Shown piece after piece: positions 1-64,000 of a stretch of DNA of 64,000 bases; the first letter of the stretch is position 1; each line of letters starts with the position of its first letter. This stretch comes from Nymphaea colorata (lineage: Eukaryota > Streptophyta > Magnoliopsida > Nymphaeales > Nymphaeaceae): the NCBI RefSeq assembly GCF_008831285.2, contig NC_045142.1, positions 23,869,300-23,933,299 of the forward strand, read 5' to 3'. Made by a program: the position numbers and the translations under genes. Below the pieces are notes generated by a model. The model was given only the letters and a program-made list of their open reading frames with translations. It was not told the origin of the DNA and ran no database searches.

Positions 1-515
1 GTTGTTTCTTCATGGAATATATTAAGTACAAAATCTTATGTCAGTACCATAGAGGTTCAAAGGCAATGAATTTAATGACACTAAAAATAGACATGCATGG
101 GGGGAAAAAAAGAAGAGAAAAGGAAGCAGATCATTCTTGATGACCTAAAGAACGTGTGTAGTTGAAAGTGCCTGAAATTGATCTATTATGATCAATTACT
201 CAGAACTAATCAGGCTACTTTTGCAATCCCATATAAGTGGCAAGTGAATTCAACATTTCAATTAATGGCAATTGGAAAAGTGCAAAATTTCATGCTACAA
301 CCTAACTCTATCAGATAGTATATATATCTTATGCAGCCTCAATGGATTCTACTTAAACACGATGTTCTCCAAAATCTACAATATTGGCACTTCAAATAAA
401 ATTGGCATCCATTTCCCACAACTAAAAATTGCGATTCCACATTCAGTCATAATAAGAGCAGATATAGAGGCAAAAAAAGGTGAGCATGATTTTCAATAGA
501 ATATCACAAACTTAC

Positions 516-1229
516 AGGATCAAAATATGACAAGTTCTCTAGACTACAAATTGCACGTGCTCCAATTTCCATCAGTAACGAAAATGCACCCATGAATTGA
601 AAAGCTTCAGAACAACCTGCATCCAGGTAAAGGAAGGCATCTGCCACCTCGTCCGATATCTGTATCGTTGAGAAACAGCAACTTAGACAGTGATAAGTCA
701 AGTCCATACAAAAAAATCTGTCCTCACAAAGGATAGAAAAGCATCATGCGGAGAAGATCCGGTTATATGAACATTAATCTAAACCTCTAGAATCTCTTGT
801 TACTAATATGTTATTTAAGAAATTGTCTTCAATAAAGCAACAAATTGACACCCGTAGAAATATTCTTACACCAAACACTTGAGAACCAGAAATTCTTTTT
901 ATAGAACAAAGGCGAGGAGTTTATTTCGTTCAATTTCAACAAGCATCACTTCCCAGATGAATAGATGCAAATGAAAATCTATCGTCCATATCTCACTAAC
1001 TTGTAACTAAAAAAAAAAAAAATCAAATTTTCACTGTCCTCCAGTTGAAACGAACAGTTCAGGATGAAACTAACAGAAAGATTTGCAGGATATTGACGGA
1101 AAACGGAATACAGTGTCCCAGCAGAAAGGAAAAACAATGTCGGCGTGCCGATTGAAGGAAGAAAGAAGAAGAAACACTTACTTGACGGATAGAATTCAAA
1201 CACGATTCGGCGATATCTAGAGAACCCAT
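516..1229 (-). CDS. MIP3-like Sec1/Munc18 family protein, first two exons (gene runs off left edge)
   Basis: Two exons join in phase on the minus strand: 1229-1182 (16 codons, ATG start, beginning MGSLDIAESCLNS, donor GTAAGTG) and 659-516 (48 codons, acceptor ...ACAG, donor GTAAG). Conserved-looking pieces are SIRQISDEVADAFLYLD across the junction and MEIGARAICSLENL near the end. From memory this matches the N-terminus of plant MIP3 (MAG2-interacting protein 3), a Sec1/Munc18-like member of the Golgi-to-ER tethering complex. The full protein would be about 800 residues, so most of it lies left of the window. Intron 1 is 522 bp; no further exon was recognised in 1-515, which I read as intron 2. 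The leader upstream of the ATG is purine-rich on the coding strand. The exon pair is well supported by phase; the family name rests on recall of a short N-terminal stretch. Confidence 0.6.
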
Positions 1230-2989
1230 TTTTGTTCACGAAGAAAAGATCTATACACAACACCAAAACCAATTTTACATAAGCAAGAAGAAAAAGACGA
1301 ACAAGAAAATGTCGCTATTAATATTCAAGAAAAAAAACGAACAGGGATCGGAAAAAAACGACTACCAACCATGAATCTTTTGATTTCCAAGCTACCCATC
1401 GACCGATCAAGACAGACAGAAAGAGGGAGAATCCACGCCAGCCCACATTCGACCCTCCCTCTCTCACGTCTCCATGTAAAATGTCTTGTCGTTTTTTTTT
1501 TTTCCTCCTCTGCGATTTCCCCCAAAACTGAAACATTTTCTTTTGGGAAAGATTTATGAATAATCCCCAACTTATAACTATTTCCCTTATAACGTCGTAA
1601 AGTAACAAAAATCGTATATGCGCATCCATTGTCTCATGAATTGACTGGTTAGTGCCTCTTTTGCCGTTCATCGTTTATTAGTTTTGGTCATGAGTTGAAT
1701 ATTTTTGCTAGCTATTGAATAAGATATTTACGAATCAGATAATTGTTTGTTATGCTGGAACAACTTGATATATAAAAGTACTTCACAAATGGACGTTCAT
1801 TTAAAAATGACAAAAATATATAATAACTTTAGACATTCGTTGTTTAGAAATGCAACTGGTCGATGTATAATAATCTAAATGTATGAGCTGCTACTCCATT
1901 TCATGTTGATATACAAAGAAATATTGGTTATTCCTGCTTATACAATATATTTAAATTAATAATATTGGCAAAATATGTATCAAAAATTTTAGAGAAAGAT
2001 TGGATTCCATTACGAATACATACATGAAAATCAACATATGAAAAGACATCAATCGAACACAAATGTAGCAAGGACCGATGTCCAAATTTTATTATATTCC
2101 TATAAGAGATGTTATTAATGAAGTATTTATATTAATTATTTTCATTTCAGTTGTTAACTCTTCAAAATGGATGTATTTGATTTTTATAACTATTGATAAT
2201 TGATATTAATGTCATTGTATTTATTGTATAATGAACGTATGGCCGTTCAATATGTAATGTTTAACTATCTGATTCTTGAGAATCAAGTAACCTGTTGTAC
2301 ATAAATAAATATAATGGAGCATTATATACTTAAAAGAAGTACAACTCATTTAAAAATACTTATAATATATAATTTAAGTTATATGTTAAATTATCTTTTG
2401 AAATAATGAGAAATTTAAGATGGAATTGCATTTTTACATAATTACATTGAAAGCAACAAAGTTTATATAACAAATGTTTCTGAATTAAAATTTTGAAAAA
2501 ATTGAAACAATATTAGCCAATATATATTAACTTATAACTGCATGCATAGATCCTTATTTTGAAAGAGTACGCTAATAATATGAATGAGATGTAGGTCTTT
2601 CATTTGTATAATTGTAAATCATTAAATCAAATTAATGTATAATCACATGCATGAAGGTTCAGTTAAATAATATGCACCTAACCTTTCAAGCTTTCAATTA
2701 TTTGATCATGTAAAAAAGGACATAGGTGCTCAAAAAAATCTTCAAAAGTAGTTTACCTAACAAAGAAAATTAATATAAATTTACAAAACTATTTTTTATG
2801 AGATAAAAATGTGTCTCATTAGTACAAGAAGAGTGGTTTTCTATGAGAAGTACTTTTATTATTTCATATATAAAAAATATTTTATTATTTATATGCACCT
2901 CTTTGAATTTTTTTCCCCAAATGTCGAGCTCCTATTTATTAACTCTTAGGAAATTGTACAACAATTTGTTATTTAATATTTTTGTGCTT

Positions 2990-3207
2990 TTCATACATTT
3001 TTAATTTTTTTCTGTCAATTAGTTATAAGACTTGAATAGATTGGAGAGTTTAGATTATTTTTGACCAGATGAAAATACATATCCCAGTAAAAATATTTTT
3101 TTTCTTTAGCACTATATTTCATACATTTAAAATTTTTTTCTTTCAGTTAGTTGTAAAATTTGAATAGATTGGAGGGTTTAGATTATTTTTGACCAGATAA
3201 AATAAAA
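2990..3207. repeat. Diverged direct repeat, two copies
   Basis: Two similar blocks, roughly 2,990-3,078 and 3,116-3,207, are offset by about 128 bp. Both contain GAATAGATTGGAG followed by GTTTAGATTATTTTTGACC. The function is unknown; this is probably a local duplication of an AT-rich repeat. Confidence 0.7.
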
Positions 3208-3219
3208 ATAAAATTTTAA

Positions 3220-3222
<3 letters not shown>

Positions 3223-3278
<56 letters not shown>
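3223..3278. repeat. (TA)28 microsatellite
   Basis: An uninterrupted TA dinucleotide run of 56 bp lies about 275 bp upstream of the TATA box of the SMP-30-like gene. Confidence 0.95.
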
Positions 3279-3281
<3 letters not shown>

Positions 3282-3553
3282 TATTGAGTTTAGTTTAACT
3301 TTGACAAAATAGGTAATTAACAATTAATTGAAAAAAAGAAAAAAATGGTTAAAATTTACAAAAAGTGCCTCACAAAAAAATAATATTTCTAAAACTAAGA
3401 ACTATCGATGAAAATGTATATTAAAAATTATGCACCCAAGTAAGAAAGCTGCAGAAACCAATAAATTTCTTGGTCCCCACAGATTTAAATATTCGATACC
3501 CAAGACCTTGGTTTCATCGATTGTTAACATGTCGAAATGACATTATTTAGTTT

Positions 3554-3561
3554 TATAAATA
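3554..3561 (+). promoter_or_regulatory. TATA box of the SMP-30-like gene
   Basis: TATAAATA, a perfect plant TATA element, lies 90 bp upstream of the ATG at 3,651. A pyrimidine-rich CT leader lies between them, as is common in plant 5' UTRs. Confidence 0.7.
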
Positions 3562-3650
3562 GTTCGAGGCCTTGTATTTAAAAGGGGGAGAGGGACACGG
3601 TTCCACTGTGAGCTTCTCTCTCTCTCTCTTTCTTGTTTCTCTCTCTAGAG

Positions 3651-6135
3651 ATGGCTCTCGCCATGCCGTCTGGATCGTTCATGGCTCTGCTTCTGCTGCT
3701 CACCGCGGTCCCTATGGCGTTCATAGTCTCCCTGGAGCGATCGGCGTCGTCCGGACCTCATATCGGTTACCACAGCAAGTGGTGGTTCCGGGAGTCCGTG
3801 GAATGGGACGATCGAGGCGGGAGGTTCATCGTGTCCTGCTTTGAGGGAGGGCTCGGCCAGATCGTGGTGCCGGACGGCGAGTTCTCCGGCGCGTTGGAGG
3901 AGGAGACGGCCGTCGCCGCTCTCAAGGAGCTTCCGGGGATCTCCTTCCTCGGCATCCGCGTGGACCGCCGGCGGAACCGGCTGCTCGTGGTACTTGCGGA
4001 CGTCCTCCGCGGCCGATTCGGCGGGGTCGCGGCCTACGATCTCGACTCCTGGCAGCAACTCTTCCTCACGCAGCTCAGCGGACCAGGTTAGAGAGAGAGA
4101 GAGAGTGAGAGGAGATTTCGATTCTCCCGCTCTTGGTTCCCCCTTGGCTTCGTTGTCTTGTAACATCGCATCCGCGCTTCTGCGCTTCGCGCCTCGCTTC
4201 CTGAACTTTGTCCGGAAATTTTCAAAAAGATAGCTAAAATACTGGCCATAGTAGGAAAAAAATTAATATTTTCACGTTATGAAGGGCGCACTTCAAGTTT
4301 TCTATAATTAATAAAAAAAATGTATAAAGAGATTACTTTTAAAATAGCGAAGTTTTTGCCATTTTGCTCTTTAAAAATAACTCAAAAAATGCTTACTTTT
4401 ACTAATAAAATTGAAAAGTTTTCTTGGACAACTTTCTAAAGTTGGCTACAAAAGATTATGACAACTGTTTGAAATGTTAATAGAAAAATATGTTGCTTAA
4501 ATAAAATTAATCATATATTAATGTTATTATATTTATATTTAGTTACTAATGCAAATTAATGAACTTGTAGTTTGTCTTTAGTAAGTCTATTTTAGTATTT
4601 TCATGTTGTTAAACTTAAGTTAGTAATTACTTTAAAGTTAATTGGCAAAAAGTTGTTTGTATTAACCATTTTTGTCTGTTTGAGAATATGAAAAGGATAG
4701 GGCGCTTCATGTGATTTCCTGCTTAATAAGTGTATTCATATAAGGTTGTAGTTTTGTTGTTTACTGACTGGACTTGGATTTAGCTGTCATTGGTTTCATA
4801 TTGATCCATTTGATTTCAAACTCTGGGTTTATGGTTCGGTTCGAACTTAAAACTTGGATTTAATGCAGATTTTGGTACAGTGAGATCAGACACTAAATAG
4901 ATGACAAGCATTAAGGGGAATTTCTGTTAAGAAAAAAAAAATAGAGGGATGAATTTGCCTTAGAGATAAGAGCTTCAAAGTCCATGAATTTGTGAATTTT
5001 TCAAATTCCTGTTAGCGAGATGAAACTTTTTAAAATTAAAAATTTGAAAATGTGTTGCTTCGTAATAAATATGAAAGGGACATCTTTTAATTGGCATTGT
5101 TGAATTGCGAATCTCCCTCGTGACTTGCAGCTTTTGCAAGCCTCAGACCTTTTCCTATTGTACAGCTTTCATAAATGTCGGCTTTTTTTAATATAACTTG
5201 TACATATTTAAATATACTTGTATATAAGAATTAAAAATCAGCCGGTTTCGGATGTTGGTTGATAGCCAACAAATTTAAACACATTGCCAGAGGACTAGAA
5301 GCACCCTAAATCGCTCTATCTAATGCCCTTATAGCTAAAGACTTTTTAACAGTGGTTAAAAGTTACTAATCATTTGACAACATTGGGCAGCGTTGATTCC
5401 AATTCCCCTATGTATATATAGAAAAGGAATCGTTTTATAATTGAGATTCTTGTTTTTAATCTTCCTTTGTTCATCTTATAATGTCTTGCTTTTCTTTCTC
5501 AAACAAGCAATTCTGATAATTTTACCACATTGAATTTTACCGCTTCTGCTTGCTTGACAACAGATGTGAAGACGCTTGCCGACGATGTCGCCGTCGATGA
5601 CGATGGAAACGCTTATGTCACTGATGCCAAAGACTCCAAAATATGGAAGGTTGGTGTCAATGGTGAACTGCTCTCAACCATACAGAATGATCTGTTCACT
5701 GAAAGAAAGGAGTGGTATCTTAACTTCGTAGGGCTCAATGGCATTGTTTACCACCCGAGTGGGTTCCTGCTAGTTATTCATACTTCCACTGGCAGTCTAT
5801 TCAAGGTTGATGTAGACAAGGAGCTGGTTAGTAAGGTTGAAATTGTTCAAGGCTCATTGATGCTTGGGGACGGCATGGCGCTCCTGTCTGCGACCCAACT
5901 GGTAGTTGCAGGAACACCATCAAGCAGGCTGGTTGAGAGCTTAGATGGCTGGAAAACGGCGAAGGTGATCGGAAGGTACATAGGTCCGATGCACCGGATT
6001 GCTTCTGCCGCGACGGTAAAAGACGGTAAGACTTATGTGAATCACATCGTTGGGCTGGGGCTTGGGAAGAGTAGGCATCTCATCACAGAGGCAGTCTTTT
6101 TGCCTGTCAATGCTTCGTCTGGTTGGTTATGGTAA
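3651..6135 (+). CDS. SMP-30/gluconolactonase-like (calcium-dependent phosphotriesterase superfamily) protein
   Basis: Two exons, 3651-4086 and 5564-6135 (donor G|GTTAGA, acceptor ACAG|AT), join in phase to a 335-residue protein. A hydrophobic segment at about residues 9-28 should act as a signal peptide or anchor. The body reads as a six-bladed beta-propeller of the SMP-30/gluconolactonase/LRE type. Typical blade signatures are DVAVDDDGNAYVTDAKDSKI (about residues 153-172) and GLNGIVYHPSGFLLV. The length fits the plant family annotated as calcium-dependent phosphotriesterase superfamily proteins; the in vivo substrate is unknown. The ATG at 3651 was chosen because it follows the CT-rich leader and starts the hydrophobic N-terminus. 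Exon 1 is GC-rich and exon 2 less so. The intron is 1,477 bp, AT-rich and without coding content. The gene model is firm; the biochemical role is only inferred from the family. Confidence 0.85.
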
Positions 6136-9100
6136 AGAGTAGGCATCTCTGTTGTATGAAAAATGCTTTTCCAATGTGTTCAGAATTATTGGCATCTTTA
6201 TGAACATCAGCTTTGAAGGGCTACCATGCAGATGCCTCCTCCCGTCCTCTCTTAATCAATGGTCATTTATGTCAGCGCTTTAATCCTAGAGAGCAGATCA
6301 GGTCACTTGTGAAAGGGATGGCAGCAGCTAATTCCTAGATTAGCAGCTGCCACTTATGAAATTGGGTTCTTCTGTAAAATAGAATAGGGTAAATGATTTC
6401 ACCTTCTTTCTCTAGTGCCCTATACGCAGGGCTTTTTTATCTTCTGTGTTAGTTTCCTTTTTTTTCTTACAGTTCCTCTCTTTCTATCGTAGTTTCCTTC
6501 TCTTGGTAGTCAAAGCATTAGATATAGTCTTCCAAATTCTATGTGGATTTTTTCTTTAGTTATGGCAAATCCGTCCCTTGGGTTGTCCGTAATTATAAGG
6601 ATTGTACAAACTATGATGTGAAGCAGCATATATCATTATAAACTATGAAGTAAAATGTCGTCAGCCTCCCGAGTCAGTTCAAAAACCGACTTTAATATAC
6701 TGGTTCTTGGTATTCTTTGTTTGATAGGGCATGTGTATGCAAGGCCATTGGTGTCACAGGAACACCAACATGAAGCAACTACTTCCAGTCTAAATTTCGG
6801 AAAAAAAGCCACATTTATGAGAATTGAACTATGACCACCATCCCAACACCTTTAGTTTTATTTTTGCATTATTTTGCAGCAAAAAGGTTTCGGTTGAATA
6901 CAAGGCTTATTCCATTGCAAACAAGAGCGGAAGTGCCTTTCTTCTTGGATCTTAAATCTGAGACTGCATTAAAAAGTGTGATTTAATAGATCTGATCTCA
7001 GTAACGTGGAACTTAAATTCATGCTACATATTAACACCTTAAATCCATGGATTTGATAATCTCAAGTCACCATGGATCTTAGATCTATAGTAAAACAAAC
7101 GCAACCCTAGGCAGTGAGATCTTCACTTGCATGTAAAGACCTACTTCCTCTCTTTTGGTACAGAAGCATAACCCCTGGCAAGTAAAACTGTAGGTACACC
7201 GTATATTGCATGCCAACCCTTATGCCCCTCATGCAGTAAAATAGTTTGCCCCTCATGCAGTAAAATAGTTTAAAGTTGAAAGATTAAAAGCCCCTTTGTT
7301 TAAAGAACACGTGATCATGTGTGTTGGAGAAAAAGAGAGTACGGGACAGACCCATGTGCAAGTCATAATTTATGTATTCTTGGAATACAGCCCTAACTTC
7401 AAGGTAAAAGAGCTTTCCCATGTGAGTTGTTACATAAGGGTAACTTCAGTGCATATATAATGGTCAAATTTATGCAAATCCAAAAAAACCATAAATTGGA
7501 TTCTACAAAGTTTTTAAAATTAATTATTCTTTGGTTTCTCGGCTCAAAAAGTTCACTATCTAAACAATTGATTTCAAGTTTCTTATTCTTATTTTTCTAT
7601 GTATTTTGTCCTCCCTCATTCTATATATATGTGTGTGTAGAGCGAGAGGGAGAAAGGGAGAGAGAGCTTACATATATATATGAGAGAGAGGGAGAGGATG
7701 AAATCCTTTGGACATCATGATCTCCATACAATGATAGCCAAAACAAGGAACATAGACATTGTGAACAAGGTATACATGACTTTCGTATGTTGCAGAGTTA
7801 TAATGGTGGTCCATTAACAAGAAACATAGTTATCATGATGAGTAAACAACAGAAATCATGTGGACACAACTCACAGGTAGAACAAAACATGTCTTCACCA
7901 GGCGATCCAAACAAATTGAAAGTAACATATAGTAAAACCTCCTGAGATATCCCAGACCCCCCTGCAGTAGTGGGGTCTGACACCTGTATTACCCGAAGTG
8001 ACAGATTGGCTCCTCTAGGCTCTCGAGTTGAGGGATCAGGAAATGCCTTACTCTTCAAACAAAAATTTAACAAAACCTTGGGCCTTTTTGTGCTGCCCAA
8101 TACCCTATGGGCCATCCAATACAGATAAAGGGTGTATGGCTACAGTATTCGCAGCTTTAGAACAAAGCCAATCACTAAACCCAGCTCACACTCCCATATG
8201 CCATGGTTGGTATTTTCTTATTATGCATTAACTTTTAGGATTTTCCATTATCTCTTAAGCTATGATAACCATCATAAGCAAAAATCTTGGATACTCAACC
8301 TAAGACTATTCTCGTTTGCCTATCCTACGTCCACAAGGACACGATGACCAAACATTGTAGAAGTCATCTATTAAATAAGAGCTTTAAGAATGTAATTATG
8401 TAATATTCTTTATTGGTGTATTGATGTGCAAGTACTTGTAGTGAGCGTACTCGCACCATCGTAGTTAGGTGGTTAACACTAACCTACAGTTCTATACATA
8501 TACATACATATATATACATTTATATGTGTATTTATACATATTCATACCCTCAATCTGTTGTTAAACTTTTATTGTTAACAATGTCATCACATCTACACTC
8601 TTATTTATATCATCATCTAGGACCAATTTCATCTCCAATGTCACAAATTCATTCATATAGATGTTTAGATTTCAAATGAAGAAGGAGATTATATTCAGGT
8701 AAATATATCCAATTTACTGTACCTGACATGATTGAGCCACCTGAATATGAGGGCAGACATCTACTTACTAGAAACTGACCCACATTAGGGACTACCATTG
8801 AATTAGAAGCTCTTTTTATAGAAAGTAGAAATTTATACTCTTTATTTCATTAGTTGGATAGATACTTAATTTGGTTGCCTCTCTATAACCCTGCTTTCAG
8901 TCCAGCCATTACACTTAGCATCAATTCCTTGTGTGATTGACTAAACTATCTACAGAGGATAACATTCAAATACACTCGCAAAAACTTATGCTAACAATCC
9001 TATTATGTTGTTTCTAGGACTGTGAATTTATTACAAATTTCTACCATATGAAAAAAAACAATTGAAGCAATGAAAGAAAGGATGTAGTAAGTGTAGTAAT

Positions 9101-11214
9101 ATAAGACAATTTATAGAAATTGGTCCAATTAACCAGTATAGATACCATCATATTGTAAAGCCATTTGTTCATGATTACATTAGAAACTTTAAAGACTTGA
9201 AAGACAAGTTCGTTAACCATAAGAGAGCAACCCTCTCATATGACATCACAAAATAGCCATTTTTAGGTGTACATGTCCATTCCACTCCAATCCCCTAACA
9301 TTTATTGCATACTTGTATATATATCTATACGTACACATAAATATACATGTACATATACATACATACATATTTATTTATTTATTCTTAGAGTTTCTAGCTC
9401 TCAAGGTTTGCAAATTTCATATGCTCCTCAATCTTCTACTTCTCCTTATTTTCTAATCCATTTTGATCCTTCTTTGCATTGATTTACGTTTCAATCAAAG
9501 CCACAAGTCTTTCCATGAAACTCATGATCCAATTTAAAAAAATTTTTATTATGTTTTTTGGTTTCGTTACTCTTAACTACTTTAGGAGTAGAACTGAAAC
9601 TAACTATTTTTGCTTCAAGTCTAAATGACTCATCTTCCATACTCTTCTTTGTACTTTCAACTTCTGAAACTGTTCAATGTAAAATAGGGTTTATAAGGCA
9701 GGTGTTACGGTCTAGAGCTACTAAGATCAGTTTAGAATCAGTTCAACTTTATTATATTCACACACTCATAGAAATAATCAAAGTTTTTTTAGGTCTGGTT
9801 GTTGTGTTATCAAAAACAAATTTGATCCTACAGCCAGCCAAATGGAGACTTCCTAGTGAGTATTCACATTGGGACTCTCCTGCAAGGTCCTCTTTATAGT
9901 CAGATCTAGTTCATGATCAATCTTTGTGAACTGCAATCCCTAATTTTGCATTTCAAGCTTTAATCCATGCATTCATGCAAATTCTCATTCATAAACCACT
10001 CTATACTTGCATGGTATCAAAAAATAATTCAATAGCATAATAGGATTTGGATTATGCCATACATAAATTGAACATACAAACATGTTCATTTCTTTCAAAA
10101 CTACGCATTATATTTCAGTTGAATACTTTATGTAACATCTCTATCAATAATATCGATCACTAATTTCATGAAAAAATTCAAAGACACATAGGCTTTCAAA
10201 GCAACCTTGCTATACCCCCATCAAGGCCATTTTTCATCAAGAGACATAAACATACAAGGAACCCATTATAACTGGTTTAATCTTCTCATAAATCATAGAT
10301 GACAAGTTATGTTGGAAGATATGTGTTTTGAATTATAGCATGCAATGCTTCATAAATTGATTTATGCCTAGGCACATAAATACTTAGATTCACTAATATA
10401 GACATGCATGTATGCATGTATATGTGATCACATATATACTGAAGCAACCAAGGTACAATGACTATATGCTGCACTCATAACAGAGTATTTTCATACCTGT
10501 CAGGTCAAAAATGAATTTAACTTCGATGGCTTGTTGTACTCTCATTTCTAGGAGACCCTTTGTTCTCTAGGACTGATTTGTGCTTGCTTTCTTGCCTTGC
10601 AATACATACACAAGTCCAACTTATAATCTACCCAAACATATACATAGTATATATATATATATAGTTTCACATCTCATAAAATGTAACACTTACCAATGTT
10701 ATCTCATATTAGAAGCAACCTTGAGTTTCTGTCAACAACCCTCTATGCTTCTTGTTTATCTCAAACAACCATGAACATTGATCTCAACCAAAAAGAGAGC
10801 AGAAATGAGGATGTATCTCTTTCTCACTTCCGAAATTCTCAATTGTTGGTCATTTCCTTCTATGAATACAACAAATGGAAGGTTTATTTGCTGCAAAACA
10901 AGATTAAATAGAATCTCTTCAAGGCCTCCAAAACTACCATCCAAATTTGTAGTCTCTCATAAGAAAAATGACTCAACAATTTTCCCTTAATCATTTTTTT
11001 TAATGCACCTATTAATGTATTTTGTTAACTCTCTTTTTCATGGCAAAGCAGTAACCTCTCTTTAATACATTTAAATTACTCATCTATAACTGCTTCATTA
11101 TGCTTTAATGACAAGTTTAACTAGGCCCAATATTATATTGAGCGCTGTTTACATATATAAATATATGCATCCATACAACCATATTCAATTACATATAATT
11201 AAAAGCGGTAGACT
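6136..11214. other. Gene-poor region, presumed flank and LTR of the gypsy remnant
   Basis: No convincing host gene was seen. 6,136 to about 6,480 is probably the 3' UTR of the SMP-30-like gene. A 24-bp unit (GCCCCTCATGCAGTAAAATA...) is tandemly duplicated at 7,224-7,271. The sequence just left of 11,215 should be LTR of the gypsy remnant on the minus strand, but its outer end could not be found. A TATA-like TTATAAACCC on the minus strand near 9,690 could belong to such an LTR. Confidence 0.4.
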
Positions 11215-12310
11215 TTACATCTTCCCCCTTTTAAAAAATCATCCTCAAAATTTGATCATATAACTAAAGGTAACTCTTTCTCATGTCTTGTTATGGCTTC
11301 CATGTACATTCTTTGATTACATGGTGCCGCCATTCCACTTGAACTAATAGGATGGTCTTCGTTCGCAACACATGTTCCTTTTGGTCAATGATCCGAAGTT
11401 GCTTTTCTTCCATTGTCATATGTTCTTGCAAATCTACCTCTTTGTAGACTATTACATGCAAGGGATCAGGTACACACTTTCTTAGCATCACACATGAAAC
11501 ACTGGATGAACATGTCTATATTGAAGTTGTAGAACAATCTGATAGACAACACATGTTCCTTTTGGTCAATGATCCGAAGTTGCTTTTCTTCCATTGTCAT
11601 ATGTTCTTGCAAATCTACCTCTTTATAGACTATCACATGCAAGGGATCAGGTACATACTTCCTTAGCATCACACATAAAACACTAGACGAATATGTCTAT
11701 ATTGAAGTGGTAGAACAATCTGATAGACAACACTTTCAATCGTGTCCAAAACTTCAAAGGGTCCAATGTATCATCGGCTCATCTTTCCCTTCCCAAACCT
11801 AAAGGTACTCTTAGTAGGTGAAATTTTGACAAATACATCGTCTCTTACATCAAATGTCAGCTCCCTTTGTCGTTGATCTGCATAACTTTTTTGATGGCTT
11901 TGGGCAGCTAAAAGCATGATCAAATTAACCTCATCCGTGTAGTGTTGGATGACTAAAAGATCTTCAATTTTGTTATCTTCCACTTTTGTCCAACAGGTTG
12001 GTGAGCTACATGGTCGCTCGTATAGAGCTTCAAAGGGAGCCATTCCAATACTTGAATGGTAATTATTATTGTAAGTAAATTCTGCCAAATTTCCATGCTT
12101 CTCTCATTCACAATTCTATTCTAACATAGAAGCTCTTAACATATCTTCAAGAGTCTAGATGGTTCACTTTGATTGCCCATCAGCTTAGATGAAATGCATA
12201 CCTAGTTTTAATTTTGTTCCTAAGGCTTCTTGTAACCTTCTCCAAAACTTGGATGTGAATATCAAATCTATGTCTAAGATGATCTCTTTAATGTCATTTA
12301 TGGACTTGTA
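11215..12310 (-). mobile_element. Ty3/gypsy retrotransposon fossil: integrase and C-terminal pol remnant
   Basis: Read on the minus strand, the stretch shows the end of the gypsy integrase core, with the family block around TYNNNYHSSIGMAPFEALYE (about 12,085-12,020). This is followed by the integrase C-terminal region with its YADQRQREL-type segment, and the chromatin-side tail near 11,300. A purine tract (AAAAGGGGGAAGATGT, minus strand, around 11,220-11,236) looks like the polypurine tract next to the 3' LTR. Gag, protease, reverse transcriptase and the 5' LTR were not found. The element is broken in several places and looks old. Confidence 0.85.
11370..11731. repeat. 181-bp tandem direct repeat inside the gypsy fossil
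   Basis: Two near-identical units, 11,370-11,550 and 11,551-11,731, lie head to tail. Both start at ACATGTTCCTTTTGGTCAAT and end near GAACAATCTGATAGACAAC. The units differ at only a few positions, so the duplication is younger than the element that contains it. Confidence 0.85.
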
Positions 12311-12899
12311 CTTTTTAATTTCTTTACAACAATCTCATTCAGAAATTTTTTGTTGCTTGTTGCATATACACTTTCATGTAATTTCCTTAGCTATGTCATG
12401 TTTTTTTGTTGCTTGTTGCATATTCTCAGGTATTATGTGTGTTCTCCTTAGGTACGTCATGCTTTTTGTTTTCAACTTCCATAGTCATGCAGTTTGCATT
12501 ATAATTTTTACTACTTCTCGTCTTACTTATTCGCAAAGGCTCAAAAAGATCATTCTTGGACAAACTACGTCAAATAAGTTTTTGTTAACTTAGTTATCTT
12601 ATTTATATTCACAACGAGCCAAGTTGATTATAGAGATAGGAGTCTAGCTCAGCGGAACCATGAGTTAGACAAGTTTATCTCATTTTATGGTGTACATTAC
12701 ATATATAAGGTTTATCTCATTTTCTTCATAGTGATATAGTTCATGCTATACATGTTATTTGTAGACACATGAAAAGTTCAAGTACAACAGTAAATAGTGA
12801 TATCAAATATTTTTTGAGTGATGAAATAAGATAGAAAACATAAACTGCTTTGGACTTCTTACGTAAATGACCTAAACACGTTTAAAACTTTTATGGTGT

Positions 12900-13220
12900 A
12901 TCATGGGTTGACACTATACTTCATGACCATGAACAATTGTCACATGATGTATTTTGCATTGAAGCAAAAATTTTCCTTCTCTCAATTCAATTTTTCAAAG
13001 ATAAATATCTTTTACAAGATACAAGACAAGTAGTTACTAAAGAACAATTGACAACATTTATGATAGTCATTGGACAAAATAATCCAAATAAAGTTTTACA
13101 TGACCATTTTCAACATTAGGAAGAAACCATTTCAAGACATTTGTACAATACTTTAAAGGAAATCTTACACTTAAGTTGTGAGTTTACGAAGAAACCCAAA
13201 CCCAATTTATTAATATGCTA
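12900..13220 (+). pseudogene. PIF/Harbinger transposase (HARBI1-like nuclease) N-terminal remnant
   Basis: On the plus strand, 12,937-13,119 encodes a stretch ending LQDTRQVVTKEQLTTFM, then IGQNNPNKVLHDHFQH and a stop codon. The same frame continues after the stop as EETISRHLYNTLKEILHL. This follows the conserved N-terminal block of plant PIF/Harbinger nucleases (family pattern: L.DTR.V...EQ...FL...G.N..NR..Q..FQHSGETISR.F). The catalytic DDE residues and a Myb-like partner ORF were not found, and an in-frame stop interrupts the homology, so this is a dead fragment. Confidence 0.75.
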
Positions 13221-15790
13221 TTGAAGATGACAACTAATCTAAAGTTTAAACGATTTAAGATAAATTCGTAACATATAATACATGTTATTCAAATATAGGA
13301 AATAATGAAATTTTTTTTATTGATTGTATTTTAATTATAGGATTGAATCTGAGCCATTGATGATACACATATTCCAATGATAGTTGTAGTAAAAGATAGA
13401 ATTAAATATCAAAATGAAAAATCACAAAATGTAATGTGTGCTCATACATTTGATTTACAATATTTTACACTTATTTATACATGATGAGAAGGATCTGTAG
13501 CCAATTCTAGAATATTAGTTGAATTTCTAATAACTCAAGTTTGAGTTTTTCACCAATTCCAAAAGATAATGTAACTTAACCACTTATTAGACTCATAAAT
13601 AAGATGTTCATTAGTTTATTATGTTTGACTTTAAACATGTTCATTAGTTTATTATGTTTGACTTTAGTTTCTATAACATTTGTTATATGTAGGTAAATAT
13701 TATTTTGTTGATTCAAGATATGTCAATGCCCTCTAATTTCTAACTAATATTATTTCTTAAATAAGCTGAACTAATTTCTTAATCAAACATTAATTTTAAT
13801 AAAGTGATTTGATCGCAATATCCAACCCAAATAAGATACATTGATATCCTTAGCTCAAGGGAGAACTAAATTACGGCCATATATTTTATGGCTGGCCCTA
13901 GTAAATTTTGACATGCTGATAACCTTTTCGGTCATTTCAGTTGAAGTAAAGAACAAGCTTCCGCTGTCTTTACGTACTGACTCGTCCAGACTTTTTCCTT
14001 TAACGGCAGAAGACAATTAATTGAAGAAATTTGGACTTACCAATATACCCCTATGATTTCTGTTTAATACCCATTCAAAAAATTTTCCCAATTACGATCT
14101 TTATATATATATATATATAAAAGTCTACCAAAAATCCCTTTTTCAGTTAATATTTATAAATTAGGTTTGCCATTTTTTGCAGGATAATCAAAATATAAAA
14201 GAAGATGAATTAATTTTCTTTGATAATTGTAAGATGCAATCTTGGTATCCAAAATTTGGAGAATCATACTAAAATTAATTTCTATCTCCAAATGAAATTT
14301 TGGTGTCCAATTACCTAAATATCTGAAATTTTCAAAAATCTAAGCGTTTGATTGCATTGTACCTTAAGCCAAAGGTGACCGGATATTTTGAGATCCTTAG
14401 ATTTCAAGATTTCAAATATTTGACTTTAACCAATATTTTTTTTTGTTATAAACACTCAAGGATTATGTCACGAGTTGATTGCTTTTTAATTTAAAGATCA
14501 TAAACGTCAAGTCAAAAACCAAAAAAGGGAACCCAAAGGTCAGTCAGGTGGACATTGTTTTTAGTTTACAAATAGAGATTGGTTATCCGAGTGAAACTTT
14601 TTCAATACAAGTTTCACCTTTAATGCTATTCACACTCATATAACGTTTTATAATCCTTAGGGCTGGTTTCTCAATCAAAGTTGAGTTGTCCCCTTTCTCT
14701 TTTCAGAAAATAATTATATGGAGGTATTTAGATGACACTCAAAACCATTTTTTAGAGGTAAAAATGACAAATAATTTTTTTTCATAAAATAATAAATTTA
14801 TGATTAACAAATTTTCAATTAACAGTGGAACAATAACCCGAATTTCGTGAAGCTGCTCCATATAACTGAACTCAAGTTCGCCCGAAATTCCACATTAAAT
14901 CAAAGTTTCAAAGAGTTTTGCCAAAATTCATTCTTTGACAAAGCCTGTTTCTGAAAATGAAGTGGATTACTTGGTACCCTTATGTTATTTAAGAGAGAGA
15001 GAGAGAGAAAAAAAAAAAGAAAGACTTGCAAAAGATATTTGGTTGACACCTGAAACCAATTAAATTTTTTTGTTTTTAAATTTCAAGCGTCCAAAGAATG
15101 AGTTTTTCTCAAAATTCATACTTGGCAAAACCTGTTTTTCAAAAAATGAAGTGGATACCTTGGTACCCCCATGCCATGGGTAATATCAATTTTTTTAAAA
15201 TTAATTAAAGTTTGCAAACTTTATTTTCATAAAACCAAAATTTCGAGTGTATGATGCAAACACGACAAAAAAATTGACATTGCAAATACGTTTTAGTTTG
15301 TTTGTTAAAGTGAGGACAAGTGGTTCATTGGGTATTTGGTTATTCCTTTCTTATAGATCGGAAAGAAGTAAAGAACAAAAGCATTACTAAGCAATGATAG
15401 ATACTAAGCAACCGCAAAACTTTGTAGAGATATTATAATTGTCGGTCTTACGGAATTGAGGGATGAATTTCATTTTTATTGAATGATTTTTTATAATTAG
15501 AATGAATATTTGATTTTACAAATACAATGATATGAGAAATAAATTTGCCAATATAAATAAGAAATATATTTGAATGAACCTCTTTGGTATGTCTTAATGA
15601 CTTAACACTATACGATTCAACACGTTTCAAAATTTTATATGTAGAAAAATAAATCGAAACAGATTGCGTAGATTAAATTTTGTAAGGATAAGATGGTCTT
15701 ACGAATTACATCCCTACGTCCTATTAGTTAATTCTGTCCACTTATAAATTTGAACGACCTGACTTCATTTATGACGCTGAAGATTTGGAA
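13221..15790. other. AT-rich spacer with decayed repeats
   Basis: No gene was recognised. A 31-bp unit (GTTCATTAGTTTATTATGTT...) is tandemly duplicated around 13,605-13,666. A diverged direct repeat, about 75 bp long, occurs at 14,908-14,982 and 15,093-15,170; both copies end in AATGAAGTGGAT(T)ACCTTGGTACCC-like sequence. Short TA and GA runs occur near 14,101 and 14,993. Confidence 0.5.
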
Positions 15791-15791
15791 G

Positions 15792-16680
<889 letters not shown>

Positions 16681-19600
16681 ATGGAGTGCCAAAAATCCGT
16701 GTCCTTAAAGCCGAGGCCCTTGTTTGTTCTGTCACTCATCATGTCGTCCTCTCTCCTCTTGTGCTTGTTCTTCTGGTTCTACATTGACCTCCCATTTCTA
16801 GCACCCCAGGCACATATTTCTTTCAACCAGCCATCATTGACTCTTGATTTGACGGCCCCCCAAGTTCAGAATCTTACAGCTTCTGTGGAGAACATCAGAG
16901 TTACTGACGCCAACTTCACTACCGGCGTTCGCTCAGATGTAGGGATTGGAGTAGTTGGTAGTCCTTCAAATAAGAGGTTGAGTTCTGTTCAAGCCAACTT
17001 GAGCGACAACCTTCACTCAGATGTGGAGTTTGACATTCTTGGTGGTTCTTCAATTAAGAGCGTGGATTCTATAGAAGCCAACTTGAGCAGAAACCTTCAT
17101 TCAGACGTGGGGATTCAAACAGTCGATAGTTTATCAAACAAGAGTTTGGAGTTGGCAGGTGGTGAGGACATGAGCGAGAAGGGGGATAACATCATTGAAG
17201 AAAAGAGCCTGGATACTGGAAAACTTGACAGTATATCAAACAAGAGTTTGGAGTTGGCAGCTGGTGTGGACATGAGCGGAAAAGGGGAGAACATCATTGA
17301 AGGAAGGACCCAGGCAATGCAGAATCCCGACTGTGATATTTACAGTGGAAAATGGGTTCTTGATGAGGAGTATCCTCTCTATTCTAATGAATCATGCCCA
17401 TTTATAGATGAAGGCTTTAACTGTGGCGGGAATGGGAGGAGGGATAAAGGCTATATGAAGTGGAGATGGAGGCCGAACGACTGTGAAATCCCAAGGTACC
17501 CTGTTTCGAGCAGTATTTCTTTTCTTTCATTTTCTTCTGCAGCCGAGGTCCTTATGAACGCATTTAGCAAATGAGGGTGGTCTCTGTTCTCCGTTGGCAG
17601 ATTTAGTGGTGCCAATATGCTGGAACTGATAAGAGGAAAAAGACTAGTTTTTGTTGGGGACTCCATTAATAGGAATCAGTGGGAATCTATGCTGTGTTTG
17701 CTGTTAGGAGCTGTGAAGGACCGAAGCAAGGTTTTTGAGGCACGAGGCCACAGAATTACAAAAGGGAAAGGGAAATACAAATTCATATTATTGGTAAGAG
17801 AGCCAGAAACTGTTTTTCTGCTTCTTGTTTTTTTCAGCATGTATCTGGGTTTTAGTTCCTTGATTTTTTGAGCTGGGATATTCAGGATTACCAGTGCAGT
17901 GTTGAGTACTATCTTAGCCATTTCTTGGTCCATGAAGGCAAAGCTAGACTAGGACAGAAGCGACTTCAGACGCTGAGGATTGACACGATTGCTAAGAGTT
18001 CATCCAAATGGAAAGGTGCTGATATATTGGTCTTTAATAGCGCACATTGGTGGTCGCATTCAAAAACAAAATCTGGGTGAGGGATTCTTGATGTGTTTTA
18101 TGTGCTTCAACATTTCTTTGTTAATATAACGTCTCTAGCTAAATTTTGGTTCTTATGTTGAAATCGGAGGAAGTAATTTAATCTACAATTAGTCTGATCC
18201 TTCATGTGATGTGCTATTCAGCAAGGTTAAGTCGGGAGATATTCATTTATGCACGAATCACCAATTGAGACAGGACCTTATTTAAACTAAATTGGTTATG
18301 ATATGTTGCATCATGAAATTGAGAAGACATTATTTGTGGAGATTAGACATGGAAACCGACTTATTTTGGTATCATATGAAAATAATCCATACAATTACTG
18401 AAAATTAATTTTCAGGAAGCACTTAAACCAAATAGTGGTGGCTTGATCTCGAGACCATAGTGGAACCTTCATAGCTACGATTTCAAAATTATAAGTTTTT
18501 TTGCTTGTCTTGGTTCATGCTTTTAAGGCACACTCTTATTTCTAGACCTGCACTACAAGTTGAGAGCTCAGTAGGGAAAAGAGTTATTTTTCTGCTCAAA
18601 GGCACAGTCAGTAGGGAAACATAATCAGAAAGAGTTAGGTGGTTCCATGTCCATGAAAAAGAAAATTTCATCCTCTGGAATTTTCTGTGCAGAGAATAAG
18701 GAATCCTAAAACAAAAAGCTGTCAAATGGTAAAACCAGAGAACCATGTGCCTCAGGCCTCATGAAAATGTTAGCCTTATGAAATTGTTCAGGTATAAAAG
18801 TTGGACCTCCTAAACCTCAGTGATAATCTCGAATCCTGGAAATACTTCATGTCAAAGTCTTTCTGTCAATATTAGAAACCTAAAAGCTGGTGTGGTGACA
18901 TAAAAGAAAAGCGTAGGTTTTCCTCAGCATAGCTTTTAAATCCAAACAGTTGGTTAGCAGATCCTCAGAATCAAAAACTGAGTTTTTGACGAATTTGAGA
19001 TGCTTTGCTAAGGAAGGGTACCATTTCAATTCTGATTGTGAGTGGTATTCTTTTTATGAAGTTCGATATTGACTTTCCTTGTAGCCATTAGTCGAAACGA
19101 GTGCATGTCACTGTACATACAACAGAACCTTGTTCTTGCTGTAATGGTTGGCTTTCTCATCTCGTTGAGAAATCTTGAATTTCTCATGTCTCCAAAGGGA
19201 TTTTCATTTTCCAAATGCTGATACTGCCCGAGAATATGGGAGAGGAGATTTACTGAGTGGCTCACTGTATGGTTGTGCTTAATTTTTCCTATTATTTCTT
19301 GATCATCAAAACATGTGCTAAATTACATAGGGTTCTTGAAACGTACAGTGCATGCTATTTTTGTTGCCTTGTTTTAGGAGACAACATTCTTATAGAGGAC
19401 ATGAAGATGAACTGTAATTTCCTTGATGTTGTAAAACTGAATGAGGGATAAATGTGAAAATTTGCTAAGGAGTTCCAAAACAGTCGCAGAAAATTAAACA
19501 AGAGAACTTACTGCCTGTTAGATGAATTTTTGTGGTAAATGCTTGGCTAAATCAGCCAAATTAAACAAGTCTCTTGTTCGTAAAGCTCTCCTGACTTCTC

Positions 19601-20373
19601 TCTGGTTCATGGAAACAAAATTTCTATTTATATGCACAACTCAGCCAAATTTTTTTACATTTACTTGGGGATCCAACAGCAAGAATTACTACCAAGAAGG
19701 TGATCAAATCCATCGTCATCTCGATGTTATGACTGCTTTTAGGCGTGCACTGATGACATGGGGGTCCTGGGTTGATCAGCATGCCATCCCAGGAAAAACA
19801 CAAGTTTTCTTTAGGAGCTCGGCACCATCACATTTCAGGTCTCTCTCTTTCTCTCTTAGTTGCAACTTTCTTGCTTATGATGCATCTTCCTTATGCCTCC
19901 GAAATCCCTAACAAGTTGCTGAGAATGATTAAATCTTTTGTGATTCTATGTTTATGAATGATTTAAGCTGTAATATGCACAGGCTATTACTGTCTCTCTG
20001 TGCGTATATCGTACTTATCTTTCTGTATTTAAGCAGGGGAGGCCAGTGGAATACAGGAGGAAGGTGTGATCTAGAGAAAGAGCCCATTCAAGACATCACC
20101 TCAATTACAGACAACATAGATGAGAGCAGACTGGCAATTGCAGAAGACGTGATTAAGCAAATGAAAACACCTGTAACCTTGTTAAACATAACAAGTTTGT
20201 CAAAGCACCGGATAGATGGACATCCATCCATATATGGCCGCAAACCTCGGCAAGGTTCCCCTGCCAGTGGTCGTCAAGACTGCAGCCACTGGTGCCTTCC
20301 TGGTGTACCAGACACTTGGAATGAATTGCTGTACAGTATCTTATCTAAACAGAAAACAGTTTCTGCAGTGTAA
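16681..20373 (+). CDS. TBL: TBL family (trichome birefringence-like) polysaccharide O-acetyltransferase
   Basis: Five exons, 16681-17495, 17601-17793, 17886-18076, 19680-19838 and 20037-20373, join in phase to 564 residues. A membrane anchor lies at about residues 13-40 (type II, Golgi). A Ser/Asn-rich stem follows, then the PMR5N/TBL domain from about residue 215 ([20 protein letters not shown], then the CNGRRD-like Cys block), then the DUF231 acyltransferase domain. The catalytic motifs are present: GDS at about 291-293 ([17 protein letters not shown]) and the C-terminal DxxH (D534-C-S-H537). This family O-acetylates xylan, mannan or pectin in the Golgi. The [10 protein letters not shown] segment and long stem fit the TBR/TBL2/TBL4 branch, but I cannot assign one member. 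Intron 3 is 1.6 kb; the others are about 90-200 bp. The stem contains coding tandem repeats. Confidence 0.92.
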
Positions 20374-23300
20374 TAGTTGATGGTTTGTATATGGTATAAT
20401 CTCTTCCATTTTTCTATAATATTTCTTGAATTTCAAAATTGCTATTATCTTCCATGTAAAGCAGTAAGTAGTTACCATTGGCAGGAAATTGCTTTCTGCC
20501 TGTTTAGGGGTTTAGACTTGAGATATGTTTGAATTTGAAATATATCTTTTACCTGCCTATGAGCCGCAAGATATTGACAATGGCATTTTTTCATAAGTTA
20601 TTAGAACCAACTGTGCTTCGAGGGTGAGCAGGAGGAATATCTCATTACCCGAGCAAGTGTTGAAGCAACACTTCATTCCCTCTGTTTCCTGCCCCAGGGT
20701 CTATGGTTGCGCTGGTGTCTAGAGTGAGGATAGTGTACCTTGAACTTGGTACTGCATCCCATCCATTGACACATGAGCATAAAACACCCATGAAATTTAA
20801 ATTTATAACTGATGACTGGAATCTCAATGGCCAGCCAACTGACTGACTATGTAAACCTTCCCTGATTTAGGGGGTAATGACAAATGTAGTCCCTTTTCTT
20901 TACAATTGCAACCCAAAGACATGTTTGTATCGGAAAATTTAGGAACTTGGGAGACTATGAACAAAGGGTGGGTCTTCCAGTAAGAATTTATAACAAAAAA
21001 GGAAACAGAGAAATTGCTTTGCTTAGGAGAGATTGTCAATCACGTGAGGAAGCATCAAGTTTGAATGATGCCTTTCACCTGACAACATTATTTTATGCAC
21101 CAATACAAGGAAAAGACCACTTGATGGGATTCAGTATAAATTATAAGATAGAGTAAAACTCAAGCTTTTGTTATTGAAAATTTCTACAGAAACACTTTTG
21201 GATTTTAAAGGGGCAGTGAATATGTTATACTTAAAGTACCTATAGTGTATCGTAAGAGGGACGAAAGTAAAAGCCCACCTCCCCTACTATGAGGTCTGAG
21301 GGCCCTGAGGCTTTCATGGCTGTTCTTCTTATGCCCATCTATATAACCTCCATCAAAAGTGAAAGTTTGATGAAGATAGGTAATGTTTTTCATATACCAC
21401 CAAATGTTAGTTATGTCTCCGTAAAATTGTCGTTAACTCAAGCTAAATTCTTCCGCATGTATATACAAGTGTACGAAAATAGGTAGGTACTACACCCTCA
21501 TATACGAGATTTTGATGAGAATCACCTAAGTCATCGATTGCATGGTAAAGATTCACTTGTAATGCACAGACTAAGTTATTTATTTCAATATTGAAATACC
21601 CTTGAAAGGAAGAAAAAGAGAGAAAAAGAAAGAAACAAATAAGGTTTCTGAAATAACTCACTGTCTCTTTCGAGAGGTATTTCTAATTCTTGAAAAAACA
21701 ACTGCATTTTTATATTTGCAACTTAATCTCCATACTCTAATCTCATGAGAATTGAATGATTTGCATCAAGTGTAGTACATAAGGTCCCGTTTGATGGCAA
21801 AGTGAAATTTTGAACGGTAAAATTATCATGGAAAAAAAATAGATGGTAAAAAGTCGGGACCGACTTTTTTCCAAGGTAAAGTTGCCATGATCCATTGAAT
21901 TTGGCAGGGTAATTTTTGATGTGTTTGATTTAAGTATGAAAAGCCGTACAAAAAGGCCAATGCATTGTAAAATCTCCATGCATCAAACGGGGCCTAAAAG
22001 CCTGGCAGCTACTTATTTTCTTATATATATATATAACTCATCCCATACATAAGCGCGAACCTTAATCAAATCAAGACATCAACCCTAAGTCGAAACCAGT
22101 TCTTCCAGCAAGAGAGGAAGTGCTTGAGATAACTGATAATGGCACGACTCAAAATACAAAATACAACAATTTAACATTACAAGTCTTAGACCCTGTAATC
22201 AACTTTAAGAGGGCATTTGGTGAAGGTTACCAAACATAAGATAGAAGAACGCGGAGAACAATTTGTCTCTTCTTTTGTTTGGAACAAGCTTGACCCACGG
22301 AACAATGTGTTATTTAGCGCTATAATAATTAATGTGTTGTAATAAGTTTTGACATCACATTTTCCTTCTTACCAAAAGCCATCACTAAAATGTAAGAATT
22401 GCTGAAGAAACCCTAAGAGGCTAAAATCCCTATCTACCTCTTTTCCTTTTTTTTTTTCTTTTTTTTTTTCTGTGTTAAAAGCATTGGAAGCAAAGATGGC
22501 ACCGTCAGTTTGGCTAGAGTTCAGTTTTCCCTCGGGCGGAGATATAAAACAAATAATAAGGCACAAAAAAGGATGATGCAAAATAATTTTAAAAAATTGC
22601 CTTCTAGTAAGGTAAAAAGATAATTTGAAAAAAGTGTGATATCATTAAATTTATTAATAGTTTAAGATTTTTTTTTTTAAAAAAAGTGATGTACATGCAT
22701 GAAAATATTGAAGAGTTATGGGTTGACATGAAAAAATATTTAATAAAAAAATGTCTGCTTTTATCAGTCAGATTTTTGTGTCAAAGCTTTTATTTAAACT
22801 GGGAGAAGAGACTTTTCACTTCATTTTGAAAAACGAGGCTTTTTTAACAGTTTTTTCACTTATTTTTCTTTTTGAAAAGCAAAGTTTTGTCTAAAGGGAC
22901 TTTTCTTAAACCCTAGTTTGATGTACTCCAAGAACATATTTTTTAAAAATAAAACAAATGCAAAAATGTTATTGTGAACTTCTTTTTTCTTGGTAACGCA
23001 AACTGGTGGGCTTGAAAGCGGGTTGAAGGTGCACTTTTAGTTCAAAACCTAGCTATATTTTTGTAATGCTACATACAAGTAGGGTTCGGTCCCACCTCAA
23101 TTTTTTTTTTAAAATTTACTTGTAAATTAAAAAAAAAATTCACATATTATATATAAAAATTTTGAAATATAATATTTCAGCTTTAATTAAAATTTAAAAA
23201 TTTTAATTTGAAAAAATTCTACCTCCGTCTCTTTTCAAATGCCGTATAACTCTGAACCCTAGAAGCAAAGGAATGAGGGCTTTTTGCATGGGTGGTGGAA

Positions 23301-23480
23301 TATTAACCCCCTCGTTCATACAAAACAAAAATTTTTAAGATTAAGACGCGGGCAAGTCGAAATTAATGCAATTTTTTTATACCTTAAGAGAAATTTCCAA
23401 AATTTAAAAATTTACTATTCTAGCCGGTTTAGCTGCGTCATATGTTGTGGGTCCCATCTTCCAACGCATAAGTAGCAACG
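20374..23480. other. Spacer between TBL and UBC32
   Basis: The first few hundred bases should be the TBL 3' UTR. The rest is AT-rich with no coding signal and includes a Tourist-like MITE (21,783-21,994), poly-T/poly-A runs, and a short TA run near 22,023. Confidence 0.5.
21783..21994. mobile_element. Tourist-like (PIF/Harbinger) MITE
   Basis: A 212-bp element has terminal inverted repeats GGTCCCGTTTGATGG / GGCCCCGTTTGATGC. It is flanked on both sides by the trinucleotide TAA (21,780-21,782 and 21,995-21,997), the target duplication typical of PIF/Harbinger. It has no coding capacity. Part of its left-half pattern (CCNTGTTTGATGG...TTTTTCATGG) recurs around 60,610-60,660. Confidence 0.8.
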
Positions 23481-23487
23481 TTGCACT

Positions 23488-23547
23488 GCCACGTGGCCGT
23501 CATTCATACGGCGCTGTTTTCCTCCCAACCAATGATGTGCGGACACG
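23488..23547 (+). promoter_or_regulatory. G-box palindrome and ERSE-like motif upstream of UBC32
   Basis: GCCACGTGGC, a perfect palindromic G-box/ABRE core, lies at 23,488-23,497. Some 30 bp further on is CCAAT-N9-ACACG (23,529-23,547), one base off the ER stress response element CCAAT-N9-CCACG that NF-Y and bZIP28 bind. Both lie about 450 bp upstream of the ATG, probably about 300 bp upstream of the transcription start. Motif occurrence alone does not show function. Confidence 0.45.
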
Positions 23548-23980
23548 AAGAATTAGAAGACTACATCTTCTGGGTTCCAACGAAATCACGAAATTAAAGT
23601 CCAAACAGGAGCGACCATTTCCCAACCTACCGTTGTTGAACTCCCTCCCCTGCCTACTTGACTATTATACCCTCAGGGAACTGCCTTTAATATGGCCATT
23701 GCTTTCATTGGATGGGTGAAATTTACTCAAACTTGAGGGTAATAGCGTCAGACAGTCCCACCGAATCTCCGTCTCAGTCGGCCTTTAAAAGCGCGTCGCA
23801 GGTCGCTCTTCGTTGCCCTCGATCTTTCGCGATCTTTGAAGTTCTCGATTTCAAAACCGGGTTCTCATATTTCAGCTTGTTCTTCAATTTTTGGTTGGTA
23901 CGGTTCCCTGTAAATCAAAATTTTTGGAGGAAAATACCGGGAGCTCAGAGTATCGAGCATCGTGAGAGAGAGAGAGAGGG

Positions 23981-26900
23981 ATGGCGGAGGAGAAGTACAA
24001 TCGGAAGAATCCGGCGGTGAAGCGGATCCTTCAGGAAGTGAAGGAGATGCAATCCAATCCCTCCGATGACTACATGAGCCTTCCCCTCGAGGTATGATGC
24101 AGTACGAAATCCTAGTTGTCGCCCAATTTTTTATGCCAATTCTAGTTCTAGGGTTTCAAACGATCAGTTGTTCCTTCTGTAATCCTAGAATATGAAATTT
24201 ACGGTATTTATTTTGGAGTAGGAACCTGCGAACTCGTGAAGTTGTAAATTGGTGTCTCTCTGATGCATCTGCCTTTTTTCTCTTGATGGATTGCGGTGTT
24301 TGGATCATGAAAGACGCATGAATTACATTGCACTTTTTGTTTTCTAAAGGACCTCTTGATGCATCCACTTATCCAGCAAGGCTGATGTGGAAATCTGGAC
24401 ATGTTTGGAAAGTGAATTCTTCTGTCGCGATGCAAATTGCCAATGGTTCCCGCTTTTCCCGGATAATCGCTTTCGTCCGGCCCTAATATTCTGTTCCTTT
24501 TGCTTGTAACATTATCTTCTATTGGACATTCTACATTAAATGATATCAACCTTAGTTATGACTTATGTGGCATGAGCTTCTTCCGTACCCGGTGATGCAA
24601 TATTTTATAAGTAGTCGATTTTTTTTTGTTTTTCTCTATTAGTGGCGTCCTTCCCTACATGGTGATGCAGTACTTTATTGATATGGGTCATTTTCCCGTT
24701 TCTTTGTACTAATTAGTGTCTGTTGTGAGGGTCCATTTGCGGTTTAAAATTCAAGGGATCGGCTGATTTGGTCCTTGAAGGGTTTCTCGTTGTCATCGTA
24801 GAACGATGGAAGATGAGAAAAAAGATTCTTATATCATGCTATAAAACCTATTATTAGAAGCCAATATGAGCTCGGTTCACTTGGCTATATAAGTCAGCTT
24901 GAGATTTTGAGACCTTCAAGTTGGAGAAGGTCGAGAGCTTGATACTTATGGTGCACGACTCCTGGCATAGTCTGGCAGGTCTCTGCTTAAATTTAGCTTG
25001 CGAAGTTGGTTGTCACTTGTCAGGAACAAGTAGGCCTGCAGTCTGTTACCTTTATTGATACATTGCAGCCGTATTGTTTTCTTTCTGGCCTGGGATTGAT
25101 GTTTCAGAAACATGAATAGACACCGATTAGTTTTCAATGTTCATTATGTGGCATCGCAAAGGTTGCTTGCTTTTAACACACACCAAAAAAGTTAGATTAT
25201 TCGCTGTGCAGTTTGAATTTGATTTGGTGAAAAAATATTCATCAATATTATTTCAGCTTGTGTGTTTTTCTGAATATTAACAACTACTGGTTGCTGCTCT
25301 TTCTTCTAATAGGAAAATATATTTGAATGGCAATTCGCAATTAGAGGGCCTCAGGATAGCGAGTTTGAAGGTGGAATCTACCATGGAAGGATCCAACTAC
25401 CAGCTGATTATCCATTTCAGCCACCTGCATTTATGATGTTAACTGTAATCAGTTATAGTGCTTACAATGCTAATTTTCATTCACTGGCTGCCATAGTTAT
25501 TCTTGTCTTTTTGCATTGCAGCCAAATGGTCGCTTTGAAACACAAATGAAGATATGTCTTAGTATATCAAATCATCATCCGGAACATTGGCAGCCGTCCT
25601 GGAGTGGTATGTATTGCTTTATGACTTTAATTTTTTCTGGGCAAGTTGTAAAATACATTTTACAAGATACATAATAGGCACACTATAAATAAGACAAACA
25701 CATGGATTGGAGCATTATGTGTGATAAGCAGACGACTTTGATTGTCTGAACTCTGAAGACTGAAAACTAAATTAGTTGGAAGCTGATGGTCTGGCCTTGT
25801 TGGATCCAATTTTCTCAAACTACTTGGTTGGGATCAGTTAAGAATATTTTGAAGTATGGGCAAAATTAGGATTAACTGATGCTGTGTTCCTTTTATCCTA
25901 ATAATAGAACTAGAGAAGGTTTATCCTAATAATAGAACTATAGAAGGTTTCAATGTGAACGGTAGCATGGTACATTACTATTGCTTGAGTTGGTAACTTT
26001 TTGGTCTTATTATCCTCTTAGCCATGGGATGTGCATACATATTACCCATTACTGGGAAATTGCAGAGGGTAAGTGGCTTTTAGTAGTTAGCATAGTTTTC
26101 TTGGAGTATTGGGTTGGTCACCTTTTTCCATCCTATGTGCTCAATGTTTTGCATTTGTTTGGTGTCCTTCTGTTGGTTTTTGGGAATTTAGTACGTCAAT
26201 TGGTCTATACTTGAAGCAAGGACAGAGATACCCAGACACACCAGTTAGGTGCCTTCCTTGACCTAAAAGGAGAAAAAAGAAATCTTTTGAATTTCATTTT
26301 TTTCTTCTCTTTCACTCCCCAAGCCCTAACTCCTCTTCAGTCATCTTTTCCATTCCCTGGTCGATGGTGGAACCTGAGGGACACTGGAAAGCCCCAGATG
26401 GCAGACGTGAGAAACTATATTGGTCAACACAAACCCAAACCCGCACCCCCAACCCCCAAAAGGAAATGAGCTAGAGAAAGAGAGAGAGAGAGAGAGAGAG
26501 AAGAAAAGACCTAAATTTGCTGCTCTGCCATGGACTTGAAGCATGTTTTGTTGAGATATATCTAAACCTTGCCATTCAGTTGCTAAGTTAGTTCTTGATA
26601 CACAAAAGATGTATTGCTCAATGCTCATACTTGGAAAATATTGCATCAAATACAATCATATTCATAAAAACCTTGTGGACATCTTTTTGTGCTTTCCTAA
26701 ATCTTATGAATCTTGCTTCAAAGACATCTGTCTTCGTGTTTTATTTTTATAAACCATCTACTTTCAGGCTTTCAGCAGATGCATTTGTGGTGACTTGTTA
26801 TGTAGTCTGTGACTCTGTCCATATACTGAGCCCTAGCCTTTGTATGCTGTTCATGTATTTTAAGGTTGCTACTAGGCATGCATTGTTGTGTTATCCTTAA

Positions 26901-27731
26901 GTTCTCTTTCACGTTCACCTTGGATACTACCATGTACATATATTGGAAAATTTTCTTTAGCTTGGCTGATAAATTAAAAGTCTAATGGTTGTACTAATCT
27001 GGGCAGTGCGAACGGCTTTGGTTGCATTAATTGCATTTATGCCCACCAAGGCTGATGGGGCTCTGGGCTCTCTAGAATATACAAAGGAAGAAAGGCATGC
27101 TCTTGCCATCAAATCACGTGAAGCACCACCAAAATTTGGGAATGTGGAGCGACAAAAATTGATTGATGAGGTTTCACTAAAAGAAAATCTATTACTTTGA
27201 GAATAATATTGTGATCTCCTAATTTCATCTTTGCTGAGACTTTTGTTCTTTTTCATTGCCATTTGCTTACTCTGACTGTAGATTCACGAATACATGCTGA
27301 GCAAGGTGCCTCCTGCCCCACCTCTCTGCTCCAAGCATGAGAAGCCTGAGGAGCAGCCTAATGTTACTGAAGAAGCAACAACAAACCCAGAACATGCTGC
27401 TGTAGCAGCTCCAGCTACAGAACAGCCAAATGCAGTACCTAGAGCTGCAGAGGGACATGGGACAGTTGAAAATGTAAGAGAGGTACATATGAATGCAAAT
27501 GCCGGTTCCTTGCGTGTGAGCTTCAGTGCAGGGTTGAGGGTTTCAAGAAGAGTTCCAGAAGCTGCAGAGACGAGCCAACCACAACAGAGGCCTGAGGTCA
27601 GAGCACGTAACCTGATCGACGATCGATGGTTGACGTGGTTAGCAATTGGTCTGACAATTGCTATCATGGTGTTGATATTGAAGAAATACATGAAATCTAC
27701 TGGGTTGGTTCATCATCGTGATGAATTGTAA
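23981..27731 (+). CDS. UBC32: UBC32-like tail-anchored ER ubiquitin-conjugating enzyme E2 (Ubc6/UBE2J type)
   Basis: Five exons, 23981-24091, 25313-25444, 25522-25606, 27007-27170 and 27282-27731, join in phase to 313 residues. The UBC fold runs from about residues 8-165; it starts KNPAVKRILQEVKEM and has the family-typical NGRFETQMKICLSIS around the active-site Cys93 (Ubc6 types lack the usual HPN). A low-complexity Pro/Ala/Glu linker follows, then one C-terminal membrane segment (WLTWLAIGLTIAIMVLIL, about 280-297) and a short tail ending RDEL. This is the layout of Arabidopsis UBC32 (ER-associated degradation, stress-induced) rather than the shorter UBC33/34. The E2 domain should face the cytosol with the tail in the ER lumen. 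The leader holds a GA repeat just before the ATG. Intron 4 is 1.4 kb. Confidence 0.93.
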
Positions 27732-28710
27732 TAGCTCATTGATGCAGCTTAAAAATTCTAATTGATGGCACCATATTTTGTCTGTGATTCACTATATGCA
27801 TGGGGTCTTCCTGCAAAGTGAAGGTTGGTCTGTGACTCTGTGTATAAGTTGCAGTTTTGCAGATCTCATCACTGCTTCCTAGTATGTCTGTTTTATTATG
27901 TAGACAACATTTTATGATATACAAAATTGGCGAGGTTATATATAAGTCTATATTCTTTCTTTCTTAACCATCAATGCTGCTAGACATAAAAAAAAAAAAA
28001 AACGTCTTGTGTGGCTTGACAAATGTTTGTTCATTAGCTCGATTACCTCGCTTGAGCAGGTTTGTTTATCTGCGTTCCATGTAATTTTAATATATATCAT
28101 ACAATGAAATTTAGATGATTAAAATATAGTTTTTTTTTAACGGAAAATGAATCTAAGTACCTTGTACTCAACCGGGGACTTGTCAATTACTCGCAGGCCT
28201 TATGTACATTTTGTGGAAACAGCTTGTGAATACAGACAATAGACTCAAACGTAAATATACGCATTTAGGAACTGGTAGGTCCCCGACAACTGACACGAGG
28301 GACAAAGCCAGGTACCTCAAATGGACGCTTACGAATGTTTTAACTTGATCCGAGTATATAAATTTGTTTACCGCTACTTATTATCACAGAACATAGTTTA
28401 GTTCAAGTTCATTTTATAAAAAGTTTTTTATTTTTTGCCATCAACTTTTTTAGTGTAAAAAAGGGATCTCAACCGGAAAGATGGCCGATTTTAACAAGTG
28501 TTTCCTGCCAGGTCAATTGTAACTTTCAGATTGCACAAAAAAAAAAAAAAAAAAAAATCACTAAAAGTTAGTCACTATTTGAGCATTACTGATAATCCGT
28601 GGTGCAACAATGGTTTGGGGTTTAGTTAGCAACTATTTGCGGTTCTCTTTTTAGCAACTAATTTTAAAGTTTTAGCAATTTAATAATAACAAGCATACTG
28701 TGGCAGAAAA

Positions 28711-28779
<69 letters not shown>

Positions 28780-29074
28780 CATAGATTCAGGTAGAAAATG
28801 GCTTTCCAACTTTTTGTTTTTCTTTTTTTCCATAATTTTCTTTAATACATTTTTTTACGAATACAAGAAGGAAATTTGTAAGAAAAAATGGTGAATTAAC
28901 CTTCTTCCCCCATGCTTTTGCACCTTACTAAGTAACATGTTATTCCAACGAGCCAAATCTATGAGTAGATCAGCCCAAGCGAGCGAGGAGATATCCAAAA
29001 AGAGATGGAACTTCATCACCAACATCCAGTCGTTTCAAGTGCACCATCCATGCATTCGCCTTAGCATTTGCTGG
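27732..29074. other. Convergent spacer between UBC32 and STP genes
   Basis: This should hold the 3' UTRs of both convergent genes. In between are A-runs (27,987; 28,538) and a compound TA/GA microsatellite at 28,711-28,776. No gene was seen. Confidence 0.5.
28711..28776. repeat. Compound (TA)n(GA)n microsatellite
   Basis: About 38 bp of TA followed by about 28 bp of GA dinucleotides. Confidence 0.95.
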
Positions 29075-30815
29075 TTAGACGCTGCCCACACTCTCATCTG
29101 GCAGGACCTTCCCCCAGAACCAGTGCTGCCTCCACACCAAGACCATCTCTTCAATCGGAACGTTCTTCGTCTCCGGCAAGAAGAAGAAGATGAAGACGGT
29201 CATAAGGAGGACCCACCCGGCGAAGAAGAAGAAGAGGCCAAACTTCAAGTGGCAGAGCATTGTAAGGAAGACCTGCGCAATGATAAAGGTGCAGAGGAGA
29301 TTCACAGACACATTGATGCTTTGCCCAGCAGATCGGACCTCCAGCGGGAAGATTTCACTGGGAACCAACCATCCGAGAGGACCCCATGACCAGGCGAATG
29401 CAGCGACGTACGCACAGATCAGGAAGAGGACGAAGTCGGCCGTGCCCTTGGTCAGGTGGCCGGTGCCTGATATTCCGAACGTCTTGCCCAAGACGATTCC
29501 TACAAGGACCTGCAACAGCCATGAGAATCCAGAGCTACCGGTAGAACCAATCAACATGGGAACTAAAACAGGGAAGGTTATCAATATGAACCCTGTTTCG
29601 TTACCTGACATATGAACATCTGGGTGCCTCCCTCAAGGAACAAGGCCCGCCGGCCGAATTTGTCGACGGTGGCGATGGACACGAAGGTGGCAATGACGTT
29701 GACAAGGCCGGAGATGACCGCCGACATGAGGGAAGCATCATCTCCGAATCCTAGGGTCTTGAAGAGCACCGGTGCGTAGAACATGATGATGTTGATGCCG
29801 GTGAATTGCTGGAACAGAGGAATGGCAATCGACATGACAAGCTGAGGCCTGTACTTCTTCTCAAGGATGTTGGCCCATGGGTGCTTCACTTGCTTGGAGG
29901 CCTCACTGGCGTCAACCAGGTCCTGCAATTCATCATCCACATTGGTGACCCCCCTGATCTTCTGCAGCATGGCCTTCGCCTTCTCTTTGTGGCCGCGCTC
30001 GATGAGGGAGTTGGGTGTATCCGGCAGGAAAAGTGTGCCGGCGAGCATGATTATCGCCGGAACTGCTGCTAATGCAAGGGAAATTCTCCAACCGTACCCG
30101 CCATTGATCTTGCTGGTCCCGTAGTTCACCAGGTTTGCAGCAAAAATTCCAATGGTGATGGCTAATTGGAAGCACATGTTGAGTGCACCTCTGATCTTGG
30201 TTGGCGCCATTTCTGAGAGATAAACTGGAACAGACTGCAAAAATGGCAGACCAATGCTCAAACTTAGCTACCAAATGAACTGGTCGCTAAATGCACATGC
30301 TGAATTACAATGTGGCTACATGAGTTGGTGGGGAAGATTGAACTGCTGCCTACCTGGTTGGCGAAGCCGACCCCAACACCAAGAAGAAGACGACCTATGA
30401 TGAGCATGGCAACATTCTGAGCAGCTCCATTAATGGCTGCACCAACCAGAAAGGTTAAGCCTCCGAAGATCATGGATGCCTTCCTGCCGGACACCCTGGT
30501 CACTGCCGAGGCGGCGAAGGACGCCACCAGTCCGGCTACGTATAAGGATGACGTGAAGACGGTGAGGAGCTGGCTGTCGAATTTGCAGTACTGGTTCTCA
30601 TGGCTAGCATCAAGCTGCTGCTTGGCAAACACCGAAGGGAAGAAGGTCTTCAAGAAGACGTCCATGGAGGTGACCCCACCCGAGACCCCTATGTCGTAGC
30701 CAAAGATGAGCCCACCGAAGGCGGCCATGATGCAGGTGAACACCACGAAGGAGGTGACCTTCCCTGCGTAGTGCTTCATTTCTCCTCCTTGATGCACCAT
30801 TGCTCCACCTGCCAT
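29075..30815 (-). CDS. STP: STP-type monosaccharide/H+ symporter
   Basis: Three minus-strand exons, 30815-30354, 30234-29605 and 29509-29075, join in phase (junctions after ANQ and ICQ) to 508 residues, the normal length for plant sugar transport proteins of the MFS. The 12-helix layout is visible with the family signatures [19 protein letters not shown] in helix 1, [13 protein letters not shown] in the first loop, [16 protein letters not shown] in helix 7, [28 protein letters not shown], and [11 protein letters not shown] after helix 12. It should import hexoses across the plasma membrane driven by protons. The three-exon structure with short introns is usual for STP genes. A TATA box (TATATAA, 30,943-30,937) lies about 125 bp upstream of the ATG. 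The exact STP number cannot be assigned. Confidence 0.95.
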
Positions 30816-30936
30816 CTTCTTCTTCTTCTGTAATTTTTAGACTTCTCTTCTTTCTCTGATCTTTGTGATCAAAGGCTCTTAGTTGGGAGTTTCTTACTCT
30901 TTACAACTCCTGGTATCATTCTCCCTGCTTGCTTCC

Positions 30937-30943
30937 TTATATA
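30937..30943 (-). promoter_or_regulatory. TATA box of the STP gene
   Basis: TATATAAGG on the minus strand, about 122 bp upstream of the STP start codon, with a CT-rich leader between. Confidence 0.65.
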
Positions 30944-32452
30944 GACCTTCCAACAATTTAGTAGTACACTCAAAATTTTCTCTTCTCTATTTCGTTTTTT
31001 ATCCTTTTTACCTATAGATAGTTAATAATACTCACCTATGAACTGTCCACTTGATCTTAATCCTGAGCTTAATCCTAATTTTTTGTCTCTGTTCTGGCAT
31101 TTCCTGGTCTTGAGATGACACAGTCAAAAAATGGAGATGAAATGAGTTGGGTTCCTCTTTGGGTTTGGTTATCTTGATCCAGATTTGTTTTGACAGATTG
31201 GAAACCTCAGCTTTATCCTTGTTTTTGTAAGGATAAAAACTAGCAAAGCCCTCGCAAAACTAATTTACAGGCACATGCTTCATGAAAACGCACTGACCTC
31301 CTTATTTGAATTAGTTAATATGTTTCAAGAAGCAACACACCACAAACAGAGCATAAAAACGATTGGCATGACATGAAGGGACTCTCGGAACTAGTTTTTT
31401 TTGGGAGAGGGGAAGCCACCAAAAAAGGGCCGCGCCCGAGGGTCCAAGGCTGCTTCAGGAGGGTCCGAATGGACTTATAGTTCATCAGTCGATTAGAATG
31501 TCACACTGCCACGACGTGCCATGTAGAAGGGTAATGCTATAGTCTTCAAATTGAAGACTGTGCTCTCGCCAAACTTATTATCCATGCATGACTGCAGCCC
31601 TTGCTTTTCAAAGACCAAGTTGATCGGCCATATTTTTTTTTTTCAAGGTGAGTGCATCCGAAGAGAGGCAAGTGCCTCTTTCTATGCCCATTACGCTTTA
31701 GTTTGCATCGTCGGAACCTATTACGGTTCAGAGGATGAGCGCACTAGGCCGTGACACGATGACAGTGATCACACGATCTGAACTTCAAGCCCCTTTGATG
31801 TGGACCGCTGCCCAGTGTGACAAACTAAGTTCTATGAGCAGCTCCAAACTGCTGAATTCCTAAAATACACTAGAAATAACCCACTCTGGCTAACATAGAC
31901 CTGCCGATGTCAATAAATCTCATTTGGATGTGATATGTGGCCAAATTTCTTTCATCAAATTGGTTATGGAAAAAAAATTTGTAGACATCCCATTAGGAAA
32001 TCAAATCCGACATGAATGCTAATTAAAGATCTAAAATGGCACATGGTGATCCGACTGAAAGCAACAACTGAAAGGATCATCGCCCTTTTTACATGCATTG
32101 AGCATCTGTATCTTTGAAATTAATGGGAGTACTGTTATTTTTTATTTTTTTTTTCTCCCCAAATCTACCAATCAGGTTAGAATAGAAAAATAAAAAAGGA
32201 AACAGGTGAAAAAAATAAGTAAAAGAAAGAAAAAAAGTTTATAGAGAGAGAGAGAGAGAGAGAGAGAGAAAATCCACTTTGAAGATTGTATGCTATTCAA
32301 CAGAAAACTGATACATGCAAATAATGCAAATAAAGTATCATTCGATCATTCAGCTAAGTAAATTGACGTGAAAGTGATTCATGAAAATTCTCAGAGGTTG
32401 CACCCAAAACGCCCTCTCTTGAAGCGATCTTGAAGGCAGAATGATTTGATCT
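30944..32452. other. STP upstream region and spacer
   Basis: No gene was recognised. It includes the probable STP promoter, a near-palindrome AGTCTTCAAATTGAAGACT near 31,541, and a (GA)n run at 32,243-32,269. A GC-richer stretch at 31,400-31,760 is open in one frame but shows no domain. Confidence 0.45.
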
Positions 32453-33499
32453 TCAGTTAAGACTGAGCACCTCCATGGCTTGTTGGGTACAACACATTAC
32501 GTAGTGCCGCCATGCACAAGACCAGCAGGGCATCAATTGGCCGCAAGGACTCAGATGGCCGACCCCTTCAAGGCACCACTGGCAACGTGCCGGCAGTGTC
32601 GTGCATCTTTCTTCCTCGACGTCGGTTGCAATGTTTCTGCTCCTGTCCACCGGAAATGGTAGAATTGGCCCGTTTCCCAAGCGAATGTTCTCCCCAGAAC
32701 CAGCCTGTGATTAACAAGAGACAATACTAATGGAGGTATATATATATGTGTGTTGATCTATCAATCTTCAATTACAGTAGATTAGACAGTCTTGATCAAT
32801 GAGCTGCCAAAGTTACCATAAACTTTTTGTGAATCTTGCTTTAGACAACATGGGTATAGATAATGATTTTTATCATATAATTAGCTAGAGATGTAGGACA
32901 TCTATGGTTTCTTGTGTGTACAGATCAGTTTCGTAAGCAATAGAGCTGTTTACAAAACAATATTATTTTCGCCTTATATTTAATAAATTTTTTAAATAAG
33001 AAATTTTCTTGTAATGAAAATTCACGGGCAATCAAGATTGCGTCTGTTTTAATTCACAAAGCGAACAAAATCAAATGTTAACTCGACTAATGAAAGACAA
33101 TATAGAAACTAACAATAGTACGTTTCATCAGGCCTATACATAAATTTGATACAAGCAGTGGAGGTTCCCGGTGCTAACCTCCACAGCGGCACGGCCGTCT
33201 TCTTCCTCCGGCTGCGGCAGCGAATTCCAAGGCGTGAAGACGGAGGGCTCGCTGTGCAAGAAACTCAAGAGCCTTGGGTGCACCCATGTGTTCGTAAGCA
33301 GGCTCTCCTCCGGAGGGCTGCCGGAATTAGATATTCTCGCCGCCGCAGCCGCAGACGAAGATGTGGCCGGAGCGATCGGGTTGCTGCTGCATGGTGAAGG
33401 TTCAGCAGCACAAGAAGGACTGTTGGGCGGGGAAGATTGCATGGTGGTAGGAGTTTGGAGCAGCTCTGTGATAGAGAGAGAGGGAGATGGGCTTGACAT
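32453..33499 (-). CDS. Unrecognised two-exon protein, Ser/Pro-rich with C-terminal Cys cluster
   Basis: Two minus-strand exons are proposed: 33499-33179 (107 codons, ATG start, donor GAG|GTTAGC) and 32704-32453 (acceptor ATCACAG, stop TGA), joined in phase to 190 residues. Both lie in GC-rich islands within AT-rich sequence, which supports coding. The N-terminus is Ser/Pro/Ala-rich (MSSPSPSLSITELLQTP), followed by a denser part with NTWVHPRLLSFL. The C-terminus has a Cys cluster spaced C-x6-C-x2-C-x9-C-x5-C-x2-C-x7-CC around CLEGVGHLSPCG and CWSCAW. This resembles the first half of a RING finger of the C-x2-C...PCG(H)...C-x2-C kind, with Gln in place of His and no second half. No family was recognised. 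The intron is 474 bp. A TATATGG-like sequence lies about 55 bp upstream of the ATG. Confidence 0.45.
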
Positions 33500-33556
33500 G
33501 AACGTCGTTGAGCTGGCTTCTGTTGATGCAGGAATTCAGGCATATTTCCCCATATA

Positions 33557-33589
<33 letters not shown>

Positions 33590-34244
33590 GAGAGTAATTA
33601 CCAACATTATCAAAGCGAAAAATGATCTTCATTGTGATAATTTCTTGGATAATTACCGACATTTTCTTATTTAATTACTATTATTATTAATATTATGGTA
33701 AAGACGGCAAAGCTAGCTATTGGCGACGTAAAAAAGTAGTTGAATTTTGATTCGATTTCAACTTAAAAGACTTGACAAGTAGTAGACACAGCTCTTGATA
33801 ATTTGTAGCTGCAAAAATAATAATTGTTATTATCTTTTCCTTTGAGATTTGAGATGGGCAGTAATTTTACCAAAATCGATTATACAAAAAAAATTCAAAA
33901 ACGTAAAATATCAAAAGTATTTCCAAAAATGAGAAGTACTTAAAACTTGGATAGTTAATAACAAGTAGCTTTCAAATTAAAAAAACCCAGCATTGTAGCT
34001 ATTTTACAGGTGAACAACGAATTAAACTGGTAGCGGATGATCGATTGTAATAACATGAAACTAAAATTTGCGGGAAAGATAATTCTTTGAGGGGACGTTT
34101 AATATCTCGAAATTAATTTTTAAAGTGCTGTGATTTATCTTGCTATGTTGGTGCTGAGAATATCGCAGGAAAAATGTTTAAGAACCAAAGGAACGACTTT
34201 TTTCATGATTTTTTACCCCTTGATGTATGGTTGAAATTTTAAGG

Positions 34245-34488
34245 TTAAAACTATATGGTGCAAATTTAATTCAAATGGTGTGGTAAGAAGAAAACATTAG
34301 AAGAACTCTCTCTCTCTCTCTCTCTAAAACTATATGGTGCGAATTTAATCCAAATGATATAGTAAGAAGAAAACATTAGAAGAACTAATGAACTCTCTCT
34401 CTCTATAAAACTATATGGTGCGAATTTAATCCAAATGGTGTAGTAAAAAGAAAACAGTAAAAGAACTAATGATCTCTTTCTCTTTTAG
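34245..34488. repeat. Minisatellite, three copies of an approximately 80-bp unit
   Basis: Three head-to-tail units start at AAAACTATATGGTGC (34,247; 34,326; 34,407). Each continues through GAATTTAATCCAAATG and AAGAAAACA and ends in a CT-rich tract. Confidence 0.9.
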
Positions 34489-37400
34489 AATGGTATAAAA
34501 CAAATGTGCAAACATATAATAAGTGAATACAATTTCGACACAAGCGATATTCATGTTTTTTGCTTCACATATTGTAGAATTTTTAAGATACACACACATA
34601 CATATGTCACAACTACTTTTTATATATATATATATATATTTCCTTTTCTCATTTTCTTTTTAAAACTTACCATATGAATGTAACTTTTATTTAACTGGAA
34701 TACTCCAAGTTTGTATAAAAATTTATATTTTTTAAGTCTGTAACTAAGATTTTATAAACGATTGATCATGAATTGTCGAAATGTTTTAAACTAGATATTC
34801 TTGTATGTTTAAAAATTACAATATTTATGGTTATTTTCATAGATTTAGGCATGAAGATTACGTGCATGTATGTAATTAGAATATAAAAAATGTATCTCCA
34901 TGGGACGCTTGACAGGTAAACAAATTCAGGGTCATTGGGGCTTCAGAGATACACATTGGACGCAACAAATTCTTACCGATCCTTTTGGAGGAAAAAAAGG
35001 AACCGACAATAAGATAAAGCTAAAAAAAAAGGTACAAAGAACAAATGAAAGATAATAAGCAACAAAGGAGAATCGGGTAAAATAGAAAGAAATTACCATG
35101 TTAAAATTTAAAATATTTTTTCAATATAAAATATTTTTTAATAATAAATATATATGATTAATAAAGTAAAAATACTATTAAAAAACGTATTGGGTCGAAC
35201 CGATCCCCATCAGGCTGACCCAAAACATTATCGAGCCGGTTTTCTTTAGATCCTAACCCAGGTCCGGTCGAGACAGGTACTTGGTACTCGGCCCAACGCC
35301 CACCTCTAGTGTCAAGGGGGAAGCAATATATAAGAAATTAACTAGTAAATGGTATGACTTATCCCTTAGGGCCGTTTGGGTAAAGGTTTCAAATGATAAA
35401 CCATTGCTCCACAATACATAACACATTGCTAATACTCTTGTAATAACTAATTTTGGTTGGAATATGAACATCAGAATTGGTGAAAGCCTCTTAGTTCAGA
35501 CCAATTGCAGTTTTATTTAATTACAATAATGATATTGATATATAATAAATTAATAATGCTTGTCCGCTGTTTTTTCTCATCTATCAAACTACAGGCACGC
35601 CTTATTATTTTATGCTGTTAGATAACTGGCGATCCATATTTTGTCTAATGTCTGGAGGACATGAGTGCATTATTTTGCTGCGTAAACAAATTAAAACCAA
35701 ACACGTATATATTATAAATTAGAAAAAAACATTGTCTAATCTCTTTCTTCTCTTTCCTTCTCTCTATTTTTTATTTTTCTTTGTTTTTAACTTTAATTTT
35801 CATACTCATCTTCTGCACCCTTAAATTAACTAACTTTGTTAGAAAAAACGAGATATAAAAAATCTTATCTAATAAATACTGAGTTTAGAGAGATAGACAG
35901 AAAGAAAAAGAGAGGGCAACAAAACGGGAATTCATTCAAGACAAAAACAGTGACAAGGTGTCACCAAACAACAAGTAAACAAAAAAAAAGAGAAAGGTAA
36001 AAGCAGAAAAAAAGAAAACTAACAAAGAAAGCAAATGCAAAAAACATGCAGAAACAGAAATCAGAACATATCAACCAAAAACCAAGACAGGAAGACAGAC
36101 TAAACGAGCCAGGCCGCACCATCGGGCCGGGGCTGGGTACCCGGCCCGTGGCCCAGGCCTACTTTTATCTTCTTCTTTTCTCTTAGGCAAGGGTATTTTG
36201 GTCATTATATACTCTTATTTCCAACTTTTTATTTATTTATTTACCGGTAACCTTTTTCGAGTTGGGAGCATCTGGCGTGCGATAGCTTAGTCAAGTCGGC
36301 ATGAAAAGTGCTTAGGCACCCAGTAGCGAAGCAAGTTATGGGCTCCTTCACCAGCCCATGAATGGACCCAGGTCCAGCCATGTGCGGCGCCCACACCGGA
36401 ACTAGGTCAGTCCCGGCAGGCACCCAACCCACCAGGGATTCTTTTTTCGTTCATGGCTTTGCATTAATGTTTTTTTGGAAGCTGTAACGATCGTTTCAGT
36501 TTCAACTTTCCTAGCTTCCCAAGTGCTCATAGTGCCAAAGGGATCGTCTAAAAATGGAGTTCATGAACTGCAAGAGTTCTCACATTGAAAGTCAAATTGG
36601 TTTAATTTCAAATAGATTTGTATTCTATATTTAATGTCCATCCATTTTGAAAGTCAAATTGGTTTTGATTTAAAAGTCGGATTCAGATTCATTCAGATGT
36701 TGACTTACCAGATTTGGATAATCTATGGATTGTGACTTTAGATTTGGAAAATTAGATGCTTTTATTTGTTCAAATGTGAATCTGAATTTGAATTCTAATA
36801 TGTAAATATCTGAAAAAGTAGGTATAGTTCAAAGCACATCTAATCTCTGTCCCCAGGGTGCGGCATAACCTGGTGCTGCACCTGCATCGATGCGACGCTG
36901 GTGCGACCTAGATTTGTACCCAAACTGCACTCTATTTATTTCAGTCTGCTTTTTTAATTTTTTTAATAAATTTGATATTATTAATATATTATAATAATAA
37001 ATTAATATATAATAATAAATACCCTCACTGCACCGCCGCACCCCAATTTTTTGAGATGTGCCGCACCCACAACCCGCGCACCGGTGATATAACATCTAAC
37101 TCGAACCAGATCTGTTGACATCCCTAATTGAAATAACAGGCAAGACTGAGCTCTCAGACAGGTGCAGCTTTAGCAAATGATGATAAGAAACGAATAAAAC
37201 ATAGTTCTCCTTATCAAATCCCAAAAAGAAAAAGAGTTTCTTTTACCACTTAGGTGCACCTTAAAAGCCCAAGACCAAGCAAATCAGATCATAAATGTTT
37301 CCGATCCAGATCATCCAAACGCATTGGAAATCAGATTTAATTGTCTGAATTTGGTGTCCAATTCCATACGTATTCTACCTGGTTCAGAGTGATTTTGATA

Positions 37401-37749
37401 TGGAAACATCTAAAATCTGATTGTGATTGACCAAACAGTAATTTAATATCTCTATTTTTCTTGGATCTAAGAAGATCATGCTGAAGGTTATATGTTGTGA
37501 GCAGCCAAAAATTTTTGAGTCATTGTCATTTTTCAATGTCATGTTCTGATTGATAACATGAGCAAGCAATGTAAATTTTCTCACATTGTTTTTTACTTAC
37601 ATTGTTTCTCTTAATTTTAATGTTATTTTTATAGATATTATATATTTAATGATCTTTGGTCCTAAAGCTTATGCTTCTTGACTTCACCTTAGAGCACTCC
37701 GCCTCGCTTCACTGGGCTAACACTTTAAGTAGGAAACTGTTCCTACTTA

Positions 37750-37947
37750 AAAGAGAAGCATCCTGGCCGGCAAAGATGTCCACCTCTTTTAAAGACTCTT
37801 GTTCGAATCTTGAAAGAGTCACTTCACGTTTCAGTACGTACTATATCGAAGCATGTTCTATGAACCTAAGAGAGCAGGCAAGGAGGATAGTGACTTCTCT
37901 TAGGGGCGGTGGAATGAACTTCACCTGTTAACAAAAAAAAAAAAAAA
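37750..37947 (+). mobile_element. SINE-like tRNA-derived element with poly-A tail
   Basis: A pol III B-box-like GTTCGAATCTT (37,801-37,811) lies about 40 bp after an A-box-like TGGCCGGCAAAG (37,774 region). The body continues to GGGGCGGTGGAATGAACTTC and ends in a 15-base A-run (37,933-37,947). This order (A box, B box, body, poly-A) is that of plant tRNA-derived SINEs. The 5' limit is uncertain and no target duplication was found. Confidence 0.5.
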
Positions 37948-38085
37948 GGTAAATTCTTGCACATAAAGAAAAAAAATACATTTTAAACAGTCAAAGATGT
38001 GAGCTTTAGAATAATGTCCACCATATCATTTGAAGTTTCATAGATGGCTTTTGATATTAATGTAATTGTTGTCAGACGACACCTA

Positions 38086-38235
38086 GGAGGTTGTTTGGCA
38101 TTAAGAATACCGTGTGAATTTTCCCTAAAATTCGGGTATATTCATAAAACACAAAGAACATATGTTGTATGAATTTAGTTCAATTTTGAAGCATATTCAT
38201 GAAACACTAACATAGTGTTCTTGATGCCAAACTCC
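38086..38235. mobile_element. Short MITE with imperfect terminal inverted repeats
   Basis: The left end GGAGGTTGTTTGGCATTAAG and the reverse complement of the right end, GGAGTTTGGCATCAAGAAC, match apart from a 3-base gap and scattered changes. The element is about 150 bp, with no coding capacity. Flanking CTA/TAA is compatible with a decayed PIF/Harbinger-type trinucleotide duplication. Confidence 0.6.
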
Positions 38236-38509
38236 TAATTGACCACAAAAAAAAACTTGGGCATTTAATTTATTGCTGCCAAATTATTAAATTCTTTTTA
38301 AATTTTTTTCTTTCTATACAAAAAATATCAAAACAATACAAAATGTAGATTTAAGATTTGAGGCTATCAAATGCGGTTTCCACCAAAAATTTATAGGGAA
38401 AAAGATTTTGATCGCTTCTTACGAACAAGATTGTGCCAAATTGGAGTTACTATCTTCTTTATTAACAAGAAAATCAATTAGCTTGTGCTTTGTACTTCGT
38501 ACAACTTAG

Positions 38510-38794
38510 CTAGTAAAGAAAATTGAGGCCTCCTAGCACGGCCAACATCCAGACCACAAGGTCTAGGCGCCCTTCCTTGATATCATTGTTCAAGTAAAAC
38601 ACAATCCCCATGGTCAGTGACATCATCACCGTGTTCGTAAGGGACGCCAGAAATTCTTGGCAGTACAAATTCATTTGGCCGGAAATGCATAAAGCCGAGC
38701 CGGCTACGATAAGTGCAAGCGGTGGGACTAGCCATAGGGCTGACATTAGCGCCGCAAGGTCAGGCCGGTTTTCGAGCCCATGAAAGCACACCAT
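38510..38794 (-). CDS. Hypothetical 94-residue membrane protein
   Basis: A single open frame starts at an ATG (38,794-38,792), begins MVCFHGLENRPDLAALMSAL and ends GGLNFLY. Three hydrophobic stretches are visible (about residues 17-38, 52-68 and 78-94), so it would be a small membrane protein. A TATA-like CCATATAGTAAATA lies about 60 bp upstream. GC and codon use are richer than the surroundings. No family was recognised; it could also be the last exon or a relic of a larger gene. Confidence 0.4.
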   Translation of the reverse strand: MVCFHGLENRPDLAALMSALWLVPPLALIVAGSALCISGQMNLYCQEFLASLTNTVMMSLTMGIVFYLNNDIKEGRLDLVVWMLAVLGGLNFLY

Positions 38795-40185
38795 TTTGAG
38801 CCTTGTTGACTTGACATAGTGGCCAAGCCAACAATATTTACTATATGGCCTATTCTTAGGGCTGAAGCTCGAGATTCACTCAAAAATAAATTTGAATCTT
38901 AGCAGATGAAGCTTGTTGAACATGTCCTTGGATTCAGGTTTAGTGGTTATGCAATTGTATTTTTGAATTTACCTCATTAACTCTATGTCTTTTAAACCAA
39001 TTATATTCCTGATTTTATGTATATACACACAATTGGAGAATAAAATTAGCAAGGTTGCCGATTTGGTGGATATGCCAGTTTAACTTTATAAATCTACCTG
39101 CAAAAGTAAATTCGGGGACAGAAAAAAGATAATATGATTCTCAAGATTGTTGATTATAAAACCAGTGTTATTAAAAATGGTCTACGAACAAATAAACAAA
39201 TGGAAAAATTATATACGCAAATAATAAACAAATAAAACATTTTAGATATGTTAAAGATGGCCAAAACATCACATGTGGTGCCCACGAAAACTAACTAAAG
39301 ACCTGCTATTAGAGGCAAATACCTTGCCTTTTAATTATATCATAGATTACTTACAACTAATACTTATCTCCAATTATGCAAGGAGTTTGTCTCAACTTCG
39401 TATCATGTCAATGTTCGTTTTAGATGCTATTAAGAATTATTATTGTAGTAGTTTTTTTGTTGCACTTTTTTTTTTAAATTATTAAACTTTATGTTGTTTT
39501 AAAATTCATAGTCACAAAAAATGCATCTTTTTAAAAAATGCTGCGAAAACAAAACATGATAAATTAAGTTGTCGTTTAGAACTTAAAAAGACGTAAAAAA
39601 CATAGCATTTTTTTCAAATTTTTTATTTTTCATTTTTTAATCCAAACAGTTTTTTATTTTTTATTTGTTATCAATCTAGCTGTTTGTGTTATTAGTTTTT
39701 TAATTATTCTATTTTTCTTTTTTAACTTTAAAAAAATTATCATTTTTTTTCGTGCTCCCGCCTGGAAAAAACCTCACAGTTTAAAATTTCGAAATGTGAT
39801 TATGTTTTTAAATTTAAATTGAAACCTGAAAATTTTATATTTAAAAAGGATTTTTATAATTGAAGAGACCCGGCTCGCCTATGGCTATTGCCCAAAGAAC
39901 TGAGCAAAGGATTGGAAAGAGCGCCTTAAAAACATTGATTAGATTTACCAAATCCGCACCATAAAACGGTGAGGAGGAGGAGAAGTGAGGGTTTGCGTTC
40001 GTCCGTGCTTCCTTCCTCTTCCTACGTTCGAGAACCTCCCTCCCTTCTTCGGTAATTAAAATTTTCTGAAATTCCACTAAAGATTCTTGACGAGAGTTGC
40101 TTCCCGCTCTCCGGTTCCGCCTTGGACAAGAAATTTCATTTTCTGTTTTGGTTGATCTCGGTTGTTGATAATCTAGGAAAACGCC
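38795..40185. other. Spacer upstream of the RPAP3-like gene, with a MITE
   Basis: AT-rich, with a MITE at 39,507-39,804. The last 300 bp become GC-richer and should hold the promoter and leader of the RPAP3-like gene. The minus-strand open frame over 40,224-39,841 has no recognisable content and overlaps this leader. Confidence 0.45.
39507..39804. mobile_element. MITE, copy A of a three-member family
   Basis: The element has inverted ends CATAGTCACAAAA / CATAATCACATTT (right end read in reverse). It is flanked by TTTTAAAATT and TTTTTAAATT, which fits a 9-10 bp target duplication. The T-rich interior ends with CCTGGAAAAAACCTCACAGT, which aligns with copy B at 51,443-51,789 along most of its length. 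Confidence 0.7.
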
Positions 40186-43100
40186 ATGTCTTCCAATGCT
40201 CGAACGAAACAAACCCGTGATCACGCTCTGGTATTCTATCTCTGTGTCTATCCTTCTTGATTTTTGGGGTTTAGTTTGAATTTGATCGTAGGAAATGATG
40301 GGTTTTCTTTCTTATCCTAGAAACTGCGGGATTTTCGGGATTTCTTGAACTTTGATTGCTCAGAAGTAATGCATTTTCTTGTTATTCGGGAATCTGCAGG
40401 AGTTCCAGGGCCTGTTGAACGATTTGCAGAATTGGGAGCGGTCGATGAATGAGAAGGACAAGAAACTGAAGGCAGAAAGTCGTGATACTAAGAGAAAGGT
40501 GAGGGTCTAGACCTTAGACTGGTTCGTTCTTCCTTACTTTTTCTTCGCATCTATGGTGGAACAATGCTGGGTTTAACTTACATTTATTCTTCCTCGTGGA
40601 ATTGATTAAGCTTCCCCTGATGCTTGTGGCCATTTTCTATAAAGATACTAGCCTGCTTATAGGGGTCGATGTGGCTAATTTGAAATTGGTTATAGTGAGT
40701 GAATTGATGCATGCTGATCATATTTGATTATACTTGTTTTTAGTCACTGTTCGTTGAAGATGACTGAGGTTACCAGTTAATCGACTCTTTCGAGCATGTG
40801 TGCTGTTGATTAATTGCATGAATAGCTCGTAAGGAAAAGGAGTTGGAGTGGGACTTGAAAGTTAATTCTGGACTGTTGTTTCTTTGCAATCAGCAGGGTG
40901 ACGGTCAAAAAACTTTAGTAGACAAAATGTTGATGAGCTACAGATTGCAGCTTCCTGTTTTCTGACTAAAACTGCGTTCCCTAAGCGTATTGCATGCGCC
41001 ATGCAGTTGGTAGAGCATGGTGAAGTTAGAGAGTTGCTTGTTGATGCTTAAGTTTCTCGTGTGTCCATTCATTTGCTTCCTGTTCAAGCTCAGTGAATGT
41101 TCATTCTTTTCCTCTATAAACAACATATCCTCGTAAAAGTTAGACACGTTTAGGTGGTTATATGTGCAACACACTAAATGATAGATTGCTGGCAGATTGC
41201 GGTAGAACTGGATGTGGGTGTGGCGTAGTTGTGTATGTTGCATGTATACATGCATGAAACTAGCTGAGGTATTGCAGTAGGAGGGGACAGGAGTGGCTGA
41301 GCTGTGTGTGTTGCATGTACAGTTGTACACATGCACAAAACTAGCAGAAATATTAATTTTTCAGGTGGATATGTGTGATACTGACTCTGCATTTTAGAAA
41401 CTAGCAGGGATACTACCATGCAAACGAAATATTGAAATGCGATGTCCATGTGTACCAGCACCCAAAAACACCATGCTCCATGCACCATTATCCATGAGTG
41501 CAAGCAACACAATGGGTATGGTGGGCAGATTGAAATACGCATATGACATACTCCAAGAGCCAGACGTGCTCTGAATTTCATGTTCTCCAGACTACTGCAT
41601 ATTTTTACTTCTAATGCTTATTTTTAGTTAACATGGATGTACTGACAACATATATCACCTGATAATTTATTTGTAATTTCAAAACATTTTCCTATTTGAA
41701 AGGATCTACATGTGCTTTCCTGGCCTACATTTTCTGCCCAAGGACTACCGAAGAGTGAAGATTACTGGTCCTGATGGTAAACACTATTACCAAATGATGT
41801 TGGACGGAAACTGTTCCTGAACTCCAATTCTGTACAGTGCTTACTGTCCTGATCAGTGCATAAGCAAGCTATCTTGTGGCAATATGTATGTTTTTGCTCA
41901 AATTCTTGTGTTGTCTTTTGCTCTATTGTGCTTCTTTTTGCTACATTATTGCATTATTGTGAAACTTTTACATTATGCAAGTTATCCATTTTTTAGGCCG
42001 GTTATCATCTGAGAATTCTCTTATATTGGATTTATTGGTTAAATTTTCTATGAGATCAAAGCATAAGGGAAGATGAAACTTCTCTATGTTATATTTGTAC
42101 CTAAGTTTTTCTATTTTATCTTTTTTCATTATCATAGGTGTAAAAATTTGCTGATAAAATGTCTGAATTTCTTTTTAATCTTTTGCCTCTCTCATTTGCT
42201 CTTCATTGAGCATGTACATTTAAAAGTTTGATGAATTGACCATAGGATGCTGATAAAGTGTCTGAATTTTCTTTTTAATCTTTTGCCTATCTCATTTCCT
42301 CATCATTGAGCATATACATTTAAAAGTTTGATGAATTGACCATAGGATTCTGCAGCTAAGAATGTTGGAATGCTTAAAGAGGAGAAATCGTCTGAGACCC
42401 AGATGGCTTCACTTAAATCAGTACCGAATGTCCAACAGAAAAACAAAAGCAACTCTCAGTTCAGCTACATGAAAAATTCGGATGAAATAGCAACAATGAG
42501 TTTTTCAGCCGAGGAAAGCACTCCAAATGCTAATTCTGAAAAGGAACAGGCAAGGACTGTCACTCTTAAAGTGACATACTTTTTCTCCTGATATTACCAC
42601 TGAGTGTTGATGGAAAATCTTCTGTATGACATTACAGGGTAATGTATATTTCAAGCAGAAAAAGTTCACGGAGGCAATTGATTGCTATTCTAGAAGTGTA
42701 GCATTGTCTCCAACAGCAGTTGCTTATGCGAATAGAGCCATGGCCTACATCAAAATTGGGAAGTAAGTTTTCTGCTGATCTTGTATTCTGTTGAAAGTCC
42801 TTCTTTGGAGCCTATTCTGCCCTCAAATCCATAGCTTATATTCAACCACAATAGTTTGAGAAATTTTCATACTAATCTCGTGCACGGTGGTGAAGGTTAG
42901 GAATCTTAGTGGAGTATAAGTTGTAGCTGTTTTAAGATTCTTGAATTTTGTTTAATTTTGGTTATAGGTCTTACCTTGATATTCTTGCTTCCTTGCCAAT
43001 TTTGTTGAACTTCTGTTTTAGCTAAATATGAAGTCCTTATTGTTTAACTTTAGGTGTAGGACTTACACCAAAGGATTTGGTGATTCTCAAAATGCAATTG

Positions 43101-46100
43101 CCACACTTTTTTAACATGTAAATGCTTCCAGGGTTCTCTACTTTTGAAAAATAAAATGCAGAAAAGCGTTGACCTAAGTTTTGTGAAGCTTCCATTTTGA
43201 ATGCTAACAGTGCTTGATTGCATTAAAGATTCAATAGTAGTATTACCATGGAAAAAGTTTATCTTCTTATAGTAAAAGAAAAACCAATATTTATCAACAG
43301 TTATATTTTCCTGCTTAACAAAACTAGGATGGTGGCAGACAAGGGAGGCCTGGACTTGTCTTGTTGAATATTCGCTTGGTTGTATTAGAGTTAGGCTTGA
43401 AATCAATTGTGCACTTACATATGTCTTCTATATGTTCTCTGAAAAGATAAACTGTGAAATTTAGGGCATCTATATGAGTTCAGTCAGTCATGAAATTCAA
43501 GTAGCCTAGAGAACTTTCCCCTTCCCTTTCTGCATGGGTGTTTTATTTAGCTGATACTTGGATGTCATGTTGTTGTGCTTCTCAATTCTCATATTTTATG
43601 GAATTTCTAAAACGTACACTTCTGGGATCAGATTGACGCTGTGATCTGGATCTTGATACTTGTGCCTTAAAACACCAATATTTAAAAACTTCAGATGATC
43701 TGATCTGATAATGGTCTTTGATTTGGTAGTTAGTAATAATTTGTTGATGGGCATGATTATAGGGAAGAGCTTGGTGCTGCGTGTTTTCTGGGGGAGGATA
43801 AGAGTGCAATAACTGATATTTTGCCTTCTGCTTTCTGGTTCTGCTCATATTTAATTTGCTTACCAAAAGTTTTATGTTCCCTCATTCTTATTAGATTTCA
43901 AGAAGCTGAGAATGATTGCACGGAGGCCCTCAATTTAGATGATCGCTATGTCAAAGCTTATTCAAGGCGTGCTACAGCAAGAAAAGAATTGGGCAAATAT
44001 CAAGCATCAATTGAAGGTATTGTTGCTGGTACTTGTGATCTCATGGTACAATAACTTTTTTTCCTGTTCATGTTATGCATAGAAAGATTTTATGTTTTTC
44101 TTTCCTGTTTTCAATTTAAAATTCAGATTCTGAGTTTGCGTTGAGGCTTGAACCAGAAAATCAAGAGCTCAGAAAACAGTATGCTGAGGCGAGAGCATTG
44201 TATGATAAGGTGATTATCTCGTCGAAGTTGTGAGCTTATTCCCTATCATCCTTAAATGCTAAATTTCTGATTAGCTTGAAATGTCACTTAACACTTGTCC
44301 ACTTATAGACTAAATTTACAGTTGTGATTTGTGCATCACATTTTGCAATAACCTGGCCCAAAACTGTCATGAATATCTGGTACGATAGATCCAACCTCCC
44401 ATACTTGGCTTTGAACCTCTGAAGGGTTGTCAAAACCATCAATATGATGCTAAACCATCCCCTCTTTGGTTTGGTATGTTTCACCTCCCCTTCCCTTTTA
44501 GGCACATGTATTCATGCATGTGAGACCTGTGGTTTAGGTAATGAATTTGGCAATTAAATTAACAACCTGATCTGAAATTGACCCTGTTGCTGGTGTGGTG
44601 GATCTCAACTCACTTCGTGGCTGGCTTAAAATCACACTTAAAAGGGCTACAAACCAAACAAATAGTATGGTGGACACTGGACAGGTTTATTAACCTCTCA
44701 GGGATTTTGAATACCGCTAATACATTGCTAAACCATCTCCGCTTTAGGATTACTATCACAATTTGTAGGTCATGGTATCACATTACTTCCACAGTCTGAA
44801 GGTCCTGATAATCATTATGTGACAACTGACAGATGCTTACATGCCCTAGATGGGCTAGTGTAGATGGAGAAACCAGCTTTTAATGATTGCATCTTGTATA
44901 TCTCATCTCGTAGATTCTCTTTTGCACAGCATGATGAGAAACTATTTTGGTGTAACATGTTTGTGTATATTGAATTTATATGATGCTGACTGTGGTAATA
45001 TAGATATCAGGTTATTAGGCTTCATTCGTGGTGTCATTCGTAAGAGGAAAATCTACCACAATCTAGTAGGTCGTAGTTGCAAGTGTTGCAACTTGCAAGT
45101 ATTATTTACTTGACCTTGTAGTTGTTAACATGGCTTGGTACTGAACCCCACCATGGATGTTGAGCATGTGGTAAGAGAAAAATGTGAAGTGCATCAAGTT
45201 GAAAACCTAGGCTTCCAACCGTGTCATTACTTTTCATGAGCTTCCCTTGGTATTTGTCCTCATAAGGCTTAGTAATTTATTGCTCATCCTCAATTGAAAA
45301 AAAAAAATTCAAAAGAACAACAAACAAAAACCAAAACATGGCTTAGTTCCTCAGAGATAGATCTGCATCAAATACTTTTGGCATACTTGGAGGCTATACT
45401 TATGGACAGTGATATGGGTGTTGGTGTGAAACATGGGTACAAAGTGTTGAAGATGGCTGGTCTTAGTGAATAAGCTCAAGTCTGTGACACGTCAAACGTT
45501 GGAGGTGGATGTCTTGTACATATGACCCTTACAAGAGTTTCGGACATGCCTCATGTGCAATTTTTTAGATATTTTGTGTTCAATAAAGCATCTTTGAAGT
45601 GCTAAGGAGTATCGGCATAGGTTTCCATGTCCAAAAGCATTAGATACCTAGCCCTTGGCAGTCTGGGATAGTCAAGTTAACATAGCTTGCAGGAAAATTC
45701 TTATTTAACCATGTCAAGTAGAGGGATTTGTTCAGATTTGATCAAGGCTTTCCTGTGGTCCCTGCAACAGCAATGCCTGAGAGTATCCTTTGATTCATAT
45801 GATGGCATTCCGTGAAGACTTACTGCATGTTTGGTAAGATGTCTATGAAGTTGATCCTTGTCAACTGTTACATTGTTGTCTTTTTACTTTTTAGTTGGCA
45901 AGCATTGGGTGTAATAATAATCCTGTCTTGGTCTAACATTTTCGGATGGTCATGGACTTGTATGTTTCTAAATACTGTGAGCCACATCCAAACGGATAAT
46001 ATTTCTCATTATAATCCACCAAAATCTGGCTTCTGAGTATCATCAAAACACTACCTGAAAATTGTCCAAAAAGTGTTTAGATGAAATATTCAGTTTGTTT

Positions 46101-48825
46101 CTTCTCTTAATGCAGGGTAATGCAAAGAAATCTGCTACTGCTGTACAACGATCTATTGATGCGCCAAAGACTGGAAGGTCAGCAGACTCAGCACCAGAAG
46201 TTAAACAAGTTCTTAATAGTCATTTGATCCAAGAGACTCACCAGAGAGTTGCTCCAAAATCACAAGCTGACCATATTAAGGTAACTTTTGGTAGGGTTGG
46301 TATCATGTTTTAGGTCAGCAATTCTTTTTCCTTTTCAAGTACCATTAGTTGTCAAAGATCCATGAACTTGGAAACAGACCTGATATCGGAAAGCAAACCA
46401 TTCCTGAAGTTCTGAACATTTTTCAGCTATCATGAAATGATATCTTCTATTTCATTTTCCTACCAGATGGTGTTCGTGTCCACCTGATAACAATTATCTG
46501 TCATATACATTTGTACCTTTCACAAGGAACCAATGGTCCTAAAGTTATACCTGTGTGCATAGATGACTTAATGGATATTTACGTCAGTTACCTTTTCACT
46601 TGCGAGAGATGGTGGTAATGCACCCACTCCGTCTAGTGCTCAGTTGCTGCTGTAACTTTATCTATAGCTGTAAATTTCTGCATCCCTGATCATATCCCAT
46701 TATTCCTAGGTAGCCACATTGTACAAAGCAATCAAAGAGACATTGCGATAAACAAAAAATAAAAAGGAACCAAGGAAATATTGCTATAATTATAATGAAT
46801 CAATAATGCATCATTAGAGTTAAAAAGCTTGACTTTTGTCAAATGTATTTATTGAGCAATGAGCATGCGGATGTCCTTTTTTAAACGCTTTCAATAAGAA
46901 TGGGGATGTTGATTTTTGTATCTTTTGTGTCATTTAAAATTCTTTTTGTGAATAGATTTCTTTATGGGTTCCATTTTGGTTTCACAGAGCATTTTTTGAA
47001 CCCTATCCTTCCACGCACAATCCCAACCCTTTCCTATTATTCTTTTTCTAATCTAATTGCTTTTGCATATTGATGTTGTTTGTTGCTGAAACTGCTTGTT
47101 TGTGGACAGGGTGAAAGTGATATAGATGGAAAGCAGAAGTCCAAACTCAACGTACAGGAGCTTGCTTCACGTGCTGCATCAAGAGCTATGGAATCTGCTG
47201 CAAAAACTATAACAACACCTAAGTCAGCCTATCAGTTTGAAGTTCTCTGGAGGGGGGTTTCAGACAATCGTGTATTACAAACTAGTTTGCTGAAGGTTTT
47301 CTGCCCTTCTGTCATTTTCTCTTTTGGGGTGTACCTTTCTGGTAACTGTGATCTCTCTGTCATTAACCTGTTGTCTTTATTATTCAGACAATAGAGCCGG
47401 TAATGCTGCCTCAGTTGTTCAAAAATGCGCTGTCTGCTCCAATTCTAATGGACATTGTTAAATGCATAGCCACATTTTTCATGTAATCCTTTTTTCAGCC
47501 TTTTTTTTATTGTGTGTTTTGTTGTTTTGGTTATATCATGAATACTCATTTTAAACTTGTTTGTACTTGGACTTCGAACTTTTTATTAGGGAAGATACTG
47601 GATTGGCTGTTAGCATGTTGGATAATCTGTCAAAGGTTACACGGTTTGACATGATCATAATGTGCCTGTTGGATGCAGATAGAGCTGGTAAATATGATTC
47701 TTATCTGAATGTATCCTCGGAAGTCTTACTGCTGCAACAAGACATTTTACTTTGTAAACTTGCTATTCATGTTCTGATTACTATAATCTTCAAGTATATC
47801 ATCTATGCATGTGGTAACATTTTCTGCTTATGGTTTACTACTATGATATTTGAAACGAGGTGGTGATTAACTTGAGTGCTCCTTTTGTGAATCACAAAAT
47901 AGGGTATCTGCCACTTTTTATGTTAAACTTTATTATAATGCTAACTCACTATGACCAGTGAGAGTATTTAATATATTGGATATGTTAAGGCAGCAAGTGA
48001 AGCAATTTAGGTGAAATTGCAAACTGAAGCATTGGATCGTTGCAATCAAGGTTGAGAAAATTATTTCATTATCTTAAGAAGATGGTTACATTTAAGGCCA
48101 ACCTTTCCTAGTTCAACCTTGTAAAGAAGAACTTTTGATTTTCAAGTCTGTTCAGTATTTTTTTGCTGACTCTTGTAATCATACAGGCCAGCTTAGTAAA
48201 CATGCTATGTGGAAAACTCTTAGGCAGCATAGAGGGATTCAGGCTATGTCGGACTCCTTAAAATTTAGATGTTCTCTGCCTCTAGGATTTGGAAATAACC
48301 TAAATTTAAGGCATGAAAATAGGGTGTTCCTAATCATGAGATGCATTGTGTTCTACTTCTCTTTCTTCAAGAGGAGGTAGTTGAAACCCCTACACTGAAA
48401 TAAATCTGATGGCCTATCCCTCATCTTCTTTCCTCTAACTATGAAAGCTATAGCATTTTCATATTGGATTTAATCTTCAGTTTTTGTATTACTTAATTCT
48501 TCTTAACTACCCTTCATTACAAAGTTTAGTGCATGCTATAAGACCCAACTTTGCTTGTGTAGAACTGTCCTTTCATTTTTTCATTAATTATTATGACTAT
48601 CACTTGTTACATAAAAGGATGATAAAGCATCGTTGTACATTTTTCATGTTTCCAAGTTTAGTGAAGGAAGAAACATTAACACATGTTATCCTGTTCGTTG
48701 AAATAGAATTATGGAAGATATGGGATGAAGTCCTCCTGAATCAGCCCCTGGATATGGCATATGTGGAGACGCTTCAGAGGTTGCACCCGAAGTATTGCCC
48801 TCAGAGACGTGATACGATTCAATGA
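40186..48825 (+). CDS. RPAP3: RPAP3-like TPR co-chaperone (RNA polymerase II-associated protein 3 type)
   Basis: Eleven exons are proposed: 40186-40230, 40400-40498, 42346-42549, 42638-42762, 43895-44016, 44127-44209, 46116-46280, 47110-47295, 47388-47482, 47590-47687 and 48707-48825. They join in phase to about 446 residues, near the length of the plant homologue. The N-terminus (LLNDLQNWERSMNEKDKKLK) is typical of RPAP3/SPAG1. TPR repeats follow from about residue 117 (GNVYFKQKKFTEAIDCYSRS, then CTEALNLDDRYVKAYSRRA, then RLEPENQEL). The RPAP3_C domain fills the last about 100 residues (YQFEVLWRGV ... ELWKIWDEVLL). The family is a subunit of the R2TP/HSP90 system that assembles RNA polymerases and other large complexes. 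Exon 3 most likely ends at a GC donor (CAG|GCAAGG); a GT donor 21 bp further on also keeps phase. Intron 2 ends in a duplicated acceptor region. Confidence 0.88.
41185..41350. repeat. Decayed tandem repeat in RPAP3 intron 2
   Basis: Two imperfect units of about 80 bp share GTGT(A/G)TGTTGCATGTA, CATGCA and AAACTAGC. They lie within the 1.85-kb second intron. Confidence 0.6.
42150..42345 (+). repeat. 100-bp tandem duplication carrying the 3' splice site of RPAP3 intron 2
   Basis: Two units (about 42,150-42,248 and 42,249-42,345) share GCTGATAAA, TCTTTTTAATCTTTTGCCT, CATTTAAAAGTTTGATGAAT and the terminal TGACCATAG. The proposed acceptor at 42,345 therefore has a twin exactly 100 bp upstream at 42,245. 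Confidence 0.9.
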
Positions 48826-50446
48826 CGGTGTTGAAGACATGATCTCTTGAACTGTATATGCACTTAAAATAACTTGTCAAATGCTGCAGCTAAACCTATG
48901 TTGTTTGTACTGTTCAGGACCTCGTTTATGATGTGCGATGTCCATCTACCAGTCATCCATTTTGTTTGTCTACCATCAGCACCCCTTTTTTGCCTCTCTA
49001 GTGGAAAGCATTTTGAACTTTCACCTTGTTCACAATTCAAAGCACGTATGAAACCCATACCAAACACTAAACATGTCTTCTGTGTTCTCATTCGGTCAGA
49101 GTAAAATGTCTTGAATTTGCACATTCAATTGCTAATCTCGTTCCAGTTTTCTCTTACCACAGTGCACAGCCTTTTGCTGTGCAAACCATAGTTGAGAGCC
49201 TCGTCAGCCACCGTACAAGTCGCCAAAGAAATGCTTCATAGCGTTGAACTTTGTTGACCAGAATTGGCTGAGACTTAGCATGACTCGTTTGATCCATCAA
49301 GGCGAGCGAGAGAGAGTTAAGGCCTAGCAAAGATGTATCACGTAAAATTCTGTATCATAAATTTCAATGCCTCATCTCACGCCACGCAAACATGATCACA
49401 TGCCATCTACATGGTTGATTTGAAAAAAGCGGCCCTCAAATTCAAAGTAAGACCAAGTAAACATGAAGATAAAGATGAACTCATTCAGTTGTCCTATCCA
49501 CTTTCTCCCAAGCAACAAGCGTTGATGCGTTGACATTTTTTCTTATGGACGCAGGGCGTTGACATTTCGTAACCGAAATGAATTTACTATTCCTCGAAGG
49601 GCTATTCGTTACAGTCCTAAATCTCTCATGGGATCTTCAGAATCACATTTTCTTAAAAAAAAATGGTGTCCCATCAGACCTTTATGCTGGTAACATCGTG
49701 CTATAGCCAGAAACCTGAATAGGGATGACAACGTACTGCTTTCACATTTATAGCCATTATATCCAAATAATCAGGTGTAAGTTAATCTGGTTAGAAGTCA
49801 GACTCGAACTGGACCTTACAAAATACAAAATCATATCTTAATTTCTACACAATCAGATTTCAGAGTCCATTGTAACCGGATACCTGATGGATTCAGTAAG
49901 AAAAATTGTACACCCTATCCAAATCTAACTGTTTATTGGATTATTTTCTAGCCTTGAAATCCCAAACCCTGAAGTGCCAACCAGGAAATGCCATTAAATC
50001 TACAAACAATACGAAGAATGTCAACTGGCAGGTAGCTCCTAACATTAAGAATAATAATCGCTCCAAACATTGAGAAAAGTACCAGAAAGATGGTAATGAA
50101 TGACACTATGAATCCTTCACATATTTACTTTTCTGCAAACAGACATTTGAAATTAACTCTAGCACAGAAACTACCATGACAAATCAATGACATGAACCGG
50201 CAACATATTTTTACCAAAAGAGTAAATGTTTTGCAAGGGATAGTTCACAGTTTGTGCAAAATTGAACCTTCATGAACTAAAATCAGAACTGACGTTGGTA
50301 AAAAGACAGCCAGAATCTGATGAGGTGCCTATCGCAGCAGCTTCCTTTATAAGCAGCAGTGTGTCTGGATAAGTTGCTACAGCATCTTCTAACTTGGGAA
50401 TTGCTCACACTTATACCAAAAAGGTACTCTTCCCAATGACTTCGCA
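48826..50446. other. Convergent spacer between RPAP3-like and AE7 genes
   Basis: This should hold the 3' UTRs of the two convergent genes. No gene, RNA or clear mobile element was recognised in 48,900-50,200. The open frames there overlap one another on both strands and carry no domain. Confidence 0.5.
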
Positions 50447-53400
50447 CTAGGCATACGTTGGAGCAAGGCATTCATCAACCATACCCAGCAGGTTTGGATT
50501 TTCCAGTGCTGCTGCTACTCGTTCCTTATCATTCAGCTGTTTATTAACTGCCATTCAAAGCAGCACACTTAGCAATCTTTGCACAATATATATATATTGA
50601 AATCTACTTGCTTCCAAGTATTGCCGGATGATTTTTTTGATTTTCCATCGCTAAAAACTGTTGCAATAGGTGTATTAGCAACACTATTGGTTGGGCCACG
50701 TTTTTTCACAGCTATAGCGATGGCTTTTAGGATTTTTAGTGACGGAAATTTTTTTTAAAAAAAAAAATCCATCTGGTAACACTCAGCAGTTGGCAGATTT
50801 CAATTTTTATATATATACATATTCGTCAACTATTTAAGAATATCAACTTTGTCAGCTAACACATAACCATTAGATGACATAGATGTGTGAAGGATACGTC
50901 AACAAAAAGAAACTCTCCCTTCTCTTTCGGGTAATTTTTGTCACTATAAAAGTACCTAAACCATTCACTTTTTTCTTTATTCAGGACGGGCATCTTAACC
51001 ACACACCTATCAATTCATTGGTTTAGGGTTGGTTGACAAGGTTGACACTATCAGATAATTAACAATCTAAGGAGCATATATATGTGTATGTATGAGAGAG
51101 AGAGTGTGTACATATATATATATATACATAACACAGCGATTAAATAATTACAAAAATTTTACCTGCAGTCTCTGATGCGTGAGTGCCTGGTGCTACTCTG
51201 ATATCCACCTAGTAAAGAAGAACAAAGATGTCAAATTTACAAGTGATGCCCTCACAGCAAAATGTACTAATTACTGAAATGTCCTGATAGATCCAGGTCC
51301 TATTGGTTCAGTTTAGTTTTTCTTTCGATTGTGCATGAGATAATTTGTATGGTCGGCAAATTTTTAATTCTTTATACATTGCCTCTTTCAAGTGTACACC
51401 TGCAGCAAAATTGGTTCTTAATATATAGCTGTTTCTTGTAACCATAGTCATAGAAAACGCGTTTTTTTTCAAAAGAAACGCGATAAACTAACTGGCCCGT
51501 TTTACACTTTAAAAAAGTGCAATTTTTCACATTTTTTTCAGTTTTTTTTCACTTTTTTCAGTTTTTTTTAATGTCAAACAGTTTTTTTTCATTTTATATT
51601 TTTTATTTGTTGCAAATCTATTTATCTTTTGATATGTTCTTAGTTTCTCAATTATTTTTTTCCCTTTATTTTTAGTTTTTAAAAATTTTTAGAAATTTAC
51701 CATATTTTTCCCATTTTTTTCAAGCAAGCCGTATTATACCCAAGAAAAACCTCGCCGTTTAAAACTCCAAGACGTTATCTGTGACTAAGTTGTAACTAAT
51801 TCAGTTTGTTCAAAATCATGACCTCAAGCAGACGTGGGTGTCTGTATGTGGAGATTATTTTTCAAAGGAAGAACCATATCCTGTAATGTTCTATTCATCT
51901 CATATCCTTTTTTTCCACTGGCTGTCCAGTTTTTCTAATCTTCTTGATCTGTATCTTTTCTTTACATTCCTTCTTATATCCCATCACTTCTCGAATCTGT
52001 TCTCTTGCCTATCCTTAGAACATTGTCTCATTCTTAGAAATGAAATTGGTTGCCTACTTTTCAACAGTCATATTCTGTGTTTATTTCAAATTTTAAAGTC
52101 AGATCAGTTCCGACCTTCAGTCTCCTACCAGTTTTTTTTTCTTGTCATGGATCTCAGAATTGACAGCATCAGTGTACCAGATTACTTCTTTCTGGTACAA
52201 ATATTAGTTCTCGGAATTCCATTCTCAGTTTTCCTTTGTTTTAATAGGCTGTTTCTTCATGTGTCAAATATTGATCATGGACCTCAACTCTTCTGACTCG
52301 GACTTATCTTTCAAACTTCATTTGTGTCTTGTTTCTGAATTCTGATAAACTCGAAAATATAAATTGTTCCTTCCATAAGAAGTCATGGTCTGCCTGATCA
52401 TCTTGATGCATCTGTTCCTAGTCTCTCTGAGTTTTCTGTGCAAGAGCAAAAGGATAGCAAAGGGGCTGTTATTACTATAGATATCAGAGAATTCAGAATC
52501 CAGGGTAATGCATTTAAAACAGGACCTTTATAATTTAAAGAAAGGAACCCTTACAGTGATGGAATATTTTGAAAAATGAAGAATATTACAGACCAAAGCC
52601 ATTGCTGGACAGGAAATTTCTGATAAAGATAAGATTCAACAAACTCTTTCTGGGTTTGGTCCTGAATACCATGTTTTGTCCACTATTTTGCATGCTTTCA
52701 AGTGTTGCCCTCTTTTGAAGAACATGGACCCCAACTTTTACAATATGAGATGAATTGGCTTACTTGGGCATTCTACTACTATAACGGGAGGCATTGAAGA
52801 AGATCTAGTTAGCTGAAGTGACCATAGGAAGAGGCTTTCATGGAGGAAGAGGATTATGAAGGTAGACAAATCAGAAGGTCAAGGCCTCTTGCTATTGTCT
52901 AATGCACAACCTACAATAGGAGAAAGCTTTTGCTGCTGCAGGAACTATTATTAGAGAAGTCCCCTCTTGCTATTTGTGCAAGAAAATATAGATAGTTAAG
53001 GCTTCCTTTCATCTGAAAGAAGATCCTAATTAGATTCCAGGACAAGGAAAAATATCAAACCAAGGACTAACCAAAACTTGGAGAGTAGTGGTGCTAAAGT
53101 TGCTTTACTTGCCGCCTTGTCTATGCTCAATCTAAAATAGAATGAATGAGGAGTGTGGCTGGAGCAGCTGGTCATATCCTGAGTGTCGAAGATCTAAGTT
53201 GGTTCCTTATTATGGAAAATTGTTCTTACCGAACATGGAAGAAAACATCCCATCATCCATATAGAAAGGTGACCATTTCCTCGGCTAATTCCAAAATGCC
53301 AAACTTCTTGATGTTTTTTGTGTTAACAATATCAATAAGAATCTTATGTCTGCATCTAAGCCTGTAGATGAATACAAGGTCTTGCATAGTTTCTACTCCA

Positions 53401-56400
53401 TCTTTTGTGTACGTGAAAGATCTCCAAGTCACAATATGTATCTAAGGGGATTCTTTAATGAAGTCTAGAGAGATCATTTTCGAAGCCAATGCCATTGGAG
53501 TCTTCAACTTATTTTTTGGGATTGAAGAAATTGAGCCAATTTCACATAGTAGCGTGGTGCTAGGAATAATGATATTGTTTTGTTTTTACTTCTTGTAATT
53601 TTTCTTTTTTTATTTTCTGTATTTTTATTTTGTTTTCTACTACTTTGCGACTGAAAGGAAGCCATTAGCTCTCCTGTAGTGACCCGACCCACTCTTGGGC
53701 TCGGGCCCGTGGTCTGACGGATCCCCACCAACCCCCTAGTAGTTTTGGTTCCAGCCTGAAAAAGACTACAAACTAGGACAACTAACCACTTTAACAACCC
53801 TCATTATAAGCCTTTAAAATCTCTCACAATCTTCAATACATGACTAAACTTTTTGGGATGTTACAATCTACCCCCCTTAAGGCACAGTGTCCACGGGTGT
53901 GGGACCGCATGTCCAATCGTTGAACCATGCTCTGATACCATTGTAATGACCTGACCCACTCTTGGGCTCGAGCCCCTGGTCTGACAGATTCTGACCCACC
54001 CCTTAGCAATTTTTGTTTTAGTTTGAAAAAGGCTAGGAACCAAAACAACTGACCACTTGAACAACCCGCTTTATAAGTCCTTAAAGATCTCTCACAAACT
54101 TCAATACAATACAGGACTAAACCTTTTGGCGTGTTATACTCCAACGGCTATAAGCCTCCCACTGGAGACCCCAACAGCCCCTTGTCATCTCTATATAGGG
54201 GACCTGTTTGTCCCATTTGTAGTAAGCTTCTTCGAAGCCAATTTGTGAACAAAATTATTAGGTTGGTTGTGCCTTGGTGCACAATCTCTCTCATTCACCG
54301 ATATTGCAAGTGCTCTTTTGCGAAGTTCTTGGTGTGAGAAATATACATTTTATCTATATTTTATTTACAATCATTGAGTGGTTGTCTTCATGGAAGGATA
54401 TTTCTGCTACTTCAACATAGATTTATATATCTTGATATTTACAGCTTAGGCCAACCTAGTTATGGGTTTATTGAGCGTCTGATCTCTAGTTTGTTGATCC
54501 CCAAGTCTGACTCATGAGATTCAAGGTGGCTTATTTCAAAGCTGCCAATTATATAAGAGTGATGTGCTTCCCTTCTCACAACAAAAAAGCTTCAAAACCC
54601 TTTGACATTATCCATCCTAATCTTTAGGGTCTCGTCCTACAAGATTCCTTCTACGGCAGCAAGCACTATCGTCTTTGTTGATGATTATTCACTGCATATA
54701 TAAACTTATTTCATGAATCAAAAACTTCTAGTCATTAACATATTCTAGGAATTTTATGCCCTTTCCACAAACCAGGTTAACCAACCTTTTGTGAATATGA
54801 AAGGTTTCCAAAGTGATGGAGGTGGAGACTACTCCGATAAAGATTTCACTGATTTTTTTCGTGATAATGAAATCAATCAAAAAGGTTTCTGCCCTCACAA
54901 CCTCAACAAATGGCATATTGAAAGAAAGCATTGTTATATTGTCAGGAGTGCATTGGCGATCATACATGCTAGCGGGATTTTACAAGATTGGACACTGGAG
55001 CTTTTCACTCTACTAATTTTCCTAGAAATCACTTGCCCATGAAAATGTTAGTCATTATTTTGTACTTTATAGGGAACATCCAAATTATGATATTATGAAT
55101 CACGTAGATGTGTTTGTTATGTCCGCATAGGCAAAAGTCAAAAAAGTAAGTTTCCAAAATAAGTATATGCATGCAGATTTCAGATTCTTGGATAAGACAA
55201 TAATTGCAAGGGTTATCCTTATCATGATCCTACCAAATGTTGCACACATATATGAAGGAATGCTGCCTTTGATGAAGGCTGTTTTGAACAGGTTAGAAGC
55301 AATAGGCTGCAGGAAAATGAGATCAAAAAGACAAACAGGATATTATTCTCATATGACTGATGAGAGCAATAGCATGCTAAGAATTCTTCCAAAAAACTGT
55401 CAAAAGCAGCATGAAGATGGGTTTGGACAAGGTACATGAGTAGAGAAGAAGCAGACATACAAGAGGGGATTATTACTCTAAAATACCAAAAGGGCTTGCA
55501 GCTAAAGAATAAGAAGAGCAGGAGATGAGATCAGTTGTTGAGTCTGAAAAACAACAACAGCAGGTCAGATCAGTTGTAGAGAAATTTACCGAAACTGCCA
55601 ATACTGTTTGAAAGATGGTTCAGCTATGAACATTTTAGCGCTAATCATCAAATGTATTGGGATCAAAATGCATTTATAAGACCAGACACAAGCTTGCCAG
55701 AAATACAGAGAGATAAAGCAAAATGCATTGCACAAAGTGTCATACAAGAGTATGGATTGGATGATGAAGAGACCTTCAGTCCATTTGTAAAAGTGGCAGT
55801 ATTCAGACAATCTTACCACTAGTAGTAGATCAGGTCAGACTTTAAATCAAATGGATGTAAAAAATACTTTCTTACATAGGGATTTGAAAGAAAAGATGTA
55901 TATGAAACGACTTGTTTGGTAATACTAAAAAGGACACTAATGCTCCTATGTGTAGGTTAAAGAGAGCAACGTATGGCTTAAATCAGCCCCCATTTTCTTG
56001 GTTTGAGAGTTTTTCTTGTGGAATTCAAAGTTATGTTTATTGTCACTAATTTTTTTTTACAAGCGACAGCAACATATCATTTATCTATGTTGATTATGAT
56101 TAACAAAGCTCAAAAGAACATATTCAACAGGTCAAAGAGCTATTGGTTAGAAGAACTCAGATGAAAGATTTGGGCATACTAAGTAACTAAAGTACTTCCA
56201 TAGAGTGGGGATTGGTAAAGCAATGATCCACTTCTGCTATCTAGGCTTATGCATATACTGTGTCTAGCCTTGTAAAGGTAAGGTATTGAATAATATTGAT
56301 TCATTGGCTGTACTTTGAGAGTGTGTGGGATTGTCATATGCATCACCTTCAATGCTACTTAACTTTTGATGTATAGGTGCTCGTGTAGTTGCTGACCTAC

Positions 56401-57209
56401 AGTCTCTCATGCCACTTTTGGTTAATAAATCCCAAGTATACTTGAGTTGTGACCATATAAAAGCAACTAAAAGAATACTAATGCATTTGGAAGGGACAAG
56501 CAGTCATGGATTGGTATACTAAAGTAGTTCACAAAGTGTGAACATGACAAGTGATGTCTTTTCCAATAAACGAGCGGGTTGGAGCCTTTGCATTGATAAA
56601 ATCTTGTTCCTTTGAACGGTAGCAAAGTTATAAAGGCTGAATATTGTGCCATGGCTGTTGTTGCTGCTGAGTTGACTTGGATATGCCATTTATAGATAGA
56701 GTTGAATGAAAAATTAGCAATCAGAGTTATTAACTTATTTTGTGATAATCAAAGTACAACTAATATCTTATTCAACATTGAAGGACAAAATGTATAGACG
56801 TTGACCGACATTTCAAAAGATAAAAAATGGACGCCAAGTTTATCCCAACAGAAAACCAGGTTGCAGATCTTTTCACCAAAAGAATCGACAGAACATTCTG
56901 GTCTTTGAAGAACAAGTTGAGCATGATTCAAACCATTCTCAGCTTGAAGAGGCTATTGAAACATCCTGATAGATCCAGATCCAATGGATGTGATTAGCTG
57001 TAAGTTAAGTTCTATTCTTTCAGTCATTGCCCCTTTCTGATGTACACTGACACAAGTAATTATTAAGGTTAAAGTTGGTGCAGTGGCAACATAACTGATT
57101 GAGGGTGTTTGATGATTTGGCCTCAAATAGACCATGATGTCTGCATCGGGAGATTATTTTCAAAGAAAGAACTCATGGTCTCTAAATTTGGCTCTCTTTG
57201 TTCTATTGA

Positions 57210-57253
<44 letters not shown>

Positions 57254-59388
57254 CTCTGGGAGGAAGCATAATCATACAAGGGCAATGAAAAACAAAAATA
57301 ATGAAAAAAGAAAAGGGAAACAAAAAGATTGATTCCCTAGCCTAATCCTTCATGTGAATTTCAAATCACACCCTGCTATTGCACTGGTTCAACCACTTTC
57401 ATATCCTCATGTCCAATCAGGCCCCTCACCAGCATGAACATGCTAAAAGACCCTCCTTATGGGGCTAACATTCCAATGGCAAGCAGATGCAAGGAGCTTA
57501 AATTTGTCTTGATGGAGCAAAATAAAGATCCAACAACCATGTCGAGGTCTCAGATAAACCTGGCATACAGAAATCTCTGCTTGCTCTTTTGCATCCCACA
57601 GTGGTACTCTGCTCTTTGCCTAAAAATTTCTTTCCTCCTCTTCTGCACATACATTTCCCACATCTCCCTCATCCCTCCTTGAGTCGAACTATTCTAAGTC
57701 TCTTGTCTTCTCCTACTTAAATTGCCATTTTCTTTTTTGCTTTGGTTCATAAATTGTCCAATGATCTGCTTGTGCAGGTTCTGGAAGCTGAACTATACAT
57801 ATCAGCTAATAGTTATTGTGCTGGAAAATACATTCCTCTTACCTTTGTTTAATTTTGGTGTTTACTTATCCACATTCATTTTCCTTTGGCAGTTAACAAG
57901 GGATCTCTTGACAACTCGAGCTTAGACTGGAATAAAAACGATTAAAAAAGAAAAGAAGGGAGAGAGAGAAAAACTTGCTATAGGAAAATACAAATCATTT
58001 TGTGGGCTTGCTTTAAGTTATTTGAGGATTAATTAGATTGATTCTTACCCACATTACCGTTCAAAACTTACACAAATAACCTATTCATGTAACTTGTGAC
58101 ATGTCTTTACAACTTTATATATCTGAAATCACATTCATCATCTCTCAAATTCGTCCCCCATTCTTTTTTCATCCCAATCCAATGCATGATGAAACAACAT
58201 GAGAATTAGAATGAGAAAAACAAAATTTATGCAGAAGCTTTATGCAGGTAATGCAGAATCACTGATCATGATGATTCACAATAGCATAAGGTATCATTAT
58301 CCAGCTATCCTCATAAATTAAAAATGACACATCAGTAACTACTCGGGCTCACCGTACGAACCAAAAAAGAAACTATTGATATACCTTGTACCTGGAAGGC
58401 AAGCTTCTCATGAGCTTGACACGAATGCAAAGACCAATAACGGTCGCCATACTACAATGCATGACAGTGGGAGTGAATGTGACCCTAGCAAAGAGACAAC
58501 GGTCCAATAAGTACGTAAAAACCAGAAGACTGATTTACTCATGAAGGATGCGGGTCAAGTAAGGTAATACAAAATTCAGTTGATCACTTACTTAACATGA
58601 CTTTGTGCATCATTCACTTCAATTGCATCTTCACTTACTACTTTCAGCTCTTCCAAAGAGTATGGATGTTCTGGATCTTTGATATCTCTAACATGATTTA
58701 CAATTGTTAAAGAAGATAGCATGAAAGATGTAAATTGTGCAGTTTTATTCTTAGTTTTGTTGTACCCTATAGAAGATAGTCAATCGTGAATCCGTGATGT
58801 ATATGCTGAAAAAATGTATATTCAGTAAGAAACATTATAAAACTAATGATGACAACATCACCACATTTGATTGGACATCTATTAGCTTCCCTGCATATAT
58901 GACGAACATCCTATGTCTTTGGCATCAAGCAATATCATATCTATTATGTTGAATGAAAAAATATATAAACACACAAGTTACTTGAAGAATGAAAGTGCTT
59001 TGTCAAATTGGATCTTGTTTATAGAAAAGATGATGACACTTGAAAGTAGAAGATTAATAAGAAAATGAAAGACTATATGATTATCAATTTTACACAAACA
59101 TTTGCAACTAATTGGTTCTTACCATCAAAGATCCTTCTGATTTTGAAGTATATAACACAACTTTATGACCTTTAAACAAATAAGTGAATAACAACATTTC
59201 TCTAGGACCTTTAGTCAAATCTGGGTTAACGTACTAAAATAAAAATAAATCAGAAAAAGGATATCAAAAACTTCCTGCTGGTCTATAGGCTCCACGGCGT
59301 ACTCGTCAGTATCCATCTGCACAGGGCGAGAGCGCCTCTCCTTTCTTTCATAGACCACGGGATTTGCATTAATCAATTCTGTTACCAT
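50447..59388 (-). CDS. AE7: AE7/MIP18 family protein (CIA2B, DUF59), cytosolic Fe-S cluster assembly
   Basis: Five minus-strand exons, 59388-59265, 58697-58592, 58484-58385, 51208-51163 and 50547-50447, join in phase to 158 residues, the family length. The protein begins [19 protein letters not shown] and contains [40 protein letters not shown] with the conserved Cys87, [18 protein letters not shown] and [22 protein letters not shown]7 works with CIA1 and MET18 to pass 4Fe-4S clusters to cytosolic and nuclear enzymes of DNA repair and replication; it was found through leaf-polarity genetics. The ATG at 59388 matches the known N-terminus. Intron 1 (59264-58698) starts ATATCCTTTT and looks U12-type, with AT-AA ends. 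Intron 3 (58384-51209) is 7.2 kb and holds a complete copia insertion. The coding sequence looks intact. Confidence 0.93.
50640..50750. mobile_element. Mini-MITE with TTTCCRTCRCTAAAAA ends in AE7 intron 4
   Basis: The left end TTTTCCATCGCTAAAAACTG and the reverse complement of the right end (TTTCCGTCACTAAAAATCC) form imperfect inverted repeats about 110 bp apart. A second internal inverted copy (GCGATGG at 50,717) lies inside. Ends of this kind occur on short plant DNA transposon derivatives. No coding capacity; superfamily not assigned. Confidence 0.6.
51443..51789. mobile_element. MITE, copy B, inserted in the copia 5' LTR
   Basis: A 347-bp T-rich element has ends CATAGTCATAGAAAACG / CTTAGTCACAGATAACG (right end read in reverse). 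It is flanked directly by the 7-bp repeat TTGTAAC (51,436-51,442 and 51,790-51,796). The interior aligns with copy A at 39,507-39,804, including the shared AAAAACCTC(A/G)C(A/C)GTTTAAAA near the right end. The copia LTR sequence resumes on its right side, so it inserted after the copia element. Confidence 0.78.
53675..54138 (-). mobile_element. TRIM (terminal-repeat retrotransposon in miniature) nested in the copia fossil
   Basis: Two direct repeats, 53,675-53,865 and 53,942-54,138, share TGTARTGACCYGACCCACTC at the left and end near ACTAAACYTTTTGG. They enclose a 76-bp centre. Read on the minus strand the order is LTR, a primer-binding site TGGTATCAGAGC (53,940-53,929), a short internal part, a polypurine tract AAGGGGGGTAGAT, and a second LTR beginning TGTAACATCCC. 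This is the complete TRIM layout with no coding capacity. The tetranucleotide CTCC flanks both sides (53,671-53,674 and 54,139-54,142). The two LTRs are visibly diverged, so it is not recent. Confidence 0.85.
57210..57253. repeat. Compound (CT)n(CA)n microsatellite in the copia 3' LTR
   Basis: A CT run followed directly by a CA run, about 44 bp in all. Confidence 0.95.
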
Positions 59389-60075
59389 CTTTGCAGTCAA
59401 ATGCAATTAGCGATATTCTCGAGCTCCCTTTTCCTACCAAAATTTAGAGACATGACCATCAGAATTATATCAAATGGGTTAACATAGACATTAGAAAGAG
59501 AAAATAAATAAAACAGATCTCCAAAATGAACAACCAAAACGAAAAAGAAGCAACCCAGAACAGGAAAAAAGCGCCATGAGAAATCCCAGAGGCAAGACCC
59601 ATTACAAATGTGTTAGAATCAATTTCACATTGAGCACAGCAAGGTTATAAACTGAAAATCTTCATTGATCCATTCAATTTCAAAGAGGTTCCAAAAAATA
59701 CCATCATAGAAGGAACAAAACACTCAAATCAAGCACCCTGAAAAACTTAAACGAGTATGCACATAGCAATCAAGAAAACTGGAAAGCAAGCCAAGACATT
59801 GAGAGTGATCACCTTCCGACCTCCAAGAAATCAAACTGAAACCCTATACAATTCCCGGATAATTCGGATAAGTAAGCGGATGGAAAATGCACGTCAACCT
59901 AGGTCTCCAAAAAGGCGCGAAAATAACGAAACCGACGTTTTAGAGAAGGGGAGTTGTGAGGGGCGGGCAAAATGATCAAATAATAAATAACCTCGTCGAG
60001 GCGGCCGATGATAAAAATGGATCTTATACGTTCAATTACCGATCCGATTCCTAATCCATTTAACCGGATTCGGTA

Positions 60076-60175
60076 AAGAAATATGAGTCTGATCAATAAT
60101 CGGATCTGAGTTTGCGATGCAAGTTTCGTTCGACCTGAAGAAATACGGGTCTGATCAATGATCGGACCTGAGTTT
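60076..60175. repeat. Two-copy tandem repeat upstream of AE7
   Basis: The unit GAAATAYGRGTCTGATCAAT followed by RATCGGAYCTGAGTTT occurs twice, offset by 62 bp. Each unit carries the near-palindrome TCTGATCAATRATCGGA. Confidence 0.85.
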
Positions 60176-60732
60176 TCTTCTCCAGCTTCTTTGAGCCCGA
60201 CATCCAAAGAAGACCCAACTCGATTGCACATGATTTAGAATGGCAAGTCAGATCCGAATTGTTTGGAAAACAAGATTCAAATTGAATTATATTTCTGATT
60301 AGAAAAATTACAAAAAAAAAAAAAATCTAACGAATGGTTGAATTCTAGTTCCCCCTCAGTGTGCATTCAACTTTTCTCTGTAATTCTCTGCAACCGAAAA
60401 AGCCTTAAGTAAAAAGTTTCTTTAAAAAAATTATTGTTCTCAGATAGAAAGATCCAAGAAAGCAAGCCCAGGATAATATTTTGTTGTTTTTCATCATGAC
60501 AATTTTTTTCCCCTTAGGGCCGTTTGATGGCGTAGATTTTTTTTTTTTTTGGAATGAAAAAATCCATGGGTAAGTGTAAAGATGAGTAAATATTTTTTGT
60601 TCCTAATTCAGGCCATGTTTGATGGTCTGAAAAATTTTTTCATGGTAAAAATCTCAATGTTTGTTAGGCATGAAAAGTTTTTCATGGATAATAAATATGA
60701 CCGTTTCTTCTTGAACGTTGGTTAGGGTAACT

Positions 60733-61053
60733 ATTGTCACAAAAAACGTGTATGAGTATCATATGACAAAGAATTTCTCATGTATAATATGGTAAAGTTG
60801 TATATCTCGAGAATATCTCGGTGAATTTTTAAAAAAATTTAAACATTTAGTAAATCTTAAAAATTATAAAAAAATAAAAATTAATAAAAACGAGAAAAAA
60901 CTGATATAATACGAGTATTATATGGGTATTATACGTGTTTTTTTGTTTTTTGATGTTTTTTTAATGTATTTTTTTTACATTTTATACAAATGATTTGTTT
61001 TTCATATTTTATGCGTGTTTTTTTCGAATAAAATGTGTTTTTTGTGACAATGC
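60733..61053. mobile_element. MITE, copy C
   Basis: A 321-bp AT-rich element has perfect 15-bp inverted ends ATTGTCACAAAAAAC. It is flanked by GGTAAC on both sides (60,727-60,732 and 61,054-61,059). The ends match those of copies A and B (AT(A/T)GTCACAAAAAA); the interior is too diverged to align with confidence. Confidence 0.75.
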
Positions 61054-62287
61054 GGTAACAAATGCAATACATAGCCTTTTATTATAATACACATTATCAA
61101 TGCATTTGCAAGGTTATTTGAAATAAAAAACAGTAGTTACCAGGCATCTTTGTGTATCATATCATAACCATTGTTTCAAACAGCTCTGTTTTATCTTTTT
61201 TTTTTCTTTTTTTTTGTCATGAATGCTCACAGTTAAACAAGTAAAACCAAAAAATATAGAAAAAGAAAATTGTTTGAGTTGTTGCTGTAGCTGGTGGTGA
61301 TGCGTGCCTGAGAGCATAGTATTTTTTACAGTATGTGAGCACATTAAGACGGATATGATTTCAGATGAAATCAAATCAAACGACAAAGCAAAGGAGATCA
61401 GGGATATAGCTAATCCCAATCCAATCCATTAACATCCCTAATCAAAACTAACTTTAAGAAATCTTTTGAAAATTAAGTCTCCTATCATCAAAATTAGCAA
61501 CCGATTAGCGGAACATTGCTCAACTTGCTTTTTCTTCTCTTTTGCATGATCAAGTCGATCGATTTATATTTTGAGTGATATGGCATTCCACCTATCATAA
61601 TGAAATGCTAGCAGTTCGCGACATCAATGGTAGAATGTCCTAACAAATAACGTAATTGAATTTTCTAAGTAGTATAGATGAAAATGCAATCCAAAGATTC
61701 AAAAGTTTTATATTTTATTTTTTTTTACTTTACTAATAACAACTTGTTAGTCTGAAATGACTTCTTCAATGAAGGTCAAACTGGAAATTAGTTTTCCATA
61801 TTTATTTCTTATTCTCACAAAACCTTGCTTATTTTTTGTTTTTCTAAAATAAAAATTATTATTATTATTATTAATGAAAGAGATGCAAAATTTGTTACCA
61901 TCTTGAGCCGTATCTCTCCAAGCCACCTACTACACCTCTTTGAAAGTCTTCTTTGAATGCTACGTCCCCGCCGTGACGAGGGGAAATGCTAGCCGACCTT
62001 AATACGTGGCTGACTGCCATTGGCGCAGCTGCATCAACGACATGGGCCCCACACGATCGGCGGGTCCCCTCCGGCGACTAAACTGGCCCGCTTCACGACG
62101 ACGGCGATCGCACAATGTCTGTATTGCCCTTGTTGATAATTTCTTTCGTTGTCGAAAGTGCGTCGTTGTACGCGTCACGGTGAGGATGGGCAAGTAATTT
62201 TGGCTTCAATGAGTGGAAACAGATGTCGGGTCTCATAGAAATCACCTCGTCCCCAGAATTCGGGAGCTTACCCGGACCCGTTTCTCG

Positions 62288-63613
62288 ATGGCCTCCTCGG
62301 TCGCCGCCGCGGTGGCGCTTGCGCTGGCGCTGGTTGGTCTTGCCGCTGCCGCCGGAGACTCCGACGACGGGCCGGCGGTAATCCGTCGGATCTGCGGCCA
62401 GACCAAGAGCCCTGACGCGGCCACCTACGATGCGAACTTTGTCGCGGCCATGGAGAACGTGTCGCGGTCCATCGCGCGCGCGGGCTTCGGCTTCGCGGCC
62501 GCCGGCGAGGCGCCGTACAAGGTGTACGCCTTCGGGCAGTGCTTCGGCGAGGTGAACTCCGTCGACTGCCAGCTCTGCTATTCGCAGGCGCGCGTCAAGC
62601 TGCCCAGCTGCCTGCCCGCGGCTGCTGGTCGGGTTTTCCTAGAGGGCTGCTTCTTACGGTATGACAGCCGTAACTTCTCGGGCGAGGCCACCGACGCCTT
62701 CGACGCGATCGCTTGCGGAGGGTCCAACGCCACCAATGGAGAGAGGCTCGGGAGGGTCGCCGGGAAGGTCGTCGGCGAGCTCCGGATCGACGAGGGCAAG
62801 TACTGGGCGAGGGCGGAGGAAGAGGCGAAAGGGATGAGGGTTTATGGGGCGGCGGAGTGCTGGAGGGGGATAGAAGGAAAGGGCTGCGAGGAGTGCCTGG
62901 ACAACGCGAGGAAGGGAGTGTTGGGGTGTGTCCCCGCGACGGACGGGAGGGCGATGAACGCCGGCTGCTACCTCAGGTACTCCACCACCAAGTTCTACGG
63001 GTCCGGGTCGGATGGTGGTTCTCATGGTCCGTTTTCTCTCTCTCTCTCTTATATATATATATATATATATATATATAGCTTTTCAACCGCGATATACAGT
63101 GCGTTCAGCTATATATTTTTAATTTTCATCTCCACCGTTCAGCAAATTTAAATTTCTATCTATTTATTGAGAAAAATTATTTGGTTTTTTTCCTTCTAAA
63201 CCATTATTGGTTTCAGTAATTCGGCAGCGGTTGGCGATAGCACTGGGTTCCATCTTTGGTTCCGCGCTGGTCATTGTCGTGGCTGTTCTCATCAGGGAAA
63301 GAAGGAAAATTCGCAGGAGCGGAGTTTCTTCTTCTCGTAGTTTTCCTGGTAAACAAGAATGAGCTGCTTTGGAGAATATTGTTCTGCATTTTTTGTCCTC
63401 TTGACAATATGTCATGTGTATGAGTTTTAACTTTATCCATCTCATGGTTCATTTCCTTCCAAATGTCAATCAGATGATGATGCATCTACAGCAATTATTA
63501 AAGCTATTACTGAATCACATCTCAGTTTCAAGTATGAAGATCTACAGACTGCAACCGGAGATTTTCATCCGTCAAATAAGCTAGGCCAAGGTGGCTTTGG
63601 CTCTGTCTATAAG
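62288..63613 (+). CDS. Cysteine-rich receptor-like kinase, 5' part (gene runs off right edge)
   Basis: Three exons, 62288-63026, 63217-63348 and 63474-63613, join in phase; the rest of the kinase lies beyond the window. The start at 62288 gives a signal peptide (MASSVAAAVALALALVGLAA). Two Gnk2/DUF26 domains follow (about residues 30-135 and 145-245). Each has C-x8-C-x2-C: CFGEVNSVDCQLC in the first and CWRGIEGKGCEEC in the second. Exon 2 encodes the membrane segment (LAIALGSIFGSALVIVVAVL) and the basic stop-transfer. Exon 3 begins the kinase with FKYEDLQTATGDFHPSNKLG and the glycine loop GQGGFGSVYK. CRKs are plasma-membrane receptors in immune, oxidative-stress and cell-death signalling. The separate ectodomain, TM and kinase exons are the usual CRK layout. 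Exon 1 is strikingly GC-rich compared with exons 2-3. Confidence 0.92.
63034..63077. repeat. (CT)n(TA)n microsatellite just inside CRK intron 1
   Basis: The run starts only about 8 bases after the proposed donor (CATG|GTCCGT), so repeat-length change acts close to the splice site. Confidence 0.9.
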
Positions 63614-64000
63614 GTATTCCATCAAGAACTGACAAAAATGCTGTGAAGAGCTTTAACTAGTGAAAGTAGCTCTGCCATAATTCTTGTTGGCATTTTCTTT
63701 GGTGTCATCAACATTGTAGTTGGTGGTGGTGGCAATAATGAACAATGTTATATATCAGAGATACAGCACGGGACAGAGGCATTCTTAAGTGAAAATGGCG
63801 ATTAAAGAAACGTGTCCACCAATTACTTTAAAGTTTAAACAAGAAAAAGCAGGTAACATGTGTATGTGCGGCCATGTATTCAACTTGTAACCCAAAGAAC
63901 TAAAATATCAAGATGAATTTCTGTGAGTCTGAACAATACTCAGACGGAGATGATTAGAATCAAACAGTCAATGCATGTTCAAACTAAAATTTACATGGTT
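63614..64000 (+). other. CRK intron 3, continuing off the window
   Basis: Starts with a GTATTCC donor. It is AT-rich with no exon recognised up to the right edge; the next kinase exon should lie beyond 64,000. Confidence 0.6.

Follow-up and report, generated by a model that had tools for sequence, protein, structure and literature searches.

A probable U12-type intron with AT-AA ends in the AE7 gene of Nymphaea colorata

The window, the whole 64,000-nt stretch of Nymphaea colorata DNA analyzed here, carries on its minus strand a complete five-exon gene of the AE7/CIAO2B type. We take AE7 and CIAO2B/MIP18 to be the names of the plant and human family members, respectively. Joined, the exons comprise 477 nt and encode 158 amino acids plus a stop. 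The components of the gene are as follows:

59265–59388, minus strand: AE7 coding exon 1, from the ATG to ...GAAGTTTTTG, ending after codon position 1; placed by translation and by the gapless galla-2 alignment across the junction
58698–59264, minus strand: AE7 intron 1 (phase 1, 567 nt) with AT-AA ends, very probably U12 type
58592–58697, minus strand: AE7 coding exon 2, starting ATCATGTTAGAG
58485–58591, minus strand: AE7 intron 2, GT-AG, 107 nt
58385–58484, minus strand: AE7 coding exon 3, from the gene model
51209–58384, minus strand: AE7 intron 3, GT-AG, 7176 nt
51163–51208, minus strand: AE7 coding exon 4, from the gene model
50548–51162, minus strand: AE7 intron 4, GT-AG, 615 nt
50447–50547, minus strand: AE7 coding exon 5, including the stop TAG

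Introns 2, 3, and 4 are thus modeled as ordinary GT-AG introns, and intron 1 is not. The initial annotation had named the gene AE7 from its letters, and two comparisons agree. The 158-aa product matches the Pfam family FeS_assembly_P (PF01883; E 4.6e-09, 36.9 bits against a cut-off of 23.5). It also matches four distinct solved sequences. Two of them are FAM96A, and Drosophila galla-2 (6tbl; E 3.1e-54) comes nearest, aligned over query residues 3–154 of 158. The FeS_assembly_P domain and the full-length similarity together place the product in the AE7/CIAO2B (MIP18) family. Protein scans of the viral_contigs and genome_contigs sets returned 3 and 23 pattern-match stretches, respectively, none of them a relative; the exon 2 stretch 58592–58700 found no DNA match in the "plasmids" set, and an Rfam scan over the window yielded no family at gathering score.

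Intron 3 (58384–51209, minus strand) contains a 144-nt direct repeat whose copies, 53675–53818 and 53942–54085, are 80% alike. Upstream of the ATG, a possible 5' UTR intron, read by eye, spans 59812–59434 on the minus strand (GGAAG/GTGATC ... TTGGTAG/GAAAAGG). Elsewhere, the window holds a sugar transporter gene at 30836–29075 (minus strand), apparently in three ORFs, of which the part scanned (29581–30264) matches Sugar_tr with E 4.6e-71. It also holds an ORF with a PMR5N domain (16678–17574, plus strand) and another with Stress-antifung domains (62213–63151, plus strand), both plant-type domains whose distribution points to a land plant.

Reread on the minus strand, the letters at intron 1 agree with its proposed extent (59264–58698), the proposed end of exon 1, and the ATATCC start. 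Exon 1 ends ...GAAGTTTTTG at 59265 and the intron opens ATATCCTTTTTCTG from 59264; it closes ...CTATCTTCTTTAACAATTGTAA at 58698, and exon 2 opens ATCATGTTAGAGATATCAAAG from 58697. The span as a whole reads ATATCCTTTTTCTG...TATCTTCTTTAACAATTGTAA, after which exon 2 begins ATCATGTTAGAGATATC. Excision of 59264–58698 leaves an intact 158-aa protein whose junction aligns without gaps to galla-2 (EIFDLIRNINDPEHP) and FAM96A (EVYDLIRTIRDPEKP). The features on which the assignment of intron 1 turns are the following:

59254–59264, minus strand: candidate U12 A-type 5' splice site ATATCCTTTTT, tied with a plus-strand site at 51902 for the top donor score on both strands of the window
58706–58714, minus strand: candidate U12 branch-point sequence TTCTTTAAC, with branch A at 58708 or 58707; the best match within the intron
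58698–58699, minus strand: 3' terminal dinucleotide AA, from the sequence and the splice-pair scan

The dinucleotide AT occurs at both edges of the intron, and three registers, AT-AA (59264–58698), TA-AA (59263–58697), and AT-AT (59262–58696), therefore yield an identical mRNA, which RNA-seq reads cannot separate. The initial annotation had held that AT...AA ends alone give the family's conserved FDH junction in phase; AT-AA is indeed in phase, whereas its uniqueness does not stand. We chose the AT-AA register because it alone puts ATATCC at +1, and the ends are AT...AA in this donor-motif register. AT-AT is excluded here only by the donor motif; the main text of PMC10639083 describes that pair as almost absent among plant minor introns.

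We scanned 118,385 start/end combinations of any termini, placing the start between 40 and 299 nt downstream of the ATG. An open frame was kept by 7,775 of these, which correspond to 4,464 distinct proteins. The AT-AA product scored 460 against galla-2, compared with best scores of 445 for GT-AG (19 in-frame pairs), 441 and 440 for AT-AG, 436 for AT-AC, and 419 for GC-AG. Five pairs with unrecognized ends (CT-AT, CC-CA, TT-TT, TT-TG, and TT-GT) slightly exceeded it at 464–465; they alter one or two residues beside FD and are without splice-site support. When these recognized end pairs are compared, the protein is best preserved by the AT-AA model, and every GT-AG pair scanned adds or removes residues.

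U12 donor and branch signals were scored with hand-set weight matrices. The U12 5' splice site consensus has an alternative GT form, GTATCCTT. In the AT form, the published consensus is ATATCCTT (PMC2831892, PMC2426677), and ATATCCTTTTT (59264–59254) matches it at +1 to +8. With these hand-set weights, ATATCCTTT is the joint top donor among 127,984 positions on both strands of the window, in line with the donor match given in the initial annotation. The other exact ATATCCTTT, at 51902–51910 on the plus strand, lies opposite AE7 intron 3 and is probably a chance occurrence. At the far end, TTCTTTAAC is one base off TTCCTTAAC. As a branch site it scores 9.4 bits and ranks first within the intron, the runner-up (7.0 bits) lying 527 nt from the intron end; across the window it ranks 22nd of 127,984 positions under the hand-set weights, with 21 scoring higher. 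Eight nucleotides separate it from exon 2, and its two A's, 58708 and 58707, precede the exon by 11 and 10 nt as counted to its first base, consistent with the one-mismatch motif about 10 nt from the exon that had been reported for 58714–58706. A passage of PMC3584512 gives 11–13 nt as the optimal distance from branch to 3' end and states that either of two A's may be the branch point; a second paper gives a range of 10–15 nt. The observed 10–11 nt falls at the short edge of the 11–13 nt optimum. Judged by eye, intron 1 appears to lack a pyrimidine tract.

Neither U12 motif is informative by itself, each occurring at chance level in the window. On both strands, ATATCCTTT was observed twice against 1.27 expected and RTATCCTTT three times against 2.01 expected; TTCYTTAAY was observed four times in the window against 7.08 expected. 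What counts is position. Alignment of the protein narrows the junction to three equivalent registers. The coincidence of both motifs at this protein-fixed junction has a probability of about 1e-7 if the motifs are independent and three registers with 13 distances to the branch are allowed for; other weights than the hand-set ones could shift this figure by orders of magnitude. Duplex energies computed with snRNA segments were of little help and, if anything, count slightly against the U12 reading: The U12 segment gave −4.7 at the branch motif versus −8.4 at 58832, the U11 segment gave −6.1 at the donor versus −9.4 near 58891, and duplexes with U11, U12, and U6atac segments failed to single out these sites.

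AT-AA ends have precedent among minor introns. According to the main text of PMC10639083, noncanonical ends account for ~4% of orthologous minor introns in plants, and AT-AA is the commonest noncanonical pair in plants and animals, making up almost 75% of the plant set. In the donor-motif register, AE7 intron 1 shares with those introns the AT donor, the AA end, and the U12 signals, and the text of that paper shows no difference from them. For ends beyond GT-AG, GC-AG, and AT-AC, the section of PMC7367187 that treats them gives shares of the U12-type introns of 1.1% (Arabidopsis), 1.2% (maize), 3.8% (rice), and 0 (soybean). The initial annotation had presented AT-AA as a rare pair known for U12 introns. 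The pair is known, as it said; the implied surprise was overstated for what is the leading noncanonical pair of plant minor introns (PMC10639083, main text). In the main text of PMC8280824, AT-AA is placed among the A-type (AT-AN) introns whose splicing CENATAC promotes in human cells, and the paper notes evidence that plant CENATAC takes part in an autoregulatory circuit. In the donor-motif register, AE7 intron 1 has AT-AN ends like these introns, although their dependence on CENATAC comes from human cells.

The human orthologue provides the closest parallel. In the parts of PMC4010461 that concern it, human FAM96B (CIAO2B) intron 1 accumulates under a U6atac morpholino and not under a U4 morpholino, and the reverse primer for unspliced FAM96B, reverse-complemented, is ATCTTCGATATCCGCCGCT, which reads ATCTTCG/ATATCC. 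The primer thus encodes Ile-Phe and then G/ATATCC, where AE7 here has TTTTTG/ATATCC: In both genes the intron interrupts the Asp codon of (I/V)FD after its first base, and codon, phase, and the first six intron letters are shared. Beyond ATATCC the two diverge, with GCCGCT in human FAM96B versus TTTTTC in AE7. We read the human ATATCC as intron because the primer targets unspliced RNA and because the next family residues, Leu-Ile-Arg, are not encoded by the primer letters. Leu-Ile-Arg comes next in the galla-2 and FAM96A alignments, and human FAM96B itself presumably continues in the same way. The orthologue comparison that the initial annotation had proposed for intron position and ends therefore finds agreement in one orthologue, human FAM96B, in codon, phase, and donor start as far as its primer extends. 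AE7 intron 1 is probably an ancestral A-type U12 intron shared with human FAM96B by descent.

Two other splicing patterns are in frame and open and were weighed against the AT-AA model. One uses the same U12 donor with an AG acceptor (AT-AG, 59264–58686), either as the principal product or as an alternative 3' end used occasionally. It has some precedent, since AT-AG is among the human A-type minor introns listed in the main text of PMC8280824 and a passage of PMC3584512 reports U12 3' end choice to be error-prone; the same passage nevertheless terms AT-AG disfavored. The AT-AG 3' end lies 20 nt beyond the branch motif, outside the published ranges, and the product loses HVRD, which aligns without gaps to galla-2 and FAM96A, lowering the galla-2 score to 440 versus 460 and the PF01883 match to 31.9 versus 36.9 bits. 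We regard this pattern as most improbable. An AT-AC intron that closes on the AC within the branch motif itself (58706) was also considered and rejected: TAA falls in frame (by eye), and the pair is missing from the in-frame list.

The other is an ordinary U2-type GT-AG intron with its donor at 59234 and its acceptor at 58686 or 58767, the latter adding 33 residues before HVRD. Against approximate matrices, acceptor 58767 scores well (7.7 bits versus 5.5–5.8 for the gene's three GT-AG acceptors), whereas donor 59234 reaches 2.5 bits versus 6.2–8.3 for the gene's three GT-AG donors. The top product of the 19 in-frame GT-AG pairs falls short of AT-AA (445 versus 460), and a U2-type reading accounts neither for the ATATCC donor and the branch motif nor for the correspondence with the human U12 intron. 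We give this reading scant credence, too. It bears on the earlier statement that nearby GT and AG sites fail to keep both phase and conserved residues, which holds if insertions are barred; GT 59234 with AG 58767 keeps phase, FD, and HVRD while adding its 33 residues. Protein score and site strength led us to reject both AT-AG and GT-AG for the main product. Least probable of all is that errors in sequencing or assembly have altered the junction of what is in fact a standard U12 intron with AT-AC or GT-AG ends: One sequence cannot exclude one-base errors, but the rest of the five-exon ORF is intact, and AT-AA ends are established for plant introns (main text of PMC10639083).

AE7 intron 1 is thus very probably an A-class (AT-AN) intron of the U12 type whose ends are AT-AA, an assignment that extends to splicing in the plant and to the exact ends by reasoning from sequence. 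The overall U12 AT-AA reading of the initial annotation holds up in its gene, junction, donor, branch motif, and branch distance, and the human FAM96B intron matches it in codon, phase, and donor start.

Within the U12 intron, a scan for nested pairs returned one in-frame GT-AG pair (59234–58767; donor 2.5 bits, acceptor 7.7 bits):

58767–59234, minus strand: hypothetical nested in-frame GT-AG pair, which would add 33 aa between FD and HVRD

Among 200 shuffles, 98 hold some in-frame nested pair and 9 equal this one, and the pair is probably a product of chance. Were it used, the intron would form a plant twintron, in which AT-AA removal would give normal AE7 and nested GT-AG removal would give 33 extra residues in the FD-HVRD region. 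Cytosolic iron-sulfur assembly would then be adjusted through minor-spliceosome activity, and for that reason the A-type U12 intron would have persisted in the gene since the plant-animal common ancestor. We consider this scenario very unlikely. The Drosophila prospero and dUrp twintrons, with overlapping U12 and U2 sites (as described in a passage of PMC3584512), would be alike only if the nested pair here is used; compared with them, the nested donor in AE7 intron 1 is weak, and those 9 shuffles are as good.

If the U12-type AT-AA assignment is right, the U11/U12 di-snRNP would bind ATATCCTTTTT and TTCTTTAAC together, U6atac would replace U11, and one of the two branch-site A's (58707 or 58708) would attack the 5' end. 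The 3' cut would be set mainly by the short branch distance (10–11 nt), with AA accepted instead of AC. Dependence on U6atac is in print for human FAM96B intron 1 (the relevant parts of PMC4010461) and by analogy would be expected for AE7 intron 1.

A literature search, with U12DB, ERISdb, IAOD, and supplements outside its scope, found no link of a U12 intron to At1g68310 or of U12 or the minor spliceosome to Arabidopsis AE7; AE7 intron 1 may well be listed already in one of those resources. FAM96 is absent from the main texts of PMC8280824, PMC2426677, and PMC10639083, as are AE7 and CIAO2 from that of PMC10639083 and CIAO2 from that of PMC8280824.

AE7 intron 1 adds to a well-described kind, its human orthologue being already known to have a minor intron at the same place, and knowledge of splicing itself is unchanged by it. 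It illustrates cleanly how an intron would be mis-called by a gene finder that allows GT-AG ends alone. It also connects a plant AT-AA intron with one in the human orthologue, located at the same codon, for which dependence on the minor spliceosome is experimental. Cytosolic iron-sulfur assembly may accordingly be considered a candidate for control by the minor spliceosome in both kingdoms.
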